Assembly: GCA_015233895.1 (NCBI GenBank)
Contig: JADFXG010000008.1
Span: 62,001-126,000, forward strand
DNA length: 64,000 nt
From: Nitrospirota bacterium
Lineage (GTDB): Bacteria; Nitrospirota; Thermodesulfovibrionia; Thermodesulfovibrionales; Magnetobacteriaceae
Direction: 5' to 3'
Positions 1 through 64,000 of the stretch are shown here, in pieces. Position 1 is the stretch's first letter, and each line of letters starts with the position of its first letter. The translations under genes and the position numbers were made by a program. Below the pieces are notes generated by a model that made no database searches, was not told the DNA's origin, and worked only from the letters and a program-made list of their open reading frames with translations.

Positions 1-87
1 CTCCTCTATTGCTTTTTGGGCCTCTGTCGTCATGTGCTGCTGTTTGCCAGGACCTGTACCAACCACATATATCTTACCTTTCTTCAT
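1..87 (-). CDS. cbiH: Cobalt-precorrin-3B C17-methyltransferase, N-terminal fragment
   Basis: Only the first 29 codons lie in the window; the gene runs off the left edge on the minus strand. The start codon is the ATG at 87-85, preceded by an AGGGG ribosome site 8 bases upstream. The peptide begins MKKGKIYVVGTGPGK and continues with a TTEAQKAI segment, the glycine-rich SAM-binding start and following helix seen in CbiH/CobJ tetrapyrrole methylases. Known family role: ring contraction and C17 methylation of cobalt-precorrin-3 in cobalamin synthesis. It is co-directional with cbiF and cbiG-cbiJ just upstream, which supports the assignment. It is too short to separate CbiH from other SAM-dependent corrin methylases by itself. 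Confidence 0.7.
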   Translation of the reverse strand, partial: MKKGKIYVVGTGPGKQQHMTTEAQKAIEE

Positions 88-114
88 TCATAACCCCTGT
101 GTTTAAAATTTTTT

Positions 115-147
115 CATCTGCGTTTATCTGCGTCATCTGCGGATTAA
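115..147. repeat. Dispersed ATCTGCG short repeat
   Basis: Three ATCTGCG units spaced by 3-4 bases end in ATCTGCGGATTAA, filling the gap between cbiF and cbiH. A close relative, inverted, lies at 44613-44645 with a further ATCTGCGG unit at 44684. No gene or hairpin explains it. Confidence 0.5.
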
Positions 148-152
148 AATCT

Positions 153-914
153 TTACTTCCTGCAACCGTGGCTGAAACCGGCATCATATAGTTTAGACTT
201 CTTACCGGTTGGGCTATCTGAGGCACTCAGTGCCTCGCCAACTAATATCAGCGCTGTTTTTTTGATTCCTGCCTCAGTTACCTTTAAGGCAATATCACTC
301 AGCGTTGCTCTGATTATCCTTTCAGTGGGCCACGAGGCTCTCTCCACTACCACTACCGGCGTTGAATCCTTGTACCCGCCTTTCAAAAGTTCCTCTGCTA
401 CCCTTTCTATCATTGATATACTTAGAAAAATCACAAGAGTAGCATTGTGAGTAGCAAGAGAGGAAAGCCTCTCCCGTTCAGGTACCGGAGTGTTACCCTC
501 AAGGCGCGTTATTATTACGCTTTGGCTTATCTCAGGGATTGTCAGCTCTTGCCTTAGAGCCGCAGATGCCGCTGCCAGTGAGGACACACCCGGCACTACC
601 TCATATTTTATTTGTAACTCCGTCAATCTCTCAATCTGTTCCGATATTGCGCTGTAAAATGACAAATCCCCCGTGTGCAGGCGCACTACGGTTTTATCAG
701 CCTCTGTCCATTTCTGTATTAATGCCGTTAACTCATCCAGTGTAAGTGCTGAGGAGTCAACCGTCCCGGCTGTTGTGCCCTTAAATATTTCAGGATTAAC
801 CAGACTGCCGGCATAGATAATTAAATCCGCACTGTCTATTAGTTTCTTTCCTTTAACTGTGATAAGTTCTGGATCCCCCGGTCCTGCCCCCACAAAAAAC
901 ACCACACCCGGCAT
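153..914 (-). CDS. cbiF: Cobalt-precorrin-4 C11-methyltransferase
   Basis: This 253-residue protein is the usual size for CbiF/CobM, the SAM-dependent enzyme that methylates C11 of (cobalt-)precorrin-4. The N-terminus has VVFFVGAGPGDPELITVKG, the uroporphyrin/corrin methylase signature, followed by LIIYAGSLVNPEI. The central VVPGVSSLAAASAALRQELT and the later TLVIFLSI blocks are also typical. The ATG at 914 has a GGGAGGG ribosome site and begins 3 bases after the stop of the upstream cbiG-cbiJ gene, so the two are co-transcribed; cbiH follows. The neighbours CbiG and CbiJ make the anaerobic (cobalt-early) route most likely, so CbiF is preferred over CobM. Confidence 0.9.
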   Translation of the reverse strand: MPGVVFFVGAGPGDPELITVKGKKLIDSADLIIYAGSLVNPEIFKGTTAGTVDSSALTLDELTALIQKWTEADKTVVRLHTGDLSFYSAISEQIERLTELQIKYEVVPGVSSLAAASAALRQELTIPEISQSVIITRLEGNTPVPERERLSSLATHNATLVIFLSISMIERVAEELLKGGYKDSTPVVVVERASWPTERIIRATLSDIALKVTEAGIKKTALILVGEALSASDSPTGKKSKLYDAGFSHGCRK

Positions 915-917
915 CTC

Positions 918-2450
918 TCAGCCCTCCCGTTCCACTACAAATATAAAAATCCCACACTCCATGGCAGCCGATGCTTTTTCAAAAAAACCGCCCTCTTTAC
1001 CGGTCTTTTTGGTTATCAGACAATCCACACCATATTGCCGGATTATTGCCGTGTTTAACTCTGCACCAAATGGCCCGTGCATACCAATTATGTTTTGAGG
1101 TTTAACCCCATTACTTATACAACTTGATATGGAGTTTTCAAACGGTAGTACCCGCACAAAGACATCATTTATTCCATAAGCTGCCAATTGTTTTACAAAT
1201 CCAAGCTCTTTGCTGCCAGTTGTAAAAAGAGGCTTTCGTATTTTTAGTTCTAAAATTTTCTTTACACATTCATCAAGAGATTTTACAAATATCAGTTTGT
1301 CATACCCCAGATCATCGGTTACATCAGTGCTTCGTGATTTTTGAATGTATTCAATGTCAAGCTCAGCCGATACCCGTTGAGCAAGAGGCGTTATAACCTG
1401 AGCATACGGGTGTGTGCAATCTATGATTCTTTTAATGTGCCGTTCAATTATAAATTTCTTCAGTGAGTTATTGTTAAAATTCTCTAAAACTGCCCTGTCG
1501 CCAAATTTCTCTCTAAACAGGTTGTGGCCATACTCCGTGGCTGTAGATATATAAAACGGTACACTTTCAGAGTCAAGCCTTTGTGCCTCACATACGCCCT
1601 CGGTTGTTCCGCCCAAAATCAATACCATATCCCTGAGTCCGTAGCCGGACTTACGGCTAAATAAGAGAATCTCCCTGGCAACAGCGATTGTAACCTTTTT
1701 AAATATGGTTTTAGGGAGCACAAGTTGAGCATTCTTGCCCGAAAGTACAGCTACGGGCTCAGAGACGCCATGCACACCGATAGACTTAAAGGCAGTTTCA
1801 GACCGGGCTGCCTGTGGCGTAATATTATAATAATGCTCAATCATCCATTTTGGTATATATCTGATATGAAGAGAAAGCTCCTCTGCCGCCTGTAGTAGTC
1901 CATCCTCATTTTTTTTAGCCCAGGCCGTGGCAATACAGCGGATTTTGGCTGTCGTAATTCCCGCCATCTTACAGCCCTCCGTTATGGCATAAATAATGTC
2001 CTCTTTGAGAGCGCCCTTTTTTGTGCCAACTCCAACTATATAGTTGCGGTCAGACTCAGTTTTTGTCGTTATAACGGGCTCAGCTCCTGTTATTGAGCTT
2101 ATGATAAAGGTGAGTTCGTTTGCTCCCCCCTCATGCCCCGAAAGTGTGCTTATAACAAACCGGCACGACTCATCAAGAGTCACAACGGCTGGGTCTGTAT
2201 GTTTATCTTTAATAAGAGGCGCAATGGTTCGGTTAACTATGCCCAGAGACATTATAAAAACCAACCGCTTGTACTTATTAAAAATCGAGGCCAAACACTC
2301 AGACAACTTGCTAAAACCATGTGAATCGGCTCTGCCGTTTAAAAAGGGAAGAGCTTCGTTTTTAATAAAAATACTTGCTGGTATCTCCGCGGCAATCACT
2401 CCGGCAACATGAGCCCCTTCCTGATTAAGCGCTATCAGGGCTGTTTCCAT
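918..2450 (-). CDS. cbiG/cbiJ: Fused cobalt-precorrin-5A hydrolase / cobalt-precorrin-6A reductase (CbiG-CbiJ)
   Basis: This is a two-domain cobalamin enzyme of about 510 residues. The N-terminal half carries CbiG hallmarks: GIVNRTIAPLIKDKHTDPAV, LSGHEGGANEL, and a C-terminal part beginning YIVGVGTKKG. CbiG opens the delta-lactone of cobalt-precorrin-5A and releases acetaldehyde. The second half starts at MVLILGGTTEGVCEAQRL and has DCTHPYAQVIT and FTTGSKEL, matching CbiJ/CobK, the NAD(P)H-dependent precorrin-6A reductase. The open frame reaches a TTG at 2510, but the ATG at 2450 (protein start METALIALNQEG) fits the CbiG N-terminus better; a GGAAAGGA box lies somewhat far (about 18 bases) upstream. 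The gene is directly followed by cbiF. The fusion puts two non-consecutive pathway steps in one polypeptide. Confidence 0.88.
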   Translation of the reverse strand: METALIALNQEGAHVAGVIAAEIPASIFIKNEALPFLNGRADSHGFSKLSECLASIFNKYKRLVFIMSLGIVNRTIAPLIKDKHTDPAVVTLDESCRFVISTLSGHEGGANELTFIISSITGAEPVITTKTESDRNYIVGVGTKKGALKEDIIYAITEGCKMAGITTAKIRCIATAWAKKNEDGLLQAAEELSLHIRYIPKWMIEHYYNITPQAARSETAFKSIGVHGVSEPVAVLSGKNAQLVLPKTIFKKVTIAVAREILLFSRKSGYGLRDMVLILGGTTEGVCEAQRLDSESVPFYISTATEYGHNLFREKFGDRAVLENFNNNSLKKFIIERHIKRIIDCTHPYAQVITPLAQRVSAELDIEYIQKSRSTDVTDDLGYDKLIFVKSLDECVKKILELKIRKPLFTTGSKELGFVKQLAAYGINDVFVRVLPFENSISSCISNGVKPQNIIGMHGPFGAELNTAIIRQYGVDCLITKKTGKEGGFFEKASAAMECGIFIFVVEREG

Positions 2451-2695
2451 TATATTATTTTTGTTAATTCCTTTCCATGTTTTATAAATAAGAGGATTAC
2501 TAAGAAGCAATCATTCTTCATTTTAACTATGTTCTTATTTTAACGTTTGAAGGTAAAGGAAAGTCAAGGTTAAAATGCACACGCAGCAAAATGGAGGAGT
2601 TTTCAGAGGGAAAATATAGAAAGGTTATGGATTATAGACAACTAAATCCACCTCATGTTAGTATGTATATAAAAGGGGCGAAATTGTAACATCTA

Positions 2696-4195
2696 ATGAT
2701 TGAATTAGAAAGAAAACTACAGAAACTTGCCGGTGAAATCCGCAAGAAGTATGAAAATATAAAAAGCAAAGAATCCACAAAAGTTGCTTTAACAATGCCA
2801 CTTTTGCAGGCACTCGGATACGATGTCTTTGACCCTGCAGAGGTTGTTCCTGATTATATGATAACGGTTGAGCACCAGGCCCCATACACGGTTGACTATG
2901 TAATTATGCAGGGGGGTAAACCGTCAATGCTTGTAGCGTGTACACACTGGGGCACTAACCTTGACAAGGAAAAAAATCCACTTTATGAAATTTTCCCGCT
3001 GACCCAGGCAAGAATTGGAATACTTACAAACGGCGTGGTTTACCGTTTTTACACCGATTCTGATAAACCCGGTAAAATGGATGCAATCCCGTTTTTTGAA
3101 TTAAATGTTATGGAGGTAACCGATACCTCAATTGATACGCTAAGCAGATTTCTTAAACATCTCTTTAGCCTTGATGCACTGCTGCCGGCAGCAAAGGAGC
3201 TAAAAAGAGAGAGAGAGAAATCTATAATCTTGAGAAAAATTCTTAACAAACATGCCGTACATAAGAAGGAATTTCTCATCTATATCAGAGAGGATATTTT
3301 CTCATCGGTACTATGGAGTTTGATGGAGTTCTATAAGGGTGTGGTTGTTGCAAACGGGTGCAACAACTTTAAGCGTCTTGAAATATTTCTATTTACGATG
3401 CGTTGTGACCTCTTAATTATTGACGAATGCTATTTTGAAAGTCTTGATGCTTTTTGTGAGTTTATTTATACGATTCAATATTCTAATGCCAAGTTTAAGA
3501 TCTTAGCGATAATGAGTTCTCAGACCGATTTAGAACAGGTGCAAAGACTTCTGAAAAAGTGTGATGTAATTGTTGATATATTAGTAAGGCCTTTTACTCT
3601 GAAGCGAATGTATGGATATGTAGAAAGCGCTTTTGGGTTGAAAAAACCAGTAGAGACCGGAGTAAAACATATCACAAATGTTCAGATTAAAAGCGGTATG
3701 ATATTAGCTGAAAACGTGTATATACCCGGTAAGGATGAACCATTGATAGAATGCGGTGTGGTACTGGGAGATGCCCATATTTTGGATCTTATAAAGCACA
3801 ATATTTCAAAAATAAAGGTCCACGAGGACTCCTATAAATTCATCAATTGCTGGGAATTCAAAAAGTGCACCAATTTTGAAGATTGCCCTGCTTTTTTGAA
3901 TGTTGATGCTGATGGCTTCTTAGAAGGAGTCAATGCAGGACGTGCATGTATGTACATAAATGCAACTATGGATATGTGCGGCGGCGGTAGAAGGTACAAG
4001 TCATGGGAGGAAAAGATAAAAGTGATCTGCCATGATTGCGATTTCTACACGATGATAACAACCAGTAATGACAATAAAATCCCTCCCTCGGCACAACTAA
4101 TTGAACATATGGATAAAAACGTCAAAAAAAGGAAAAATATGGATGCGGCAAGGAATGAATTCGAACAAAGAAAACGAACAAAAGGAGGCAGTTAG
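2696..4195 (+). CDS. Chimeric protein: inactive HSDR_N-like nuclease domain, receiver-like domain, HD-GYP-leader-like segment and two-CW cysteine module
   Basis: The protein has 499 residues and no single matching family. Residues 1-160 look like the type I restriction R-subunit N-terminal (HSDR_N) PD-(D/E)XK fold: VDYVIMQGGKPSMLV, ending in ACT where an active enzyme has an ExK pair, so catalysis is probably lost. Residues 215-312 resemble a degenerate response-regulator receiver (LLIIDE, then AIMSS, then LVRPF in place of the usual KPF). Residues 328-376 (SGMILAENV ... DLIKHNISKIKVHED) resemble the short domain preceding HD-GYP phosphodiesterases. Residues 383-450 contain NCWEFKKC and six further cysteines (CP, AC, MC, ICHDC), the two-CW pattern. 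No membrane segment. It stands alone, divergent from the cobalamin genes. The start has no strong ribosome site, but an in-frame stop just upstream excludes an earlier start. A signalling or scaffold role is inferred. Confidence 0.72.
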   Translation: MIELERKLQKLAGEIRKKYENIKSKESTKVALTMPLLQALGYDVFDPAEVVPDYMITVEHQAPYTVDYVIMQGGKPSMLVACTHWGTNLDKEKNPLYEIFPLTQARIGILTNGVVYRFYTDSDKPGKMDAIPFFELNVMEVTDTSIDTLSRFLKHLFSLDALLPAAKELKREREKSIILRKILNKHAVHKKEFLIYIREDIFSSVLWSLMEFYKGVVVANGCNNFKRLEIFLFTMRCDLLIIDECYFESLDAFCEFIYTIQYSNAKFKILAIMSSQTDLEQVQRLLKKCDVIVDILVRPFTLKRMYGYVESAFGLKKPVETGVKHITNVQIKSGMILAENVYIPGKDEPLIECGVVLGDAHILDLIKHNISKIKVHEDSYKFINCWEFKKCTNFEDCPAFLNVDADGFLEGVNAGRACMYINATMDMCGGGRRYKSWEEKIKVICHDCDFYTMITTSNDNKIPPSAQLIEHMDKNVKKRKNMDAARNEFEQRKRTKGGS

Positions 4196-4220
4196 TTGCT
4201 GTTTTACTGAAGGTCTAATA

Positions 4221-5036
4221 TTATCTTCTAAAAGTCCAGTTGTTGGAGTGGTATTTTTTTTCAAGTAATTCAGCAGATTTTTTTTCCTCACCGGTAAGAG
4301 TTCCCTCTTTAAGAGTAATGCCAAAGGTCTCTTCAAATGCGCTTACAATGCCTGACATCAGAAGCTCAATTGTAATATTGCTGTTAAAGAAGTTAAGGCC
4401 TGGCAGAAGGTTTTCTGTTTCACTAAAAAGCTCATTAAGCAAACCTCTTTCCGTTAATAGTGGAATAGAACCCTGTTCAAGAAATCCGCCGTCATAGCGT
4501 TTTTGGGCCGCTCCCATCACCTTAAACCCATTGCCTCCCATTGAAACTGTAAGTTCGCTGAATGACGTTGATGCAAAACAGAGCGGATTGCCGGAGGATA
4601 GTGTCCTTCTGTTTAATCTCCTATGGCTTAGAATAGCATCTATCCCAAGGTTTTTAACAGCAAGAAGGAAAGCCGAGCTTATGAGTTTGTAGTTATTTAA
4701 AAGACTATCGGTAAATGGAACACTTGGGTGTTTTTTGCCACATATGCCTGCAACCGAAGAAAAACTGTAGGTTAGCTCGTTTCCGTGCAGTATTGCCCTG
4801 CCACCGGTTGGCCTTCTTACAACAGGAATTTCAAGCTCATTACACCTAACTAAGTTAATGTCACTGATTTTCTGAAATGCCCCGATAGTTATTGAAGGAT
4901 TTGTCCAGCCGTAAAATCTGAGTGTCGGCAACGCCTTACTTGCAACAACACTTTCCGCTATCGCCTCATCCAATGCCATATTAAATCCGGCACTATGTGT
5001 GCTGTATGTTATTAAGCGCCAGTGATTGTCTTTCAT
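4221..5036 (-). CDS. lipM: Octanoyltransferase LipM / lipoate-protein ligase A family
   Basis: This is a 271-residue BPL/LPL-fold acyltransferase. The N-terminal FNMALDEAIAE, RFYGWTNPSITIGAFQ and VVRRPTGGRAILHGNELTYS blocks are characteristic. The later PLCFASTSFSELTV places a cysteine where LipM has its catalytic Cys, and KVMGAAQKR followed by FLEQGSIPLL is typical of LipM. Expected reaction: transfer of octanoyl from acyl carrier protein to a lipoyl domain such as GcvH. Ligase (LplA) activity cannot be excluded from sequence alone. It is convergent with the chimeric regulator (25 bases apart) and monocistronic here. Confidence 0.8.
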   Translation of the reverse strand: MKDNHWRLITYSTHSAGFNMALDEAIAESVVASKALPTLRFYGWTNPSITIGAFQKISDINLVRCNELEIPVVRRPTGGRAILHGNELTYSFSSVAGICGKKHPSVPFTDSLLNNYKLISSAFLLAVKNLGIDAILSHRRLNRRTLSSGNPLCFASTSFSELTVSMGGNGFKVMGAAQKRYDGGFLEQGSIPLLTERGLLNELFSETENLLPGLNFFNSNITIELLMSGIVSAFEETFGITLKEGTLTGEEKKSAELLEKKYHSNNWTFRR

Positions 5037-5187
5037 TGAAGCATAATACTAAACCACCCAGACATTGTCAAGAAACCGATTTAAGAACTAATTTGGTATT
5101 AAATCCCCCAAATATGATAAAATACAGTGTCTCTGAGCAGAGTCATTATATGACAACAACTCAAACAAAATGGAGGAGGCAGTGACG

Positions 5188-5808
5188 ATGTTAGAAAACA
5201 TTAAATGGGTATGCCATGATTGTTTTAAGATAACCGGAGAAAAAACCATTTACACTGACCCTTACAACATTAAAAAACCCGATAAGGCGGATTTGATTTT
5301 TATAACCCACACTCACTTTGACCATTTTTCACCAGATGATATACGAAAGATAAGCGACCAAAACACGGCCTTTGTAATTCCCCACGATTGTGCCTTTAAG
5401 CTTACCGGTAACGTTAAAGTAGCAATGCCCGGGGATAAGTTTACAGTTTCAGGAATAGAGGTAGAGGTGGTGCCTGCGTATAATACCAATAAAAATTTCC
5501 ATCCAAAGGCCAACAACTGGCTGGGATACATTTTTAAGGTAAACGGCATAAGAATTTATTTGGCAGGAGATACCGACCATATCCCTGAGATGCGCGCGCT
5601 TTCAAACATTGACATAGCTATTCTTCCTGTTAGCGGCACCTATGTCATGACAGCCGATGAGGCTGCAGCAGCGGCTCTTGACATTAAACCAAAGATAGCT
5701 GCCATCCCTATGCATTATGCCACGATTGTGGGAACTAAAGAGGATGCCAAACGGTTTGCTGTATTACTTGAAGGCAAAGTTAAGGTATATATCCCAAATG
5801 CTGTATAA
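5188..5808 (+). CDS. MBL-fold metal-dependent hydrolase
   Basis: This 206-residue metallo-beta-lactamase-fold hydrolase resembles the UlaG/UPF0173 group. The metal motif THTHFDHFS (HxHxDH) is near residue 45; YLAGDTDHIPEM supplies the bridging Asp and AIPMHYATI a later His. The frame is open from 5170, but the ATG at 5188 sits 8 bases after GGAGGAGG (5172-5179), so the start is placed there. No signal peptide, so cytosolic. Substrate unknown. It lies 13 bases before nth with the same direction and probably shares its transcript. Confidence 0.82.
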   Translation: MLENIKWVCHDCFKITGEKTIYTDPYNIKKPDKADLIFITHTHFDHFSPDDIRKISDQNTAFVIPHDCAFKLTGNVKVAMPGDKFTVSGIEVEVVPAYNTNKNFHPKANNWLGYIFKVNGIRIYLAGDTDHIPEMRALSNIDIAILPVSGTYVMTADEAAAAALDIKPKIAAIPMHYATIVGTKEDAKRFAVLLEGKVKVYIPNAV

Positions 5809-5821
5809 GGACTCAAATAAT

Positions 5822-6442
5822 ATGGTTAAAGAAATAGTCTCAAAACTTAAAGGCAATTTCCCTAACGCTAAGTGTGCCCTCAATTTCACAACTGAGTTTG
5901 AACTGCTTGTGGCTACTATTCTTTCTGCCCAGTGTACCGATGTACGGGTAAACATCGTGACAAAAACTCTGTTTAAAAAATATCCAACTGTTGCAGACTT
6001 TGCAAATGCTGATTTAAGCATACTTGAGGAGGATATTAAAACGACAGGGTTTTTTAAAAACAAGGCAGAGGCAATCAAAAAGTGTGCCGGTACAATTATT
6101 GCTGATTATGCCGGTAGCGTTCCCCCCAAAATGGAGGAGTTAACCAAATTGCCCGGAGTAGGGCGAAAAACGGCGAGCGTGGTTTTAGCTGTGGCGTTTT
6201 CTATTCCCGCTATTGCAGTGGACACCCACGTACTAAGAATAACTAACCGCCTCAGGCTGGTTAACTCCAAAAACCCTGAAAAAGTGGAAATGACACTCAG
6301 AGAGCTGATTCCGGAAACGGAATGGATTGCATTTTCCCTTAGTACCGTTCTTTTTGGCCGTACCATTTGCAAGGCAATAAAACCTCTCTGCTCTAAATGC
6401 TTTTTGAATACGCTGTGTCCGTGGCCGGATAAAAATATCTAA
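5822..6442 (+). CDS. nth: Endonuclease III (DNA glycosylase/AP lyase)
   Basis: Base-excision repair enzyme of 206 residues that removes oxidised pyrimidines and cleaves the abasic site. The helix-hairpin-helix LPGVGRKTASVVL includes the catalytic Lys, and VDTHVLRI supplies the catalytic Asp. The C-terminal 4Fe-4S ligands are intact in the C-X6-C-X2-C-X5-C spacing (CKAIKPLCSKC...C). The open frame extends back into the upstream gene; the ATG at 5822 gives the normal length, with AAGGA 12 bases upstream. An alternative ATG at 5798 would overlap the upstream gene. Followed after 2 bases by birA. Confidence 0.94.
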   Translation: MVKEIVSKLKGNFPNAKCALNFTTEFELLVATILSAQCTDVRVNIVTKTLFKKYPTVADFANADLSILEEDIKTTGFFKNKAEAIKKCAGTIIADYAGSVPPKMEELTKLPGVGRKTASVVLAVAFSIPAIAVDTHVLRITNRLRLVNSKNPEKVEMTLRELIPETEWIAFSLSTVLFGRTICKAIKPLCSKCFLNTLCPWPDKNI

Positions 6443-6444
6443 AT

Positions 6445-7185
6445 ATGGATTTTAGTTATAATATCCAGTACGTAACTGAAACCGCCTCCACAAACGACCT
6501 TGCTAAAACACTTGCCAGACAAAATGTCCCGCACGGCACTGTGATTATTGCTGACAGCCAGCACAAAGGACGTGGAAAGGGCAAAAACGAGTGGTTTTCA
6601 CCCCCTGGCGTAAACATCTATATGTCTGTCATATTAAGGCCTGAGCAGGGCTTTCCATTGACACTTATGAATGTTATAAGTTCTCTCTCTTTAGTCTCTG
6701 CGATTAAAGATACCTGCAAACTAACTGTGTGGCCTAAGTGGCCAAATGATATATACTGCGGCAATAAAAAACTCGGCGGGATTCTTTCTGAGTCCTCATC
6801 GGCAGGCAGCACGGTGTCTTACATCGTTACCGGAATTGGCCTCAATGTTAATACTAAAGAGTTTCCTGATTTGTTAAAAAACACGGCCACAAGTATTTTT
6901 TTAGAGACAGGGAAAGACTTTGAAAGAGGACGCATCATCGAGTCTCTGCTAAAATACTTTGCAGCATATTATGATAAATTAAAGTTTGAGAAGAAATCCC
7001 TGATTAAAACGTGGGAATCACTCAGCAAGACCATAAATTCCACAGTCTCGGTTTCTACAGATAACGGGGTTGTCTGTGGCAGAGCGATTGGCATAAACGA
7101 TGATGGGTTTCTCATTGTAGAAAAACCAGAGGGTTCAAAAGTGTTATTGAAAAGCTGCGATATTACCCATGCTGTTATCTATTGA
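6445..7185 (+). CDS. birA: Biotin--[acetyl-CoA-carboxylase] ligase, without DNA-binding domain
   Basis: This 246-residue protein attaches biotin to carboxylase carrier domains. The N-terminus reads TASTNDLAKTLA, then DSQHKGRGKGKNEWFSPP (the GRGRxG biotinyl-AMP loop with Lys variants), WPKWPNDIYCGNKKLGGIL and VTGIGLNVN. It lacks the N-terminal winged helix of E. coli BirA, so it should be a group I ligase without repressor function. A small C-terminal beta domain (residues about 200-246) is present. Its last 17 bases overlap coaX, indicating translational coupling. Confidence 0.93.
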   Translation: MDFSYNIQYVTETASTNDLAKTLARQNVPHGTVIIADSQHKGRGKGKNEWFSPPGVNIYMSVILRPEQGFPLTLMNVISSLSLVSAIKDTCKLTVWPKWPNDIYCGNKKLGGILSESSSAGSTVSYIVTGIGLNVNTKEFPDLLKNTATSIFLETGKDFERGRIIESLLKYFAAYYDKLKFEKKSLIKTWESLSKTINSTVSVSTDNGVVCGRAIGINDDGFLIVEKPEGSKVLLKSCDITHAVIY

Positions 7186-7918
7186 CATAGGTAACACAAA
7201 TGTAAAGGTTGGTATTATCGGTCAGCAGTTTGTTTTACAAAAGACATCTATACCAAAAGAGTTATTTAACGGAGAGAATAATCCTTTTGCAGGGCTTTTC
7301 TCAGATGCTAAAATAAACAGGATAGTTGTCATGTCGGTTGTTCCGGACATTACAGAGCGCGTTGTAACGGCGGCAAGCAGGTATTTTGGACCAGAACCGG
7401 TATTAATTACAAACGCTGTAGAGGCCGGTGTAAAATTTAATATCAAATACCCGGAGCGCGTTGGAATTGACAGGGTGGCTGTGGCTTTGGCCTCTTTTGA
7501 GGCACTTAAGGGGCCAACATTGACTGTTGACTTTGGAACGGTAACTTCTATGAGTGTAATGGATAAAGACGGTGTGTTTTCCGGCGGAGCACTTTTCCCT
7601 GGAGTGAGCCTCATCACAGAGAGCCTCCATAGCCACACGGCGTTGCTTCCTGCCGTACATTTTGACGGCTTGAAAAAACCATCAGCACTGGGAAAACATA
7701 CGGAGGAGGCGATTCTTTCCGGGATTTTTTACGGCACCTCCGGGGCGGTTGATACCATCACGTGTGAAACAGAGAGAGAATTAGGTTATAATATCAGAGT
7801 TGTGATAACGGGCGGTGGTGCACCGGTGATGGAGTCTTTTTTGAAACGGGTGGATTTGGTTGATTTGGATCTCTCGCTAAAGGGGCTTATGCTTCTTTAT
7901 GAACGATTAAACAAATGA
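7169..7918 (+). CDS. coaX: Type III pantothenate kinase
   Basis: This 249-residue ASKHA-fold enzyme phosphorylates pantothenate in the first step of coenzyme A synthesis. The N-terminal phosphate loop LLSIDIGNTNVKVGI, the ERVGIDRVAVALAS motif, TVDFGTVTSMSVMD, GGALFPGVSL and the late VITGGGAP are all characteristic of CoaX. It overlaps birA by 17 bases and the next gene by 4 (ATGA), so it sits in a tightly coupled cofactor operon. Confidence 0.94.
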   Translation: MLLSIDIGNTNVKVGIIGQQFVLQKTSIPKELFNGENNPFAGLFSDAKINRIVVMSVVPDITERVVTAASRYFGPEPVLITNAVEAGVKFNIKYPERVGIDRVAVALASFEALKGPTLTVDFGTVTSMSVMDKDGVFSGGALFPGVSLITESLHSHTALLPAVHFDGLKKPSALGKHTEEAILSGIFYGTSGAVDTITCETERELGYNIRVVITGGGAPVMESFLKRVDLVDLDLSLKGLMLLYERLNK

Positions 7919-9018
7919 ATCGATACGACGTACATGCGGCGATAGTTGGAGGGGGGCCTGCAGGCGCCACTGCAGCAAGGGTTTTAAGCCGGGCATCAAT
8001 AGAGACGGTGTTAATTGAGAGGAACCCCGACAATGATAAACCATGCGGAGGAGGGTTAATCTCCACGGCTTTTCAGGAATTTGACTTACCGGAATCCTTA
8101 ATCAAGCGCAAAGTACATTCACTTGAAATCGTATCCCCAAAGGGTGTTGTGCAAGAGATAGACCTTGGCGGTACTTTTCTCTCAATAATTAACCGCAGGG
8201 AATTTGACAAAGCGCTGAGACTTGAGGCACAAGGGGCTGGAGCCTCCGTAATTACAGGTAACGTAACAGGAGTTAGTTTTGGCAAAGGAGTTGTGATACT
8301 TAAAATAAATACCGATGGCCAGGAGAAGATTTTACGAGCAAAATATGTGATAGCGGCAGACGGTGTAAACTCCACCATTCGGAAAGCGGTAACCGGCACA
8401 TTTCCTGGGCGGGTCTTTACAGCTCATGAGATTATACAGGGAGAGAGCATACCAGCGTGCCGTTTTCAGTTTGGGAGACATTATGCACCTGAGTTTTACG
8501 CATGGGTTTTTCCACACAGTGAAGGCATATCGGCTGGAACCGGTACTATAGATACATCTGCCGTAAACCGGCATCTGGATAATTTTATAAAGGACAGTGG
8601 ATTTAATAGAACCGGTAAAAGAAGGGGATATTTCATTCCTGTCTGGGACGGTGGGGTTTATTACAAAAACGGGATTTTCTTTGTAGGCGATGCCGCAGGC
8701 CAGGTGCTCCCTATGACTTATGAGGGAATATACTATGCCATGAAGTCAGCAAAATTAGCGGCTGATGCCATAATTAACAATAAACCAAATAATTATAAGA
8801 AACACTGGCAGTCAAAATATAAAAAACACTTTATACTGATGAGAGCACTTCAGAATTATTTCTTAAAAACTGATGAAGCAGCCGAAAAACTCGTTTCAAT
8901 TCACAGCAGGGCTGACATAAGAGAGGCCTCACTTGGTCTGTGGATTCAAAAGAACATGAAATTGAAAGAACTTACGGTTTTAACAACAAAACTACTTAAA
9001 AGGTATCTTTTCTCCTGA
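7915..9018 (+). CDS. Geranylgeranyl reductase family FAD-dependent oxidoreductase
   Basis: This 367-residue flavoprotein begins with a Rossmann dinucleotide fold (AAIVGGGPAGATAARVL), followed by PCGGGLIS, a family signature, and has YVIAADGVNSTIRKAV and GDAAGQVLPMTYEGIYYAM (second FAD motif). Members saturate isoprenoid chains (geranylgeranyl groups of archaeal lipids or chlorophyll, or quinone side chains) or act as uncharacterised membrane-associated reductases. The natural substrate here cannot be read from sequence; a quinone or polyprenoid is a reasonable guess. It overlaps coaX by 4 bases and precedes tonB by 33. Confidence 0.85.
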   Translation: MNRYDVHAAIVGGGPAGATAARVLSRASIETVLIERNPDNDKPCGGGLISTAFQEFDLPESLIKRKVHSLEIVSPKGVVQEIDLGGTFLSIINRREFDKALRLEAQGAGASVITGNVTGVSFGKGVVILKINTDGQEKILRAKYVIAADGVNSTIRKAVTGTFPGRVFTAHEIIQGESIPACRFQFGRHYAPEFYAWVFPHSEGISAGTGTIDTSAVNRHLDNFIKDSGFNRTGKRRGYFIPVWDGGVYYKNGIFFVGDAAGQVLPMTYEGIYYAMKSAKLAADAIINNKPNNYKKHWQSKYKKHFILMRALQNYFLKTDEAAEKLVSIHSRADIREASLGLWIQKNMKLKELTVLTTKLLKRYLFS

Positions 9019-9051
9019 AAAGTGAGGATTTGAGAAAATTGCAGCCAGACT

Positions 9052-9957
9052 ATGTTTAAGCAATACTTAATTATCTCAGCACTGATTCATTTGATTCTGA
9101 TTTTAATTTTTATGTTAGTTTATAAAAAGGAAAAGAAACCATGGGAGCCACCCAAAGAAGCTGTAGCCGCAAAGATAATAACAAAGGAGCCGGATGTCCC
9201 TGACATAAGCAAAAAAAAGGAGTCGGCAAGAGAAGGAGAGAAGGAGGGAAAGGGGCAAGAGCTGAAAAGCTCTCCTCAGGTCATGAAGAGCGCTCCCCGC
9301 AGGGAAACTCAGCTTAAAAAGCCACAAAGAGCTCAAGCTATTCCTCATCACGTTAAACCTCTCACTCAGGCACAGAGACGGCCTGTGGAGAGAGCTGAAA
9401 AAGTCCCCGGAGTCGCAGGAGAGACGCCTCAAAAACCCTCCACAGCAAAAACACAATCCGCACAGCCTGAAGCTCCTGAAGAGTCAAAGCCTGTAAAACC
9501 GTCTAAAGGGCAAAAACCGTCACCTCCCTCAATGTCAAACCTGTTTGATAAAGACATAATAGCCAAACACGCTCAGAGCGGTACTCAGGGTACAGGACAC
9601 ATATATGGCGCAGAAAGAGACACTGCCTTGTCTTTGGAAACTGAGGATATCAGATTTGAGGGATATATGAGAAAACTAAAGAAAATGATTGAAGCCTCAT
9701 GGGTATATCCCCCTGATGCTATTAAACGCAGGATAACCGGTGATTTGCAGATAAGTTTTACAATCAACAAAAACGGCACACTTGGCCAGGTCTATGTTAT
9801 GAGAACCTCAGGAGACCAGAGTCTCGATGAGGCAGCCATGCAGTCTGTCAGAGATGCAGCTCCGTTTTGGCCCCTTCCAGATGATTGGAAAAAGGATTCG
9901 TTTACCATAAAAGGACGATTCGTCTATCATATCTATGATATGGACAGAAACCGTTAG
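9052..9957 (+). CDS. tonB: TonB family energy-transducing protein
   Basis: This 301-residue protein has one N-terminal membrane segment (about residues 5-24), a long Lys/Pro/Glu-rich periplasmic spacer (about 30-165) and a C-terminal TonB domain. The last 100 residues contain MIEASWVYPPDAI, GDLQISFTINKNGTL and SLDEAAMQSVRDAAPFWPLP, the classical TonB fold. It would transmit proton-motive energy to outer-membrane receptors such as the one at 36226-38169. No exbB or exbD is beside it; they must lie outside the window. Confidence 0.88.
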   Translation: MFKQYLIISALIHLILILIFMLVYKKEKKPWEPPKEAVAAKIITKEPDVPDISKKKESAREGEKEGKGQELKSSPQVMKSAPRRETQLKKPQRAQAIPHHVKPLTQAQRRPVERAEKVPGVAGETPQKPSTAKTQSAQPEAPEESKPVKPSKGQKPSPPSMSNLFDKDIIAKHAQSGTQGTGHIYGAERDTALSLETEDIRFEGYMRKLKKMIEASWVYPPDAIKRRITGDLQISFTINKNGTLGQVYVMRTSGDQSLDEAAMQSVRDAAPFWPLPDDWKKDSFTIKGRFVYHIYDMDRNR

Positions 9958-10038
9958 GATATACACCGTTAATCTTCTGGCACCTGTTATGTTATACTGT
10001 GTGTAACGGTTGTTAAAAAAACAGTAGGAGGCCGGTCA

Positions 10039-10962
10039 ATGAAAAAGACAGCGTTTATATATGATGATATTTTTTTAAGACATGAGATGCCTGAGTTTCA
10101 TCCTGAGTCAAGTGAGCGGTTGGTGTCAATAGTGAATGCGCTAAAGAACTCTGATATATGGAACTCATTAGTTCACCTAAGCCCGGAGAAATCCTCAATA
10201 GGCGATATAGAAGCAATACACACGGACTCTTATATAACTCAACTTCAGCAGATAACCAGAGGGTACCTTGACCCAGATACTTTCATGTCGGAATACACCC
10301 TTGAGGCCGCTCTGTATGCGGCAGGCGCGATAATTACAGCGATAAGAAACTGTGCGGCAGGCAACATTGAGCGTGCCTTTTGTGCCGTAAGGCCTCCCGG
10401 CCATCATGCCGAGGACAGCAGGGCAATGGGATTTTGTATTTTTAATAATGTAGCAATAGGAGCGCGATTTGCCCAGAAACAGGGCTATAAAAAAGTGTTT
10501 ATTGTTGATTTTGACGTCCACCACGGTAACGGCACGCAGCACAGTTTCTATAACGATGACACAGTGTTTTACTTTAGCTCGCATCAGTATCCACATTACC
10601 CTGGCACAGGAGCTGCATCAGAAACCGGCTCGGGTAAAGGAAAGGGCTTTACCTATAATGTCCCTCTAAGTTATGGTGCAGGGGATAGGGAAATGAAAGA
10701 GGCCTATAATGTTACACTTCATAAGCTTGTTGAGTCATTTTCACCGGATATAATACTTGTCTCTTCTGGTTATGATATACATAAAAAAGATCCTCTGGCA
10801 GGTTTTGGCGTGACAGATGATGGTATCAGAGACATTGTAAGGGGTATTCTGAGCGCTAAGAATGACATCCCAGTCATATTTACCCTCGAAGGTGGATATA
10901 GCCTTGAGGCTCTTGCCTCATCAGTTACAATCACAATGCAGGAACTGTTAAGTTACGAATAA
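10039..10962 (+). CDS. Histone deacetylase-family (AcuC/acetylpolyamine amidohydrolase-like) protein
   Basis: This 307-residue arginase-fold Zn amidohydrolase has the HDAC core: RPPGHHAEDSRAMGFCIFNN (active-site His pair), IVDFDVHHGNGTQ (Zn ligands Asp and His), SSGYDIHKKDPLAGFGV (second Zn Asp), and LEGGYSLEAL near the C-terminus. Substrates in bacteria vary (acetyl-lysine, acetylpolyamines, acetoin-related regulation), so none is assigned. The ATG follows an AGGAGG box. The downstream glycosyltransferase begins 3 bases later, so the two share a message. Confidence 0.9.
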   Translation: MKKTAFIYDDIFLRHEMPEFHPESSERLVSIVNALKNSDIWNSLVHLSPEKSSIGDIEAIHTDSYITQLQQITRGYLDPDTFMSEYTLEAALYAAGAIITAIRNCAAGNIERAFCAVRPPGHHAEDSRAMGFCIFNNVAIGARFAQKQGYKKVFIVDFDVHHGNGTQHSFYNDDTVFYFSSHQYPHYPGTGAASETGSGKGKGFTYNVPLSYGAGDREMKEAYNVTLHKLVESFSPDIILVSSGYDIHKKDPLAGFGVTDDGIRDIVRGILSAKNDIPVIFTLEGGYSLEALASSVTITMQELLSYE

Positions 10963-10965
10963 GTC

Positions 10966-12501
10966 GTGAAATACGAAGGTGTGTTTTACCCTACAGCCAA
11001 AGCTTTATTAGTACTGGCTGTTGTATGGATTTCATTTAGAACCATTAATTTTTATACAACCATTGCTCTTGTTAATGACTCTGCGATTTTTGCAAACATT
11101 GCCTTTCACATGTTTAAAGGTAAGGTGTTGTATAAGGCGGCTTACGATCATAAACTTCCGCCGATTTTTTTTCTGAATCTCCTTGCGTTGAAACTTGCTG
11201 GCCCCTCCGTTAACAGCATATATGCCATGGAGAGGATATTTGCCATTGCTATGGCTATTACATTTTTTTCGATCCTCTTAAAATTTTTCCGTGGCAGCTT
11301 TCCAGTTGCTTTAATATTCACATTAGTTTTTTTGCGGCATTTTTACACACCATTGCTGTTTTCATCCGGTAACTACACAGAGGAATATGGCTCAGCGTTT
11401 TTACTTATAGGAATTCTGGCCTTGCTTTATTGTATTGACTCCGGTGGTTATAAACAAATTGCACTTTTAGCAGCCTCAGGATTCTTCATGTCCCTTGCTG
11501 CATTAACAAAAGAACCTTTCGTTTTTCTGGTTATACCATGGGTAATCTATCTGTTTTTAAAGTTGGATTTGGTCTTTAAGGTAAAAATGCGCTTAGGAAT
11601 CATTTTTATGTTGGCTTTGCTATTACCTGCACTGATAATTATAGTGTATTTTATGAGAGAGGGGCTCTTTCAGTACCTGTTAGAAGTGATTTCAAATAAT
11701 CTAGCGTATTCACACTACAACTCCTACGAAAAAACCGGTATAGAGAGCGCGCTCTCAGGCAGTGTCCGCAGTATGAATAAAAATATTTTATTTATAATAA
11801 CAACCGATGTGTTTTTTGTAGTCGGAGCAACAGGCGCTTTTTCAAAGAGATTCAACAGAGAATACAGCCATATACCTATGCTTTTATTAATCTGGTTTAT
11901 TATGGGCACTGTAAGTGTAAACCTTGCAAGTACACAATTTTCCCACTACTACCTTCAACTTATTGCACCATTTACCGCAGTTGCCGCTGCCGGAGCTGTT
12001 TTTTTAGCGGATGCCCTAAAACGTTATTTTAATTTTACCGCCCGTTTATCTTTCTTTGCCGTTATTGCAGCCTTTACTTTATCTCTCTTTATTTTTGACA
12101 GCGCTATGACTTATCAGTTTTACGAAAGAATCACTAAACCTTATGAAAAAAGACAAGAAGATGTCTGTTCATATTACATTAAAAATAACACTACGAGCAC
12201 TGACTATATATGGGTTCCATCCTACAATAAATATACATACATAGAAAGCGGACGGCTGAGTCCGACGTCATACATATATGTGTTAAATCATCTTTTTATA
12301 AATACCTTTAAGAGTAAAGGTACTGAAAAGGCAGAAAATCTCCTTAAAGAGCTAAGAGAAAATCCGCCTAAGTTCATAGTATCAGGTGACATTCAGTACC
12401 TTAATGAGCAAGTTCCAGCAGCGGTTACCCGCTGGATTTTTGATAACTACACATTAAAAATAACACTGCATAGATGTCTAATTTTACAGAAAAACTATTG
12501 A
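10966..12501 (+). CDS. Multi-pass membrane protein, glycosyltransferase family 39-like
   Basis: This 511-residue polytopic protein starts at GTG 10966, 3 bases after the HDAC gene. An early FANIAFHMFKGKVLYKAAYDHKLPP carries a loop with an acidic residue and the D-H-K-x-P motif seen in the first periplasmic loop of polyprenyl-phosphate-dependent (GT39/PMT/ArnT-like) glycosyltransferases. About 10-12 hydrophobic segments follow, then a soluble C-terminal tail of about 120 residues. Likely role: transfer of a sugar from a lipid carrier in the cytoplasmic membrane, acceptor unknown. Confidence 0.72.
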   Translation: MKYEGVFYPTAKALLVLAVVWISFRTINFYTTIALVNDSAIFANIAFHMFKGKVLYKAAYDHKLPPIFFLNLLALKLAGPSVNSIYAMERIFAIAMAITFFSILLKFFRGSFPVALIFTLVFLRHFYTPLLFSSGNYTEEYGSAFLLIGILALLYCIDSGGYKQIALLAASGFFMSLAALTKEPFVFLVIPWVIYLFLKLDLVFKVKMRLGIIFMLALLLPALIIIVYFMREGLFQYLLEVISNNLAYSHYNSYEKTGIESALSGSVRSMNKNILFIITTDVFFVVGATGAFSKRFNREYSHIPMLLLIWFIMGTVSVNLASTQFSHYYLQLIAPFTAVAAAGAVFLADALKRYFNFTARLSFFAVIAAFTLSLFIFDSAMTYQFYERITKPYEKRQEDVCSYYIKNNTTSTDYIWVPSYNKYTYIESGRLSPTSYIYVLNHLFINTFKSKGTEKAENLLKELRENPPKFIVSGDIQYLNEQVPAAVTRWIFDNYTLKITLHRCLILQKNY

Positions 12502-12609
12502 AGAATATATTTGTATATGCTGATTAATTCACCCCATCCAATGCGAGGTTTAACATTATAACGTTAACAACGGGGTCTCCAAAAATTCCAACCCCACGTC
12601 CCTCGACGC

Positions 12610-13440
12610 TTACACACTCTTTCCCAAAAACTCCTTCAATTCATCCACCGAGCCGACTTTTTTGATAATGTTTTTAAACTCATCCAATTTATCTACAGTA
12701 TTTATCGCCCTGACTATATTCATTATCTCAAGTCCTGATAACCCAAATTTAAGTTCAAGTCCTAATTCAATTCCTTCAAGTAACCCCTTACGCTCACCTT
12801 CAAGTAACCCCTCCTGATAAATATCACTCTCTCTCACATCAATCGTTATAGGCATTTTACTTACCTCCATTTTAACTTTAGGATACAATTTACGTAAATC
12901 AGAAAGAATAAGCAGCTTTCTGATATAATTTTCTCTTTCCTTAGGCGATAGCAGCGCAGTCAGTTTATCAAGAATACTTTTTATTGTAACATCCACATCA
13001 TTGGTGTTACAAAGTATCGCTAATACAATATCTTCGGGACTATCGCTGGCTATAAGCTGGCTGCAATCAATCTCCCGGATATCAACCACTTTGTAGGAGT
13101 ATTTTATATACTCGTTTTCCATATGATTTTGCATGTTCAGGGGAGCACTACCGACATAAAGCAATATCTGTATCGGTAATATCTTATGTTGGTTAAAGAT
13201 GAACCCTGAATATAGATAGAACCGTTGCAGCATATTATTTTCATTTCTGCCTTGCACCTCAGTATGTATCAGTTTTCCGTCAGATACCTCCATCACCAAA
13301 TCGGGCTCCCTTAATTGAATATCCGGGAACTGGACATCTATAAATTTACACGTGTCATACCCTGTAAGGATTTTAAGAAATACTTTTGGCATATCCTTTA
13401 AAATATCTTTCAATGTAACATCATACTTTTGGTGCATCAT
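12610..13440 (-). CDS. Rpn/YhgA-like PD-(D/E)XK family protein
   Basis: This protein of about 276 residues belongs to the recombination-promoting nuclease / putative transposase (PDDEXK) family. FIDVQFPDIQLREPDLVMEV followed by KLIHTEVQGR matches the D...ExQ active-site pattern of that family, with YSGFIFNQ and ILLYVG following. The C-terminus has the typical glutamate/glycine-rich repeats (EGLLEGERKGLLEGIELGLEL). The ORF extends to 13509, but GGAG just upstream of tandem ATGs at 13440 and 13437 places the start there. These genes are often mobile or multicopy. It stands alone between convergent and divergent neighbours. Confidence 0.8.
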   Translation of the reverse strand: MMHQKYDVTLKDILKDMPKVFLKILTGYDTCKFIDVQFPDIQLREPDLVMEVSDGKLIHTEVQGRNENNMLQRFYLYSGFIFNQHKILPIQILLYVGSAPLNMQNHMENEYIKYSYKVVDIREIDCSQLIASDSPEDIVLAILCNTNDVDVTIKSILDKLTALLSPKERENYIRKLLILSDLRKLYPKVKMEVSKMPITIDVRESDIYQEGLLEGERKGLLEGIELGLELKFGLSGLEIMNIVRAINTVDKLDEFKNIIKKVGSVDELKEFLGKSV

Positions 13441-13599
13441 GCCTCTCCAAAATATCAATGATAACATTATACTAACATAGCGGTTTGAGGAAAATACAAT
13501 TATCCACACTCCAACTATAATGAAAAATAACCATATTTTAAAGATAAGAATTATCGGAGTTGAATCTTAAAGACAAAATAAGTTATCATTTAAGACACA

Positions 13600-14622
13600 A
13601 TGCTAACAAGGTTTTCAACAACAGGAATAGGGAGTTTGCCTCATAACAACGCAACGGATGGGTGCTCTTTAGTATTAAACAGCTTTGATATACCGTTTTG
13701 GCCTCAGTTACCGCAGACCTCGTTTATGGAAACTATGGTTGCCCAGTATTCGGAGGGGCTGCCTTTTCTTGAAATTGACGCTGTTAAAGAACAATACATT
13801 ATAAAAAGAAAGTTGCAGGATGAATTAAATACTTTTTACGAAAAATACTCTGAAAACCCCTCTGTTGCCATCTCTGAGAATAATGCTGCCGGTTTTCACA
13901 AGATGATTGGATTATTAAAAACGAAAGAGCGGTTTAACACTTTGAAAGGGCATGTGACAGGCCCCCTTACTTTTACTCTGGGAATAAAAGACGAGGAGGG
14001 GAGGTTTCTGTTCTTTGACGAGGAGTTAAGAGAAATAGCCCTTATGTTGCTTGTTGGGAAAGTCAAGTGGCAGGTGGATATCTTAAAAGAGTTTGCGGAT
14101 AATGTGGTAATATTTATAGATGAGCCTATTTTTGCGGCAATAGGCAGCAGCGCATATCTCGGTGTTTCAACCGAGGAGGCAGGCAGGCTTATAACAGAAA
14201 TTGTAACCGGTGTTCAGTCGGCTGGTGCAATAGCCGGTATTCACACCTGCGGCAAGTGCGACTGGGATATTGTCTTTGACGCAAAGCCTGATATTGTTAA
14301 TTTTGACTCTTATGCCTTCTTTGACACTATTGCAATGTATCACGAAAGAATTAAGAAATATCTTTCCGATGGCGGCACTCTAGCGTGGGGCATGGTACCC
14401 ACTACAAACTTTATCAACTACGAGGATGAAAGCAGCATAATCAAGAAATTTGACGAGAGATTAAACTCTCTGTCTAAACATGTGGATAGAGACCTGGTGT
14501 TGTCACACCTGATGCTTACTCCCTCATGCGGCACCGGCGCTCTGACTGTCCCTGAAGCTGAAAAGGTTTTTAGGCTGCTTAAGGCATTAAAGGGGCATCT
14601 TGTTGAAACTTATGGAAACTAA
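13600..14622 (+). CDS. Core MetE-like (cobalamin-independent methionine synthase C-domain/UROD-fold) protein
   Basis: This 340-residue TIM-barrel protein matches only the catalytic C-terminal half of MetE, which is normally about 750 residues. It starts TTGIGSLPHNNA; zinc-site elements are GIHTCGKCDWDIV (His and Cys) and LTPSCGTGAL near residue 305 (the late Cys). VTGPLTFTLGI and IFIDEPIF also fit. Short or core MetE proteins in anaerobes have been reported to use a methylated corrinoid protein rather than methyl-folate, consistent with cobalamin genes in this window; that function is an inference. Its stop overlaps the tmk start by one base (TAATG). Confidence 0.75.
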   Translation: MLTRFSTTGIGSLPHNNATDGCSLVLNSFDIPFWPQLPQTSFMETMVAQYSEGLPFLEIDAVKEQYIIKRKLQDELNTFYEKYSENPSVAISENNAAGFHKMIGLLKTKERFNTLKGHVTGPLTFTLGIKDEEGRFLFFDEELREIALMLLVGKVKWQVDILKEFADNVVIFIDEPIFAAIGSSAYLGVSTEEAGRLITEIVTGVQSAGAIAGIHTCGKCDWDIVFDAKPDIVNFDSYAFFDTIAMYHERIKKYLSDGGTLAWGMVPTTNFINYEDESSIIKKFDERLNSLSKHVDRDLVLSHLMLTPSCGTGALTVPEAEKVFRLLKALKGHLVETYGN

Positions 14623-15251
14623 TGGCAGGCGTGTTTATATCATTTGAGGGCACTGACGGCTCCGGTAAATCAACGCAGGTTAAGTTGGTTGCTGAGGCTT
14701 TGAGGAAAGTAAGCGGTTTGGATGTTGTGGAAACGTTTGAGCCCGGAGGAACAGAAATCGGTATGAGAATAAGGGAAATCCTCCTTAATCCAAAAACCGT
14801 CAACATGTCGCCAATTACAGAGCTGATGCTCTTTTACGCAGCACGCGCTCAGCACGTGGCAGAGGTGATACAACCGGCTTTACGGCGCGGTGCTTACGTT
14901 ATTACGGATAGATTCATCGATTCCACCTTTGCCTACCAGTCCTATGGGCGCGGTATAAACCCGGAACTCATTAAGCAGCTTGATGCACTTATACTAAAGG
15001 GATTTAAACCCGACCTTACAATTGTTATAGACCTTGACGTTTCTATAGGGCTAAACAGAAAGAAGGCAGCATCAAAAGCGGACAGACTTGAAATGGAGGA
15101 GTTATTGTTTCATGAAAGAGTACGGGAGGGGTTTTTGGATTTATCCAAAGCTGAACCGCTTAGAGTTAAAGTCCTTGACGGTGCTTTGCCTGTTGAAACA
15201 CTCACCAAACGTATTGTTGAGACTATAAAGGAGAGGTGCAATTGCCTTTAG
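14622..15251 (+). CDS. tmk: Thymidylate kinase
   Basis: dTMP to dTDP kinase of 209 residues, normal length. The P-loop FEGTDGSGKSTQ, then ETFEPGGTEIGMRIRE (DR/EPGG-type loop), LLFYAARAQHVAEVI, VITDRFIDSTFAYQ and the late lid region with KAASKADRLE are standard Tmk motifs. It is coupled to the preceding MetE-like gene and is followed by holB, a common tmk-holB pairing in bacteria. A dispersed repeat is inserted between tmk and holB. Confidence 0.95.
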   Translation: MAGVFISFEGTDGSGKSTQVKLVAEALRKVSGLDVVETFEPGGTEIGMRIREILLNPKTVNMSPITELMLFYAARAQHVAEVIQPALRRGAYVITDRFIDSTFAYQSYGRGINPELIKQLDALILKGFKPDLTIVIDLDVSIGLNRKKAASKADRLEMEELLFHERVREGFLDLSKAEPLRVKVLDGALPVETLTKRIVETIKERCNCL

Positions 15252-15259
15252 GGTATTTT

Positions 15260-15381
15260 ATACCAAGTAGCAGTCTGAAGGATAACAAGGCGGCAAGGAG
15301 AAAGCGACGCAGGCGTACTTTTAGTACGTTGAGGAGCTTTTGACGATGCCAACGAAGTTAGTCGATAGAATGCCGCTTGGT
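15260..15381 (+). repeat. Dispersed ~122-bp repeat, copy A (overlaps holB start)
   Basis: This sequence runs from ATACCAAGTAGCAGTCTGAA to GATAGAATGCCGCTTGGT and aligns end to end, with scattered substitutions and single-base gaps, with the reverse complement of 44218-44341. The ends form a short inverted repeat (ACCAAG / CTTGGT), and an internal GTACTTTTAGTAC can form a hairpin. No open frame of its own. Its GAGGAG (15331-15336) and ATG (15346) serve as ribosome site and start for holB. It looks like a MITE- or REP-type non-autonomous element. Confidence 0.85.
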
Positions 15382-16356
15382 CTTATAGGACATGAAAGAG
15401 CAGCATATATGCTTACCTCTATGCTAAGAAGCGGAAAGGTGGCGTCATCCTTTCTCTTTTACGGTCCTGCCGGTACAGGAAAAACATTTGCAGCTTTTGC
15501 GTTTTTAAAATCAATGAATTGTAAAGTCAAAGGGCCTGTGGATTTCTGCGGCACCTGCTCCTCGTGTGTTAATGTGGATAAACGTGTTCATCCTGACTTA
15601 AAAGTAACAGCCTTTGATGAAAGTATTATAAAGATTGAGGAAATAAGGGAAATAGAGAACTTCTTAGCTACAACCTCCATGCAATGGGCTCAGAAGTGCC
15701 TTATAGTGGAAAATGCCGATATGATGAATGAGGCATCGGCTAACGCTTTTCTAAAGACCCTTGAGGAACCGCCGGCAGGGTGCGTTATAGTGCTCATAAC
15801 CTCAAAAGAGGAGGCACTGCCTGACACCATACGCTCAAGATGTCTGAAAATCCCCTTTTGTCCGCTAAACCCATCTGATATGCTAAAGGTTGCATCTGAG
15901 GCAGGTGAGCACCCTGATGAAATCCAGCTCAGACTCTCTCAGGGAGACATCGGGAAAGCCCTTGATGCCGGCATAGTGCCAAAAAGAAACAACGACTATT
16001 TGATTTTTTCTAAGATGTTTACCGGTGCCCAAAAACCAATTTCAAAACATGAAACGCTTAAGACCAGAGACGACATGCTTAAGTGGTTACAGTCTGCACT
16101 GGTTTTTCTCAGAGACATTTCCATTCTGAAATGCGATGTGAACTCCCCATACGTGGTTAACTCTGATATGAGAGAACAACTTGTTAAACTCACTGCCCAG
16201 GTAGATATAGGCAGTGTGCTGGACACTTTTCAAAGGCTTCTTGAGTTGTCTAATTACTTTGTACTGAATCTTAATGTTGGTGTTACCTTTAACTATGTCT
16301 ATTCGGTTTTAGGTGCTTTATCAAAACAAAGCCAGGTTTATAAGGAGTTGATATAA
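15346..16356 (+). CDS. holB: DNA polymerase III delta' subunit (clamp loader)
   Basis: This clamp-loader AAA+ protein has about 336 residues. The P-loop YGPAGTGKT is intact; a zinc-ribbon CGTCSSC with a further upstream Cys follows, then FLKTLEEPPAGCVIVLIT and TIRSRCLKIPF (sensor and SRC arginine-finger motif). The length and partner tmk favour delta' over DnaX. The start is unusual: GAGGAG at 15331 and ATG at 15346 lie inside the dispersed repeat, so the first eight residues are repeat-derived. The conserved HolB beginning, MPLGLIGHERAAYML, starts at a second ATG at 15370, also within the repeat end; that may be the ancestral start but lacks a good ribosome site. A TTG at 15340 is less likely. 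Confidence 0.88.
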   Translation: MPTKLVDRMPLGLIGHERAAYMLTSMLRSGKVASSFLFYGPAGTGKTFAAFAFLKSMNCKVKGPVDFCGTCSSCVNVDKRVHPDLKVTAFDESIIKIEEIREIENFLATTSMQWAQKCLIVENADMMNEASANAFLKTLEEPPAGCVIVLITSKEEALPDTIRSRCLKIPFCPLNPSDMLKVASEAGEHPDEIQLRLSQGDIGKALDAGIVPKRNNDYLIFSKMFTGAQKPISKHETLKTRDDMLKWLQSALVFLRDISILKCDVNSPYVVNSDMREQLVKLTAQVDIGSVLDTFQRLLELSNYFVLNLNVGVTFNYVYSVLGALSKQSQVYKELI

Positions 16357-16357
16357 A

Positions 16358-17479
16358 ATGCCTGATGTGATAGGAATACGTTTTAAGAAATGTGGAAAGA
16401 TTTATGACTACGAAGTGGATGCAATGCCAGTGTCAATAGGTGACCTGGTCGTAGTGGAGTCAAACTTCGGTCTAGCAATAGGAAGTGTGGTGACAGAGAC
16501 AAAGAGTGTGGAAAATCCTCAAAAGGAACTTAAAAAAGTGCTAAGAAGCGCTACTGAGGAGGATTTAAGGGCAAAAGCCGACAATGACAGCATAGAGAAA
16601 GAGGCAAGAGAGTATTGCCAGCAACGAATTATTGCGCGTGAGCTTCCAATGAAACTTGTGCTTACGGAGTCAACTTTGGACAGAAAGCGGATAGTGTTTT
16701 ATTTCACAGCAGATGGGCGAATTGATTTCAGAGAGCTGGTAAAAGACCTTGCCTCACGCTTTAGAACCCGGATAGAGATGCGCCAGATTGGGGTCAGGGA
16801 TGAGACAAAAGTGATAGGAGGTCTTGGCATATGCGGCCGTGAGGTTTGCTGTAACTGTTTTCTTTCCAGTTTTGCCCCTATTTCCATACGGATGGCTAAG
16901 AGTCAGGATTTGGTGCTAAACCCTGGAAAGCTCTCCGGTCTATGTGGACGGTTGATGTGTTGTTTGGGTTTTGAGGTTGATAGCGGGGCAGAACCAACCG
17001 GAGACGTAATCGAGCTTCGGGATGATGGCACAACAGGAATAACAGCAGTGATTGACGGGAAAAGTCTTTCTACAGAGACCATCGAAGACGCCTCGATACT
17101 TGCCTTTTTAGAAAAAAAAATAAAAACAGAAAAACCGCCGCATAAATATAATAAAGGCAACCAGCAGGAGGTTGATGCACAGCAGCAGGCGCCAGAACAA
17201 ACATCACCCTCCAACAAAGAAGCGGCACAGCCTGCTATGGAACAAAAACCTGCTGCAGGCAGAGATCAGGAACAAAAGCGCTTTGACCCTAACAAAAGAA
17301 GATTTCATAAAAAGGTTCCATACTCAAAACCTGTAGGCACAGACACCGCAGAGACAGCCTCTTCACAAGAAGGGGCAGCAGTAACTCCAGCTCAGAGCAA
17401 CGGACAGCAGGATAATGCGGAGAGAAAAAAGAAATTTCACTTTAAAAAACACAAGAAAATACCGCCAAAACCTGAATGA
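16358..17479 (+). CDS. PSP1 domain protein (RicT/YaaT-like)
   Basis: This 373-residue protein has an N-terminal PSP1 domain and a low-complexity tail. GICGREVCCNCFLSSFAPISI and LCGRLMCCLGFE give the cysteine-rich signature of RicT/YaaT, in which the cysteines help bind Fe-S clusters in the RicAFT complex that modulates RNase Y activity in Bacillus. That function is not established outside Firmicutes. After about residue 270 the sequence is Gln/Lys/Pro-rich and ends in a basic run (KKKFHFKKHKKIPPK), possibly RNA-binding. It begins 1 base after holB, a common holB-psp1-metG order. Confidence 0.9.
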   Translation: MPDVIGIRFKKCGKIYDYEVDAMPVSIGDLVVVESNFGLAIGSVVTETKSVENPQKELKKVLRSATEEDLRAKADNDSIEKEAREYCQQRIIARELPMKLVLTESTLDRKRIVFYFTADGRIDFRELVKDLASRFRTRIEMRQIGVRDETKVIGGLGICGREVCCNCFLSSFAPISIRMAKSQDLVLNPGKLSGLCGRLMCCLGFEVDSGAEPTGDVIELRDDGTTGITAVIDGKSLSTETIEDASILAFLEKKIKTEKPPHKYNKGNQQEVDAQQQAPEQTSPSNKEAAQPAMEQKPAAGRDQEQKRFDPNKRRFHKKVPYSKPVGTDTAETASSQEGAAVTPAQSNGQQDNAERKKKFHFKKHKKIPPKPE

Positions 17480-17502
17480 TTATAAATTGGAGATAAACTC
17501 TT

Positions 17503-19407
17503 ATGCCAGATAGATTTTACATAACAACTCCTATCTACTATGTAAACGACATCCCGCACATTGGGCATGCCTATACCACAGTGGCAGCCGATATTGCGGC
17601 AAGATTCCACCGCATGGCGGGAGCCGATGTGTTTTTCCTGACAGGTACAGACGAACATGGCCAGAAAGTGCTTCAGGCGGCAGAACTACGCGGTGTCTCT
17701 CCCAAAGACCACACAGACATGATGTGCAAAAATTTTAAAAAACTCTGGACGGCTCTGGATATTACTAATGATGCTTTTATAAGGACAACCGACAAAGAGC
17801 ACTCAGATACAGTCAGGGAGATGCTGCAGAGACTTTACGACTGCGGTGAAATAGTTAAGCGCACATATGAGGGCTCATATTGCACACACGATGAGCGGTT
17901 TTGGACAGATAAGGAAGTGATAGACGGCAACTGCCCGGACTGCTTAAGACCAGTTGAAACAATAAAAGAAGACAATTACTTTTTCTTAATGTCTAAATAT
18001 CAGGACAGTCTGATAGAGCATATAAACAAAAATTCCGGCTTCATAAGGCCTGAGTCGAGAAAAAATGAGGTGCTGGGCTTTTTGAGATCTAATCCTCTTG
18101 GGGATTTGTGTATCTCAAGGCCAAAAAAGAGGCTTTCGTGGGGCATTCCGTTACCATTTGACGAAACTTACGTAACGTATGTGTGGTTTGATGCCCTGCT
18201 GAACTACTATTCAGCCGCCGGTTATTTAGCTAAGGAGCATAATCAAACCTACTGGTGGCCTGCTGATTGCCATATCGTAGGGAAAGACATCGTTACAACT
18301 CATGCCGTTTATTGGCCTGCCATGCTAATGGCATTAAAACTTCCACTGCCTGAGATGATTTTTGCTCACGGTTGGTGGACAATTGACGGCAAGAAAATGT
18401 CCAAGTCTGTCGGTAACGTGGTTGATCCGCTTGCGGTCACAGAAACTTACGGCGTGGATGCTTTCAGGTATTTTTTAATGCGGGAGGTAACGTTTGGCCT
18501 TGACGGCGATTATTCTGAAAGCGCACTAATAAAGAGATTTGACACCGAGTTGGCAAACGATCTCGGAAATCTGGTTAACAGGTCATTTGCCATGCTGAGT
18601 AAATATTTTAATGGGATAGTTCCTGAGACTAGTGAATTTGATATTGAGCTAAAAGACCTTGCCGAGGGAATTTCAGAGCGTTTGAAAGAGCACTTAAAAG
18701 TGCTTTCATTTAATAAGGCCCTCGATGCGGTTTGGGAGCTGGTCTCCTTTTTAAATAAATACATTGACTCAAACAAGCCTTGGGTGCTTGCCAAAGACAC
18801 TAGCTCAGCACAAAAGCTTGCTGTTGTAATGTACTCACTGGTTGAGGGAATACGGTTTATATCTGTGTATTTGTACCCGTTTATGCCAAAATTTGGAGAG
18901 CGTCTTTACAGCCACATAACCGGAGAGCCGCTTGGTTCGGAAAGAAATATTAATGAAAAATTGAAATGGGGAACGCTTAAAGCCGGGTCGCTGGTAACGA
19001 CTATAGAGCAACTGTTCCCCAAAATAGAAAACGAAAGGAAAGGGAAAGTGGAAGATACGAACATAGAGGTTTCGGAAAAAACAGATGATCTTATAAGCAT
19101 AGATGATTTTGCAAAGGTTAAACTAAAAGTCGGAAAGATTTTATCAGCAGAGCCTGTACCAAAATCCAATAAACTGATAAAACTGAGTGTGGATACCGGT
19201 GAGATACGGCAGGTGGTGGCAGGGATTGGCAAGCATTACAAAGCCGAGGAGTTAGTAGGAAAAACCGTCATAGTCGTAGCCAATCTAAAGCCAGCAAAGC
19301 TCATGGGTGTGGAATCTCATGGGATGGTTCTTGCCGCCTCAGAAGGCGATACTCTGAGACTAGTAACCCCGGATGGTGAACTGCCCGCTGGGTCAGTTGT
19401 AAAATAA
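17503..19407 (+). CDS. metG: Methionyl-tRNA synthetase with C-terminal tRNA-binding domain
   Basis: This 634-residue class I aminoacyl-tRNA synthetase carries PHIGHAYTT (HIGH motif, about residue 19) and KKMSKSVGNVVDP (KMSKS, about residue 298). A single Cys pair (NCPDC) plus CTHDE form the zinc-type knuckle region. The last 110 residues (DDFAKVKLKVGKILSAEPVP through VVVANLKPAKLMGV) are the Trbp111-like OB-fold that improves tRNA binding and dimerisation. It charges initiator and elongator tRNA-Met. It ends the tmk-holB-psp1-metG cluster. Confidence 0.96.
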   Translation: MPDRFYITTPIYYVNDIPHIGHAYTTVAADIAARFHRMAGADVFFLTGTDEHGQKVLQAAELRGVSPKDHTDMMCKNFKKLWTALDITNDAFIRTTDKEHSDTVREMLQRLYDCGEIVKRTYEGSYCTHDERFWTDKEVIDGNCPDCLRPVETIKEDNYFFLMSKYQDSLIEHINKNSGFIRPESRKNEVLGFLRSNPLGDLCISRPKKRLSWGIPLPFDETYVTYVWFDALLNYYSAAGYLAKEHNQTYWWPADCHIVGKDIVTTHAVYWPAMLMALKLPLPEMIFAHGWWTIDGKKMSKSVGNVVDPLAVTETYGVDAFRYFLMREVTFGLDGDYSESALIKRFDTELANDLGNLVNRSFAMLSKYFNGIVPETSEFDIELKDLAEGISERLKEHLKVLSFNKALDAVWELVSFLNKYIDSNKPWVLAKDTSSAQKLAVVMYSLVEGIRFISVYLYPFMPKFGERLYSHITGEPLGSERNINEKLKWGTLKAGSLVTTIEQLFPKIENERKGKVEDTNIEVSEKTDDLISIDDFAKVKLKVGKILSAEPVPKSNKLIKLSVDTGEIRQVVAGIGKHYKAEELVGKTVIVVANLKPAKLMGVESHGMVLAASEGDTLRLVTPDGELPAGSVVK

Positions 19408-19814
19408 GGTATGATAGTAAAATGGACATCAAAGTCATGTAAAATAAAAGACAGAGAGTTTATCGTTGCCATCCTCGACGTTTGAAAACTGGCTGGAGGG
19501 TCGTTATATAAGTCAACTAAGGCAACTTGTAGCAGCATCAAGAAATCCCTCCTCACTCGTTCCAGGATTGGCAAACATGTGCGTTATTCCGTTTGCCAAT
19601 AACTGCTCTGGTTAAAAATCAAGCTGTTACGGAATACTAAAGATGAGCAATATTTATGTCAATGATATTTCCTTGATAACACGTGTATTTATATAGATTC
19701 CTGGCAAAAATCGTTTTTATATGTGTAACATATACCACAATTACGTTTATGGCATTGATTTTTGCTGCAAACTCTTTTTTGTTGCAAAATATGTAATAAT
19801 ATCAGAAGCACATT
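19408..19814. other. Gene-free 407-bp stretch with a perfect 10-bp inverted repeat
   Basis: No convincing gene is present between metG and the CDF transporter. A 10-bp perfect inverted repeat, ATTGGCAAAC (19567-19576) and GTTTGCCAAT (19591-19600), could form a hairpin or be an operator-like site. A short plus-strand reading frame (about 19466-19615) translates to a peptide with no recognised family. The last 200 bases are AT-rich and probably hold the CDF promoter. The region may be decayed coding DNA. Confidence 0.4.
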
Positions 19815-20702
19815 ATGAATAACGATTTGAAAACAGGAAACAACATAAGTCAAATACAGCAGGTGTTGATATATACCATGGTGTTAAACCTGACGGTATC
19901 AGCCTTTAAAATAATCTTCGGCATGATGACTCATTCGGTGTCTATATATTCGGATGGATTTCATTCGGTTTTTGACGGTCTTTCAAATGTGGTAGGATTA
20001 GTTGGTCTGCGATTTGCCTACAACCCGCCTGACAGTGAACACCCTTATGGCCACAAGAAAGTGGAGATTCTTCTTACTGTTGTAATATCGCTTATGATGT
20101 TTTTTGCGTGTTTTGAGATTTTTAAAGATGTTTATGGAGCGCTCACTGGGAAAATGCCACAGTTAAAGATTTCGTTTGAGACTTTTATCGTAATGGGTGC
20201 CACCCTTGCTGTAAATGTATTTGTCTGCATATATGAAAAAAGGATGGGACAAAAACTTAACAGTGATTTTCTGGTAGCCGACTCGGCACACACTAAAAGC
20301 GACATATATGTGACCTGTGGTGTATTAGTTGGCCTTGTTTTGTCAAAACTGGGATTGCGCCATGTTGACCCTGTGGTAGGTGCCGTGGTTGGTTTGATGG
20401 TAGCGTGGTCTGGGCTGGAAATTCTGAGGTCAACGATAAGTGTGCTTATTGATGCTAATCAAATTGACACAAAGCTGTTGTCTGAAATTTCCTGTAAGAT
20501 TGAAAGTGTTGTCGGCTGCCACAAGATTAGGACCCGCGGGGCAAGAGGCAACGTGTTTGTTGACTTACATATAGTCGTTGAACCCGATCTAACTGTGGCA
20601 GAAGGACATGAAATCGCACATAAGGTTGTTAACGCTATAAAAAATGAAATGGATGGCGTTGCAGATGTTGTTGTTCACGTTGAACCCGCTAAAAAAACTT
20701 GA
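19815..20702 (+). CDS. Cation diffusion facilitator family transporter
   Basis: This 295-residue CDF protein has six predicted membrane helices and a C-terminal cytoplasmic ferredoxin-like domain. Metal-site motifs are SDGFHSVFDGLSN in helix II (the HxxxD form with a leading Asp) and DSAHTKSDIYVT in helix V; HPYGHKKVE lies in the loop after helix II. The C-terminal AEGHEIAHKV and ADVVVHVEP blocks are typical. It exports divalent metal (Zn, Fe, Co or Mn; not resolvable) by proton antiport. The leuA promoter overlaps its stop codon. Confidence 0.9.
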   Translation: MNNDLKTGNNISQIQQVLIYTMVLNLTVSAFKIIFGMMTHSVSIYSDGFHSVFDGLSNVVGLVGLRFAYNPPDSEHPYGHKKVEILLTVVISLMMFFACFEIFKDVYGALTGKMPQLKISFETFIVMGATLAVNVFVCIYEKRMGQKLNSDFLVADSAHTKSDIYVTCGVLVGLVLSKLGLRHVDPVVGAVVGLMVAWSGLEILRSTISVLIDANQIDTKLLSEISCKIESVVGCHKIRTRGARGNVFVDLHIVVEPDLTVAEGHEIAHKVVNAIKNEMDGVADVVVHVEPAKKT

Positions 20703-20728
20703 CAAACGGTTAAAAGGTATCGTAAACT
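20699..20728 (+). promoter_or_regulatory. Candidate sigma-70 promoter of the leu leader
   Basis: TTGACA at 20699-20704, an 18-base spacer and TAAACT at 20723-20728. The -35 box overlaps the stop codon of the CDF gene. The predicted start of transcription, about 20735, coincides with the ATG of the leader peptide. The response-regulator promoter at 22751 has the same TTGACA-18-TAAACT arrangement. Confidence 0.5.
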
Positions 20729-20734
20729 TTTCTT

Positions 20735-20830
20735 ATGGTTGTTTCAGTTGATATAGTGAGAATAAATATAACAGGGCTATGCCGACTATGTGAGTTTCTG
20801 CGGCCCGAACAAGGAGTGCTATCAGTGTAG
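20735..20830 (+). CDS. Candidate branched-chain amino acid leader peptide for leuA
   Basis: A 31-codon frame from ATG 20735 to TAG 20828 encodes a peptide with 4 Leu, 6 Val and 3 Ile (13 of 31 residues), including GLCRLCEFLR where two of the three Leu codons are CTA. Branched-chain richness, position right after a promoter and a terminator 40 bases downstream fit a transcription-attenuation leader. There is no Shine-Dalgarno; translation may be leaderless from ATG 20735 or start at GTG 20756. CTGCGG (20798-20803), within the leader frame, can pair with the CCGCAG arm of the terminator, as an antiterminator would. Confidence 0.5.
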   Translation: MVVSVDIVRINITGLCRLCEFLRPEQGVLSV

Positions 20831-20870
20831 GTAATTAAAGAATACTGTTAAATAGATAGTTAGTTAATGA

Positions 20871-20909
20871 AGGGCTGCGGCATATATATAAAACCGCAGC
20901 TCTTTTTTT
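20871..20909 (+). terminator. Rho-independent attenuator in the leuA leader
   Basis: A nine-base-pair stem, GGGCTGCGG (20872-20880) with CCGCAGCTC (20894-20902), has an AT-rich loop and is followed by seven T residues. It lies 35 bases before the leuA start and downstream of the leader peptide, so it should stop leuA transcription unless the upstream CTGCGG competes for pairing. Confidence 0.8.
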
Positions 20910-20943
20910 GTTTTGTATTAATTTTTTATAAGGAGGTAAAGAG

Positions 20944-22629
20944 TTGAAGAATATGCCTGCAGAAAAATACCGTCCATATAAGGCGGTTAATTTAACTGAG
21001 CGTATGTGGCCGTCACAGTTACTGGAAAAAGCGCCTGTTTGGTGTGCCGTTGATCTTAGGGATGGCAATCAGGCATTGCCATCCCCTATGGAAATACAAG
21101 CAAAACTTGCCATGTTTAAGCTGCTTACAGAGATTGGGTTTAAAGAAATAGAGGTAAGTTTTCCATCAGCCTCAAGGGTTGATTTTGAGTTTACCCGCTA
21201 TTTGATTGAAAATAACCTGATTCCGGATGACGTAACTATTCAGGTAATTACACAGGCTCGTGAACACCTGATTAAGAAAACCTTTGAGGCTATAGAGGGA
21301 GCAAAGCGGGTGATAGTGCATCTTTACAATTCCACATCTGAGTTGCAACGCAGAGTGGTTTTTAAAAAGAGCCGTAGTGAGATTATTGCTCTGGCTACAG
21401 AAGGGGTAAAATGTATAAAAAATGAGTCCTTAAAGTACAGAGATACGGAATTTGTGTTTGAGTACTCACCGGAGAGTTTCACCGCTACGGAGCCTGAGTT
21501 TGCCCTTGAAATCTGTATGGAGGTTATGAATGTCTGGCAGCCGGATATTGCAAAAAAAATGATAATAAACTTACCATCTACAGTTGAAGGGTCATCTCCT
21601 AACGTCTATGCCGATACGATTGAGTGGTTCATTAAAAACATGGGGACTGCTAACGCTCAAAAATCCATAATAAGCGTTCATACCCATAACGACAGAGGAA
21701 CGGCTGTTGCTGCAACAGAGCTTGCACTGTTGGCAGGCGCAGAGAGGGTAGAGGGCACACTGTTTGGTAATGGAGAGCGCACAGGAAACGTGGATATTAT
21801 CACTGTTGCACTTAATATGTTTACACAAGGCGTTAATCCGCATCTTGACATAGGTGACATTAACCATATCGTTAAGACGTATGAGCACTGTACCGGCATG
21901 AACGTACACAGCCGTCATCCGTATGCAGGCGGACTGGTCTTCACAGCATTTTCCGGCTCCCATCAGGATGCTATAAATAAAGGGATGAAGGCTTTAAAAG
22001 AAAGTAATTCAACCTTTTGGGAGGTACCATACATTCCCATAGACCCCTCTGACATTGGGAAAACTTATGAATCAATCATAAGAATAAACAGCCAGTCCGG
22101 TAAGGGAGGCATAGCCTACATTATGGAGGAGTTTGGATTTAAGATTCCAAAAGAGATGCAGCCGGAGTTTGCAGCGATTATCCAAAAAATATCAGAAGAG
22201 ACCGGAAAAGAAATCAATGCTGACACTGTTTGGGATAGTTTTGAAAAGCACTACCTTAACCTGAAATCTCCGTTTGAGCTTATAAAATGTAATATAACGG
22301 AGTCACAGAAGGAGGACAAAGGTTCTATAGCGTTTCCGTCAGCAGTGGATGCTTGTGTTAAGATTAACAGCAAGCAGGTACATATCTCAGGACAGGGTAA
22401 TGGTCCTGTAGATGCCTTCTGTAACGCTATAAGAGAGGAGACATCAACAGTGTTTAATCTCATTGGCTATCACGAACATGCGTTGGAAAGAGGTTCAACC
22501 TCACGTGCGGCTGCTTACATTCAGCTTGAAAATGACAAAGGGCAGAAGGCCTTTGGCGCAGGTGTTGATACCAATATCAGCATAGCATCAATTAAGGCTA
22601 TCATCAGTTGTCTTAACAAGCTGGAATAA
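20944..22629 (+). CDS. leuA: 2-isopropylmalate synthase
   Basis: First committed enzyme of leucine synthesis, condensing acetyl-CoA with 2-oxoisovalerate. It has 561 residues, the long LeuA type 2 form. VWCAVDLRDGNQALPSPM gives the metal-binding RDGNQ motif, SVHTHNDRGTAVAATELAL the HxH motif, and GNGERTGNVDI follows. A C-terminal allosteric dimer domain (from about residue 440; KQVHISGQGNGPVDAFCNAI) indicates leucine feedback. The start is TTG 20944, 7 bases after AGGAGG; ATG 20953 is an alternative. Expression is probably controlled by the attenuator just upstream. Confidence 0.95.
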   Translation: MKNMPAEKYRPYKAVNLTERMWPSQLLEKAPVWCAVDLRDGNQALPSPMEIQAKLAMFKLLTEIGFKEIEVSFPSASRVDFEFTRYLIENNLIPDDVTIQVITQAREHLIKKTFEAIEGAKRVIVHLYNSTSELQRRVVFKKSRSEIIALATEGVKCIKNESLKYRDTEFVFEYSPESFTATEPEFALEICMEVMNVWQPDIAKKMIINLPSTVEGSSPNVYADTIEWFIKNMGTANAQKSIISVHTHNDRGTAVAATELALLAGAERVEGTLFGNGERTGNVDIITVALNMFTQGVNPHLDIGDINHIVKTYEHCTGMNVHSRHPYAGGLVFTAFSGSHQDAINKGMKALKESNSTFWEVPYIPIDPSDIGKTYESIIRINSQSGKGGIAYIMEEFGFKIPKEMQPEFAAIIQKISEETGKEINADTVWDSFEKHYLNLKSPFELIKCNITESQKEDKGSIAFPSAVDACVKINSKQVHISGQGNGPVDAFCNAIREETSTVFNLIGYHEHALERGSTSRAAAYIQLENDKGQKAFGAGVDTNISIASIKAIISCLNKLE

Positions 22630-22750
22630 TACAAAAGGGTAGGGGGGATGAAAGAACTCTCCTTAAGAGTTTCCACCCTCGTGCCCTGTTCTTTGACTCT
22701 TTGACAATGTTTCATTTTGAAATAGTTTTTTGATGGGGCAATTCGGCGTC

Positions 22751-22780
22751 TTGACAAAAGTTGTAATCTTTGTTTAAACT
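22751..22780 (+). promoter_or_regulatory. Candidate sigma-70 promoter of the response regulator
   Basis: TTGACA (22751-22756), an 18-base spacer and TAAACT (22775-22780), 54 bases ahead of the response-regulator start. Same layout as the leu leader promoter. Confidence 0.45.
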
Positions 22781-22834
22781 TTTTGAACAAAGGCGGTGTA
22801 AAGAAAAACTAACACCAAGTGTTAAGGGTGGTTT

Positions 22835-23524
22835 ATGGCAGATGTAGCAGAGATGAAAAGCGTGCTTGTAGTAGATGACAATTCAGAGGTGAGGGAATTG
22901 ATGGAGGAGATACTTACCGGCTCAGGGTTTAGTGTTTCTGTGGCTTCAAATGGGCAGACTGCCATTGAATTAGCACGTGACTACGATTATGATGTCGTGG
23001 TTTTGGATATGGTGATGCCAAAGATGAGGGGACAGTATGTTCTTTCAGAGTTGAAACGCAACAAACCTTTTTTGAAAGTAATAGTTATAACTGGTTTTGC
23101 CACAATAGAAAATGCCGTTGAAGCCATAAAGTGCGGCGCAAGCGATTATGTTACAAAGCCATTCAATGTCGAATCTTTTTTAACTGTAATTCGCCGTGTG
23201 ATAGAGGAGTCCTCCTTTGAAAAAGAAGTAGGTGAACTTGAAATGGACAAGATACTGATGTCTCTGTCAAATCCCATAAGGCGCAATGCGATTAAAGTTC
23301 TATACCGGAAAAAAGCAGCCCGCTTTATGGAACTTAACAGAGAACTCTCACTGTATGACCACACAAAACTGGTGTTCCATCTTAAAATTCTTAAAGAAGC
23401 TAATATAATTTCCCAGGATGTAAACAAAGCCTATCTTCTTACTGATGCTGGCCAGAAAGTATATCAAAGCCTCCTTATTCTTGAAAAATATCTCGTATCA
23501 TTTGAAACGCCACAATTTATGTGA
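22835..23524 (+). CDS. Response regulator with receiver and ArsR-like winged-helix output
   Basis: This 229-residue protein has a receiver (about residues 8-125) with acidic pocket VVDDN, phospho-acceptor Asp in VVVLDMVMPK, Thr in VITGFA and Lys in VTKPF. The C-terminal part (about 140-225; SLSNPIRRNAIKVLYRKKAA, then HTKLVFHLKILKEANII) is a winged helix of the ArsR/MarR type, unlike the usual OmpR or NarL outputs. It probably binds DNA. No sensor kinase is adjacent. Start ATG 22835 follows AAGGGTGG. Confidence 0.88.
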   Translation: MADVAEMKSVLVVDDNSEVRELMEEILTGSGFSVSVASNGQTAIELARDYDYDVVVLDMVMPKMRGQYVLSELKRNKPFLKVIVITGFATIENAVEAIKCGASDYVTKPFNVESFLTVIRRVIEESSFEKEVGELEMDKILMSLSNPIRRNAIKVLYRKKAARFMELNRELSLYDHTKLVFHLKILKEANIISQDVNKAYLLTDAGQKVYQSLLILEKYLVSFETPQFM

Positions 23525-23572
23525 AGCATACTCCACAACATGTCACTTTTTTAGAATAAGATTTATCTTGTT

Positions 23573-23602
23573 TTGAACCCTTTCCTTGTATTATCCTAAT
23601 TA
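23573..23602 (+). promoter_or_regulatory. Candidate promoter for the structured RNA
   Basis: TTGAAC (23573-23578), an 18-base spacer and TAATTA (23597-23602). Expected start of transcription about 23609, just ahead of the two-hairpin region at 23647-23846. Weak match; direction is not proven. Confidence 0.3.
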
Positions 23603-23639
23603 TAAGGCAATATCATAATTAAGTTTAGAGGAGATTATA

Positions 23640-23850
23640 AGGAAAAATGGGAGCAGCTTCTAAAAAAAAACCTACCCTAAAAAAGCGCCTATGTACCTTT
23701 GTAATGGAATCAGTGTCGGAGCGACCTCCATGTTCCGATATTTGTGCCATAAACCGGCTGCTCCCATCCCACCATATAGCCCAAAGTAATAATACCGGTC
23801 TGTCTTATTTACACAGGGGGTAAGACAGGCTGGTGTTATGCTGGGCAACT
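23640..23850 (+). ncRNA. Candidate structured non-coding RNA (two hairpin domains)
   Basis: This lies in a 525-base gene-free gap between convergent genes. Domain 1 is closed by an 11-base-pair perfect stem, ATGGGAGCAGC (23647-23657) with GCTGCTCCCAT (23757-23767), enclosing about 100 bases with a further TCGGA...TCCGA hairpin. Domain 2 is closed by GCCCA (23779-23783) and TGGGC (23842-23846), with a long inner helix (GTCTGTCTTA with TAAGACAGGC, one G-U wobble). No reading frame crosses it. A promoter-like TTGAAC-18-TAATTA precedes it on the plus strand. It could be a 6S-like or other trans-acting RNA; it does not show motifs I know for SRP RNA, RNase P, tmRNA or common riboswitches. The strand is uncertain because hairpins are symmetric. 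Confidence 0.45.
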
Positions 23851-23970
23851 CTCATACTACCTAAATAAGTGTCAAAACAGTAAATTAGCAACTAAATAAA
23901 CCACAATCAACTCATATCAGGATTTTTAAATTTATCTGCGGTTAAAACTCTTTTTTGATGGTTATGATTA

Positions 23971-24023
23971 GAAAAACGACAGGATTTTTAAGGAAATGGC
24001 AGTGCCATTTCCCTAAAAATCCT
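23971..24023 (-). terminator. Strong terminator downstream of hppA
   Basis: The arms AGGATTTTTAAGGAAATGGCA (23981-24001) and its near-perfect complement (24003-24023) form a 21-base hairpin with one mismatch, ending just 27 bases past the hppA stop. Read on the minus strand it is followed by GTCGTTTTTC. It may work in both directions. Confidence 0.75.
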
Positions 24024-24049
24024 TTATAGTTTATCTTTCCTTTACTATC

Positions 24050-26197
24050 TTATATGAATAGTGGTGCTAAAACGAGTGTGATAGTGGAAAGGAGTTTAAT
24101 CAATACGTGAAGTGAGGGGCCAGCGGTATCTTTAAAAGGATCACCAACAGTATCACCGGCAACAGCGGCCTTGTGGGTCAAAGAACCCTTACCGCCCATG
24201 TTTCCGGCTTCGATGAATTTCTTAGCATTATCCCAGGCACCGCCCGCATTATTGAAAAACGTTGCCATAAGAATTCCGGCAATTGTTCCAACCATAATAA
24301 GAGCGGCTACTGCCTCTGCGCCCTTTCCAACCTGCTTAAATACCAATCCAACAATAATCGGGCTAAGGGTTGCAACAAGACCAGGTAAAATCATCTGCTT
24401 AAGTGCGCCCTTTGTTACGATGTCAACACAACGGCCGTAATCAGGTTTCTCGGTGCCTTTCAAAATACCAGGCTTTTCCCTGAACTGGTCTCTTACGTCT
24501 TGAATAACGTAATAAGCTGCTGTGCCTACTGCTTTAACGGCAAGAGCTGAGAATATAAACACAAGGGCTGCGCCAAGAAGCGCTCCAACAAACACTACTG
24601 GTTCAGCCAAATCCACTGACTTTATTTCATGTCCATAGTTAGTAACCTCATCAAGGTATGCTCTGAAGAGCAAGAATGCAGCAAGGGCTGCTGAGCCGAT
24701 AGCATAACCCTTTGTGAGCGCCTTTGTGGTGTTACCGGCTGCGTCAAGCTTGTCTGTTCTGTTTCTTACGTCCTCCGGCTGGTCGCTCATTTCTATAATA
24801 CCACCGGCATTGTCAGATATAGGACCAAAGGTATCCATAGCTAAAACATAAGCGGCTGGTCCAAGCATTCCCATCGTAGCAACTGCAGTCCCAAAAATTC
24901 CAGCATTTGGGAACCCGGAATGTAGCCCAAGGTAGTAGGCTATCAACAGGGAGGCTGAAATAGCAATAGCCGTAGGCGCTGTACATTCAAGTCCTATTGC
25001 CACACCAGTTATGATATTGGTAGCAGGACCGGTCTGGCTTGACTCGGCTATGGAGCGAACCGGCCTGAACCTGAACTCAGTGTAGTACTCAGTTATATAT
25101 ATAAAGACAACTGAGGTCAGCACACCGACAACTCCGGCAAAAAAGAGGTATATCCATGCGTTGGGGTACTCAGGAAGGTAAAAGAGAAGTCTGCTTGCCA
25201 CACCAAGACCTATGATGGCCAGAAATACGGTCACATAGTAACCCCTGTTAAGGCCTGCCATAGGTTCCTCGTCTTCTCTGATTTTAACAAACAAAACGCC
25301 CACTATTGACGCTATTATGCCGAAAGCTCTGGCCAGCAGCGGAAACATCATAACGCCGATAATCCAAAGCGGGTCTACGCCCGGTATGCCTTTTGCCATA
25401 ACGGCAGCCAAAATCATAGCTCCGATGTTTTCAGCGGCAGTGGACTCAAAGAGGTCGGCGCCACGGCCTGCACAGTCGCCTACGTTGTCACCAACGAGGT
25501 CTGCAATAACGGCAGGGTTTCTCGGATCATCCTCAGGAATTCCAGCCTCTACCTTTCCAACAAGGTCTGCTCCAACATCGGCAGCCTTAGTGTAAATACC
25601 ACCGCCCAACTGGGCAAATAAAGCCACAAACGAGGCACCAAAACCATATCCTACTATCATAAAGGGGATTTTAGTGGCCTCCACATTTGCAAATGATTTA
25701 ACCAGCACATAAAGTCCCGTAACACCGAGCAGGCTCATGCAAACCACCATAAGGCCTGATACAGCGCCGCCTCTGAGGGCAATCTGAAGAGCATCGTTTA
25801 CACTGGTGCGTGCTGCCGCAGCAGTTCTGATGTTACTCCTTATACTGACCCACATGCCAATGAATCCGGCAAACAATGAACATATCGCCCCGAAGACAAA
25901 GGATAAGGTTATCCATATGGCCAGCTCAACACTTGATGACACAGGGTCAAAACTCTGATGTTGTCTTACAGCCCCGTAGCCTATAAATAAAACTACAGCA
26001 AACACCAATGCAAGTATTATTATCGTTTGATACTGCCTTTTTAAAAAAGCATTTGCACCCTCTCTTATGGCATCCGATATAGCCCTCATGTTATCCGTGC
26101 CGTCATCTTTTGCTAAAACCCATTTGGCGAACATGAAAGCTACGACAATGCCAATGATGCTGATACCGAATATCAGCGCCAGCAAGACATTTTCCAT
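24050..26197 (-). CDS. hppA: Membrane H+-translocating pyrophosphatase, K+-independent type
   Basis: This 715-residue polytopic enzyme couples hydrolysis of pyrophosphate to proton pumping across the inner membrane. KAADVGADLVGKVEAGIPEDD is the substrate-binding signature, followed by GDNVGDCAGRGADLFES; a C-terminal GDTVGDPFKDTAGPSLH block completes the acidic motifs. In DAAGNTTKALTKGYAIGSAA the position that is Ala in K+-dependent enzymes is Lys, which predicts independence from potassium and proton rather than sodium pumping. It is monocistronic with a strong terminator. It would recycle biosynthetic PPi, useful for an energy-limited anaerobe. Confidence 0.95.
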   Translation of the reverse strand: MENVLLALIFGISIIGIVVAFMFAKWVLAKDDGTDNMRAISDAIREGANAFLKRQYQTIIILALVFAVVLFIGYGAVRQHQSFDPVSSSVELAIWITLSFVFGAICSLFAGFIGMWVSIRSNIRTAAAARTSVNDALQIALRGGAVSGLMVVCMSLLGVTGLYVLVKSFANVEATKIPFMIVGYGFGASFVALFAQLGGGIYTKAADVGADLVGKVEAGIPEDDPRNPAVIADLVGDNVGDCAGRGADLFESTAAENIGAMILAAVMAKGIPGVDPLWIIGVMMFPLLARAFGIIASIVGVLFVKIREDEEPMAGLNRGYYVTVFLAIIGLGVASRLLFYLPEYPNAWIYLFFAGVVGVLTSVVFIYITEYYTEFRFRPVRSIAESSQTGPATNIITGVAIGLECTAPTAIAISASLLIAYYLGLHSGFPNAGIFGTAVATMGMLGPAAYVLAMDTFGPISDNAGGIIEMSDQPEDVRNRTDKLDAAGNTTKALTKGYAIGSAALAAFLLFRAYLDEVTNYGHEIKSVDLAEPVVFVGALLGAALVFIFSALAVKAVGTAAYYVIQDVRDQFREKPGILKGTEKPDYGRCVDIVTKGALKQMILPGLVATLSPIIVGLVFKQVGKGAEAVAALIMVGTIAGILMATFFNNAGGAWDNAKKFIEAGNMGGKGSLTHKAAVAGDTVGDPFKDTAGPSLHVLIKLLSTITLVLAPLFI

Positions 26198-26440
26198 AAC
26201 TCCTTAATCTCCTTGACGTTTTTTTATATATATTTGCCACACAATGTGCGGCCTATTCTAACCGGTTTTACCTGCCAGCAACAACAAAGCCGCCGCTATA
26301 CACTGACCATTTGTTTGCCCCGGGATGGCTATCCACATATAACTATATCATAACCCCTTGTACTGCCGACACACCGACAGGTCAACCGGAATGTGGTTAA
26401 AAACCATAATCTGGGATTATATACCTTTTAAGGATTATTG

Positions 26441-27463
26441 TCAAGTTTTTTTAATGAATACCCTGCTGGTTTTGTAATCGGTAAAAAAGGGGTGATCGTC
26501 CCACCATGATTTCATCTTCATTTCATAGAGAAAATAAGCAAATTGCTCAGGATAGTGTTTCACATATCTGCTCACCACAGCCAGGTACTTATCCAGAAGG
26601 GTTTCAGATGTGTCATTTTCTGAAACATCTATAGGAGGTTCTACAACCATCTTTGCTATGCCATCTCTGAGGTCAATGAGAAACACAGGCAACAGCGCAG
26701 TACCTGTTTTAATGGCAAGTTTGAAGGGGGATATATTAAAGTTAACGGTGCGTCCCAGAAATGATGCTTGTACCCACTTTCTGCCTCCTCGACCGGTTGC
26801 AGGAAACAGTACGAACTCATTTCTTTGCAAAGCAAGTATGATATCTCTCATAGACATGTTTCTTAAACCGTTTTTATCTCCAACTGGGATGCTTGCGTTT
26901 ATGAAATTCACAGGCATAAGTTTTTCCACGGCCTGAAATTTGGCCTCATTAGCATACCAGAAAAACCCTTTTCTGCCCACAGTTGGAGGGTCCCCCTGAA
27001 TGGCTACCTGGTTAACCCGATAGCCTCTGTATCCAAGTGCCGGCATAGACATCATATATGGTCCAAAATGAGAATTCAATAAAAGTGCTCCCCTGTTTCC
27101 TCTGAGAGCGTTATCAAGATGCTCTGCCCCCTCAATTGCAACATAGTCGTCAACATTACTGCTGTTGATTTTTTGTAAATAACAGAGTTTTGCCCATGAG
27201 TTCAGTTGGGTTTGAAATACAACATGCAACGTCTCCCGCATATTACAAGTTTCATCTATCAAGCCTGATTTAAAAAGCTCCTCAAGTGTGACAAGCTTAC
27301 GCTGTCTGTTTGACGCCATTTGTAAGCGCGCTAAAAGCGACATCACTGCATTGATAAACGCAACCGGAAGCTCTGAAAAAACTAATCTCAAATACCTCCA
27401 GTAAAGCCACTTTAAAAAAGCGACAGGGTTCAAAAAGCCTTTTATTGTTTGAAGATATGCCAT
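26441..27463 (-). CDS. LpxL/HtrB-like lysophospholipid or lipid A acyltransferase, atypical active site
   Basis: This 340-residue protein resembles the late lipid A acyltransferase (LPLAT) family: ALRGNRGALLLNSHFGPYMMS aligns with the HX4(D/E) block, FVLFPATGRGGRKWVQASFLGR with the second block, and INLA-like ALLPVFLID follows. In place of the acidic residue five positions after His there is Met (HFGPYM), so the classical catalytic dyad is incomplete. It may use another residue or transfer to a different acceptor. N-terminal residues 30-55 are hydrophobic, consistent with membrane attachment. Standalone, divergent from the secreted-protein gene at 27670. Confidence 0.7.
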   Translation of the reverse strand: MAYLQTIKGFLNPVAFLKWLYWRYLRLVFSELPVAFINAVMSLLARLQMASNRQRKLVTLEELFKSGLIDETCNMRETLHVVFQTQLNSWAKLCYLQKINSSNVDDYVAIEGAEHLDNALRGNRGALLLNSHFGPYMMSMPALGYRGYRVNQVAIQGDPPTVGRKGFFWYANEAKFQAVEKLMPVNFINASIPVGDKNGLRNMSMRDIILALQRNEFVLFPATGRGGRKWVQASFLGRTVNFNISPFKLAIKTGTALLPVFLIDLRDGIAKMVVEPPIDVSENDTSETLLDKYLAVVSRYVKHYPEQFAYFLYEMKMKSWWDDHPFFTDYKTSRVFIKKT

Positions 27464-27669
27464 CGTCGTATATTTTATAACAAAACCTGCAATTTAATGC
27501 AAATATTTTATAGAAAAAAATCAACTACAATAACCTTGGAAAGGGATTGACACCTTTTAACAAGTAGATATAGCATATATAGCAGAGGAGCAGCAAGAAT
27601 TAAATCTGAAATTTAGCCGGATATAGTTTTTTAGAAATAAAACAGTTGGCCACTAAGGAGGATAATGTA

Positions 27670-30006
27670 ATGAACAGAATTAAGATACTTTTGTACATTA
27701 TTGTATTAGCTGCAATTGTTTATATGCCGGAATCTGCTTTGTCTGAAATGACAGAGCCCCCACCTCCACAAGTAAGAGGCACAGTGGATATTGATTCAAT
27801 GATAAAACAGGTAAAGGCCTCGCCCACGGATCAGTCAAATATGAAGCAACGTATGGACACTCTTACCCTTTGGGCACAAAGCATGATGACAAAGGGAGTC
27901 AGCGTTGACAGTGTGCTTCCACAGCAAAAGGGCAGGGGACTTGAATCACTTTCGCAAGAAAATCCCTCTGAGGCTTGTAAGATGATTGATGCCATATATG
28001 CCGATGTAGAGAAATTTATCGGCGGCAGCGGAGACACTACCAAATCTGTATCAGCGCAGAGTCCTCCCCCCAATGCCCCCGCAAAAGACGATATTTCTAA
28101 CCTGCTAATACAGAGTAAGACACAGAGCACCACGGCTGAAAACCTCAACGCACGTATTGCTGTCCTGAGCCTCTGGGCACAGTCTATGGTGGCACGCGGT
28201 GTTAACATAGATAGTGTGTTTTCAAAGGAGAAATCACACCGGCTTGATGATTTACGCAAAAGCAGCCCTGCCGATGCCGCAGCACTTCTTGATACCATAC
28301 TAAAAGAGCTTGACAAATTCTTAAGCTCACACCCTGAGCAAACTACCGGTTCAGTCAAAAGCCCCATGGGAAATCCCACATCTATGATGTTACAGGATGA
28401 GATAGATAAGATAAGAAAAGAGGTCAAAACATCACAAACGAATTCATCCAATGTAAAAACACGTGCTATAGCCCTAAAATCATGGGCAGAATCACTTTCC
28501 GGGAAAAACAAGTATGCCGACAAGATATACACAATAGAGACCGGTTTGTTTATCATGGTGCAGCAAAGAGAAAACCCTGAGAAAGCCTACGGTCTTGTGG
28601 ATAAGACATTTGCCGATTTGGAGCGGGCAGTGGATCCCAAAACTGACTGGAATGCAGTAAAAGCTGAAAAACACGCACCGCAAGCAAAAAAATTCGTGCC
28701 TGCAGTATTGTCTGTCAATGCCGCTGAGGCCAGAGTGTCAGAGAGCGTGCCCCGGTATGCAACAGGCGCTCTTGTCACAAACTTTTCTACGGCATTTGAC
28801 TCCGAAACGGTACGGGTCGTAAATGGTAAGATTAATCTAAGCGTCGGCTCAGTGCCTGTAATTGTTGAAACATCGGCAAATGCCGGAGCAACCTGTACGG
28901 CAACAGCAAATGGTTCACCGTTTGGGATTTTGGATGTAGAGGAGAGGCTTGACAGGTTAAATTCGGATTTTTATGCAGGGAAATTTGCTAGTGATGTTGG
29001 TTATAAGTGGATGCGTTTTTTGGGGCCTCCCTCTGCCCAGTATATGATATACCTGAGGGGCGGCATGAACTTACAAGCCGGCGAGGCCTACTTAACACAA
29101 TTAAACACTCTCTATGAAAACGCAATGAATCGCGGTGTCAGTGTACTCGTTACAATTAATCCCAGCACCGGCGATGCCAGACCGCCGCAGAAGGCAGGCG
29201 TGTTTACACAGGCTGACGTCTCAGGTTATTCTGAGTTTCTGAGAGCCCTTATCCGTAAGCTTCCAAAGGTCAAACACTTTACGATGGAGACCGAGGTTGA
29301 CGCCTCATGGAAACCAGCCGACTATGCCCTTGCACTTGCCACTACAAAGAAAGTCTTTAATCAGCAATGCCCTGACTGCAAGCTTTACACCGGAGGGTAC
29401 ATAAACCCTGAAGGCACTTTCTTTGAAGAGGTGTTTGACAATCTTAAAAAACTAAACGCTAAAAACTCCTTTGATGCCTTTGGACTTTGGCACGCTTTTG
29501 ACATGTTTCTTGGCGTAAAACGTGGCGGTATTGATAAGTTTGAACTCATAAAAACTCAATACAAAAAAAGCAGGGAATTGCTTAACCGTTACGGATATGC
29601 CAATATGCCAGTATTTTTGGGTGAGACAAGCTATCCATGCGATACCCATAATCCATTTACAAAGGGTTATTCGGAGACTAACCAGGCGGCAAATCTCGTT
29701 AAAACCTACGCTACAGTGATTAGCCTCGGAGCTTTCAGGGTTTTTTGGTCTAATATTCACGACTACCATTTTTATGCGGGAGGCTACAGCATTTTTGACT
29801 TCTCAGGCCTTATCAATAACCCGGAAAACGACGGGTTATCCTCAAAGAAGTTAGCCTACTACTCATATAAAAACCTTGCTCAGAAGCTCAGTTGTTTTGA
29901 GGCGGCAAAAACATCTGAGGTCAACGCAGGCCCTGGTGTGACTGCGTACAGGTTTGAAAAAGGTGGAAAGGAGCTTTATATTGTATGGGCAAACAATGCC
30001 GATTAA
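27670..30006 (+). CDS. Secreted protein: three N-terminal helical repeats and a C-terminal glycoside-hydrolase-like barrel
   Basis: The start is ATG 27670, with AAGGAGG 8 bases upstream; an earlier ATG at 27646 lacks a site. Residues 1-25 form a signal peptide. Residues about 36-330 hold three roughly 90-residue repeats, each with a WAQSM/WAESL core (TLWAQSMMTKGVSVDSV, LSLWAQSMVARGVNIDSV, LKSWAESLSGKNKYADKI). From about residue 410 a TIM-barrel-like domain follows, with two candidate catalytic Glu: TMETEVDASW (about 540-542) and FLGETSYPCD (about 652), a spacing and context like clan GH-A (GH39/GH53-like). Likely acts on polysaccharide outside the cytoplasm. It is 22 bases upstream of an O-antigen-ligase-like gene. 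Substrate unknown. Confidence 0.72.
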   Translation: MNRIKILLYIIVLAAIVYMPESALSEMTEPPPPQVRGTVDIDSMIKQVKASPTDQSNMKQRMDTLTLWAQSMMTKGVSVDSVLPQQKGRGLESLSQENPSEACKMIDAIYADVEKFIGGSGDTTKSVSAQSPPPNAPAKDDISNLLIQSKTQSTTAENLNARIAVLSLWAQSMVARGVNIDSVFSKEKSHRLDDLRKSSPADAAALLDTILKELDKFLSSHPEQTTGSVKSPMGNPTSMMLQDEIDKIRKEVKTSQTNSSNVKTRAIALKSWAESLSGKNKYADKIYTIETGLFIMVQQRENPEKAYGLVDKTFADLERAVDPKTDWNAVKAEKHAPQAKKFVPAVLSVNAAEARVSESVPRYATGALVTNFSTAFDSETVRVVNGKINLSVGSVPVIVETSANAGATCTATANGSPFGILDVEERLDRLNSDFYAGKFASDVGYKWMRFLGPPSAQYMIYLRGGMNLQAGEAYLTQLNTLYENAMNRGVSVLVTINPSTGDARPPQKAGVFTQADVSGYSEFLRALIRKLPKVKHFTMETEVDASWKPADYALALATTKKVFNQQCPDCKLYTGGYINPEGTFFEEVFDNLKKLNAKNSFDAFGLWHAFDMFLGVKRGGIDKFELIKTQYKKSRELLNRYGYANMPVFLGETSYPCDTHNPFTKGYSETNQAANLVKTYATVISLGAFRVFWSNIHDYHFYAGGYSIFDFSGLINNPENDGLSSKKLAYYSYKNLAQKLSCFEAAKTSEVNAGPGVTAYRFEKGGKELYIVWANNAD

Positions 30007-30028
30007 CCCTAAACCTGAGTGCTGAGAC

Positions 30029-31513
30029 ATGTATGAATTCATAAAAATTAGATTACGTTTCTCAGACGAAAAGACTTTTTTGGAGACATTTTTACTTCTT
30101 TATGCCTTCGTATCAGCTGTGTTTTTTCTGTTTACTCCTTACGCGCTCATTCCTGTAATATTGATTCCTGTACTGTTTTTAACGATACTTAAGCCTGAGA
30201 TATTTCTTGCCCTTACGTTTCTAACCGTTTATATTCAGCACACGGCGCTTAAATTCATGTTTGCCGCAGGGGACATAATGGAGTATCCCGTTTACCTGAT
30301 TTTTTTATTTTTAACACTAATTTCATGGGTATTAAAAAAGGCCATAAACAAAGAGACAAAGAGACAGACCACTCCGCTTGATGCACCTCTTTTGATTATT
30401 TTTTTGGTTGAAACGTTAACTTTGTTATGGACACCAAATCTGGAGCTTGGGCTGCACTTCTTTGCCATGTTTACCTGTAATGCCATCACATTTTATCTTA
30501 TTACGGCTATTGTTAATGATGAGAAATCCCTAAGAAATGCAGTTATCACAATTGCTGTTTCCACATTCATAATTATAATTTCCGTGGTGGTTTCAAAGTA
30601 CTATGCTAAAAGAATAGATATGACTTTGGCTAAGGGTATAACCCTTGGTTTTTTTGGAATCGAGCAGGTGGACAAAAGACCTATGGGACTTGCCGGAGGG
30701 CCGCCATCTTCTGAGCTTATTGTAATGGTCATAATGGTCTTTGCTCCGATTGGTTTCAGGTACAAGGGGTTTAAACACAATTTATTTTTTATTGCAACCC
30801 TGTCAGCGTTCTATGCAATAGGCATTATGGCTGTTCGTTCAGCTTTGGCATCAGCTGTCATAGGCATTACTTTGCTTATCTACCTTCACCCAAATACCAG
30901 GAAAAAGTTTATTTTTAATGCCCTGAAATATATAGTAAGCATCGGGCTTGTAGTGGTGTTTTTGACCCCTGGGTTTATAGATAGAATTCTAATGGGCTTT
31001 GGCTATACGGAAAAACTCTGGTTTACTCCGACCAAAACCCCTGCAAGTACCGAATTTCTTAGTTCAAGCACACAGGGCGTTGCAGGGGTTAATACCCGTT
31101 GGCTGATATGGAAATCCGGGTTTAAACACTTTATGGAAAATCCATATACAGTTTTAATAGGGATTGGAATGAGCGGTTTTGTTTATATCTCTAAGTACAC
31201 TGCTACCGAGACCCACGGTTTAGTGCTCTCTTTCCTGTTTGACATGGGACTGGCAGGCATTGTGCTATTTCTGTATCTTTTGTGGAAAATCGTGTACTCT
31301 ATGAAAGAAATATATAAGCGAATGGACGGCTCACTCACCGCCGATATTGCACTGGGCTCTGTTGTTTCCGTCATTGCGGTTTTGGGAATAAACGAGACTG
31401 TATGGGGTGATCTGACCTCAGTCTCATCAAGATACAGTTGGTTTGTGTTATCTTTCCTTGCAGCTTCCTATAACGTTTTGAAAAACAAACATGTAGCCCA
31501 AACCGTTAACTAA
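30029..31513 (+). CDS. O-antigen ligase (Wzy_C/WaaL) family polytopic membrane protein
   Basis: This 494-residue protein has about 12 hydrophobic segments and a long periplasmic loop (about 330-375) carrying NTRWLIWKSGFKHFMENP, IGIGMSGF and TETHGLVLSFLFDMGLAGI. The R-W...H pattern and the GxG and H-G elements are characteristic of WaaL/Wzy ligases and polymerases, which use undecaprenyl-diphosphate-linked sugars. It probably makes or attaches a surface polysaccharide that the adjacent secreted glycosidase-like protein trims. Ligase versus polymerase cannot be told apart. Confidence 0.8.
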   Translation: MYEFIKIRLRFSDEKTFLETFLLLYAFVSAVFFLFTPYALIPVILIPVLFLTILKPEIFLALTFLTVYIQHTALKFMFAAGDIMEYPVYLIFLFLTLISWVLKKAINKETKRQTTPLDAPLLIIFLVETLTLLWTPNLELGLHFFAMFTCNAITFYLITAIVNDEKSLRNAVITIAVSTFIIIISVVVSKYYAKRIDMTLAKGITLGFFGIEQVDKRPMGLAGGPPSSELIVMVIMVFAPIGFRYKGFKHNLFFIATLSAFYAIGIMAVRSALASAVIGITLLIYLHPNTRKKFIFNALKYIVSIGLVVVFLTPGFIDRILMGFGYTEKLWFTPTKTPASTEFLSSSTQGVAGVNTRWLIWKSGFKHFMENPYTVLIGIGMSGFVYISKYTATETHGLVLSFLFDMGLAGIVLFLYLLWKIVYSMKEIYKRMDGSLTADIALGSVVSVIAVLGINETVWGDLTSVSSRYSWFVLSFLAASYNVLKNKHVAQTVN

Positions 31514-31589
31514 AATAACCAAAGGATATGTTAACAGCAGTTTCTCACCGCAAGCGCAGATAATCCACTCACTTTCAGACTACCTGCGG

Positions 31590-31985
31590 CTACTGTGCAA
31601 AGTTATATTTTTTGAGTAAGTCGAGTAATTTGTTCTTGTCAATTGGTTTTACAAGATAATCCGTACATCCCCATTCAAAAGCCTCGTCTTTTTCCTCCTG
31701 AATATCATACGCGGTGGTCATGATGATTTTAACTCTGTTGTCATCCTCAATGCCAGCCTTTTTCTCAATTTCCCTGATATCCTTAAGTGCCTGCTGGCCA
31801 TCCATCTCAGGCATCATGATATCCATGCAGATGAGATCATAAGGATGCTCTTCTTTCCATGCGTGAACAAAAGCCTCTATCGCCTCATGCCCGTTTATCG
31901 CAACATCGCAGTCCCCGTATCGTGACATTATCCTTTGTAAAAGAGTTCTGCTTCTGAACTCATCCTCTACCACTAAGGCTTTCAT
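31590..31985 (-). CDS. Single-domain response regulator (CheY-like)
   Basis: A 131-residue receiver only. VVEDEF (acidic pocket), LICMDIMMPEMDG (phospho-Asp), IIMTTAYD (Thr) and YLVKPIDKNKLLD (Lys) are all present. It has no output domain, so it acts by protein contact or as a phosphate sink. It lies 15 bases after the receiver-kinase gene, in the same direction, and is its likely partner. Close relatives of this form often carry phosphate for 'HWRQPLN' kinases. Confidence 0.92.
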   Translation of the reverse strand: MKALVVEDEFRSRTLLQRIMSRYGDCDVAINGHEAIEAFVHAWKEEHPYDLICMDIMMPEMDGQQALKDIREIEKKAGIEDDNRVKIIMTTAYDIQEEKDEAFEWGCTDYLVKPIDKNKLLDLLKKYNFAQ

Positions 31986-32000
31986 ATGATCCCTCCATTC

Positions 32001-33245
32001 TTATTGGATTTGTCTTTGCAGTTGTACCGTAAACATGGCACCCGCTTCTGTATTACTGGCATACAATTTGCCATTCATGTAGTTTTCTATTATCAGTTTA
32101 GACATGTATAAACCAATTCCTATACCGTCAGTTTTTGTCGTAAAGTAGGGCTCAAAAATCCTGTCCCGTATAAGGTCAGAAATTCCCTCTCCATTGTCTT
32201 TGATACTTACGCGTACTGAATCTTTAGTCTCACTAAACTCTATTATAATTTCACCATCCTCTCCATGTACATAGCTGCTGCTTAGCCGCTTTGAAAAAAT
32301 CGAATCTTTGGCATTATTTAGAATACTGAGGATTACTTGCTTAAACTCACCGGGGTACCCCACTGTCACATACGAATCTGGTTTAAAAATGCTCCCGTCA
32401 GATTTCCGGATTATTATATTTATCTGGTTATTCTCAAGTTGGCTTTTCACAAGAGCAACTACATTGTCCAGTGCCTCTTTAATATCAAACACTATTTTAG
32501 TGTCCGAGGGCTTACAAAAATTACTGAAATCGGATATTGTTTTGGACATCAGGTTAAGCTGCTCCATGGTGTCACTGGACATTTTCTTTACATACTCGTC
32601 GTCAATTTCGCCAAACGTTGAGGCTTCATCAAGGTCCTGAATTAACAGGCCTATAATGTTTAACGGCTGTCTCCAGTGGTGGGCAATATTAAACATCATC
32701 TCGCCCATCGCCGCAAGTTTAGACTGCTGGATTAACATATGCTCTCTGTGCCGGCCTTTTTCCACTTCATCCTTAACCTTTAGCTCAAGGGATTTGTTTA
32801 ACTCCTCTAACTGCCTCGATTTTTCCCTGAGTGCTTTTTCCATCCTGTGCTTATACACAGCCATCTCTATGGCATATCTCAACTCAGTCCTTTCAAACGG
32901 TTTAACCAGATAACCAAACGGCGCTGAACCCTTTGCCCTTTGAAACGTTCGTTCGTCAGTGTGGGAGGTCAGATACACTACCGGAATGTCATAGAGCTCT
33001 CTTAAACTTTCCGCAGTCTCTATACCGTCCATTTTACCGTGCAGGAGAATGTCCATAAGAACAACATCAGGTCTTTCATCCGCTGCCCTTTTTAGTGCCT
33101 CCTCGCCGGACAGAACCACACTTGTCACGGTAAGCCCGATGTCCTCAAGCACGTTTTGAAGATTAGTTGCTATTATCCACTCATCCTCAACTATCATCAC
33201 CCTGGTTTCGGACAGTTCGTTCAGCTTATTAATATTCATATCCAT
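32001..33245 (-). CDS. Receiver-histidine kinase hybrid, soluble
   Basis: This 414-residue protein has a receiver domain first (VMIVEDEWIIA, VLMDILLHGKMDG, VVYLTSH, GYLVKPFER; residues about 14-130), a coiled coil (135-175) and a kinase core. The H box is MMFNIAHHWRQPLNIIGL; N, G1 and G2 boxes are ILNNAKDSI, IKDNGEGISD and GIGIGLYMSKLI. No membrane segment or signal peptide, so it integrates an upstream phosphate signal in the cytoplasm. It is co-directional with the CheY-like gene and lies downstream of the TonB-receptor operon, separated by a 275-base gap with an inverted-repeat element. Confidence 0.9.
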   Translation of the reverse strand: MDMNINKLNELSETRVMIVEDEWIIATNLQNVLEDIGLTVTSVVLSGEEALKRAADERPDVVLMDILLHGKMDGIETAESLRELYDIPVVYLTSHTDERTFQRAKGSAPFGYLVKPFERTELRYAIEMAVYKHRMEKALREKSRQLEELNKSLELKVKDEVEKGRHREHMLIQQSKLAAMGEMMFNIAHHWRQPLNIIGLLIQDLDEASTFGEIDDEYVKKMSSDTMEQLNLMSKTISDFSNFCKPSDTKIVFDIKEALDNVVALVKSQLENNQINIIIRKSDGSIFKPDSYVTVGYPGEFKQVILSILNNAKDSIFSKRLSSSYVHGEDGEIIIEFSETKDSVRVSIKDNGEGISDLIRDRIFEPYFTTKTDGIGIGLYMSKLIIENYMNGKLYASNTEAGAMFTVQLQRQIQ

Positions 33246-33354
33246 ACGGAATACAACGATTATAACACAAAAGTGTAACTATTGTGTCAATGTTATCAAG
33301 CAGCCTCAGTGCCTGATACCAATCGCTTTCAAAAACAAAATTAAGTTACAGAAA

Positions 33355-33458
33355 AAAGAGGAGATTGCGACGCTGCGCTCGCAATGACGGCGTGGGGCAG
33401 TTCGTGAACATCCTTATCGTCATTACGAGGAGCGTAGCGACGTGGTAATCTCCTCTTT
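33355..33458. repeat. Inverted-repeat element, copy 1 (AAAGAGGAGATT ends)
   Basis: A 104-base element bounded by AAAGAGGAGATT (33355-33366) and AATCTCCTCTTT (33447-33458). Inside are GCTCGCAATGACGG and CGTCATTACGAGGAGCGTAGCGACG, a second nested inverted repeat. It shares these arms with 41010-41186. It fits a MITE or REP-like dispersed palindrome. No coding content. Confidence 0.8.
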
Positions 33459-33520
33459 AATAATTACTTTGACGTTTGCTTTCGAAGTTAGGCGAATGAA
33501 TGCTGTCTGGTACAGGAAAA

Positions 33521-35245
33521 TCATGCAATGGTTTTTATGTCGGTACAATTAAGCTCTATTGTAAAGCTTGCACCTGTGTTTTTATTTTCGGCGTATATTC
33601 TGCCACTTATGTTGTTTTCAATAATCACCTTTGCCATGTATAATCCTATACCTGTGCCCTGGCTTTTAAATTTCGTGGTAAAATAAGGTTCAAAAATCCT
33701 GTGCCTTATATCATCCGGGATTCCTTTGCCGTTGTCGCTTATTCTGACAATTGCCTTACCGTCTGCCCTGGCAAAATCTATGTCTATAATTCCATTATAA
33801 GGTGTTTCCAAACCATTTTTGCCCCTTTCCTTAATAGAGTCTGAAGCGTTGTTTATTAGTATGATTATAACCTGCTTGAACTCGTTCCTGTATAAATCAG
33901 CAAAAAGCCCGCTGTCTGAATAAGTGTGCGAGCTGTCTGATGAGACACCACTAAATTCACGGTTAAAATTACACAATATTGCGTTATGTTTAAGCTGTAG
34001 GGAAACAATGGATAATGCCTCCTCTGTGACCTCTATAATATTACATTGTTCCCTTTCTTTATCTGGTTTGAAAAAGTCCCTGAAATCGTCTATAGTCCTC
34101 GACATATATGATAGTTGCTCGTTTGATTGTTTAATGTTATCGCTAAGGTAGTCTTTATTGAGTTCACCGTATTCGTATGAGTCCTGCAAGTCTAAGGATA
34201 ATGCTCTTAGGTTGTTTAGCGGCTGACGCCATTGATGGGCTATTGAGCTTAACATCTCTCCCATAGACGAAAGCCTGGATTGATAAATCAGGAGTTTCTC
34301 CTGTTCCCGCTGTTTATTTATCTCAGTATTTACCCTCTCATCAAGAGTCTTGTTTAATTCCATTACTGCCTCCTCGCTCTTAATCCGTAGTGTTATTTCG
34401 TCCTGCAGGGTGGAAACCGTTGTTTTTAGTTCAGCTGTCCGGGTTTGTACCAGTTCGCCCATTTCGTTAAATGCCTGTGCCAGTTCGAATATTTCATCCC
34501 TTAGGTGTAAGTGTGTAACTTCTATGCGGCCTGTGGCACTATAGTTTCTGACAGTGTCTGTCAGTTTTTTTATAGGCATGGTTATTGTCCTTACGACAAG
34601 GTATGCCGCCAATAATCCAATGATTAAAAATATCACACCCAGGGCAATACTTTTATACATCAACTCATGCTGCTCAGTTTTCAACTCATCTTTCCATATA
34701 CGTATGTGAACATAGCCTATGACGGCATCGGTTTTGGTTGGTACAAAGTCAGTTAATACCTCAATGTCCCCGGCAGGATTATTGTAACTTGAATAAACAG
34801 GAGCCCAAAACTCGAAATCGTTGCCGGTTTCTAAATAATACGACGTCATATTGTTTTGTATTTTTTTACTTTCCCCTGTAAATTTATGTTCGTCATTATT
34901 AAATTGAGGCATCCTGGATTTATCAATATTTACAAACTTTTTTAAAATCAGCTTTCCTTTAGCATTATAAATTGAGACAAAAGAGACGTTCTTACGCTTT
35001 GTTACTGCCTCTATGGAGTTATCCAGGAGTTTCTCACTTTCCGAAAAAACCCCTAATCTGCAGTTGTAGGCAAGAAGCTCTATAAGCAATGTTCCCTCAC
35101 GTATTATCTTTTCCTTTAACAAGTCCAGTTGATTATAAATAAAGAAGGTAAAAAGAGTTGTGCATAAAAAAACGATAAAAATCGTAGAGAGGACAAATAT
35201 CCTAACGCTTAATTTTTCTCGATAAAGTTTAGTAAAGGATGCCAT
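33521..35245 (-). CDS. Membrane sensor histidine kinase with CHASE8-like periplasmic domain and HAMP
   Basis: This 574-residue kinase has an N-terminal membrane helix (about 12-35), a periplasmic domain to about 200 whose REGTLLIELLAYNCRLGVFSE start resembles CHASE8, a second helix (about 205-225), HAMP, coiled coil, then the kinase core. The H box is MLSSIAHQWRQPLNNLRAL; N and G boxes are ILINNASDSI, ISDNGKGIPD and GTGIGLYMAKVI. Its start overlaps the stop of the periplasmic-binding-protein gene (TAATG), indicating translational coupling and a shared sensing task. Confidence 0.9.
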   Translation of the reverse strand: MASFTKLYREKLSVRIFVLSTIFIVFLCTTLFTFFIYNQLDLLKEKIIREGTLLIELLAYNCRLGVFSESEKLLDNSIEAVTKRKNVSFVSIYNAKGKLILKKFVNIDKSRMPQFNNDEHKFTGESKKIQNNMTSYYLETGNDFEFWAPVYSSYNNPAGDIEVLTDFVPTKTDAVIGYVHIRIWKDELKTEQHELMYKSIALGVIFLIIGLLAAYLVVRTITMPIKKLTDTVRNYSATGRIEVTHLHLRDEIFELAQAFNEMGELVQTRTAELKTTVSTLQDEITLRIKSEEAVMELNKTLDERVNTEINKQREQEKLLIYQSRLSSMGEMLSSIAHQWRQPLNNLRALSLDLQDSYEYGELNKDYLSDNIKQSNEQLSYMSRTIDDFRDFFKPDKEREQCNIIEVTEEALSIVSLQLKHNAILCNFNREFSGVSSDSSHTYSDSGLFADLYRNEFKQVIIILINNASDSIKERGKNGLETPYNGIIDIDFARADGKAIVRISDNGKGIPDDIRHRIFEPYFTTKFKSQGTGIGLYMAKVIIENNISGRIYAENKNTGASFTIELNCTDIKTIA

Positions 35246-36216
35246 TAGTTCTTTTTTGTTAAGTCAATCTTTATAATATCCTTGCTTTTAAAGTTTTCGG
35301 CAATAGTAACTTTCATTTTGGAGGTAACGATTTTATTTATGGTGACAGTGGCGTATTGCGACTGGTTTATAAGATTATCCGGATGAGACCCTCCGCTTAT
35401 CATTGAACTGGCTAACTCTCCGCTCTGGGTGCCCATGTCGTCAGGTTTAGTCATAATAGAAAGACATGCCCCCATATCAAGGTGTTTGTCCGTAAAGGAA
35501 AACACAGGAACCTTGTAATTAATTGAATAAAGCATAATGTGCTCGATAATTGCCGGCGAAGCCATTAACACATCCGGAATAAGCCATAGGGCATCAATAT
35601 TTCCATCCATATTGTCAACTACAGTTACCAGGTCTTTGCTGTCATGGAATTTACCCTCTGTTACGGTTATTCCTAACGAGGCGGCCTTGTTTAGGATATG
35701 GTTTATTGCAGGAGGGCCAACGGAATTGCCAGTGTGATATACAATACCAAGCCGCTTGACAGAGGTAAATATCGAGGCGATAGTGCTAAGCTGTTTCTCG
35801 TAAGGTATGTCCATAGTTATACCGATAAAGTTTTTCTTGTCGTTTATCAGAGGTTTAGGGTCATGCACCATCGTGTAGATTACCGGCAGGTCGTTTATAC
35901 CGCTCAGATATTGGAGAGCCTTAGAACCTATGGCAAAAACAAGCCTCGGTCTGGAGTTATATATCTCGTTAAGGGTTGTGTCCCCGTACATGTCAGCGGG
36001 GATGATCTTTTTGACGTTACAATTACAGGTACGCTCAAATCCTGAAATGACATCCTCGTATATTTTATAGGCGCTGCTTTCTACGATGACGACGTCGTAT
36101 CTGTCTGCGCACCGCCCGGTGTCCACAGACAGAAGTGTGAATAACATGGTTATTATCGCAATAGCCATATATGCCGGTGTATTTACGTAACATTTTTTTT
36201 TAGTTGCAATATGCAT
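35245..36216 (-). CDS. Periplasmic ABC-type substrate-binding protein (ABC_sub_bind family)
   Basis: This 323-residue protein has an N-terminal hydrophobic segment (about 17-37) consistent with a signal peptide or anchor. YDVVIVESSAYKIYEDVISGFE, LVFAIGSKALQYL, DLPVIYTMVHDPKPLI, FIGITMDIPYEKQL and NIDALWLIPDVLMASP follow the COG2984 / PF04392 pattern. No ABC permease or ATPase is nearby; instead it is flanked by a TonB-dependent receptor and a kinase, so it may feed ligand information to the kinase rather than a transporter. The first ATG (36216) has no clear ribosome site; ATG 36168 is an alternative. Confidence 0.82.
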   Translation of the reverse strand: MHIATKKKCYVNTPAYMAIAIITMLFTLLSVDTGRCADRYDVVIVESSAYKIYEDVISGFERTCNCNVKKIIPADMYGDTTLNEIYNSRPRLVFAIGSKALQYLSGINDLPVIYTMVHDPKPLINDKKNFIGITMDIPYEKQLSTIASIFTSVKRLGIVYHTGNSVGPPAINHILNKAASLGITVTEGKFHDSKDLVTVVDNMDGNIDALWLIPDVLMASPAIIEHIMLYSINYKVPVFSFTDKHLDMGACLSIMTKPDDMGTQSGELASSMISGGSHPDNLINQSQYATVTINKIVTSKMKVTIAENFKSKDIIKIDLTKKN

Positions 36217-36225
36217 ATTTATATT

Positions 36226-38169
36226 TTAAAAGTTAAGTCTGAGCCCCGCTTCAAACCATCGCCGGGGGTTATCAATACCTGTGTAGGATTGTGAGGCGTT
36301 AAAGAGGTTGTGGCCGGTAAGGAATGCCTCGGCACTGATGTTGTTGTTTTTATACAGCCTCTCGGATACGTTCATGTTAAAAACAAATGCTCTGTCATTG
36401 ACTATATAAGCTAAGGGCATGTTGTCCCATTCTTTGTAATGGCCGTATATATATGCCATGTGGGTATTGTTTTTGTAGCGCAGCCCCAAATCTATGGTAT
36501 GCCTTGGGATATTTGAAAGGCGTTGGCCAGTTAACATATCCTCTGTATCTACGTAGGAGTATCCGCTGTTTAACGAAAAGTGGTAGATTGGAAAAGTCTC
36601 TAATTCCACCTCAAGCCCCTGCCTCCTTTGTCTTTGACTATTGACGTATGTGTATTGAAGGGTGCCTGGGGAGCGTGCGGCAGTGAGGCCGTCATCAACA
36701 TCATGCCTGAAAATGGTTGTCTTAAGCCAGGCAAACTGGAGCATAGTGGTTTCTACCCCGAACTGATAAGACCATACCTTTTCGACTCTCAGGTTCGGAT
36801 TAGGGACGTAGTTTAAGCCCGTAGCATATGTTTGAGCAAGGGAAGGGGTATTAAAGCCCCTGGCTACATTCAACCTTAGGGTGATTTTTTCCGTTGGATT
36901 ATAGGCTATTCCTAAGCTGGGACTAAGAAAGTTCCCGTTTGCACTTATATCATCGAATCTCAGCCCGGGGGTAATATATACGTCTTTAATAAGACTGATC
37001 GTGTCGTTAACAAAAAAGGCGGTTTTCGTTAAGGTTTTATCACCGCCCATTATTGATAAACTGGTAGCTTTGCCGTCATCGTAATCGCTCCCAAGTGTTA
37101 TGGTGTGGCCCTCCGGCCTCCAGGTGAAAGTCAGGGTGGCGCCTTTGCTATTTTCGTCATCTAATTGGTCCTGATATAAAGTGTCACGGGTTATTCCCTT
37201 TCTGTAATATACATCGTCTTCGAATATGTTGATAAACCGTCCGCCTACAGAAAGCGACATTTGATCCGTTAGCGAGGCGTTAAGCGTAAGGGTGGTAAAC
37301 AAGTCGTGAAGCCTGGAGTTGCCGTATACATTACCGAGAATGGCATAATATCCGTTTCCTCTTTCGAGGTTAGTGTATCCCAGGGTGTAAACTATGTTAA
37401 CTTTATCTGTTAAGTCCAGTTTTTCCTTTGTATAGAAAGTAGTGTTAGTAAAGGCTGAATGGGGGGTAAAGCCATCTGAACCGAGATACGTACCGGAGAC
37501 GTAATAATTAAGTTTTGAAACAGAGCCGCCGGCCTCGCCCCTGTAATCCCCGCTGCCTCTTGCCCCGTAAGATGAGGACAGCATTCCGCTTACCTTGTTA
37601 TTGGGAGATCCGGACTTTGTGACTATATTAATAACTCCGCCAAGGGACGAACCCCAGGATGAAGATGCCGGGCCTTTGATTATCTCAATTCTTTCGATAT
37701 ATTGAACCGGCAAGTTTCCAAGTAAATAACCATTACTCGTCAGGTTGTTCAACGTAACGCCGTCTATGAGTATTCGTACGTAAGCAAACCCTGTTCCCTG
37801 AATTCCGGCAGTTGAATAATTACTAAAGACGAAACGTTCATCCACCTGGATTCCCGTTACGACATTTAAAACTTCAGCCACCGTGTGGGCATTCATCTGC
37901 TTTATCATCTCTGCGGTTACAACCGACATATTTTCCGCTACCTGTGAGACAGGCTTAAGGTATCTCGTAGAGGTGATAATAGTAGCGTCATTGCCGTAAT
38001 AAGCGTAGAGAAGCTGCTCCTCGTTCTCGTTCCTGGCAAGCATCATCTCGTCTTTGTCTTTTTGTCCGATGCTTTCGGAGTCTCCATCGCCGGCAAAAAG
38101 ACCGACAGGAAATAAGAAAAATATAAGACATAGTATTATTGAAGAGAAGTATTTACGGTTCATATCCAT
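36226..38169 (-). CDS. TonB-dependent outer-membrane receptor
   Basis: This 647-residue protein has a signal peptide (about 1-26), a plug domain (about 65-185; VVTAEMIKQMNAHTVAEVL, VRILIDGVTLN, IERIEIIKGPASSSWGSSL, GGVINIVTKSG) and a beta-barrel ending in an aromatic Phe (RWFEAGLRLNF), the outer-membrane insertion signal. It is of the BtuB/vitamin-siderophore type; the ligand is not known. It heads an operon with a periplasmic binding protein and sensor kinase, so uptake and signalling may be linked. TonB energy could come from the protein at 9052. Confidence 0.92.
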   Translation of the reverse strand: MDMNRKYFSSIILCLIFFLFPVGLFAGDGDSESIGQKDKDEMMLARNENEEQLLYAYYGNDATIITSTRYLKPVSQVAENMSVVTAEMIKQMNAHTVAEVLNVVTGIQVDERFVFSNYSTAGIQGTGFAYVRILIDGVTLNNLTSNGYLLGNLPVQYIERIEIIKGPASSSWGSSLGGVINIVTKSGSPNNKVSGMLSSSYGARGSGDYRGEAGGSVSKLNYYVSGTYLGSDGFTPHSAFTNTTFYTKEKLDLTDKVNIVYTLGYTNLERGNGYYAILGNVYGNSRLHDLFTTLTLNASLTDQMSLSVGGRFINIFEDDVYYRKGITRDTLYQDQLDDENSKGATLTFTWRPEGHTITLGSDYDDGKATSLSIMGGDKTLTKTAFFVNDTISLIKDVYITPGLRFDDISANGNFLSPSLGIAYNPTEKITLRLNVARGFNTPSLAQTYATGLNYVPNPNLRVEKVWSYQFGVETTMLQFAWLKTTIFRHDVDDGLTAARSPGTLQYTYVNSQRQRRQGLEVELETFPIYHFSLNSGYSYVDTEDMLTGQRLSNIPRHTIDLGLRYKNNTHMAYIYGHYKEWDNMPLAYIVNDRAFVFNMNVSERLYKNNNISAEAFLTGHNLFNASQSYTGIDNPRRWFEAGLRLNF

Positions 38170-38236
38170 CCTCCTATATCATAAGATTTAAGGGTCGTGT
38201 TATTTTAGCATAAAATGATAGAAAACATATTTGTTA

Positions 38237-38986
38237 TTAATCAGATGCTGTTACAAGGGTGTCATATCCCACCTCTGCAAGGCCCTTTGCATACTCTATG
38301 GCTTTGGTCTTGTCCTTATACTTTCCAACTCGCACTCTGTAGAAGGTCTTACCATTGGTGGAAATCTGTTTTATGTAAACCCCCTTATATTCAAACTCAA
38401 GGGAGCTCTTCAGTCTCAGAGCATTCTGCTGTTCCTGAAAAGCGCCTATCTGAATCGTATATCCAGAGGGGGAGGCAGAGGAGGCGATAGTGTCTGACAC
38501 CTTTATGTATTTTACATACTTCATATCTCTGCCAAGATAATCAATCTCAACAGTCATAGTGCCGGGGCCGTAAACTCCAATAGCTTTAGCAGCGCTATAA
38601 GACAAGTCCAGATCACGCCCTGCAATAAAAGGCCCCCTGTCATTAACTATTACCTTTGCCGATGCCCCGTTTTTTGGGTTTGTAACATTTAGTATTGTGC
38701 CAAAGGGCAGTGTTTTGTGGGCTGCCGTCATGGCATTCATATCGTAAATTTCCCCTGAGGCCGTAGGTTTACCGTGAAAATCAGGCCCGTACCACGATGC
38801 CACCATAACAGAGCCACTTTTAATTGGAACCTCTTCATGAGAATACTTGTTGGGTATGTAGGCATTTCTCTGATAGTTTACACCAGATGTTTTTGTAGAC
38901 GGAGCCGTAGAACAGCCGGTAAGCAAAACCACAACTGCTGAAAATATCAGCCCAAAAAACAGAGTGCGCCGGCTGTTTCTGCTCAT
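38237..38986 (-). CDS. rlpA: RlpA-like septal lytic transglycosylase lipoprotein with SPOR domain
   Basis: This 249-residue protein has a lipoprotein signal (VVVLLTGC, lipobox Cys about residue 25), a double-psi beta-barrel RlpA domain (VASWYGPDFHGKPTASGEIYD, TAAHKTLPFGTILNVTN, VNDRGPFIAGRDLDLS) and a C-terminal SPOR domain (YTIQIGAFQEQQNALRL ... RVRVGKYKDKTKA). The first domain cleaves glycan strands stripped of stem peptides; SPOR targets it to the septum. Its start overlaps the hslU stop by one base. Confidence 0.93.
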   Translation of the reverse strand: MSRNSRRTLFFGLIFSAVVVLLTGCSTAPSTKTSGVNYQRNAYIPNKYSHEEVPIKSGSVMVASWYGPDFHGKPTASGEIYDMNAMTAAHKTLPFGTILNVTNPKNGASAKVIVNDRGPFIAGRDLDLSYSAAKAIGVYGPGTMTVEIDYLGRDMKYVKYIKVSDTIASSASPSGYTIQIGAFQEQQNALRLKSSLEFEYKGVYIKQISTNGKTFYRVRVGKYKDKTKAIEYAKGLAEVGYDTLVTASD

Positions 38987-40326
38987 TACAGTATGTATCT
39001 GCTTAAATCCTCATTTTTAACTATATTTGTCAGTTTATCAGCCACATACTTTCTGTCAACCACAAGACTGCCCTCTGTCATATCAGGAGCGTCAAAGGAG
39101 ACATCTTCAAGGAGTTTCTCAAGCACTGTCTGTAACCGTCTTGCCCCAATGTTTTCTGTTCTTTCGTTTACTTGTGTTGCGATTTCTGCTATCTCATCAA
39201 TGGACTCTTCAATGAATTCAAGTTTATAGTTTTCAGTAGCAAGGAGTGCCACGTACTGCTTTATGAGAGCGTTACTGGGCTCGGTCAGAATCCTGATAAA
39301 ATCTCCCTTACCGAGCGCTTCAAGCTCAACTCTGATAGGGAAGCGTCCCTGAAGCTCAGGGATTAAATCTGAGGGCTTTGACACGTGAAAAGCGCCCGCC
39401 GCTATGAAAAGCACGTGGTCAGTCTTGACCGGACCGTGCTTGGTGGTTACCGTTGTTCCCTCGACAATTGGCAGAAGGTCTCTTTGTACGCCCTCTCGTG
39501 AGACGTCAGGGCCGTGCGACGAACCCCGTGAGGCAATTTTATCCACCTCATCTATAAAGACCATTCCTGTCTGTTCGGTTCTGCTGATAGCCTCCTTGGT
39601 TACAGCCTCCATGTCAATCAGCTTATTAGCCTCATCTTTAACAAGAAGTGCTATGGCATCAGGCACCTTCATCTTTTTCTTTTTAGCCTTTTCCGGGAGA
39701 AAACTGCCAAGCATTTCCTTTAAATTTATCTCAAGGTCCTCAAGTCCGATATTTGATATAACCCCAAAGGGCATAACCCTTTCCTTTACATCTATTTCTA
39801 CATACTTTGCATCAAGCTTTCCGTTTTTGAGTTTATCCCTGAATTTTTCCCTCGTCTCGGACTGCTTTTGTTTTTCCTCCAGAGACGGGCTTAACCCCTT
39901 CATGCCCTTATATGGCGGCAATAGAATATCCAGCATACGTTCCTCGGCAAGAGAGCGGGCACGCTCCTGAATTTTAGTAAAATGCTCATCTTTAACCATA
40001 TTAACGCCGATTTCCGTTAAATCTCTGATCATGGATTCAACATCTCTGCCGACATACCCGACCTCGGTAAATTTAGAGGCCTCCACTTTTATAAACGGAG
40101 CGGAGGCAAGTTTGGCAAGCCGTCTTGCTATCTCTGTCTTACCAACACCGGTGGGGCCAATCATAATAATATTTTTAGGGAGTACCTCATCCCGCAGCTC
40201 GTGTGTCAGCTGCTGGCGTCTCCATCGGTTTCTGAGTGCTATTGCTACGGCGCGTTTGGCGGAGTTTTGGCCTATTATGTACTTGTCGAGTTCCTCTACG
40301 ATTTTTCTGGGAGTAAGATTATCCAT
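38986..40326 (-). CDS. hslU: ATP-dependent protease ATPase subunit HslU
   Basis: AAA+ unfoldase of 446 residues that feeds proteins into Hsl[18 protein letters not shown] (Walker A), [21 protein letters not shown] (pore loop region), VFIDEVDKI (Walker B), [10 protein letters not shown] and the C-terminal SDLSRYIL-like tail ending EDLSRYIL (docks in HslV) are all present. The I domain lies about residues 110-245. It overlaps hslV by 8 bases, so the two are stoichiometrically coupled. Confidence 0.97.
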
Positions 40327-40852
40327 TTAGCTCCTCTGTTGTAATATTTTTATTCGTATATATGCAGATTTCAGCGGCTATTTCCATAGACTTGTTAGTA
40401 ATTTCAACGGCACTCAGTGAGGTGTTTTCAAGAAGCGCTCTTGCCGCTGCAAAGGCATATGTGCCGCCTGAGCCTATTGCCGCTATCCCAAGCTCAGGTT
40501 CAATGACATCCCCGGTGCCGGATATAATCAATGTTGTGTCCTTATCGGCAATGAGCAGAAGAGCCTCAAGCCGCCTTAAAATCTTATCCATACGCCAGTC
40601 TTTGGCAAGCTCAACAGCAGCACGGGTCAGATTGCCCCGGTATGTCTCAAGTTTACCCTCGAATTTTTCAAACAATGTAAACGCATCAGCCGTAGCACCG
40701 GCAAAACCAGCTATGACCTTATCGTTGTACATCCGGCGAATTTTTTTTGCATTATGCTTTAGCACAGTTGAGCCAAATGTTACCTGACCGTCCCCTGAGA
40801 TTGCTACCTTTCCGTCTCTTCTCACACATAGTATCGTTGTAGCTTCAAACAT
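40319..40852 (-). CDS. hslV: ATP-dependent protease proteolytic subunit HslV
   Basis: This 177-residue peptidase is homologous to proteasome beta subunits. After a short propeptide the sequence reads [22 protein letters not shown]; the catalytic Thr is exposed by processing. [21 protein letters not shown] and [21 protein letters not shown] are typical. It starts the hslV-hslU-rlpA operon. Confidence 0.96.
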
Positions 40853-41009
40853 ACAACCGCCTTCTAATCATTTTTTGCCGCTAAAATTACATTTCCGGCA
40901 TCAACTTATATGATAACAAAATATTAAAAAAAAAATCAGTGTACAAATAATTACCTGAATTATGAATAAATAACTTGCACGGATGACGAGTAGCGTAGAA
41001 AAGAAAATC

Positions 41010-41186
41010 AAGTTATAGAAAAAGAGGAGATTGCTACGCTACGCTCGCAATGACGGAGTAGGAGTGTTGCCAATGACAACACTGATTTGTTGTTTGATGA
41101 TGGACGGGGCTACCCATACGTCATTTTTTTATCTGTCATTACGAGGAGCATAACGACGTAGTAATCTCCTCTTTAAATTATAACTT
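41010..41186. repeat. Inverted-repeat element, copy 2 (AAGTTATA / TATAACTT outer arms)
   Basis: A 177-base palindromic element: outer arms AAGTTATA (41010-41017) and TATAACTT (41179-41186), then AAAGAGGAGATT (41021-41032) and AATCTCCTCTTT (41163-41174). Inside are GCTACGCTCGCAATGACGG and its counterpart GTCATTACGAGGAGCATAACG. It is about 50 bases longer in the middle than copy 1 (33355-33458). It lies between hslV and the small ORF at 41286. The remaining bases 40853-41009 and 41187-41285 contain no gene that I can see. Confidence 0.8.
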
Positions 41187-41285
41187 AGACTGCAACTTAA
41201 CGTTACATATAAAATGGTAATTTCTTTATTTCCAAGGTCTTAGAGCCAAAACATACAGGTAAAAAAACTTCTAACAATACCAACC

Positions 41286-41447
41286 CTACAATTCGTCAAG
41301 ATCTATCTTCTGAACTCTACCAGCTTTAGAGTCTTCTATCCCTGCCAGAACACTTTTGAGGGCTTCTTTGTTGTCATAAAGCCACTGTTCCGATAAAGGG
41401 ATGTCCTCAAGGTGGTCTTTGAGCAGTACGTTTGCTGTCTCCATCAT
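41286..41447 (-). CDS. Small antitoxin-like protein, 53 residues
   Basis: A minus-strand frame of 54 codons, too short for normal gene calls. It reads MMETANVLLKDHLEDIPLSE... with EALKSVLAGIEDSKAGRVQK and IDLDEL at the end. The ALxSVLxGIEDxKAGRV...IDLDEL pattern resembles the C-terminus of small type II antitoxins. No toxin partner is beside it; the inverted-repeat element sits directly downstream. No good ribosome site is visible, so it could be a remnant. Function uncertain. Confidence 0.42.
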   Translation of the reverse strand: MMETANVLLKDHLEDIPLSEQWLYDNKEALKSVLAGIEDSKAGRVQKIDLDEL

Positions 41448-41520
41448 TGATACTAAGCTTTTTTATACTTCTGTGTCAAGAATCCGAAATCGGTGATATA
41501 AAATCGTGTGACACAACAAA

Positions 41521-42255
41521 TTACCGTCTCTGCAGGGTCAGAGGTAATTCAAGGTTGTTTTCCTCAAGCAACTTTGAGTCGGAAAGAAGCTCCATAGCGG
41601 GTTTATCCGCCGCTATTTTTCCCTCTTTAATTACAATGCAACGCTGACAGACATCCAGAATAAGATCCAGATCGTGAGAGGCTATGATTTTTGTGTGATA
41701 AAAATTTCTGAGCAGATTAATTAAAAATCTCCGCGATTTAGGGTCAAGATTAGACGCTGGCTCATCCATAACCAGAATGTCTGGTGACATTGCAAGCACT
41801 GTGGCTATAGCGACTCTGCTTTTTTGCCCGTTAGAGATGTGATGCGGCGCACGGTCTTTTAACTCAAGGCATCCTACCTGAGACAGCGCCCCGGTAGTTA
41901 CCTCCATTATCTTATCCTCACTAAACCCTAAGTTAAGCGGCCCAAAAGCCACATCTTCAAACACCGTGGACATAAACAGTTGATCGTCCGGGTTTTGAAA
42001 CACAACACCGACTTTTTTTCTTATCTCTTGTTTGTTTTTTGCATTTATCTGTACATCGCCAATGGTAACTGAGCCTTTTGAAGGGGTTATTGTTCCGTTA
42101 ATGTGCATAAGAAGTGTTGACTTACCGGCGCCGTTTGCTCCCACAATCCCCACTGATTCCCCATGCAGCACTCTGAACGATACTCCGTCAAGCGCCAAAG
42201 TGCCATCAGGATAGCTATAGTAAACATCCCTGAATTCAACGAGATGATGGCTCAT
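41521..42255 (-). CDS. cbiO: Energy-coupling factor ATPase for cobalt/nickel uptake
   Basis: This 244-residue ABC ATPase has Walker A GANGAGKST, Q loop VFQNPDDQLFM, signature SNGQKSRVAIATVLAM (a divergent LSGGQ), Walker B ILVMDEPASNLDP and H-loop IASHDLD. The PDDQLF motif is typical of CbiO/EcfA. It is the last gene of cbiM-cbiQ-cbiO and overlaps cbiQ by 4 bases. It would energise cobalt import for the cobalamin pathway at the left of the window. Confidence 0.94.
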   Translation of the reverse strand: MSHHLVEFRDVYYSYPDGTLALDGVSFRVLHGESVGIVGANGAGKSTLLMHINGTITPSKGSVTIGDVQINAKNKQEIRKKVGVVFQNPDDQLFMSTVFEDVAFGPLNLGFSEDKIMEVTTGALSQVGCLELKDRAPHHISNGQKSRVAIATVLAMSPDILVMDEPASNLDPKSRRFLINLLRNFYHTKIIASHDLDLILDVCQRCIVIKEGKIAADKPAMELLSDSKLLEENNLELPLTLQRR

Positions 42256-43067
42256 CTTAAAAATCCCCCTGTTATAGCTCTGCCTGAAAGAGCAGCCACA
42301 TCATACAATCTGAAAAATATTAATAAACCTGTGGTAATGGCTAAATACAACAAATCGGTATGCTTAATTGATATGTCCTTTATTGAATGTATTGTGTTCG
42401 AAAACCCCCTTGATAACATTGCCCTGTAAATCCTTTCGGCACGTTCACAGGTTTTTATAAAGAGTAATCCGGCTAAATTTATAAAATCCTTCATACTCAT
42501 GTTGACCTCACCAAAGGTTCTGAGTCCGCGTGCTCTTAGCATTCTCATCGTCTCCTCTGCTAACACGAAAATGTAGCGGTAAAGAAACATTAGCTGAGAG
42601 GTAAAAATATCCGGCACTCCGAGACGCTTTAGTCCTGCACAAACCTGAGGCAGCGGCGTTGTCGCTATGAATATGACGGCAAAGCTAAAAGTTAACTGAA
42701 ATTTAAGGAAAATCGAGATTAGAGAAATCCATCCGCCCGATACACTGGTATTCATGAAAAAAAACACCGGCTTCGTATCTATAAGAGGATTAAAAATTCC
42801 AATTAGCAGCGGAAAAACACTAAAGAAGAGGAGTTTTTTTAAAACATACTTTAACGGCACATCTCCCAAACTGCTGCATACCATAGGAAACAAAAAAAAC
42901 GGCATGAGCCCAGTTAGCTCATACTTTGAGTACGATACCACAACTATGGTAAATGCCGCAGTTGTGATGATTTTTACTCTTGGGTCAATGCTTTGCATGA
43001 AGCAGTCTTTGTAAGCTAATTTATCAATAAATCCAAGATTAAAATATTCCTTTTCAAAGCTTATCAT
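42252..43067 (-). CDS. cbiQ: Energy-coupling factor transmembrane protein
   Basis: This 271-residue T-component has about five membrane helices. DPRVKIITTAAFTIVVVSY is the start signature, and MRMLRARGLRTFGEVN and RAERIYRAMLSRGFSN give the two Ala-Arg-Gly coupling helices that contact CbiO. It sits between cbiM (12-base gap) and cbiO (4-base overlap). Confidence 0.92.
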   Translation of the reverse strand: MISFEKEYFNLGFIDKLAYKDCFMQSIDPRVKIITTAAFTIVVVSYSKYELTGLMPFFLFPMVCSSLGDVPLKYVLKKLLFFSVFPLLIGIFNPLIDTKPVFFFMNTSVSGGWISLISIFLKFQLTFSFAVIFIATTPLPQVCAGLKRLGVPDIFTSQLMFLYRYIFVLAEETMRMLRARGLRTFGEVNMSMKDFINLAGLLFIKTCERAERIYRAMLSRGFSNTIHSIKDISIKHTDLLYLAITTGLLIFFRLYDVAALSGRAITGGFLR

Positions 43068-43079
43068 TCAACTCTCTCT

Positions 43080-44111
43080 CTAATACCTTTTTCTTATGGA
43101 GCGTATTCCAAAGCTGAGAGTCAAACACAATGCTAAAACCATAAGCGAGCCAACTATCCCGGACAATGATTTACCGGCGTTAAGCCACTTGCCACTATTT
43201 TCCTGATTGGGCTTGGAAGTATCAGGCTTTTGCGTTTCAAAGTTATAATCCGGTAATATTGCTGTTTTCTTTTTCTGGAGTTCTTTGGTAAAAGTGTGAA
43301 GTTTACTGTTTATCAGTGTGGGAAGCTCAGTTTTTCCTGTAATCTTGCTGATACTCCACTGAAGCCCGTCAGGATTTTCTGAGGCAAACCACGAAACCAC
43401 TCCGCCGATTATAAAAGCAGTCAGAAGGAATGTTATGGCGATTTTTTTAAACGAATAACTACTGGCGCTGTGATGAGAAAGGGTAAGCAGCTCAGGGCGC
43501 TCTTTTTTAACATAGCTAATGATTCCTGCCGTGACAGCGCCCTCAACTATTCCTATGCCAAGGTGTATGGGCAGCATAAAGAGCGCAAATGTACTAAAAG
43601 GCAACTCGGTGCGCCCGGATAGACATGTCTGAAGGACTACAGAGATAGCTCCGGCCTGTAATCCTATTACGGAGGCGGTAACGGCGGCAAAAAACAATCT
43701 CTTTGACGAATTGCTGCCGTGTGCGATCAGCTTGTATATTGGATACGCGATAAAGCATGAATAGACGCCCATGTTCCAGATGTTAGCGCCAAGCGCCAAA
43801 ATCCCACCGTCGGCAAAAAACAGTGCCTGCACTAAAAGCACCGAGGCAATTGTAATCACCCCGGCATATGGCCCCAATAAAATAGAAAGGAGAAGTCCAC
43901 CTACAAAATGTCCGCTTGAGCCGGTAAATGGTATAGTGAAATTAATCATCTGCATGGCAAAGACAAAAGCTCCGAGAACGCCCATTAACGGGACTAATTT
44001 ATCCTCCGTGTTGGTTTTAAGTTTATAGGCGCTATAGGCTATCACGCCAGCCGTAGCGGCGCAAAAAGAGACGCCAACCTCCGGCGATAGTAAGGCATCG
44101 GACATGTGCAT
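43080..44111 (-). CDS. cbiM: Cobalt/nickel-binding permease with fused CbiN-like C-terminus
   Basis: S-component of 343 residues. The N-terminal MHMSDALLSPEVGVSF places a His at position 2, the metal ligand in CbiM/NikM after Met removal. Six or seven helices follow (LLSILLGPYAGVITIASVLLVQALFF, FADGGILALGANIWNMGV). Near residue 245 ASENPDGLQWSI is the CbiN/NikN-type periplasmic motif, followed by a C-terminal helix, so M and N functions are fused. Cobalt or nickel cannot be told apart; cobalamin genes nearby favour cobalt. The ribosome site is AAGGGGG. The leader contains a terminator hairpin and a dispersed repeat. Confidence 0.9.
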   Translation of the reverse strand: MHMSDALLSPEVGVSFCAATAGVIAYSAYKLKTNTEDKLVPLMGVLGAFVFAMQMINFTIPFTGSSGHFVGGLLLSILLGPYAGVITIASVLLVQALFFADGGILALGANIWNMGVYSCFIAYPIYKLIAHGSNSSKRLFFAAVTASVIGLQAGAISVVLQTCLSGRTELPFSTFALFMLPIHLGIGIVEGAVTAGIISYVKKERPELLTLSHHSASSYSFKKIAITFLLTAFIIGGVVSWFASENPDGLQWSISKITGKTELPTLINSKLHTFTKELQKKKTAILPDYNFETQKPDTSKPNQENSGKWLNAGKSLSGIVGSLMVLALCLTLSFGIRSIRKRY

Positions 44112-44146
44112 AAAAGCAAAACCCCCTTAATCAATAAGTTAAACTT

Positions 44147-44214
44147 AGTCAAAAACAAAAAAGCCATGACGGCATAAGAGTGGTGTTCTATCCACTTCTA
44201 AGCCTTCATGGCTT
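44147..44214 (-). terminator. Terminator hairpin in the cbiM 5' leader (candidate attenuator)
   Basis: Minus-strand reading: the stem AAGCCATGA / TCATGGCTT (44206-44214 with 44161-44169) plus an inner AGTGG/CCACT helix, then TTTTTTGTTTTTG. It lies 36 bases upstream of the cbiM start codon; no gene is transcribed into it on this strand, so it should control read-through into cbiMQO. No sensing motif (B12 box or other) was recognised. Confidence 0.65.
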
Positions 44215-44217
44215 ATT

Positions 44218-44341
44218 ATACCAAATCGCCTTCTATCGTCTAACTTTGTTGGCTTTGTCAAAGCTCCTCGACGTACGAAAAAGTACGTCTGTGTCGCTTT
44301 TTCCTCGCCGCCTCGTTATACTTCTGAATGCAACTTGGTAT
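44218..44341 (-). repeat. Dispersed ~122-bp repeat, copy B (in the cbiM leader)
   Basis: The reverse complement runs ATACCAAGTTGCATTCAGAA ... GATAGAAGGCGATTTGGTAT and matches copy A (15260-15381) along its full length. The ends ATACCAA / TTGGTAT form an inverted repeat, and GTACTTTTTCGTAC is an internal hairpin. It lies between the terminator hairpin and a likely minus-strand promoter near 44360-44390. Confidence 0.85.
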
Positions 44342-44411
44342 TACAACCTTTACTAAATTATAGTAGCATTTAATTAGTAATGATTGTCAAGAGGCTAAAT
44401 TATCAAAAAAG

Positions 44412-44441
44412 TTGACAATGCTTACCGGAAACATGTAGGAT
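44412..44441 (+). promoter_or_regulatory. Promoter of tRNA-Pro
   Basis: TTGACA (44412-44417), an 18-base spacer and TAGGAT (44436-44441), 13 bases before the tRNA 5' end. Confidence 0.6.
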
Positions 44442-44453
44442 ATGGTTAGCAAT

Positions 44454-44527
44454 CGGGGCGTAGCGCAGTTTGGTAGCGTACACGGTTCGGGACCGTGTGG
44501 TCGCTGGTTCGAATCCAGTCGCCCCGA
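44454..44527 (+). tRNA. tRNA-Pro (anticodon CGG)
   Basis: A 74-base cloverleaf: acceptor CGGGGCG with CGCCCCG, D arm with GCGCAGTTTGGTAGCG, anticodon stem CACGG/CCGTG with loop TTCGGGA (anticodon CGG, proline codon CCG), T arm CTGGTTCGAATCCAG, discriminator A. CCA is not encoded (TTA follows). tRNA ends are frequent integration sites; the accessory CHAT locus begins about 190 bases downstream. Confidence 0.95.
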
Positions 44528-44612
44528 TTAATTTGCTAAATATGCGCTTCATACCTAAAGATAAGATAGAAGATACAAGCCAACATGAAATAGAATATAC
44601 AGAAAAAGAATC

Positions 44613-44700
44613 TTATCCGCAGATTTCGCAGATTTTCGCAGATTGTTTTTTTCCTCAGCGGGTTGGGGTGTTTCCCCCAGGCATCATCTGCGGACTAATC
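44613..44700. repeat. Dispersed ATCTGCG short repeat, second locus
   Basis: TTATCCGCAGATTTCGCAGATTTTCGCAGATTG at 44613-44645 is the inverse of the unit at 115-147, and ATCATCTGCGGACTAATCC at 44681-44699 is a further unit, facing the other way. Between the tRNA and the CHAT gene there is no clear gene; an open frame across this repeat (from 44541) is judged spurious. Confidence 0.45.
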
Positions 44701-44716
44701 CTTTTTAAAAGTTCCT

Positions 44717-47700
44717 TTACTCGCTAATTCTCATTGTTGCCATAAAAAGACTCATCTTCGTAGCTTGAATATACGGATGGCTGTCATCATAAAATATTGA
44801 CAGTATTTTTAAAGTTTTCTCGTAATACCCGATAGCTTTATCATATTCCCCAAGTTTGTCCCATGCCAAACCCAGATTGTTATACCTTGTAGCAACATCA
44901 GGATGGTTTTCACCATAAACTTTTAAGTTAATACTTAACGCCTTCTCAAAATACACAATAGCTTTCTCATATTTCCCAAGACCGTTCCATGCCATTCCCA
45001 GATTGTTATACTCTTTAGCAACATGTGGATGGTTTTCACCAGAAATTCCCAAATCAATATTTAAAGCCTTCTCTAAATACCAGATAGATTTATCAAATTT
45101 CCAAAGATTACGCCATGCTTCTCCCAGATTGTTATAACCTGTAGCAACACTCTGATGGTTATCACCATAAATCTTCAAGTCAATAGTTAGAGCCTTTTCG
45201 CAATATTCTATAGCTTTCTCATATTTTTTAAGGTTACACCATGCCAATCCTAGATTGTTATACATTGAAGCAACATTTGGATGGCTTTCACCATACACAT
45301 CCAAATCAATACTTAAAGCCTTATCGTAATACTTAATAGCTTTTTCTGATTCACCGAGTTCGACCAAAATAAATCCATATTCATTCAACAAATTAGCAAC
45401 ATTGCCATCTTTTGCTTCTATCGCTCTTTTAATAACCGTATCGTCAATTTTGTCTGCTATTTCATTCTGCATAGAGCGTGTTTCTCTGAAGAGCAACAAG
45501 TCTCTCATGTGTTTTCCTAAAAGAACTGCATGTTTACAAGCGCTGAAAATATTATCGGTTTTTATGGCGTGGTATAACGCCTCCTCCAAATACTTTGGGT
45601 CAGGTTTTATATCGTTTTGCTCACTTTTTTTAACTTCGCCATCATACCAACCATACGCAGTATTGTGCATTTGAAACTTTTCAGTATCAGTGAGCTTAGC
45701 CCACATCATGTCTCGTATCACAGGAGTTACCCAATAGTAAGATTTATTTTGAGCGTTCTGCTCTTTTTCCATCAATGTGAGCGTTACACCTTTTTCCAAC
45801 AGCGCGTTATCACCATACGTAACGAAAGCATCTTCACCAACCGGTGTTCTAAAGACGGCAGATTTGTTTAAGAAGACCTTAAACTCTTCACCCTCAGTTT
45901 CGGTTATTAAATCTAAAAGATAGTCTCTGACAAAATCCTCGTTTTTGCCTTTTAACTGTGTCTCAAGCTCTATAATGTCATATTTGCTTTCGTCCTTAGC
46001 AATTATATCCAGCCACTCAAGAAGCCTGGGATTACCGTGGCCATATTCTATGTATAAGTCTGAGTTTTTGCTATTAGCAATGTTTTCAAGGCTGTCGGTC
46101 TTTTTCTTTAAATCCGCACCGGTAAAGGACATTAGCGGCATATCGTATAGCTTTTCATTGAGGCGCTTTCCTTCAAATTCAAGTTTGAAGTCATACCGGC
46201 TTGTGATTACTATGTTGGTAACATGCTCCGCCCAACCAAGAGAGTACAAGAGCGGCCTTATAGCGTCAAGTGCATCACGCGTTATATGAAACTCGTCATT
46301 AACTGAACGCTCAAGCACCTGTTCAAAATCGTCAAACAAAAAGATTACGGGAATTTGGTTAAATACAGTTGCCATTAACTCTTTTATTTGCTCGTCATAA
46401 CCCATATCGGTTTTTAAAATATCTATGCTGATTTTATTTCGTTTTCTTTCTACCAAATCCCTGATCTTTGTAAGTATATCAACTTTACTAAACTCACCAT
46501 GAAATACGATTAACTCCCTGTCTTTAAACCGCTCGATGAGCTTACCGGAGAGGGTGCTTTTCCCAACCCCTGCCACACCCCGGATAAGCAGCCCAAACTT
46601 ATCGTGCACTTTTCCTTTCAAAATATTAATTCCATGCTGAACGTATCGCCTTCTGCCGACAAATCCGGTCTCAAGCGCCTTAACCTGTGAATCTCCCAAA
46701 TACTTATAAACCAACTTTCGGTGAGATAAGTATTTTAACTTCTGTCCAGCAGTCACTATTGGCTCAAGCGGGCTTTCATCCGTAAATGCCCTCAGTATGT
46801 GCCACGAGTGATATTTTTCCTTATATAATTGTCTGGTTTTTATAATGCTATCTGCTATACCCTTGCCCTCTGCGATTGTTTTATAGAGCTCCGCTCCCAT
46901 TCGCGTTGCACTAAAATCATAAACCGGCAGCCCCCAGCCAAGCACTATGGGAATTCCGGACTGTACCATCTTACATGCAAAAGACTGGCCGGAGCCGTCT
47001 CCCTTGCCCGTCCAACATCCTGATAGAAATAGCATCTTTGGCTTAAAACTCTCCAGCTTTTCCCAAAGTCTCTCATGTGTCACCATATCGGGATTTCCTG
47101 TTTCATCTTCCATACAAAACACAGGATTTTTACCTTTATCAATATCGGCATGACCACAAATATGGACTATGTCGCTACCGTCAATTTCATATAAAGTATC
47201 GTACAAACCATCAATTGAACCGGAGTCCTCGACACTCATATCTATTGGAATATGGTTCATTTTTTGAAGTATCAGTTCTTCTTCTTTTTCATAATCAAGA
47301 ACTGGCTCTGTCCCATGAGGAGAAGAGGCCATAAAGAGGAGTTTTAGAGGGGTGTTGTTGGGTTTTCGTTTTTTGTCTTTTCCACGTTCTATAACCAGTC
47401 TTAAAATATTGATTCTGTGGGTGAGGAGCAGAAATCCGCCGTTATTGATTAGCTCAAACGGTAAATTATTCAGCTCATCGGGAAGTTTCAAGTATATATT
47501 CAGAATGTCGTCAGTATTTGAGGCCTCGGTAATTTTTGAGGCTAATGTCCCACCTGTACCGTTAACGATGTCAAAGAGTGTTTTCCCCAGTCTTGCGCCT
47601 TCTTTTTCATCATCTGCCCAGTGATTTAATTTCAAAGACTCAAGCGCAGCTTGAATGCTTGTTTCGTTAACACTATGAGATGGATAGCCATTAAACAGAA

Positions 47701-47815
47701 TATCTCTGTTGTTTTTAGATGATACCGATTTTATTTCCACAGTAATATGCACCACTGATAATAACATAAAAGGAATATTTGAAGCGATATTTTCATCGTT
47801 GTCAAGCTTCTTCAT
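44717..47815 (-). CDS. CHAT protease - STAND/NB-ARC-like NTPase - TPR protein
   Basis: A 1032-residue three-part protein. Residues about 100-345 are a CHAT (caspase-like) domain: LPDELNNLPFELI, DIVHICGHADID (His222 candidate) and MLFLSGCWTG (Cys267), then IPIVLGWGLPV and a helical ADSIIKTRQLYK. Residues about 385-650 are a P-loop NTPase: FVGRRR linker, GVAGVGKST (413-421), IFLFDDFE Walker B (about 491-498) and VITSRYDF sensor. Residues about 700-1025 are alpha-helical, ending in at least four 42-residue TPRs of kinesin-light-chain type (YNNLGLAW...KYEKAIEYCEKAL...YGENHPDVA). This effector-NTPase-sensor order is that of STAND immune proteins: TPRs recognise a trigger, the NTPase oligomerises, CHAT cleaves a target. 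Cytoplasmic; divergent from the two-gene module at 47889. Defence role is inferred. Confidence 0.88.
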   Translation of the reverse strand: MKKLDNDENIASNIPFMLLSVVHITVEIKSVSSKNNRDILFNGYPSHSVNETSIQAALESLKLNHWADDEKEGARLGKTLFDIVNGTGGTLASKITEASNTDDILNIYLKLPDELNNLPFELINNGGFLLLTHRINILRLVIERGKDKKRKPNNTPLKLLFMASSPHGTEPVLDYEKEEELILQKMNHIPIDMSVEDSGSIDGLYDTLYEIDGSDIVHICGHADIDKGKNPVFCMEDETGNPDMVTHERLWEKLESFKPKMLFLSGCWTGKGDGSGQSFACKMVQSGIPIVLGWGLPVYDFSATRMGAELYKTIAEGKGIADSIIKTRQLYKEKYHSWHILRAFTDESPLEPIVTAGQKLKYLSHRKLVYKYLGDSQVKALETGFVGRRRYVQHGINILKGKVHDKFGLLIRGVAGVGKSTLSGKLIERFKDRELIVFHGEFSKVDILTKIRDLVERKRNKISIDILKTDMGYDEQIKELMATVFNQIPVIFLFDDFEQVLERSVNDEFHITRDALDAIRPLLYSLGWAEHVTNIVITSRYDFKLEFEGKRLNEKLYDMPLMSFTGADLKKKTDSLENIANSKNSDLYIEYGHGNPRLLEWLDIIAKDESKYDIIELETQLKGKNEDFVRDYLLDLITETEGEEFKVFLNKSAVFRTPVGEDAFVTYGDNALLEKGVTLTLMEKEQNAQNKSYYWVTPVIRDMMWAKLTDTEKFQMHNTAYGWYDGEVKKSEQNDIKPDPKYLEEALYHAIKTDNIFSACKHAVLLGKHMRDLLLFRETRSMQNEIADKIDDTVIKRAIEAKDGNVANLLNEYGFILVELGESEKAIKYYDKALSIDLDVYGESHPNVASMYNNLGLAWCNLKKYEKAIEYCEKALTIDLKIYGDNHQSVATGYNNLGEAWRNLWKFDKSIWYLEKALNIDLGISGENHPHVAKEYNNLGMAWNGLGKYEKAIVYFEKALSINLKVYGENHPDVATRYNNLGLAWDKLGEYDKAIGYYEKTLKILSIFYDDSHPYIQATKMSLFMATMRISE

Positions 47816-47888
47816 TCAGAGATTAACAGTGAAAATTGATAGTAGATTTATTTATTAATGTTAGGTATTATAAAAATCTGATAGTGCA

Positions 47889-48433
47889 ATGGAGAAAAAA
47901 GCTAAAATGCTTGTTGCAACTAAATTAGCAGAAGATACCTATATTCCTGGCATTACCCCTGGGTTCGGCGCTATGTTGTCAGAAACTGTAGCCGTGTGTC
48001 TAAACGATGCAGGACATAAAAACGATATTGAGTTGTATATCTGCGGAGATTTTAATGAAACTTTTCAAGTCCATTTTATAAATGTAACAGATCAAATGTT
48101 ACGTTGTTATAATGATCAAGAGGTGACAACAGAGTATGGCGCATATGGCATTGCCTTTTTACTTATTCTTGAACTTACAGAATATACAGTTATTGAACGA
48201 TCCATGAAAGGTACAAGGTTTGACTATTGGCTTGGGAAAAAAATCAGGAATATCCTTTTGAAAATAATGCACGCCTTGAGGTCTCAGGAATACGAAGAGG
48301 TAACAGTAGTATAATTAAAGAAAGAATAAAAGAGAAACGGTCACAAGTTGACAAATCTAAGATATCTCTGCCAGGATATATTATATTAGTGGAATTTAGT
48401 AAGCCTTTGTCTCATGTTTTAGGAACTATATGA
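47889..48433 (+). CDS. Conserved hypothetical protein, frameshifted at an A7 run
   Basis: The first reading frame (47889 to about 48242) gives KLAEDTYIPGITPGFGAMLS, YICGDFNETFQVHFIN and RFDYWLGKK. The product then continues only in another frame, NQEYPFENNARLEVSGI, ending IILVEFSKPLSHVLGTI at 48433. The break is at GGGAAAAAAATC (A7, 48237-48243); one more A would restore a single 181-residue protein. The stop of the second part overlaps the next gene start (ATGA), so the second part is the true C-terminus. This could be a sequencing error, a phase-variable run, transcriptional slippage or a broken gene. The family is one I recall as paired with the next gene in many genomes, function unknown. 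It is divergent from the CHAT-STAND gene. Confidence 0.65.
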
Positions 48434-48825
48434 ACGAAATTAATAAGTGTCATAGGCAGGCAATGGATTATGCAGAGGAGGCTTATGTGCTGAAGCTAAA
48501 GGGGGAGGCATGGAGAGCTAAGGAATTAATAGAGAAAGCTTTTTCCCTTGAAAAGAAAGCATCTGAACTTGTCAGGAATACTGTAATAGAGCCAACAAGA
48601 TCGGTTCTACACCGGAGTGCAGCATCTCTTGCTATAGAATGTAATAAGTTTAGTGAGGCTGAAAGTTTGATATTGTTTGCATTATTTGGCAACCCACCAG
48701 AGGAAATAGCTCAGGAGTTGAGAGACCTACTCGAACAAATCAATCCCCAAAAACGTCATGACCTTCATGCAAAAATACTGGCCCCCTCCAAACACCACTT
48801 TTCAATTTTAGGAAGGGCTGCATAA
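48430..48825 (+). CDS. Conserved hypothetical helical protein, partner of the preceding gene
   Basis: This 131-residue, probably all-alpha protein includes AMDYAEEAYVLKLKGEAWRA and EPTRSVLHRSAASLAIECNK, then AESLILFALFGNPPEEIAQEL and DLLEQINPQ. The paired helices suggest TPR-like folding. It starts at ATG 48430, overlapping the stop of the preceding frame by 4 bases (ATGA), so it is translationally coupled. Function unknown; from memory the motif GNPPEEIA(E/Q)ELRDLLEQ is widespread in an uncharacterised two-gene module. No catalytic motif. Confidence 0.72.
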   Translation: MNEINKCHRQAMDYAEEAYVLKLKGEAWRAKELIEKAFSLEKKASELVRNTVIEPTRSVLHRSAASLAIECNKFSEAESLILFALFGNPPEEIAQELRDLLEQINPQKRHDLHAKILAPSKHHFSILGRAA

Positions 48826-48907
48826 TATAATCTGTAAACAGTAATGACAACAATATCCTTCTACTACTGCGGATTTTAAAAAGGTATGTTTGCTGGTAGT
48901 TCTTTAG

Positions 48908-49054
48908 TTAACTCGCCAGTTCACTGGCATAGTAACCGCACCAAAAACAATCGTAACCCTTCTTTCGTTGCCTGCCAAGGCAACATTCCCATGTCATAAA
49001 ACAGCCTTTGTTCTGGCACCAAACTTCAGTATTACTTACTTCTTCGTTAAACAT
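48908..49054 (-). CDS. Small cysteine-rich protein, 48 residues
   Basis: The frame begins at ATG 49054, with AGAGGG six bases upstream; a longer frame to 49114 has no such site. The peptide has seven Cys: VWCQNKGCFMTWECC, then a basic linker RQRKKGYD and CFWCGY, which could bind one or two zinc ions. No family recognised. It lies between the hypothetical module and a serine hydrolase. The remaining bases to 49269 show no gene. Confidence 0.5.
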   Translation of the reverse strand: MFNEEVSNTEVWCQNKGCFMTWECCLGRQRKKGYDCFWCGYYASELAS

Positions 49055-49269
49055 ATTCCCTCTAAAACTCGGTATAAATAGTATAACATTCAAACATCCT
49101 GTTGCTTCCCTCAAGTTATAAATAGCAAATCACATGCCATATATAATTATAGCAAAATACAGCGATAAAAGTACAGTTATAAATTTAGAACTTTAAATAA
49201 AGTGTCAAAAAAGGCACACATCGTTGTATAATTGACACACTACTATATAAAGTAGCAGTTTACCACTAC

Positions 49270-50634
49270 CTATTGCCACATTTTTTCCGTATCTACAGCC
49301 CGCCAAAGCGCCGCCCGGGAGATTTGGTTAAATCTGTGCCAGTTCTTAGGACGGGAGTTTACAATCAAAGCAACCGCTACGGCATCCTCGCGCCTTCCCA
49401 CATAAGCTAAAGTACCGGGGAGTGAACCACTTCTGTACCATAAACTTTTACATGATGCACCACCCTCCTCCACATTCCAACCCATGCCAAAATACTCGGC
49501 TTTATTATTCCAATGCGAGAGTGCAGGGCGTGACAGCATCAGTCTTAATGATGTCTGTGATATTGGCGGAGAAACTGCCGGATTGTCTCCGGCTACTGTT
49601 GTTATAAATTTCACAAGGTCTGAGGCTGAGGCAATCCAGGCTCCGTCAGCGCTGTGTGTCTCAAGGGCAAACTCCGCCCCGTATTCCTCAGAGACAAGCC
49701 CGTACTCTCCTACAAAAATACTCGGTTTGAGTTTTTGCCCGGCAGTTGGATAATACAGTGTTTCACCCTCCGCTCTGTCTTTTTGTAATGTTTTACCCAA
49801 TCGCATCGCTATTATTCCCATTGGGTTTAAAATTTCAGACTTAACATATTTTTCGTAAGGCATTCCGGACACTCTCTCTATTATCTTGCCAAGGATTACA
49901 TAACCGATGTTTGAGTACGCATAGTCAGTGCCCGGATCAAAATCCAGCGGTTTACCCATCCAATAACTCACTGTAGTGTCAATATCAGCAGGCGGTCTTT
50001 TACCGGCAAGTTTAGCTGCTATTACAGCATGAGGGTAGTTTACCGGGTCTCCGCTTCTTTTTCTGTTCCACCCGCCGGACATCTGTAAAAGCTGCTGCAC
50101 TGTTATATCGTAAATTCTGGGGTCAGAAGATGTGCTGTAGTTTAGTGGAGTAAAATCATTAAGCACTCTGAACACTTTGTCCTGTAAACTTAATTTACCG
50201 TCCTCACAGAGTTTCATAATGCTTACTGCCGTTACAGCCTTTGACACACTTGCCACTCTAAAGAGCGTTTTAGAAGTTACCGGCTCATTTGCATACCTGT
50301 TGGCATACCCAAAACCCTTTGCATACACGACCTGGCCGTTTTTCGCTACTGCCACCGAGGCCCCGGTAACACCATATTTACTCATTTGCTCCGACAACCA
50401 TGTCTCATAACCTTCTATGCCAACCACAGAGCTAACATCAATTTTCTCAACTATTACCCTTGCAGCCCGCTTTTTCTTGTGGTGTCTGCCGACATGACTT
50501 TTACTTCTGCTGTGCTTACGGTGTTTAACGCGTGCCTGTACATCTGACGGCACAAGCAAAGTCGAAACAAAAACCGCTATTAGAATATACAACAACAAAG
50601 ATCTGTGCAGATTTTTATTATTGGTAATCAGCAT
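49270..50634 (-). CDS. Serine hydrolase / beta-lactamase-like penicillin-binding protein
   Basis: This 454-residue class C beta-lactamase-fold protein has an N-terminal signal segment (about 12-32) followed by a very basic stretch (VKHRKHSRSKSHVGRHHKKK) that may bind cell-wall polymers. The active-site SxxK is FRVASVSKAVTAV; the YxN motif is DYAYSNIGYVILG; and the HxG/KTG region is RSGSLPGTLAYVG. It could be a D,D-carboxypeptidase, esterase or regulator of peptidoglycan remodelling. Its first 17 bases overlap the end of the PBP1A gene, indicating coupling. Confidence 0.86.
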   Translation of the reverse strand: MLITNNKNLHRSLLLYILIAVFVSTLLVPSDVQARVKHRKHSRSKSHVGRHHKKKRAARVIVEKIDVSSVVGIEGYETWLSEQMSKYGVTGASVAVAKNGQVVYAKGFGYANRYANEPVTSKTLFRVASVSKAVTAVSIMKLCEDGKLSLQDKVFRVLNDFTPLNYSTSSDPRIYDITVQQLLQMSGGWNRKRSGDPVNYPHAVIAAKLAGKRPPADIDTTVSYWMGKPLDFDPGTDYAYSNIGYVILGKIIERVSGMPYEKYVKSEILNPMGIIAMRLGKTLQKDRAEGETLYYPTAGQKLKPSIFVGEYGLVSEEYGAEFALETHSADGAWIASASDLVKFITTVAGDNPAVSPPISQTSLRLMLSRPALSHWNNKAEYFGMGWNVEEGGASCKSLWYRSGSLPGTLAYVGRREDAVAVALIVNSRPKNWHRFNQISRAALWRAVDTEKMWQ

Positions 50635-52471
50635 TTTTCATAAACTCCATCCAAATTGGCAAAGCGGCCTGAGCGCCGGTCTCTCTGCTTCCGATAGGTT
50701 TGTGGTCATCGCGGCCTACCCATACACCCACTGCCAGCCGGTCGTCAAACCCCATAAACCAGGCATCTGCAAAACTGTCTGTCGTGCCGGTTTTACCATA
50801 TACAGTCTTATTTAATGCCATAGCAGCGTTTCCGGTACCCTCAGTTATTACCGCTCTGAGAAGTTCTTTTAGCTCTGAGCCTACTCCCTCATCTATTACA
50901 TTTTTATAAGATATTTTCATCTCCTGAAGAGGTACGCCGTTTTTGTTGGTAATCTTTACTATGGAATATGGTGTATAACGGTTTCCGCTGCTAAAGGCAG
51001 CATAGGCATATGTCAACTCTAACAGAGTCAGGTCTGAGGCGCCAAGAGCAGACGGCATATAGGGTTGCACAGGATTTTTAATGCCAAGCATTTTAGCTGT
51101 TGCTATAACTTTCTTGATGCCAACCTTATCGGCAAGATACACAGTGGCAGCATTCAATGAATGCGCAATGGCAAAGCGCATCGTAACCTCTCCGTTATAT
51201 TCATGGCTGTAGTTGTGAGGTACCCAGATGTCAGCCTTGCTGCTGCCGGTAAAACTTATCTCCGCGTCCATGAGAGTGCTCTCAGGGGTATATCCCTCGT
51301 TAAGGGCTGTCAGATAGACGACCGGTTTAAAAGAAGACCCGGGCTGTCTTATGGCCTGTGTCACCCTGTTAAACTGTGTCTCCCAGAAATCCGTGCCTCC
51401 TACCATGGCCTTAATTGCTCCGGTTTGGGTATCTACAGCAAGGAGCGCCACCTGAACATTTTTTCGTTTCCGTTTGGCTAAATTATTTACTCCATACAAA
51501 ACAGCTTTTTCCGCTATCTTTTGCAGACGGTAATCCAGTGTCGTGTAAATTCTTATTCCAGCAGTGTAGAGTCTTTCTCCGTATTCGTCCTCAAGCTCAT
51601 TTTTTATATAATCTATAAAGTACGGGGCATTGTATCGCCTTGTGTGTACGTTTAAAGGAAGCGGTGCTTTCATAGCTTTTTCACACTGAGCATCGGTTAT
51701 AAAGCCAACAGAAAGCATTCGCTTAAGGACAAAATTTCTTCTCTGCAGGGCTTTTTGTGGATTTTTAAACGGTGAATACGTGGTTGGAGCTTTTGGCATG
51801 GCAGCCAAAAGAGCTGCCTCAGCAATGTTCAGATCTGAAGTGCTTTTGCCAAAATAAGTATAAGATGCCGCCTCTATGCCGTAAGCACGTGTGCCAAAGT
51901 ATGTCTGGTTTAAGTATAGCCCTATTATTTCATCTTTTGTATAGTGGCGCTCTATTTGCAGGGAAAGGGTTGCCTCCTTAAGCTTTCTCTCAAGTGACCT
52001 TTCAGGCTTTAAAAATAACATTTTGGCCAGCTGTTGGGTTATGGTGCTACCGCCCTGTACGAAGGATTTAGCCTTAATGTCTTCATACATTGCTCCAAAA
52101 ATTCTGACAAAATCTATTCCCTTGTGCTTATAGAACCTGGCATCCTCCACTGCAATGAATGCCTTCTTTACATGGTCAGGAATCTTATAGTAGGGAACAA
52201 AGGTTCGCCGTTCTATGAAAAGCTCTGCCAAAAGCTCATTATCTGCCGAGTAAACAAGAGATGTCTCAAGAGGAGTGTACTCTTCAAGCATCTTAATTTT
52301 AGGTAAATCAGAAAGAGTCCAAAACAAAAATCCGCCACCAAATCCCAGCGACAGAGCTATAACCATAATTGCAAAACCTAAAATAAAGGGAACTTTTCCT
52401 CGCTTTTTTTGAGGCGTTGCAGGCTCTTTTCGAGGTATTCGCCGTGCTGCTCTCTTTTCAACCATCCTCAA
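50618..52471 (-). CDS. Penicillin-binding protein 1A family (bifunctional transglycosylase/transpeptidase)
   Basis: This protein of about 615 residues has a short basic cytoplasmic tail, a membrane helix (about 28-52), a GT51 glycosyltransferase domain (AFIAVEDARFYKHKGID with catalytic Glu; GGSTITQQLAKMLFL; RKLKEATLSLQIERHYTKDEI) and a transpeptidase domain with SxxK (QPGSSFKPVVYL), SxN (AHSLNAATVY) and KTG (YGKTGTTDSFADAWF). It polymerises and cross-links peptidoglycan. Start may be TTG 52471 (11 bases after GGGAG) or ATG 52465. It is upstream of the coupled serine hydrolase. Confidence 0.94.
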   Translation of the reverse strand: MRMVEKRAARRIPRKEPATPQKKRGKVPFILGFAIMVIALSLGFGGGFLFWTLSDLPKIKMLEEYTPLETSLVYSADNELLAELFIERRTFVPYYKIPDHVKKAFIAVEDARFYKHKGIDFVRIFGAMYEDIKAKSFVQGGSTITQQLAKMLFLKPERSLERKLKEATLSLQIERHYTKDEIIGLYLNQTYFGTRAYGIEAASYTYFGKSTSDLNIAEAALLAAMPKAPTTYSPFKNPQKALQRRNFVLKRMLSVGFITDAQCEKAMKAPLPLNVHTRRYNAPYFIDYIKNELEDEYGERLYTAGIRIYTTLDYRLQKIAEKAVLYGVNNLAKRKRKNVQVALLAVDTQTGAIKAMVGGTDFWETQFNRVTQAIRQPGSSFKPVVYLTALNEGYTPESTLMDAEISFTGSSKADIWVPHNYSHEYNGEVTMRFAIAHSLNAATVYLADKVGIKKVIATAKMLGIKNPVQPYMPSALGASDLTLLELTYAYAAFSSGNRYTPYSIVKITNKNGVPLQEMKISYKNVIDEGVGSELKELLRAVITEGTGNAAMALNKTVYGKTGTTDSFADAWFMGFDDRLAVGVWVGRDDHKPIGSRETGAQAALPIWMEFMKNADYQ

Positions 52472-52681
52472 GTTTTATAGAACTCCCTTGTAAAGAGTAA
52501 CAGCAAGCAGATAAAAAAATCAAATAGCGCAAAATATCTGATTGTGTACGTAAATAAAGTTGACAGTGAAAATCCTCAGGCGTTATGCTAAAAGCTGTTC
52601 TTTTAGACAGAAGGTGGTATATTGCTTTACAATGGTATAATGAAGTCACTGAATAATATTTAAAATGAGCGGAGGCATTTT

Positions 52682-54220
52682 ATGGCTAACACGCTACTAA
52701 ATAGCGAAATGACATCTTTGGTAATATCACTGCTTTCAGTTGTGATTCAAACTGTTGCAGTAGTTATGACTTTAAGATTGATAAAAATAACGGAAAACCG
52801 CACCGCCTGGATTTTTATTTCTATGGCCATTTCTCTTATGATTATCAGACGATTAGAAAATCTCTACATGTTTTTGTTCAGTGACGGAGTAATGACCCCG
52901 GTTATCTTTGAAGTAATTGGTATTGTTATATCATTTTTTACGCTTGTTGGAGTTTCCAAAATTGCACCAATCTTTCTTACCTTAAAAAAATCCCATGCTA
53001 AAGTAAATAAATCCCTCTCTGAAAAAGAACTTCTCATCAATGAATTAAAACTAACAAAGCAGTTAATGGAGACAGTTGCAAATGGAATCACTGAGGAGAT
53101 TTTTCTTATTACTAAAGATTGTGAGATATTATGGGCAAACAACGCTGTTGTGGAACATCGGAAATGTGAGCTGAATAAAGTAGTTGGAATGCACTGTTAT
53201 GAAGTGACGCATCATAGCGATGTGCCCTGTACACCGCCTGATGATCCGTGTCCGATAGACGAATTTTATAAAACAGGAGAGTCTGTAACTGTTAGCCATG
53301 TCCATTATGTCAATGAAGATACACGCTCTTTTGTCGAGGTTACAGTGTATCCGATTACAAATGAAGAGGGCATAGCAGATAAGTTTGTTCACGTATCCAA
53401 AGATGTCACAGCAAGAATGTTACGGGAGGAGGAAATCAGCAATCTTAATAAAATGCTTGAGCAGAAGATTAAGGTGGAGGTGACTTTGAGAGAACAGGAG
53501 AGACAACTGTTAATTCAACAGTCTAAGATGGCAGCCATGGGTGAGATGATAGGCGCAATAACTCATCAATGGAAACAACCGTTAAACATAGTATCACTAA
53601 TAGCACAGGGGATGCCCGATGCTTATGAATACGGAGAGATTAATCAGGAATATATAAAAGACACAGTAACCGGGATTTTAGAACAAATCAGTTTTATGAC
53701 AAAAACCGTTAATGATTTCAGGAATTTTCTTAAACCTTCAAAAGTTGCAATAGAATTTGACATAAAAGATGCAATAGAAGATATATTGTTTATGTTCAAA
53801 TATATATTAAGTAAATCCAATATAGTTATCACATTCGACAAAGATAACCATTCGGATAAATTTACAACAACAGGACAGCCGAATGAGTTCAAGCATGTCA
53901 TATTGAACCTGATAAACAATTCAAGAGATGCTATATGTTTAATGTGGGAAAAAAAACTTATGAGCGAAGATAAAAATGGGAATATACATATTCAACTTTC
54001 AAAGGACAATGATAAGGTGCTAATTACTATAAGCGACAATGGAGGCGGTATTCCTAAAGATATAATTGACAATATTTTTGAGCCTTATTTCACAACAAAA
54101 CCCGATGATAAAGGCACAGGCATCGGCTTGTACATGAGCAAAGCCATAATTGAGAGTATGGGAGGCACTATCACGTGCATAAATATAGAAGGCGGTGCGG
54201 AGTTCAGGATAAATCTGTGA
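52682..54220 (+). CDS. Membrane-bound PAS sensor histidine kinase
   Basis: This 512-residue protein has three hydrophobic stretches in the first 100 residues, a PAS domain (about 120-250; LITKDCEILWANNAVVEHRK, VGMHCYEVTHHSDVPC with a Cys/His-rich segment CTPPDDPCPI that could bind a metal or cofactor), coiled coil and kinase core. H box: MIGAITHQWKQPLNIVSL. N and G boxes: ILNLINNSRDA, ISDNGGGIPKD and GTGIGLYMSKAI. It has the same H-box style as the kinases at 32001 and 33521. An extended -10 TGGTATAAT near 52632 and a GGAGG box precede it. Confidence 0.92.
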   Translation: MANTLLNSEMTSLVISLLSVVIQTVAVVMTLRLIKITENRTAWIFISMAISLMIIRRLENLYMFLFSDGVMTPVIFEVIGIVISFFTLVGVSKIAPIFLTLKKSHAKVNKSLSEKELLINELKLTKQLMETVANGITEEIFLITKDCEILWANNAVVEHRKCELNKVVGMHCYEVTHHSDVPCTPPDDPCPIDEFYKTGESVTVSHVHYVNEDTRSFVEVTVYPITNEEGIADKFVHVSKDVTARMLREEEISNLNKMLEQKIKVEVTLREQERQLLIQQSKMAAMGEMIGAITHQWKQPLNIVSLIAQGMPDAYEYGEINQEYIKDTVTGILEQISFMTKTVNDFRNFLKPSKVAIEFDIKDAIEDILFMFKYILSKSNIVITFDKDNHSDKFTTTGQPNEFKHVILNLINNSRDAICLMWEKKLMSEDKNGNIHIQLSKDNDKVLITISDNGGGIPKDIIDNIFEPYFTTKPDDKGTGIGLYMSKAIIESMGGTITCINIEGGAEFRINL

Positions 54221-54223
54221 TAA

Positions 54224-54254
54224 TTTAAGGGAAGGACAGAGTCCTTCCCTTAAA
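54224..54254. terminator. Bidirectional terminator between kinase and EF-G genes
   Basis: A perfect 14-base palindrome, TTTAAGGGAAGGAC-aga-GTCCTTCCCTTAAA, lies between the convergent genes. AT-rich ends flank it in both directions. Confidence 0.75.
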
Positions 54255-54283
54255 TTAAATTACCTTATGGCTTCAATTCAGAT

Positions 54284-56374
54284 CTATTCCTCTTCGTCTT
54301 TTTTCTTTCTTTCGCTGATTATTTTTTGAGCCAGATGGTTAGGAAGTTCCTCGTAGTGTGAAAACTCCATTGTGTAAAGGCCCCGTCCTGAGGTTATACT
54401 GTGAAGTTGGTTAGCGTAGGTCAGCATCTCAGACATTGGGACCAGGGCCGTAATTTTTTGGTTGGCACCTGGGCTTGAATCCATCCCCTGCACTTTACCG
54501 CGCTTAGAGTTTAAGTCGCCTATTACGGCTCCAAGGTTTTCCTCCGGACATATTGCCTCCATTTTCATGACAGGCTCAAGAATTATCGGATGGGCCTCTG
54601 CAACCGCCTTTTTAATGGCAAAGGAGCCTGCTATCTTAAAGGCCATTTCAGAGGAATCCACAGCATGATAGCTGCCGTCAAATATGGTTACACGGACATC
54701 AACCATCGGGTAGCTTGCAATAATACCGCCTTTTAGTTTTTCTACGATGCCTTTTTCCACAGCCGGAATGTACTGTCTTGGCACTGAGCCGCCAACAATT
54801 TTATCTACGTACTCAAATCCGGTGCCACGCGGAAGCGGCTCAATCTCTATCCAGCAGTCTCCGTACTGCCCACGGCCTCCGGACTGCTTTTTGTACTTGC
54901 CCTGTGCTTTGGCACGTGCCGTAATTGTCTCACGATATGCAATCGTAGGGGTTTTCATCTCAACCTCTACTCCGAACTTTCTCTTAAGTTTATGCAGAGT
55001 TATCTCTATATGAACCTGTCCCATGCCGGAGATTATCATCTCATTTGTCTCATCCTCACGGTGAAACCGTAGCGTGGGGTCTTCATCCAAAATCCTGTGA
55101 AGTCCGGAGCTGACCTTTTCCTCATCTCCTTTGGTTTTTGGCTCTATTGCATACGATATAATGGGCTCGGCAAACTTCACCTCAGGCAGCTTTATCTGCG
55201 TAGTTTCACCGCAAAGAGTATCCCCAGTGCCGGTTTCTTTTAGTTTTGCAACAACTCCGATTTCACCTGGCCCCAACACTTGAGCAGGCGTCTGCTTTTT
55301 ACCAAGCATATACGATACCTGGCCGATTCTCTCCTTTACACCCTTTGATGAGTTAAAGATAGTGGTATCAGGCCTGATTGTGCCGGAAAAAACCCTGAAA
55401 ATCGTAAGTTTTCCTGCATATGGGTCTGCTACGGTTTTTAAAACGTAGGCGGCTGGATGCTCGGCACTCTCCGGTTTAAGGATTATGTCGGAGTTATCTT
55501 TCAGGTTTTTAGCGGTTATGGGTTTATACTTCACTCTGTCAGAAGGAGACGGAACACAGAACAGAATTGAGTCAAGAAGCACCTTTATGCAGAGATTTTT
55601 CTCTGCCGAACCACAGAGCACAGGAAGGAAACACCGTCTGTTGACGCCGTCCTTTACACCATTTAGCACCTCATCTGCTGTAAGCTCACCGGTTTCAAGG
55701 TATTTCTCAAGCAACGCATCATCAGCCTCTGCCACTACCTCCACCAGTTTTTTCCTGTACTCCGACACCTTGTCTGACATATCGGCTGGGATTGCCGTCT
55801 CCTCATAATTTGTACCACTTAGTGTGTAAGCCTTCATTTTGAGTAAATCCACATATCCCTTAAATGATAAACCCTCTCCGATGGGTAGTATTACAGGAAG
55901 CGGATCTATTGAAAAAGCATCCTGAGCCTGTTGCAATGCTGTGAAAAAATTAGCATTTTCCCTGTCTATCTCATTAATAAAAACCATTGCCGGTGTTTCA
56001 AACTCAGTGATATAGTTCCAGATTTTTTGTGTTTCGGCTTTTACACCGCTTTCGGCCCCTATTACTATCAGGGCACAATCTGTTACCCTTAAACATCCCC
56101 TTGCATCCTCTATGAAATTTATAAACCCCGGCGTGTCCATCACGTTTATCTTATGCCCTGAATAGTCAAATGTTGCCACGGCTGACGTTATAGAGGCCTT
56201 ACGCTCTATCTCCTCAGGATCAAAATCACTGACCGTGTTTCCATCTGCCACAGTTCCCATTCTGCCAATAACTCCGGCACTTAGCAGAAGTGCCTCCGTG
56301 AGGGTTGTCTTACCTGAGCCGCTGTGTCCTGCCAATGCTATGTTACGAATTTTTCCCACTTCGGTGTTTCCCAT
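54284..56374 (-). CDS. Elongation factor G paralogue (EF-G2 type)
   Basis: This 696-residue translational GTPase has P-loop ALAGHSGSGKTTLTEALL, DTPGFINFIEDARGCLRV (switch II), FINEIDRENANFF (a NxxD variant instead of NKxD), EF-G domain II and a C-terminal domain with MSEMLTYANQLHSITSGRG. The Gly-His-Ser-Gly-Ser P-loop and variant NKxD motif fit the EF-G2-like group rather than the housekeeping EF-G. Its function in translation or ribosome recycling is not settled. It is not in a str operon, again as expected for a paralogue. Confidence 0.88.
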   Translation of the reverse strand: MGNTEVGKIRNIALAGHSGSGKTTLTEALLLSAGVIGRMGTVADGNTVSDFDPEEIERKASITSAVATFDYSGHKINVMDTPGFINFIEDARGCLRVTDCALIVIGAESGVKAETQKIWNYITEFETPAMVFINEIDRENANFFTALQQAQDAFSIDPLPVILPIGEGLSFKGYVDLLKMKAYTLSGTNYEETAIPADMSDKVSEYRKKLVEVVAEADDALLEKYLETGELTADEVLNGVKDGVNRRCFLPVLCGSAEKNLCIKVLLDSILFCVPSPSDRVKYKPITAKNLKDNSDIILKPESAEHPAAYVLKTVADPYAGKLTIFRVFSGTIRPDTTIFNSSKGVKERIGQVSYMLGKKQTPAQVLGPGEIGVVAKLKETGTGDTLCGETTQIKLPEVKFAEPIISYAIEPKTKGDEEKVSSGLHRILDEDPTLRFHREDETNEMIISGMGQVHIEITLHKLKRKFGVEVEMKTPTIAYRETITARAKAQGKYKKQSGGRGQYGDCWIEIEPLPRGTGFEYVDKIVGGSVPRQYIPAVEKGIVEKLKGGIIASYPMVDVRVTIFDGSYHAVDSSEMAFKIAGSFAIKKAVAEAHPIILEPVMKMEAICPEENLGAVIGDLNSKRGKVQGMDSSPGANQKITALVPMSEMLTYANQLHSITSGRGLYTMEFSHYEELPNHLAQKIISERKKKDEEE

Positions 56375-56414
56375 TGTGTCCCCCTTTATGCTTGATATAA
56401 TATGTTTATCTGCT

Positions 56415-56840
56415 TTAAAGTATTTTTGTAACGACTGGTTTGTTCTCTGTCGTCTTCTCCATTTTTCGTGATATCAGGCTTGCTATGAAAAAAAGCACGG
56501 CAAAAGCGCCAAGCCCCGTTATCGCAGAGATTAGTTCGGATGATACTCCGTTAAAAAATTGGGATAAAAAATATTTTCCAAAAACTGCCCCAAGTATCAG
56601 TGCAAGAGCAGGAAAGCCATAAACCAGAAATGTCCCCTTCATATAGGTGAAGCGCCTCATAACAATAAGCACGCGTTGCCCTGCTTTGGCCTGAGCCTCA
56701 TTAAGCGCCTCAAGCTCCACAACATTATCATTAGTGCTGCACTCGCCGCTTTGCGGGCACTCATGGCATGCGTTAGTTTTTTGCACCTCAACAATCGCAA
56801 TATGCCCTCTTACTGCCTTAACAACCCCTGTTTCGTCCAT
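56415..56840 (-). CDS. RseC/SoxR-reducing-system family membrane protein
   Basis: This 141-residue protein starts MDETGVVKAVRGHIAIVEVQ and has four Cys in NACHECPQSGEC near residues 25-36, then two membrane helices (about 72-92 and 103-125). This is the RseC/MucC pattern: cysteine-rich cytoplasmic region plus two helices. In E. coli RseC is encoded with the sigma-E regulators and in other species beside Rnf electron-transfer genes; neither is adjacent here. It lies 40 bases upstream of the EF-G2 gene in the same direction. Confidence 0.86.
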   Translation of the reverse strand: MDETGVVKAVRGHIAIVEVQKTNACHECPQSGECSTNDNVVELEALNEAQAKAGQRVLIVMRRFTYMKGTFLVYGFPALALILGAVFGKYFLSQFFNGVSSELISAITGLGAFAVLFFIASLISRKMEKTTENKPVVTKIL

Positions 56841-57034
56841 GACTACGATTTTAACATAATCTTTTCTTTATAAAAAATAGATTCTTTGTAAAATTAAGCG
56901 GGTAATGAAATTTCGTGTTTTTTAGTGGCCTTGCTCTGTGTTTTACTGTCCCTGCTGCGTACTGGATTGATTTACAATTCCATTTGTGTAATAATAAGTA
57001 AATTTCTCTAAAAGCGTATATCACAGAGCGATGT

Positions 57035-57057
57035 GGTATAATTTAAGAAAAGGAGGT
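57035..57057 (+). promoter_or_regulatory. Extended -10 promoter and ribosome site of the cytochrome/rhodanese operon
   Basis: TGGTATAAT (57035-57043) is an extended -10 element without a clear -35. AAGGAGG (57051-57057) is a strong ribosome site for the cytochrome start at 57062. The -10 leaves only a short untranslated leader of about 12 bases. Bases 56880-57034 show no gene. Confidence 0.5.
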
Positions 57058-57061
57058 ATGT

Positions 57062-57376
57062 ATGAAGAGATTTCGGGTTGTGTTTCTGTTAAGTTTTGTG
57101 GTGCTAATGTTTTCCACACTTTTGTATGCACAAAATATTGGAAACGGAAAAGCTCTGTTTAATGACACAAAATTAGGTGGAGGCAGTACCGGGAAAAGCT
57201 GTAATTCCTGTCATCCTGCCGGTAAAGGCATTAAACCTGAAACTACAAATTCAACGCGGCTTGAGGATATTGTTAACGGTTGTATAACAGGACCACTGGC
57301 TGGTACAGCATTACAAAAAGATTCCCAGCAGATGAAAGATATTGTAGCGTATATCAAATCTATTGTGAAAAAATAA
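57062..57376 (+). CDS. Periplasmic class I c-type cytochrome, small
   Basis: This 104-residue protein has a signal peptide (about 1-24, ending LLYAQ). The single heme motif is CNSCH within GGSTGKSCNSCHPAGKG. A distal Met may be in the QQMKDIVAYIKSIV helix that ends the fold. It would carry electrons in the periplasm. It is the first gene of an operon with a rhodanese that seems to contain selenocysteine, suggesting a periplasmic sulfur redox function. Confidence 0.9.
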   Translation: MKRFRVVFLLSFVVLMFSTLLYAQNIGNGKALFNDTKLGGGSTGKSCNSCHPAGKGIKPETTNSTRLEDIVNGCITGPLAGTALQKDSQQMKDIVAYIKSIVKK

Positions 57377-57415
57377 CATATCAGCCAAAAGTTTGATTTA
57401 ACAAAGGAGGGACTT

Positions 57416-57814
57416 ATGAAAAAGTGGGTTTTAGTTTTCTTTTTTATAGCTTATGCTATGATGGTTATAGTTCCGGCCTATGGTGAGGATGCACCAAGAC
57501 TTACAATTGATGAGCTTAAAGCAAAGTTAGGCTCTCCCGATGTTGTTGTAATAGATGTACGCGTACAGGGTGCATATAATAACAGCAAAATGAAGATAAA
57601 AGGGGCAGTCAGGGAAAATCCAGCTCTGTTTGGTCAATGGTCGCAAAAATATCCAAAGGACAAAACTCTGGTGCTTTATTGTACCTGACACAATGAAGCG
57701 ACAAGTGCCAGTTTGGCACAAGAGTTGTTAAAACTCGGTTACACTAAAGTATATGCGCTCAAAGGCGGATGGAACGAATGGGAAAATGCAAAGTACCCTA
57801 CCGAGCCTAAATGA
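57416..57814 (+). CDS. Exported rhodanese-like protein with in-frame TGA (probable selenoprotein)
   Basis: Read through the TGA at 57686-57688 the gene encodes 132 residues: a signal peptide (about 1-24), the rhodanese start LTIDELKAKLGSPDVVVIDVR, KGAVRENPALFG, and the active-site loop LVLYCT-U-HNEATSASLAQEL, then VYALKGGWNEWENAKYP and stop TGA. The frame stays open and family-like on both sides of the TGA. Known relatives have Cys or Sec at or near this site, so Sec at residue 91 is likely. A hairpin with stem GTGCCA/TGGCAC begins 16 bases after the TGA (57705-57719), as in bacterial SECIS elements. AAGGAGGG precedes the start. No SelABC machinery is in the window. Confidence 0.8.
57686..57719 (+). 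promoter_or_regulatory. Candidate bacterial SECIS element
   Basis: TGA at 57686 followed 16 bases later by a perfect 6-base-pair stem, GTGCCA (57705-57710) and TGGCAC (57714-57719), with apical loop GTT. The spacing from TGA to the loop (about 22 bases) and the G-U in the loop fit bSECIS rules. Confidence 0.55.
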
Positions 57815-57864
57815 TTTGATACTGGGTTGAGACCGTTGCGAAATCCTCAGAACTGAGAAGGAGT

Positions 57865-57888
57865 ATTTTCCAATTAAGGAAAATTTTT
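57865..57888 (+). terminator. Weak candidate terminator of the cytochrome/rhodanese operon
   Basis: The stem ATTTTCC (57865-57871) and GGAAAAT (57878-57884) is followed by TTTTT. Low GC, so its strength is doubtful. Confidence 0.35.
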
Positions 57889-57962
57889 GATTTACCTGTC
57901 TTTAATTGCAATAGTTACAAATTAATCGGACAACAGGTTAAAATAACTCCATTATAAAGAAG

Positions 57963-58091
57963 ATGGTTATTCAGAACAAGTTAGGGATACTGAACCTTGC
58001 ACAGGAACTCGGCAATGTATCAAGGGCGTGTAAGGTATTTGGTTATAGCCGTGACAGCTACACAAATGGGGTATGGGGTATAACCCCATGA
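57963..58091 (+). pseudogene. IS481-family transposase remnant (N-terminal helix-turn-helix only)
   Basis: The 42-codon frame reads NKLGILNLAQELGNVSRA then CKVFGYSRDSYT, the N-terminus of IS481-type transposases (usually ... ACKVMGYSRDTFYR). It then breaks into NGVWGITP and a stop; no catalytic DDE region follows. Just upstream, TTAATCGGACAACAGG (about 57920) looks like an IS481 terminal repeat. The rest of 57815-58313 has no gene; it holds an ACACTG...CAGTGT inverted repeat near 58253-58298. Confidence 0.6.
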
Positions 58092-58331
58092 CGACCAGTA
58101 TGGAGAGGAGGGGCTAAAGTGTACCCCGTTGTCAAGTTTTACAAAAAATTTTTTAACACAGATAAATCAGATAATTTTCTTCAACATATTGATTTTATGA
58201 ATCATCTGTGATACACTACCGCATGATTCGGCGAGGGACAAGGTTGCATATAAACACTGTTAATTCAGTGGCAAGGAGATGTCACGTGACAGTGTCTTAA
58301 AATCTAATAACTAATGGAGCTTTGTTCGTTT

Positions 58332-59450
58332 ATGGACAAAAAAGAAAACACAGATGAATTACAACCAGTAAAGTCAAAACGCGGCAGGAAGAGGTTATCG
58401 GAGCAAGTTTCCAGCCAGTACAACCAGTCAGCAGCAAAATCCCCATCAAAACTAAGTTTAAAACAGCAGCCATACGGAGAGGTGGTTTCATATTCGGTTT
58501 TGGACAAGAGTACCGAAAGCACTTTAGCTTTCCTCACCCGTGATGACACGATGAAACAAATTCTTAACGACTTAAAAGGAGTTGCAAAGACCAATTACAA
58601 GGTGCTAATCCACGGATTGCCGGGCTGCGGTAAGACTCTGATGGCAAGGATGATCCATTTTTTAAGTGAGCGTACAGACGGTGTTTTTGCTGAGTTTGAC
58701 ACAAAGGCGATTGCACCAGATGATATGGAGAGTTTTCTGTTTGGACAAGCAGCATCAGCAGGCAGTGAGCAAAAGACAGGTCTTTTAAGTAAGGCAAACA
58801 ACGGAACTTTATATGTCAAAGATTTTTTAAATATGCCTGTGTGGCTTTTGGAAAAACTCGTGATAGCCATAGACAACCACAAGTATTTGCCTGTAGGAGG
58901 GGTTGAACCGGAACCCCTGAATATTCGCCTCATAACCTCCGTAAGCAAAGACATTAAAAGTGTTGCTAATTCCGACAACGTGACAGAGGACTTGCTGTAC
59001 AGGCTAAGTGATTTCTTTTTGCCTGCTCCGCCACTTAAGGACAGGGCAGCAGATATAAAGATTTTGTTTGACCACTTTTTGGCAAACACATGTGCTGGCC
59101 TTAAAATAGACGTGCCGATTGTTTCCAATGAGGCCTACAGGTTGCTGGACACTCACGAGTGGCCCGGGAACATTGCAGAGGTAAAGAGCATTGCTAAAAA
59201 CGCCGTGCTTAAAGCCGCACCTGATATGATTACCATAGAACACATAATGTTTCTAAAACAGCCATACTCACTCCCTCAGGATGGCCCGCTCAGACTAAAG
59301 GATGTAATATCAGGGGTCGTAGCCACCTACGAAACAAACATCATCCGGGAGCTCCTTGAAAGATTTAAGGGCAATAAGAGCAAGGTCTCAAGATACCTCG
59401 CAATTGACTACAAAACACTGCTCAATAAGATAAAAGAACATAATATATAG
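58332..59450 (+). CDS. AAA+ protein of the sigma-54 activator family lacking GAFTGA, with Fis-type C-terminus
   Basis: This protein has about 372 residues. The first 70 are Lys/Ser-rich (RGRKRLSEQ) with no receiver or sensor domain. The AAA+ core follows: Walker A HGLPGCGKTLMARMIH, SFLFGQAASAGSEQKTGLLSKANNGTLYVKDF where normal activators have GAFTGA then GTLFLDE, and LLYRLSDFFLPAPPLKDRAADI. The GAFTGA loop that contacts sigma-54 is absent and the Walker B acidic pair is reduced to KDF, so it may not activate sigma-54 transcription. The C-terminal Fis-like helix-turn-helix (KGNKSKVSRYLAIDYKTLL) would bind DNA. Start ATG 58332 follows GGAG; ATG 58314 is an alternative. Confidence 0.8.
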   Translation: MDKKENTDELQPVKSKRGRKRLSEQVSSQYNQSAAKSPSKLSLKQQPYGEVVSYSVLDKSTESTLAFLTRDDTMKQILNDLKGVAKTNYKVLIHGLPGCGKTLMARMIHFLSERTDGVFAEFDTKAIAPDDMESFLFGQAASAGSEQKTGLLSKANNGTLYVKDFLNMPVWLLEKLVIAIDNHKYLPVGGVEPEPLNIRLITSVSKDIKSVANSDNVTEDLLYRLSDFFLPAPPLKDRAADIKILFDHFLANTCAGLKIDVPIVSNEAYRLLDTHEWPGNIAEVKSIAKNAVLKAAPDMITIEHIMFLKQPYSLPQDGPLRLKDVISGVVATYETNIIRELLERFKGNKSKVSRYLAIDYKTLLNKIKEHNI

Positions 59451-59498
59451 GCTTTTGTATGGTTTCTGAATTCCCGTCAGTTAAGGTATAATTACGGG

Positions 59499-60599
59499 AT
59501 GCCGGAAACTATAGTGGTAAAGATAGGAAGTAACATTTTAGCCTCTGCAAAGGGGCTAAATGAAAAAACCATAGGGCAACTTGCGTGGGACATTTCGGCA
59601 GCACACGATGAGGGCTACGATTTGGTTGTAGTATCGTCGGGTGCTGTAGCTGCCGGGCGATATAAACTTTCGATAGCTGGACATATCCACGATATAAATT
59701 TAAAGCAGGCTGTTGCCGCAGTTGGCCAGAGCTCTCTTGTGTGGGCGTATGAGAAGGCATTTGGCGTATTTGACAAGAAAGTAGCTCAGGTACTCCTTAC
59801 AAGAGATGTTTTTTCTGACAGAAAACGGTTTATTAATGCCGGAAATACCCTTAACACACTTCTTTCTTTAAAGGTAATCCCGATTATAAATGAAAATGAC
59901 ACGGTATCGGTAGAGGAGCTTAAATTTGGTGACAATGATATGTTGGCAGCCCTTGTTGCAAGTCTGCTTAATGCCTCAAAACTCATAATACTTTCCGATG
60001 TGGACGGCCTATATACTGCCGACCCAAGGAAAACCAGCAAAGCAAGGTTAATTAGTAACGTAGCTGAGATAACCGATGAAATAGAAGCACTGGCAGGTGG
60101 AGCCGGCACAATATCCGGCACAGGCGGAATGTATTCTAAAATCAAGGCCGCTAAAATTGCCACCGCTCACGGTATTCCTGTAACCATTATAAACGGAAAG
60201 AAGTCCGGGCAGCTTACGAATGTCCTAAGAGGAAGCACTGCCTTTGGTACTACATTTGCCGCAAAGCAGAGGAAACATGGCGCACGGAAAAGCTGGATAG
60301 CCTCCTATCTTCATACCCGCGGCAGTGTCTGTCTTGATGACGGAGCAACGGATGCCGTTGTCAGTAACGGAAAAAGCCTTCTGCCCTCTGGTGTCAGGTC
60401 AATTGAAGGTAACTTTGAACGCGGCGATGCCATTTTCTGTATCACACTTGACGGAAAGAAGATTGCTAAAGGGATAGTTAACTACGGGAGCTCCGAGCTT
60501 GTGCGCATTGCAGGGCATAAGACCTCAGAAATCGAGAGCATACTTGGTTATAAATACTCTGACGAGATTATCCATAGAAACAATTTGACGTTGTTATAG
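59499..60599 (+). CDS. proB: Glutamate 5-kinase with PUA domain
   Basis: This 366-residue enzyme catalyses the first step of proline synthesis. The kinase domain has VVKIGSNILA, VVVSSGAVAAGRYKL, INENDTVSVEELKFGDNDMLAALVA, LILSDVDGLYTADP and GTGGMYSKIKAAKIA; the C-terminal PUA domain begins about residue 280 (GSVCLDDGATDAV). Feedback control by proline is expected. TATAAT lies only 6 bases before the ATG and there is no ribosome site, so the message may be leaderless. Confidence 0.95.
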   Translation: MPETIVVKIGSNILASAKGLNEKTIGQLAWDISAAHDEGYDLVVVSSGAVAAGRYKLSIAGHIHDINLKQAVAAVGQSSLVWAYEKAFGVFDKKVAQVLLTRDVFSDRKRFINAGNTLNTLLSLKVIPIINENDTVSVEELKFGDNDMLAALVASLLNASKLIILSDVDGLYTADPRKTSKARLISNVAEITDEIEALAGGAGTISGTGGMYSKIKAAKIATAHGIPVTIINGKKSGQLTNVLRGSTAFGTTFAAKQRKHGARKSWIASYLHTRGSVCLDDGATDAVVSNGKSLLPSGVRSIEGNFERGDAIFCITLDGKKIAKGIVNYGSSELVRIAGHKTSEIESILGYKYSDEIIHRNNLTLL

Positions 60600-60747
60600 A
60601 TGTGCAGAATGTAAAATGTAGTTATAACATTGTAGATTTATACTGTGATGTTTTGCTTGCAATTTTACCGTCTTTAACTGTATTATGGCTGGTGCTATAA
60701 GCTTATCGTAGTTACGTGTTATGGGGGAATGGTATTTTTAAAGAATT

Positions 60748-61731
60748 ATGTACGATTTAAAGTCAGACAGTGCTGTGGATGTGGATAAGGACTCCCGGTT
60801 AAAGGTGGGAGTTATAGGAACCGGATATTTTGGCAAACACCATGCTCGCGTCCTTTCGGAGATTAAAAACGCTAACCTTGTTGCCGTATCGGATATTAAC
60901 CTAAGCAGTGCAGAGGAGATTGGCAGCCGTCTCAATGTAAAAGTTTACGAAAACTTCAGGGAACTCTTAAAGCAGGTTGAAGCTGTGGTCATTGCCACCC
61001 CTACGGCAACTCATTACAATATAGCGATGGAGTGTATGAATGAGGGGGTGCACCTGTTTGTGGAAAAACCTATAGCCTCCACTGTTGATGAGGCTGATGT
61101 AATGATACGCATGTCTCAGAGTAAAGACCTTGTGCTACAGGTAGGGCATATTGAGAGGTTCAACCCGGGGTTTAAGTCAATCGGTAAATGTTTAGTAAAT
61201 GAGATGCCTTTGTATATAGCGGCTGAGCGTGTGTCACCTCTGATAGAGAGAGCTCTTAATGTGGATGTCACGCTTGATCTGATGATTCACGACATTGACA
61301 TAGCCTATGCAGTGGCAAAGTCCGAGGTTAAATCGGTGTATGTAACGGAGGAGTCGGTTGTATCAGGGCGGATAGATACAGTAAGCGCCTGGCTTGAGTT
61401 TGAAAATGGGATGAGAGCCTTACTCATCGCAGACAGGATGTCTAAAGAAAAACGCAGGACTTTTAAGGCAGTCGGCAGGAATAATTTTTTAAAACTTGAT
61501 TACATAACACAAGAGCTGCTATGTTATGATTACAATGGAAATATGGAAACGATAAACATAACCTCTGATGTGGAGCCTCTAAAAGAGGAGCTTTCAAGTT
61601 TCGTTGACTGTGTGATTAGTGATGGGCATCCGGTAGTGTCGGGATATGACGGCAGGAGGGCACTTGATATTGCCCTTAGGATTAGCAATGCTTTAAGAGA
61701 GCATGCAGCAGTGGCAGCAGCTCAAAAATAG
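60748..61731 (+). CDS. gnnA: Gfo/Idh/MocA oxidoreductase, probable UDP-GlcNAc 3-dehydrogenase
   Basis: This 327-residue NAD(P)-dependent protein has a Rossmann start VGVIGTGYFGKHHARVL, VVIATPTATHYNIAMECM and LFVEKPIAS (catalytic Lys in EKP), then VGHIERFNPGFKS and MIHDIDIAYA. It is followed 24 bases later by a DegT aminotransferase and then lpxB. In Acidithiobacillus and Leptospira such a pair (GnnA, GnnB) makes UDP-GlcNAc3N for lipid A with amide-linked chains at C3. The name rests on this context. Confidence 0.75.
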   Translation: MYDLKSDSAVDVDKDSRLKVGVIGTGYFGKHHARVLSEIKNANLVAVSDINLSSAEEIGSRLNVKVYENFRELLKQVEAVVIATPTATHYNIAMECMNEGVHLFVEKPIASTVDEADVMIRMSQSKDLVLQVGHIERFNPGFKSIGKCLVNEMPLYIAAERVSPLIERALNVDVTLDLMIHDIDIAYAVAKSEVKSVYVTEESVVSGRIDTVSAWLEFENGMRALLIADRMSKEKRRTFKAVGRNNFLKLDYITQELLCYDYNGNMETINITSDVEPLKEELSSFVDCVISDGHPVVSGYDGRRALDIALRISNALREHAAVAAAQK

Positions 61732-61755
61732 TTAAGATCTGATGAAGAGAAAAAT

Positions 61756-62868
61756 ATGATACCAATGTTAGACCTGAAAAAGGAATTCCTTGAAATACAG
61801 GATGAGGTCATAGGGACAGTTACGGAAATTCTCAAAAGCACCCGCTACGTATTAGGCCCTCATGTTGAAGAGTTTGAAAAGCAATTCAGCCAATTTTTAT
61901 CCGCTGTGGATGTAAACGATTTACACTCACTGGGGGTGGCCTCAGGCACAGGTGCGCTGTTTTTGAGCCTGGCTGCACTTGGTATAAAAGCAGGCGATGA
62001 GGTTATAACAACACCGTTTACTTTTTTTGCCACGGTTGAGAGCATACTCTACATGGGAGCTAAACCCGTGTTTGTTGATATAGATGATAAGACACTAAAT
62101 ATAGATGTTAATAAAATTGAAGACAAAATCACTAAGAAAACCCGCGCCATTTTGCCAGTTCATTTGTTTGGATTGCCGTGCAACATGGACAGAGTCATGG
62201 ATATTGCCAATAGCCATAATCTTCATGTGATAGAGGACTGCGCTCAATCAACCGGAGCACAGATAAACGGCAGAAGAACCGGTACCTTTGGTGATACCGG
62301 ATGCTTTAGTTTTTATCCGAGCAAAAACCTAGGCTGCTACGGTGACGGCGGAGCTGTAGTGACAAAAAGTGATACAATTTATGAAAGAATCCGAACTTTA
62401 AGAAATCACGGCTCTCGCGGTAATTATGTACATCATGAGGTCGGGTTTAACAGCAGACTGGACGAAATTCAGGCTGGGGTGCTTCTTATAAAACTCAGGA
62501 GACTCGACGAAAAAAACAGAATGCGGCGTGAAAATGCCAATCTCTACAATTCGTTCCTTAAAGATGTGGTAAGATGTCCAGCGGAGCCAGATGGCTACGT
62601 TCACAGCTACCACCAATATACAATACGCTCTGCGCACAGGGATAAGATAAAAGAGACGCTTTCAAATGAGGGAATATCCTCGGTAGTGTATTACCCATCT
62701 CCAATGCACCTTCAAGAGGCGTTAAAAGGACAGGGGATGAAACGGGGGGATTTGCCAGTTTCTGAACAGGCGGCCTCTGAAGTTCTGTCTCTTCCCGTCT
62801 ATCCTGAGATGCCACAGGAAAGCATAAGAAAAGTAGCCGATATAATCCGATCATGCCTTTCAGGGTGA
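61756..62868 (+). CDS. gnnB: DegT/DnrJ/EryC1 aminotransferase, probable UDP-3-keto-GlcNAc aminotransferase
   Basis: This 370-residue PLP enzyme has GPHVEEFEKQFSQFL, GVASGTGALFLSLAALGI, PVHLFGLPCNMDRV, VIEDCAQSTGA and GCFSFYPSKNLGCYGDGGAV with the PLP Lys in PSKNL, then NSRLDEIQAGVLLIKL. It follows the Gfo/Idh partner and overlaps lpxB by 16 bases. Expected reaction: amination of UDP-3-keto-GlcNAc to UDP-GlcNAc3N. Other sugar 3-aminations are possible. Confidence 0.77.
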   Translation: MIPMLDLKKEFLEIQDEVIGTVTEILKSTRYVLGPHVEEFEKQFSQFLSAVDVNDLHSLGVASGTGALFLSLAALGIKAGDEVITTPFTFFATVESILYMGAKPVFVDIDDKTLNIDVNKIEDKITKKTRAILPVHLFGLPCNMDRVMDIANSHNLHVIEDCAQSTGAQINGRRTGTFGDTGCFSFYPSKNLGCYGDGGAVVTKSDTIYERIRTLRNHGSRGNYVHHEVGFNSRLDEIQAGVLLIKLRRLDEKNRMRRENANLYNSFLKDVVRCPAEPDGYVHSYHQYTIRSAHRDKIKETLSNEGISSVVYYPSPMHLQEALKGQGMKRGDLPVSEQAASEVLSLPVYPEMPQESIRKVADIIRSCLSG

Positions 62869-63989
62869 TGATTATAGCCGGAGAGTCCTCTGGTGAGCTT
62901 TACGGCGCACTTTTAGCAAAGAAACTTAGGGAAAAATGGCCGAATTTATTTCTTTTAGGCGTGGGCGGCAAGAAAATGGAAACCGAGGGAGTTGAGCTTG
63001 TAGCCGGAATAACTGGAGCATTTGGTATATTTGGAGCGATTTCCTCAGTAAAAACACTCTTTGGCACATACAGAAAGCTGATAAAGATTTTTAAAACAAA
63101 GCGAGTAGATGTTTTAGTTTTGATAGATTTCCCCGATTTTAATCTTTTTGTAGCAAAGGCAGCTAAAAAGTACGGCATAAAGGTGCTTTACTATGTAAGC
63201 CCTCAGGTGTGGGCATGGCGAACCGGGCGCATCAAAAAGATAGCCGAGCGTTCCCACATAATAGCGGCAATATTGCCGTTTGAGCCGGAAATGTATGAAA
63301 AAGCCGGGACAGACTGTGAGTTTGTAGGGCATCCGGCTATGGAGGAACTGTCTCAGCATGTATCTGATACCGAATCGTTAAAAGCAGAGTTTTCCATAAA
63401 CCCCGATGCCCCTGTGCTTGGAATTTTCCCGGGCAGCAGACACGGGGAACTTAAGCGCCATTTACCGGTAATCGTTGACACAATTAAGACCATAAAGGCC
63501 GTTCATCCTGAGTTTCAATTTGTAATAGCAGTGGCTCCCAATCTGCAAACAGAAAAGTATAAGGCGCAATTTGACGCTCTTAACGCACACGGAGTTAAGT
63601 TTGTTGCCGAAAGATCACTGGATGTTCTTGCCATAAGTGACGTGGCCCTTATGAAATCCGGCACGGCAGCGTTTCAGGCAGCCCTTATGGGGGTGCCTCT
63701 TGTAGTGTTTTATAAGATGCCTGCCATTGAATTTCGTATAGCAAAGCTGATTATAGACGTTAGCCACATAAACCTTGCAAATCTCATCATGGAGCGCGAG
63801 GTGGTGAAAGAATTAATTCAGGAAGATGCCACCTCAGCCCGCATCTCAGCAGAGATTGTGAGTCTTTATGAGGATAGTGCAAAACGTAAGACGATGACAG
63901 ATGACTTTAAAAGACTCCGGGCTTTGTTTGAATCCAAAAACCCAACCGACGAGGTTGTAAAAATCATCGCCAATCTGACAGGCGATTAG
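62853..63989 (+). CDS. lpxB: Lipid-A-disaccharide synthase
   Basis: This 378-residue GT19 glycosyltransferase joins UDP-2,3-diacyl sugar and lipid X to form the lipid A disaccharide. MIIAGESSGELYGALLAKKL, VLLIDFPDFNLF-type block (VLVLIDFPDFNLFVAKAAKK), YYVSPQVWAWRTGRIKKI, LGIFPGSRHGELKRHLP and LMKSGTAAFQAAL are characteristic. Its overlap with gnnB links it to production of diaminoglucose-containing lipid A. The gene is complete (stop at 63987-63989). Confidence 0.95.
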   Translation: MPFRVMIIAGESSGELYGALLAKKLREKWPNLFLLGVGGKKMETEGVELVAGITGAFGIFGAISSVKTLFGTYRKLIKIFKTKRVDVLVLIDFPDFNLFVAKAAKKYGIKVLYYVSPQVWAWRTGRIKKIAERSHIIAAILPFEPEMYEKAGTDCEFVGHPAMEELSQHVSDTESLKAEFSINPDAPVLGIFPGSRHGELKRHLPVIVDTIKTIKAVHPEFQFVIAVAPNLQTEKYKAQFDALNAHGVKFVAERSLDVLAISDVALMKSGTAAFQAALMGVPLVVFYKMPAIEFRIAKLIIDVSHINLANLIMEREVVKELIQEDATSARISAEIVSLYEDSAKRKTMTDDFKRLRALFESKNPTDEVVKIIANLTGD

Positions 63990-64000
63990 TAGAGAGTATA

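Follow-up and report, generated by a model that had tools for sequence, protein, structure and literature searches.

Selenocysteine-containing rhodaneses with a CxU motif have previously been catalogued as a predicted family, listed under NF041203 as 'Rhodanese-like domain-containing protein form 3' with one Sec in a 2026 review (PMC13188914), and as the predicted CxU form 2 of COG0607 (PMC9312934). In NCBIfam the same entry is the equivalog rhodanese_LYCAU, a 'rhodanese-related (seleno)protein'. For the accompanying RNA element, the bSECIS model allows a loop of 3-9 nt with a G within its first two positions, a stem of 4-16 bp, a distance of 16-37 nt from the UGA and a minimum free energy (MFE) of at most -7.5 kcal/mol (PMC13188914). 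Here we analysed a window of 64,000 nucleotides from a Nitrospirota bacterium, a relative of magnetotactic Nitrospirota, and found that one of its genes is, on all testable features, a further member of this already catalogued family and a first-hand record from its lineage. The encoded protein matches NF041203 over its whole length (E 4e-52, residues 9-132, curated cut-off 115 bits), with a C-x-U motif, one Sec and the signal peptide region inside the match, although it reads LYCTU where the family name has LYCAU. It shares its fold, catalytic position and six-residue loop with GlpE, PspE and the F. tularensis protein 6mxv (Z 14.9 for 1gmx, 6mxv), but differs from all three in having Sec for the catalytic Cys and an additional Cys two residues earlier. 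The rhodanese/DsbD fusion-like selenoprotein TsoB (NF045694) likewise combines a rhodanese domain with Sec; however, the match is weak (34 bits, far under the 805-bit cut-off) and the architecture differs. We put a probability of about 0.95 on the reading that the product is a selenoprotein of the NF041203 family, an exported single-domain rhodanese in which UGA would be decoded as Sec.

Translation of the window gives 132 codons and a stop (TGA 57812-57814), with the TGA of the YCTU motif (57677-57688) as sole interruption; across it the protein reads YCT-U-HNEATSA...VYALKGGWNEW. An RBS-like AGGAGG lies at 57405-57410, ahead of the start codon. The initial annotation had described an exported rhodanese whose frame runs cleanly over this TGA and places Sec at the active-site position, and our analysis bears it out: there is one internal TGA, the PF00581 match extends across it (residues 30-124, with C placed at the TGA), and the codon corresponds in alignment to the Cys that ordinary rhodaneses use for catalysis. 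Export is predicted from a Sec-type signal peptide recognised by eye at the N-terminus.

Table 1. Coordinates of the rhodanese gene, its elements and its upstream neighbour in the window.
Feature	Position	Strand	Details
Rhodanese selenoprotein gene	57416..57814	+	132 aa with Sec91; NF041203 175.2 bits, PF00581 65.5 bits
Predicted signal peptide MKKWVLVFFFIAYAMMVIVPAYG	57416..57484	+	by eye: positively charged N-terminus, hydrophobic core, cleavage at AYG
Cys89 codon, first residue of C-x-U motif	57680..57682	+	Cys or TGA in 46/46 aligned homologues
TGA, predicted Sec91	57686..57688	+	aligns with catalytic Cys of 6mxv (C-GGGFR-S) and Cys of CxC homologues L103-L107
Candidate SECIS hairpin GTGCCA-GTT-TGGCAC	57705..57719	+	6 bp, GU opening loop, 22 nt from UGA
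Small exported monohaem cytochrome c (CNSCH)	57062..57376	+	39 nt upstream of rhodanese gene

Readthrough of the UGA is argued for by four independent lines of evidence: Sec machinery, homology, coding constraint past the TGA, and the SECIS. A search for selA, selB, selC and selD had been proposed with the initial annotation, and the host genome (3.71 Mb, 65 contigs, 100% complete) contains all four: SelA (605 bits), SelB (362.5 bits, above cut-off), a tRNA-Sec (anticodon tca, UCA; 70.7 bits) and SelD (315 bits), which carries an in-frame TGA of its own near the N-terminus, at the usual place. SelB with Sec-tRNA(UCA) would thus be expected to decode the UGA at 57686-57688 as Sec, directed by the hairpin at 57705-57719. 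Across the phylum, a match above the NF041203 cut-off was present in 27 of 396 genomes and each such match contains TGA, at the same codon wherever the motif was read residue by residue. These genomes nearly all encode selA (26/27, as against 147/369 others), an association with a Fisher p of 2.4e-9 that is indicative only, related genomes not being independent. The one exception, G078, has the NF041203 match and no selA at the threshold used; conversely, G001, a 99% complete genome of the window's genus, is without the rhodanese gene.

Homologues carrying TGA at the same codon were found across the phylum and in one desulfobacterial metagenome-assembled genome (MAG). An alignment with Cys homologues, another check suggested at the outset, showed Cys aligned to the TGA in the CxC homologues, and, with TGA read as C, no residue other than Cys or Sec occurs at positions 89 and 91 among the 46 aligned sequences. 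Codons after the TGA change predominantly at synonymous sites, both between the window and L026 (Sd/S 0.41, Nd/N 0.11) and between L062 and L063 (Sd/S 0.80, Nd/N 0.06); synonymous change exceeded nonsynonymous change past the TGA in 11/11 pairs compared, with the same pattern before it. Over the 42 codons that begin with the TGA, the window and its closest species (L024) differ at four codons synonymously and at two nonsynonymously. Among plasmid matches we found only remote ordinary rhodaneses (<40% identity), and a scan of genome contigs returned three loci only. Candidatus Magnetominusculus xianensis appears to belong to the window organism's family: its rhodanese (L052, contig LNQR01000030.1) is identical in sequence to that of G011, and this makes the window's source a relative of magnetotactic Nitrospirota.

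The hairpin downstream of the TGA consists of a perfect 6-bp stem (57705-57710 paired with 57714-57719) closing a GTT loop (57711-57713), the stem beginning 16 nt and the apical loop 22 nt past the TGA, just as the initial annotation had it. With 3 nt in the loop, G then U at its opening and an MFE of -12.5 to -13.7 kcal/mol, it falls within the published bSECIS limits; in a re-implementation of that model made for this analysis, 41 of 50 distinct TGA-bearing members, window included, satisfy it. Against dinucleotide shuffles the fold reached z ~ -2 when the folded stretch began at the TGA and -1.3 when it was longer, and such a single-sequence comparison is weak evidence, not decisive alone; the comparison across homologues provides strong evidence. 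An Rfam search of 57400-57900 gave chance matches only.

The stem as sole proof of a SECIS was rejected: because the stem is kept at the same place in all four CxC genes examined (L103, L104, L105 and L107), and is partly explained by the S-A-x-x-A protein motif after Sec, which already favours a GC-rich stem, it does not suffice by itself, and we therefore used the loop GU as the test. As control, synonymous codons were drawn at random 1000 times from family codon use weighted by each gene's GC3. Stem pairs numbered 247 against an expected 182 (sd 7). The loop GU, formed by codon 8 after Sec (NGT), was observed in 46/50 sequences, compared with 4.0 expected (sd 1.9, maximum 12), and spans Arg, Ser and Gly codons; in the same four CxC genes it is absent (0/4), which separates them from the TGA-bearing group. 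Conservation so far above synonymous chance, together with absence from these CxC genes, places the loop GU under selection at the RNA level, beyond the protein; the 50 sequences are related, and the excess does not represent as many independent events.

These data bear directly on whether the TGA at 57686-57688 is a true stop, with a 90-residue fragment as functional product or a pseudogene as the outcome. Ordinary gene calling does terminate there. However, the same codon is TGA across families and phyla, relatives carry Cys in its place, the codons beyond it are under constraint, and a protein ending there would be left without catalytic loop, helix or GGW motif. A norm of truncated 90-residue homologues, which the initial annotation had named as a refuting finding, was not seen. 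The truncated-protein reading is refuted by the comparison, and we regard a true stop as very improbable. Still less credible is decoding as another residue, such as Trp through codon reassignment or near-cognate readthrough: a single sequence would not distinguish a frame left open with TGA as Trp, but other genes in the window terminate at TGA or TAA as usual, the genome has the full Sec machinery alongside a SECIS under selection, and the aligned residue in relatives is Cys, never Trp. Reading the UGA as Sec removes the doubt over a codon that routine gene prediction would accept as a stop, truncating the protein ahead of its catalytic loop. For a family previously only predicted, the TGA in every examined match above cut-off and the RNA-level signature in the loop add quantitative support.

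The structure model (pLDDT 90.9) is a rhodanese domain, with rhodanese structures scoring Z 13-17 (3tp9 17.1, GlpE 1gmx 14.9). When aligned to 6mxv, in a gap-free region with the usual loop length, Sec91 coincides with the Cys of CGGGFRS. This placement, together with the invariance of Cys or Sec at positions 89 and 91, suggests a C-x-U pair in which Sec91 likely takes the place of the nucleophile and Cys89 acts as the resolving residue. A periplasmic selenolate would then react with sulfane sulfur, or with an oxidised thiol, giving a Se-S intermediate that Cys89 would resolve via a selenenylsulfide that a periplasmic reductant could reset. Such selenium-based sulfur chemistry in the periplasm is plausible. 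The rhodanese fold could instead be a scaffold for a redox enzyme that performs thiol/selenol-disulfide exchange through C-x-U and no sulfurtransfer; the pair is invariant, ordinary rhodaneses lack the additional Cys/Sec that lies two residues ahead of the canonical one, and U-x-U variants exist, but Sec sits at the canonical catalytic position in a six-residue loop of ordinary length, and we hold this option as tentative, at somewhat below even odds. We consider it unlikely that the rhodanese and the neighbouring cytochrome c form a sulfur-oxidising pair in the periplasm. The two genes lie close together on one strand, are possibly co-transcribed and are adjacent in the closest same-genus MAG (L054) too, and the cytochrome scores weakly as SoxA/TsdA-like (26.0 bits, just below the 27-bit cut-off); against this, the neighbour is missing in other species of the family examined.

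At the other flanked loci, among them those of G002 (same genus) and of G005, G008 and G011 (same family), the cytochrome c is not beside the rhodanese. The coupling to a secreted cytochrome c put forward in the initial annotation is thus not general, being shared only by the window and L054, a MAG apparently conspecific with G003, which belongs to the window's genus. The linkage looks lineage-specific, and gene order as an argument for a functional partner was rejected past the closest relative. At two other loci, L053 (the desulfobacterial MAG) and L133 (G283), a membrane-like protein of ~430 residues is encoded directly upstream of the CxU rhodanese, with a similar start in each (MSPESLTILGNYMGQAG and MSPDTLILVGNSAGGA, respectively); it is a possible partner of the CxU rhodanese.

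In 13 relatives (L038, L078, L081, L083-L089 and L091-L093) both positions of the motif are TGA, six nucleotides apart, and the genomes concerned nearly all have selA. One hairpin, at ~27 nt from the first UGA and ~21 nt from the second, would serve both codons; four or five of these U-x-U genes (L086-L089, L081) fall outside the simple hairpin model. Three of the eight U-x-U relatives tested (L078, L083 and L085) pass the NF041203 cut-off. U-x-U is not among the forms given for the family entry (PMC13188914), and our literature search found no publication on U-x-U and rhodanese together, though one may exist; in that search the identifier NF041203 came up in a single paper. The U-x-U relatives are likely double-Sec rhodaneses, and would allow a direct test of two close UGAs sharing one SECIS and of diselenide rhodanese function. 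In the window's genome, no second PF00581 gene was found at E 0.001 in 3.7 Mb, a search that very divergent rhodaneses could escape, and the Sec form would be the organism's only recognisable rhodanese; if so, periplasmic sulfane-sulfur handling there would depend on selenium. On balance we lean towards both propositions together: a double-Sec, diselenide-capable form within the family, and selenium-dependent sulfane-sulfur handling in the periplasm of the window's organism.

Three further arrangements were noted among relatives. In G072, G102 and G377 (L064, L066 and L071), the CxU rhodanese occurs in two tandem TGA-bearing copies, with a hairpin for each. A degenerate paralogue in G283 (L090, C1:1062723-1063007) reads YUARPSEKTS; the first motif position is a TGA and the second an Arg, one more TGA is present, and the gene is perhaps a decaying copy. 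Two more distant rhodaneses, L099 and L100, carry the TGA deeper in the loop (FYCRGAGUGLS and FYCRGTAUGLS), a different Sec position.
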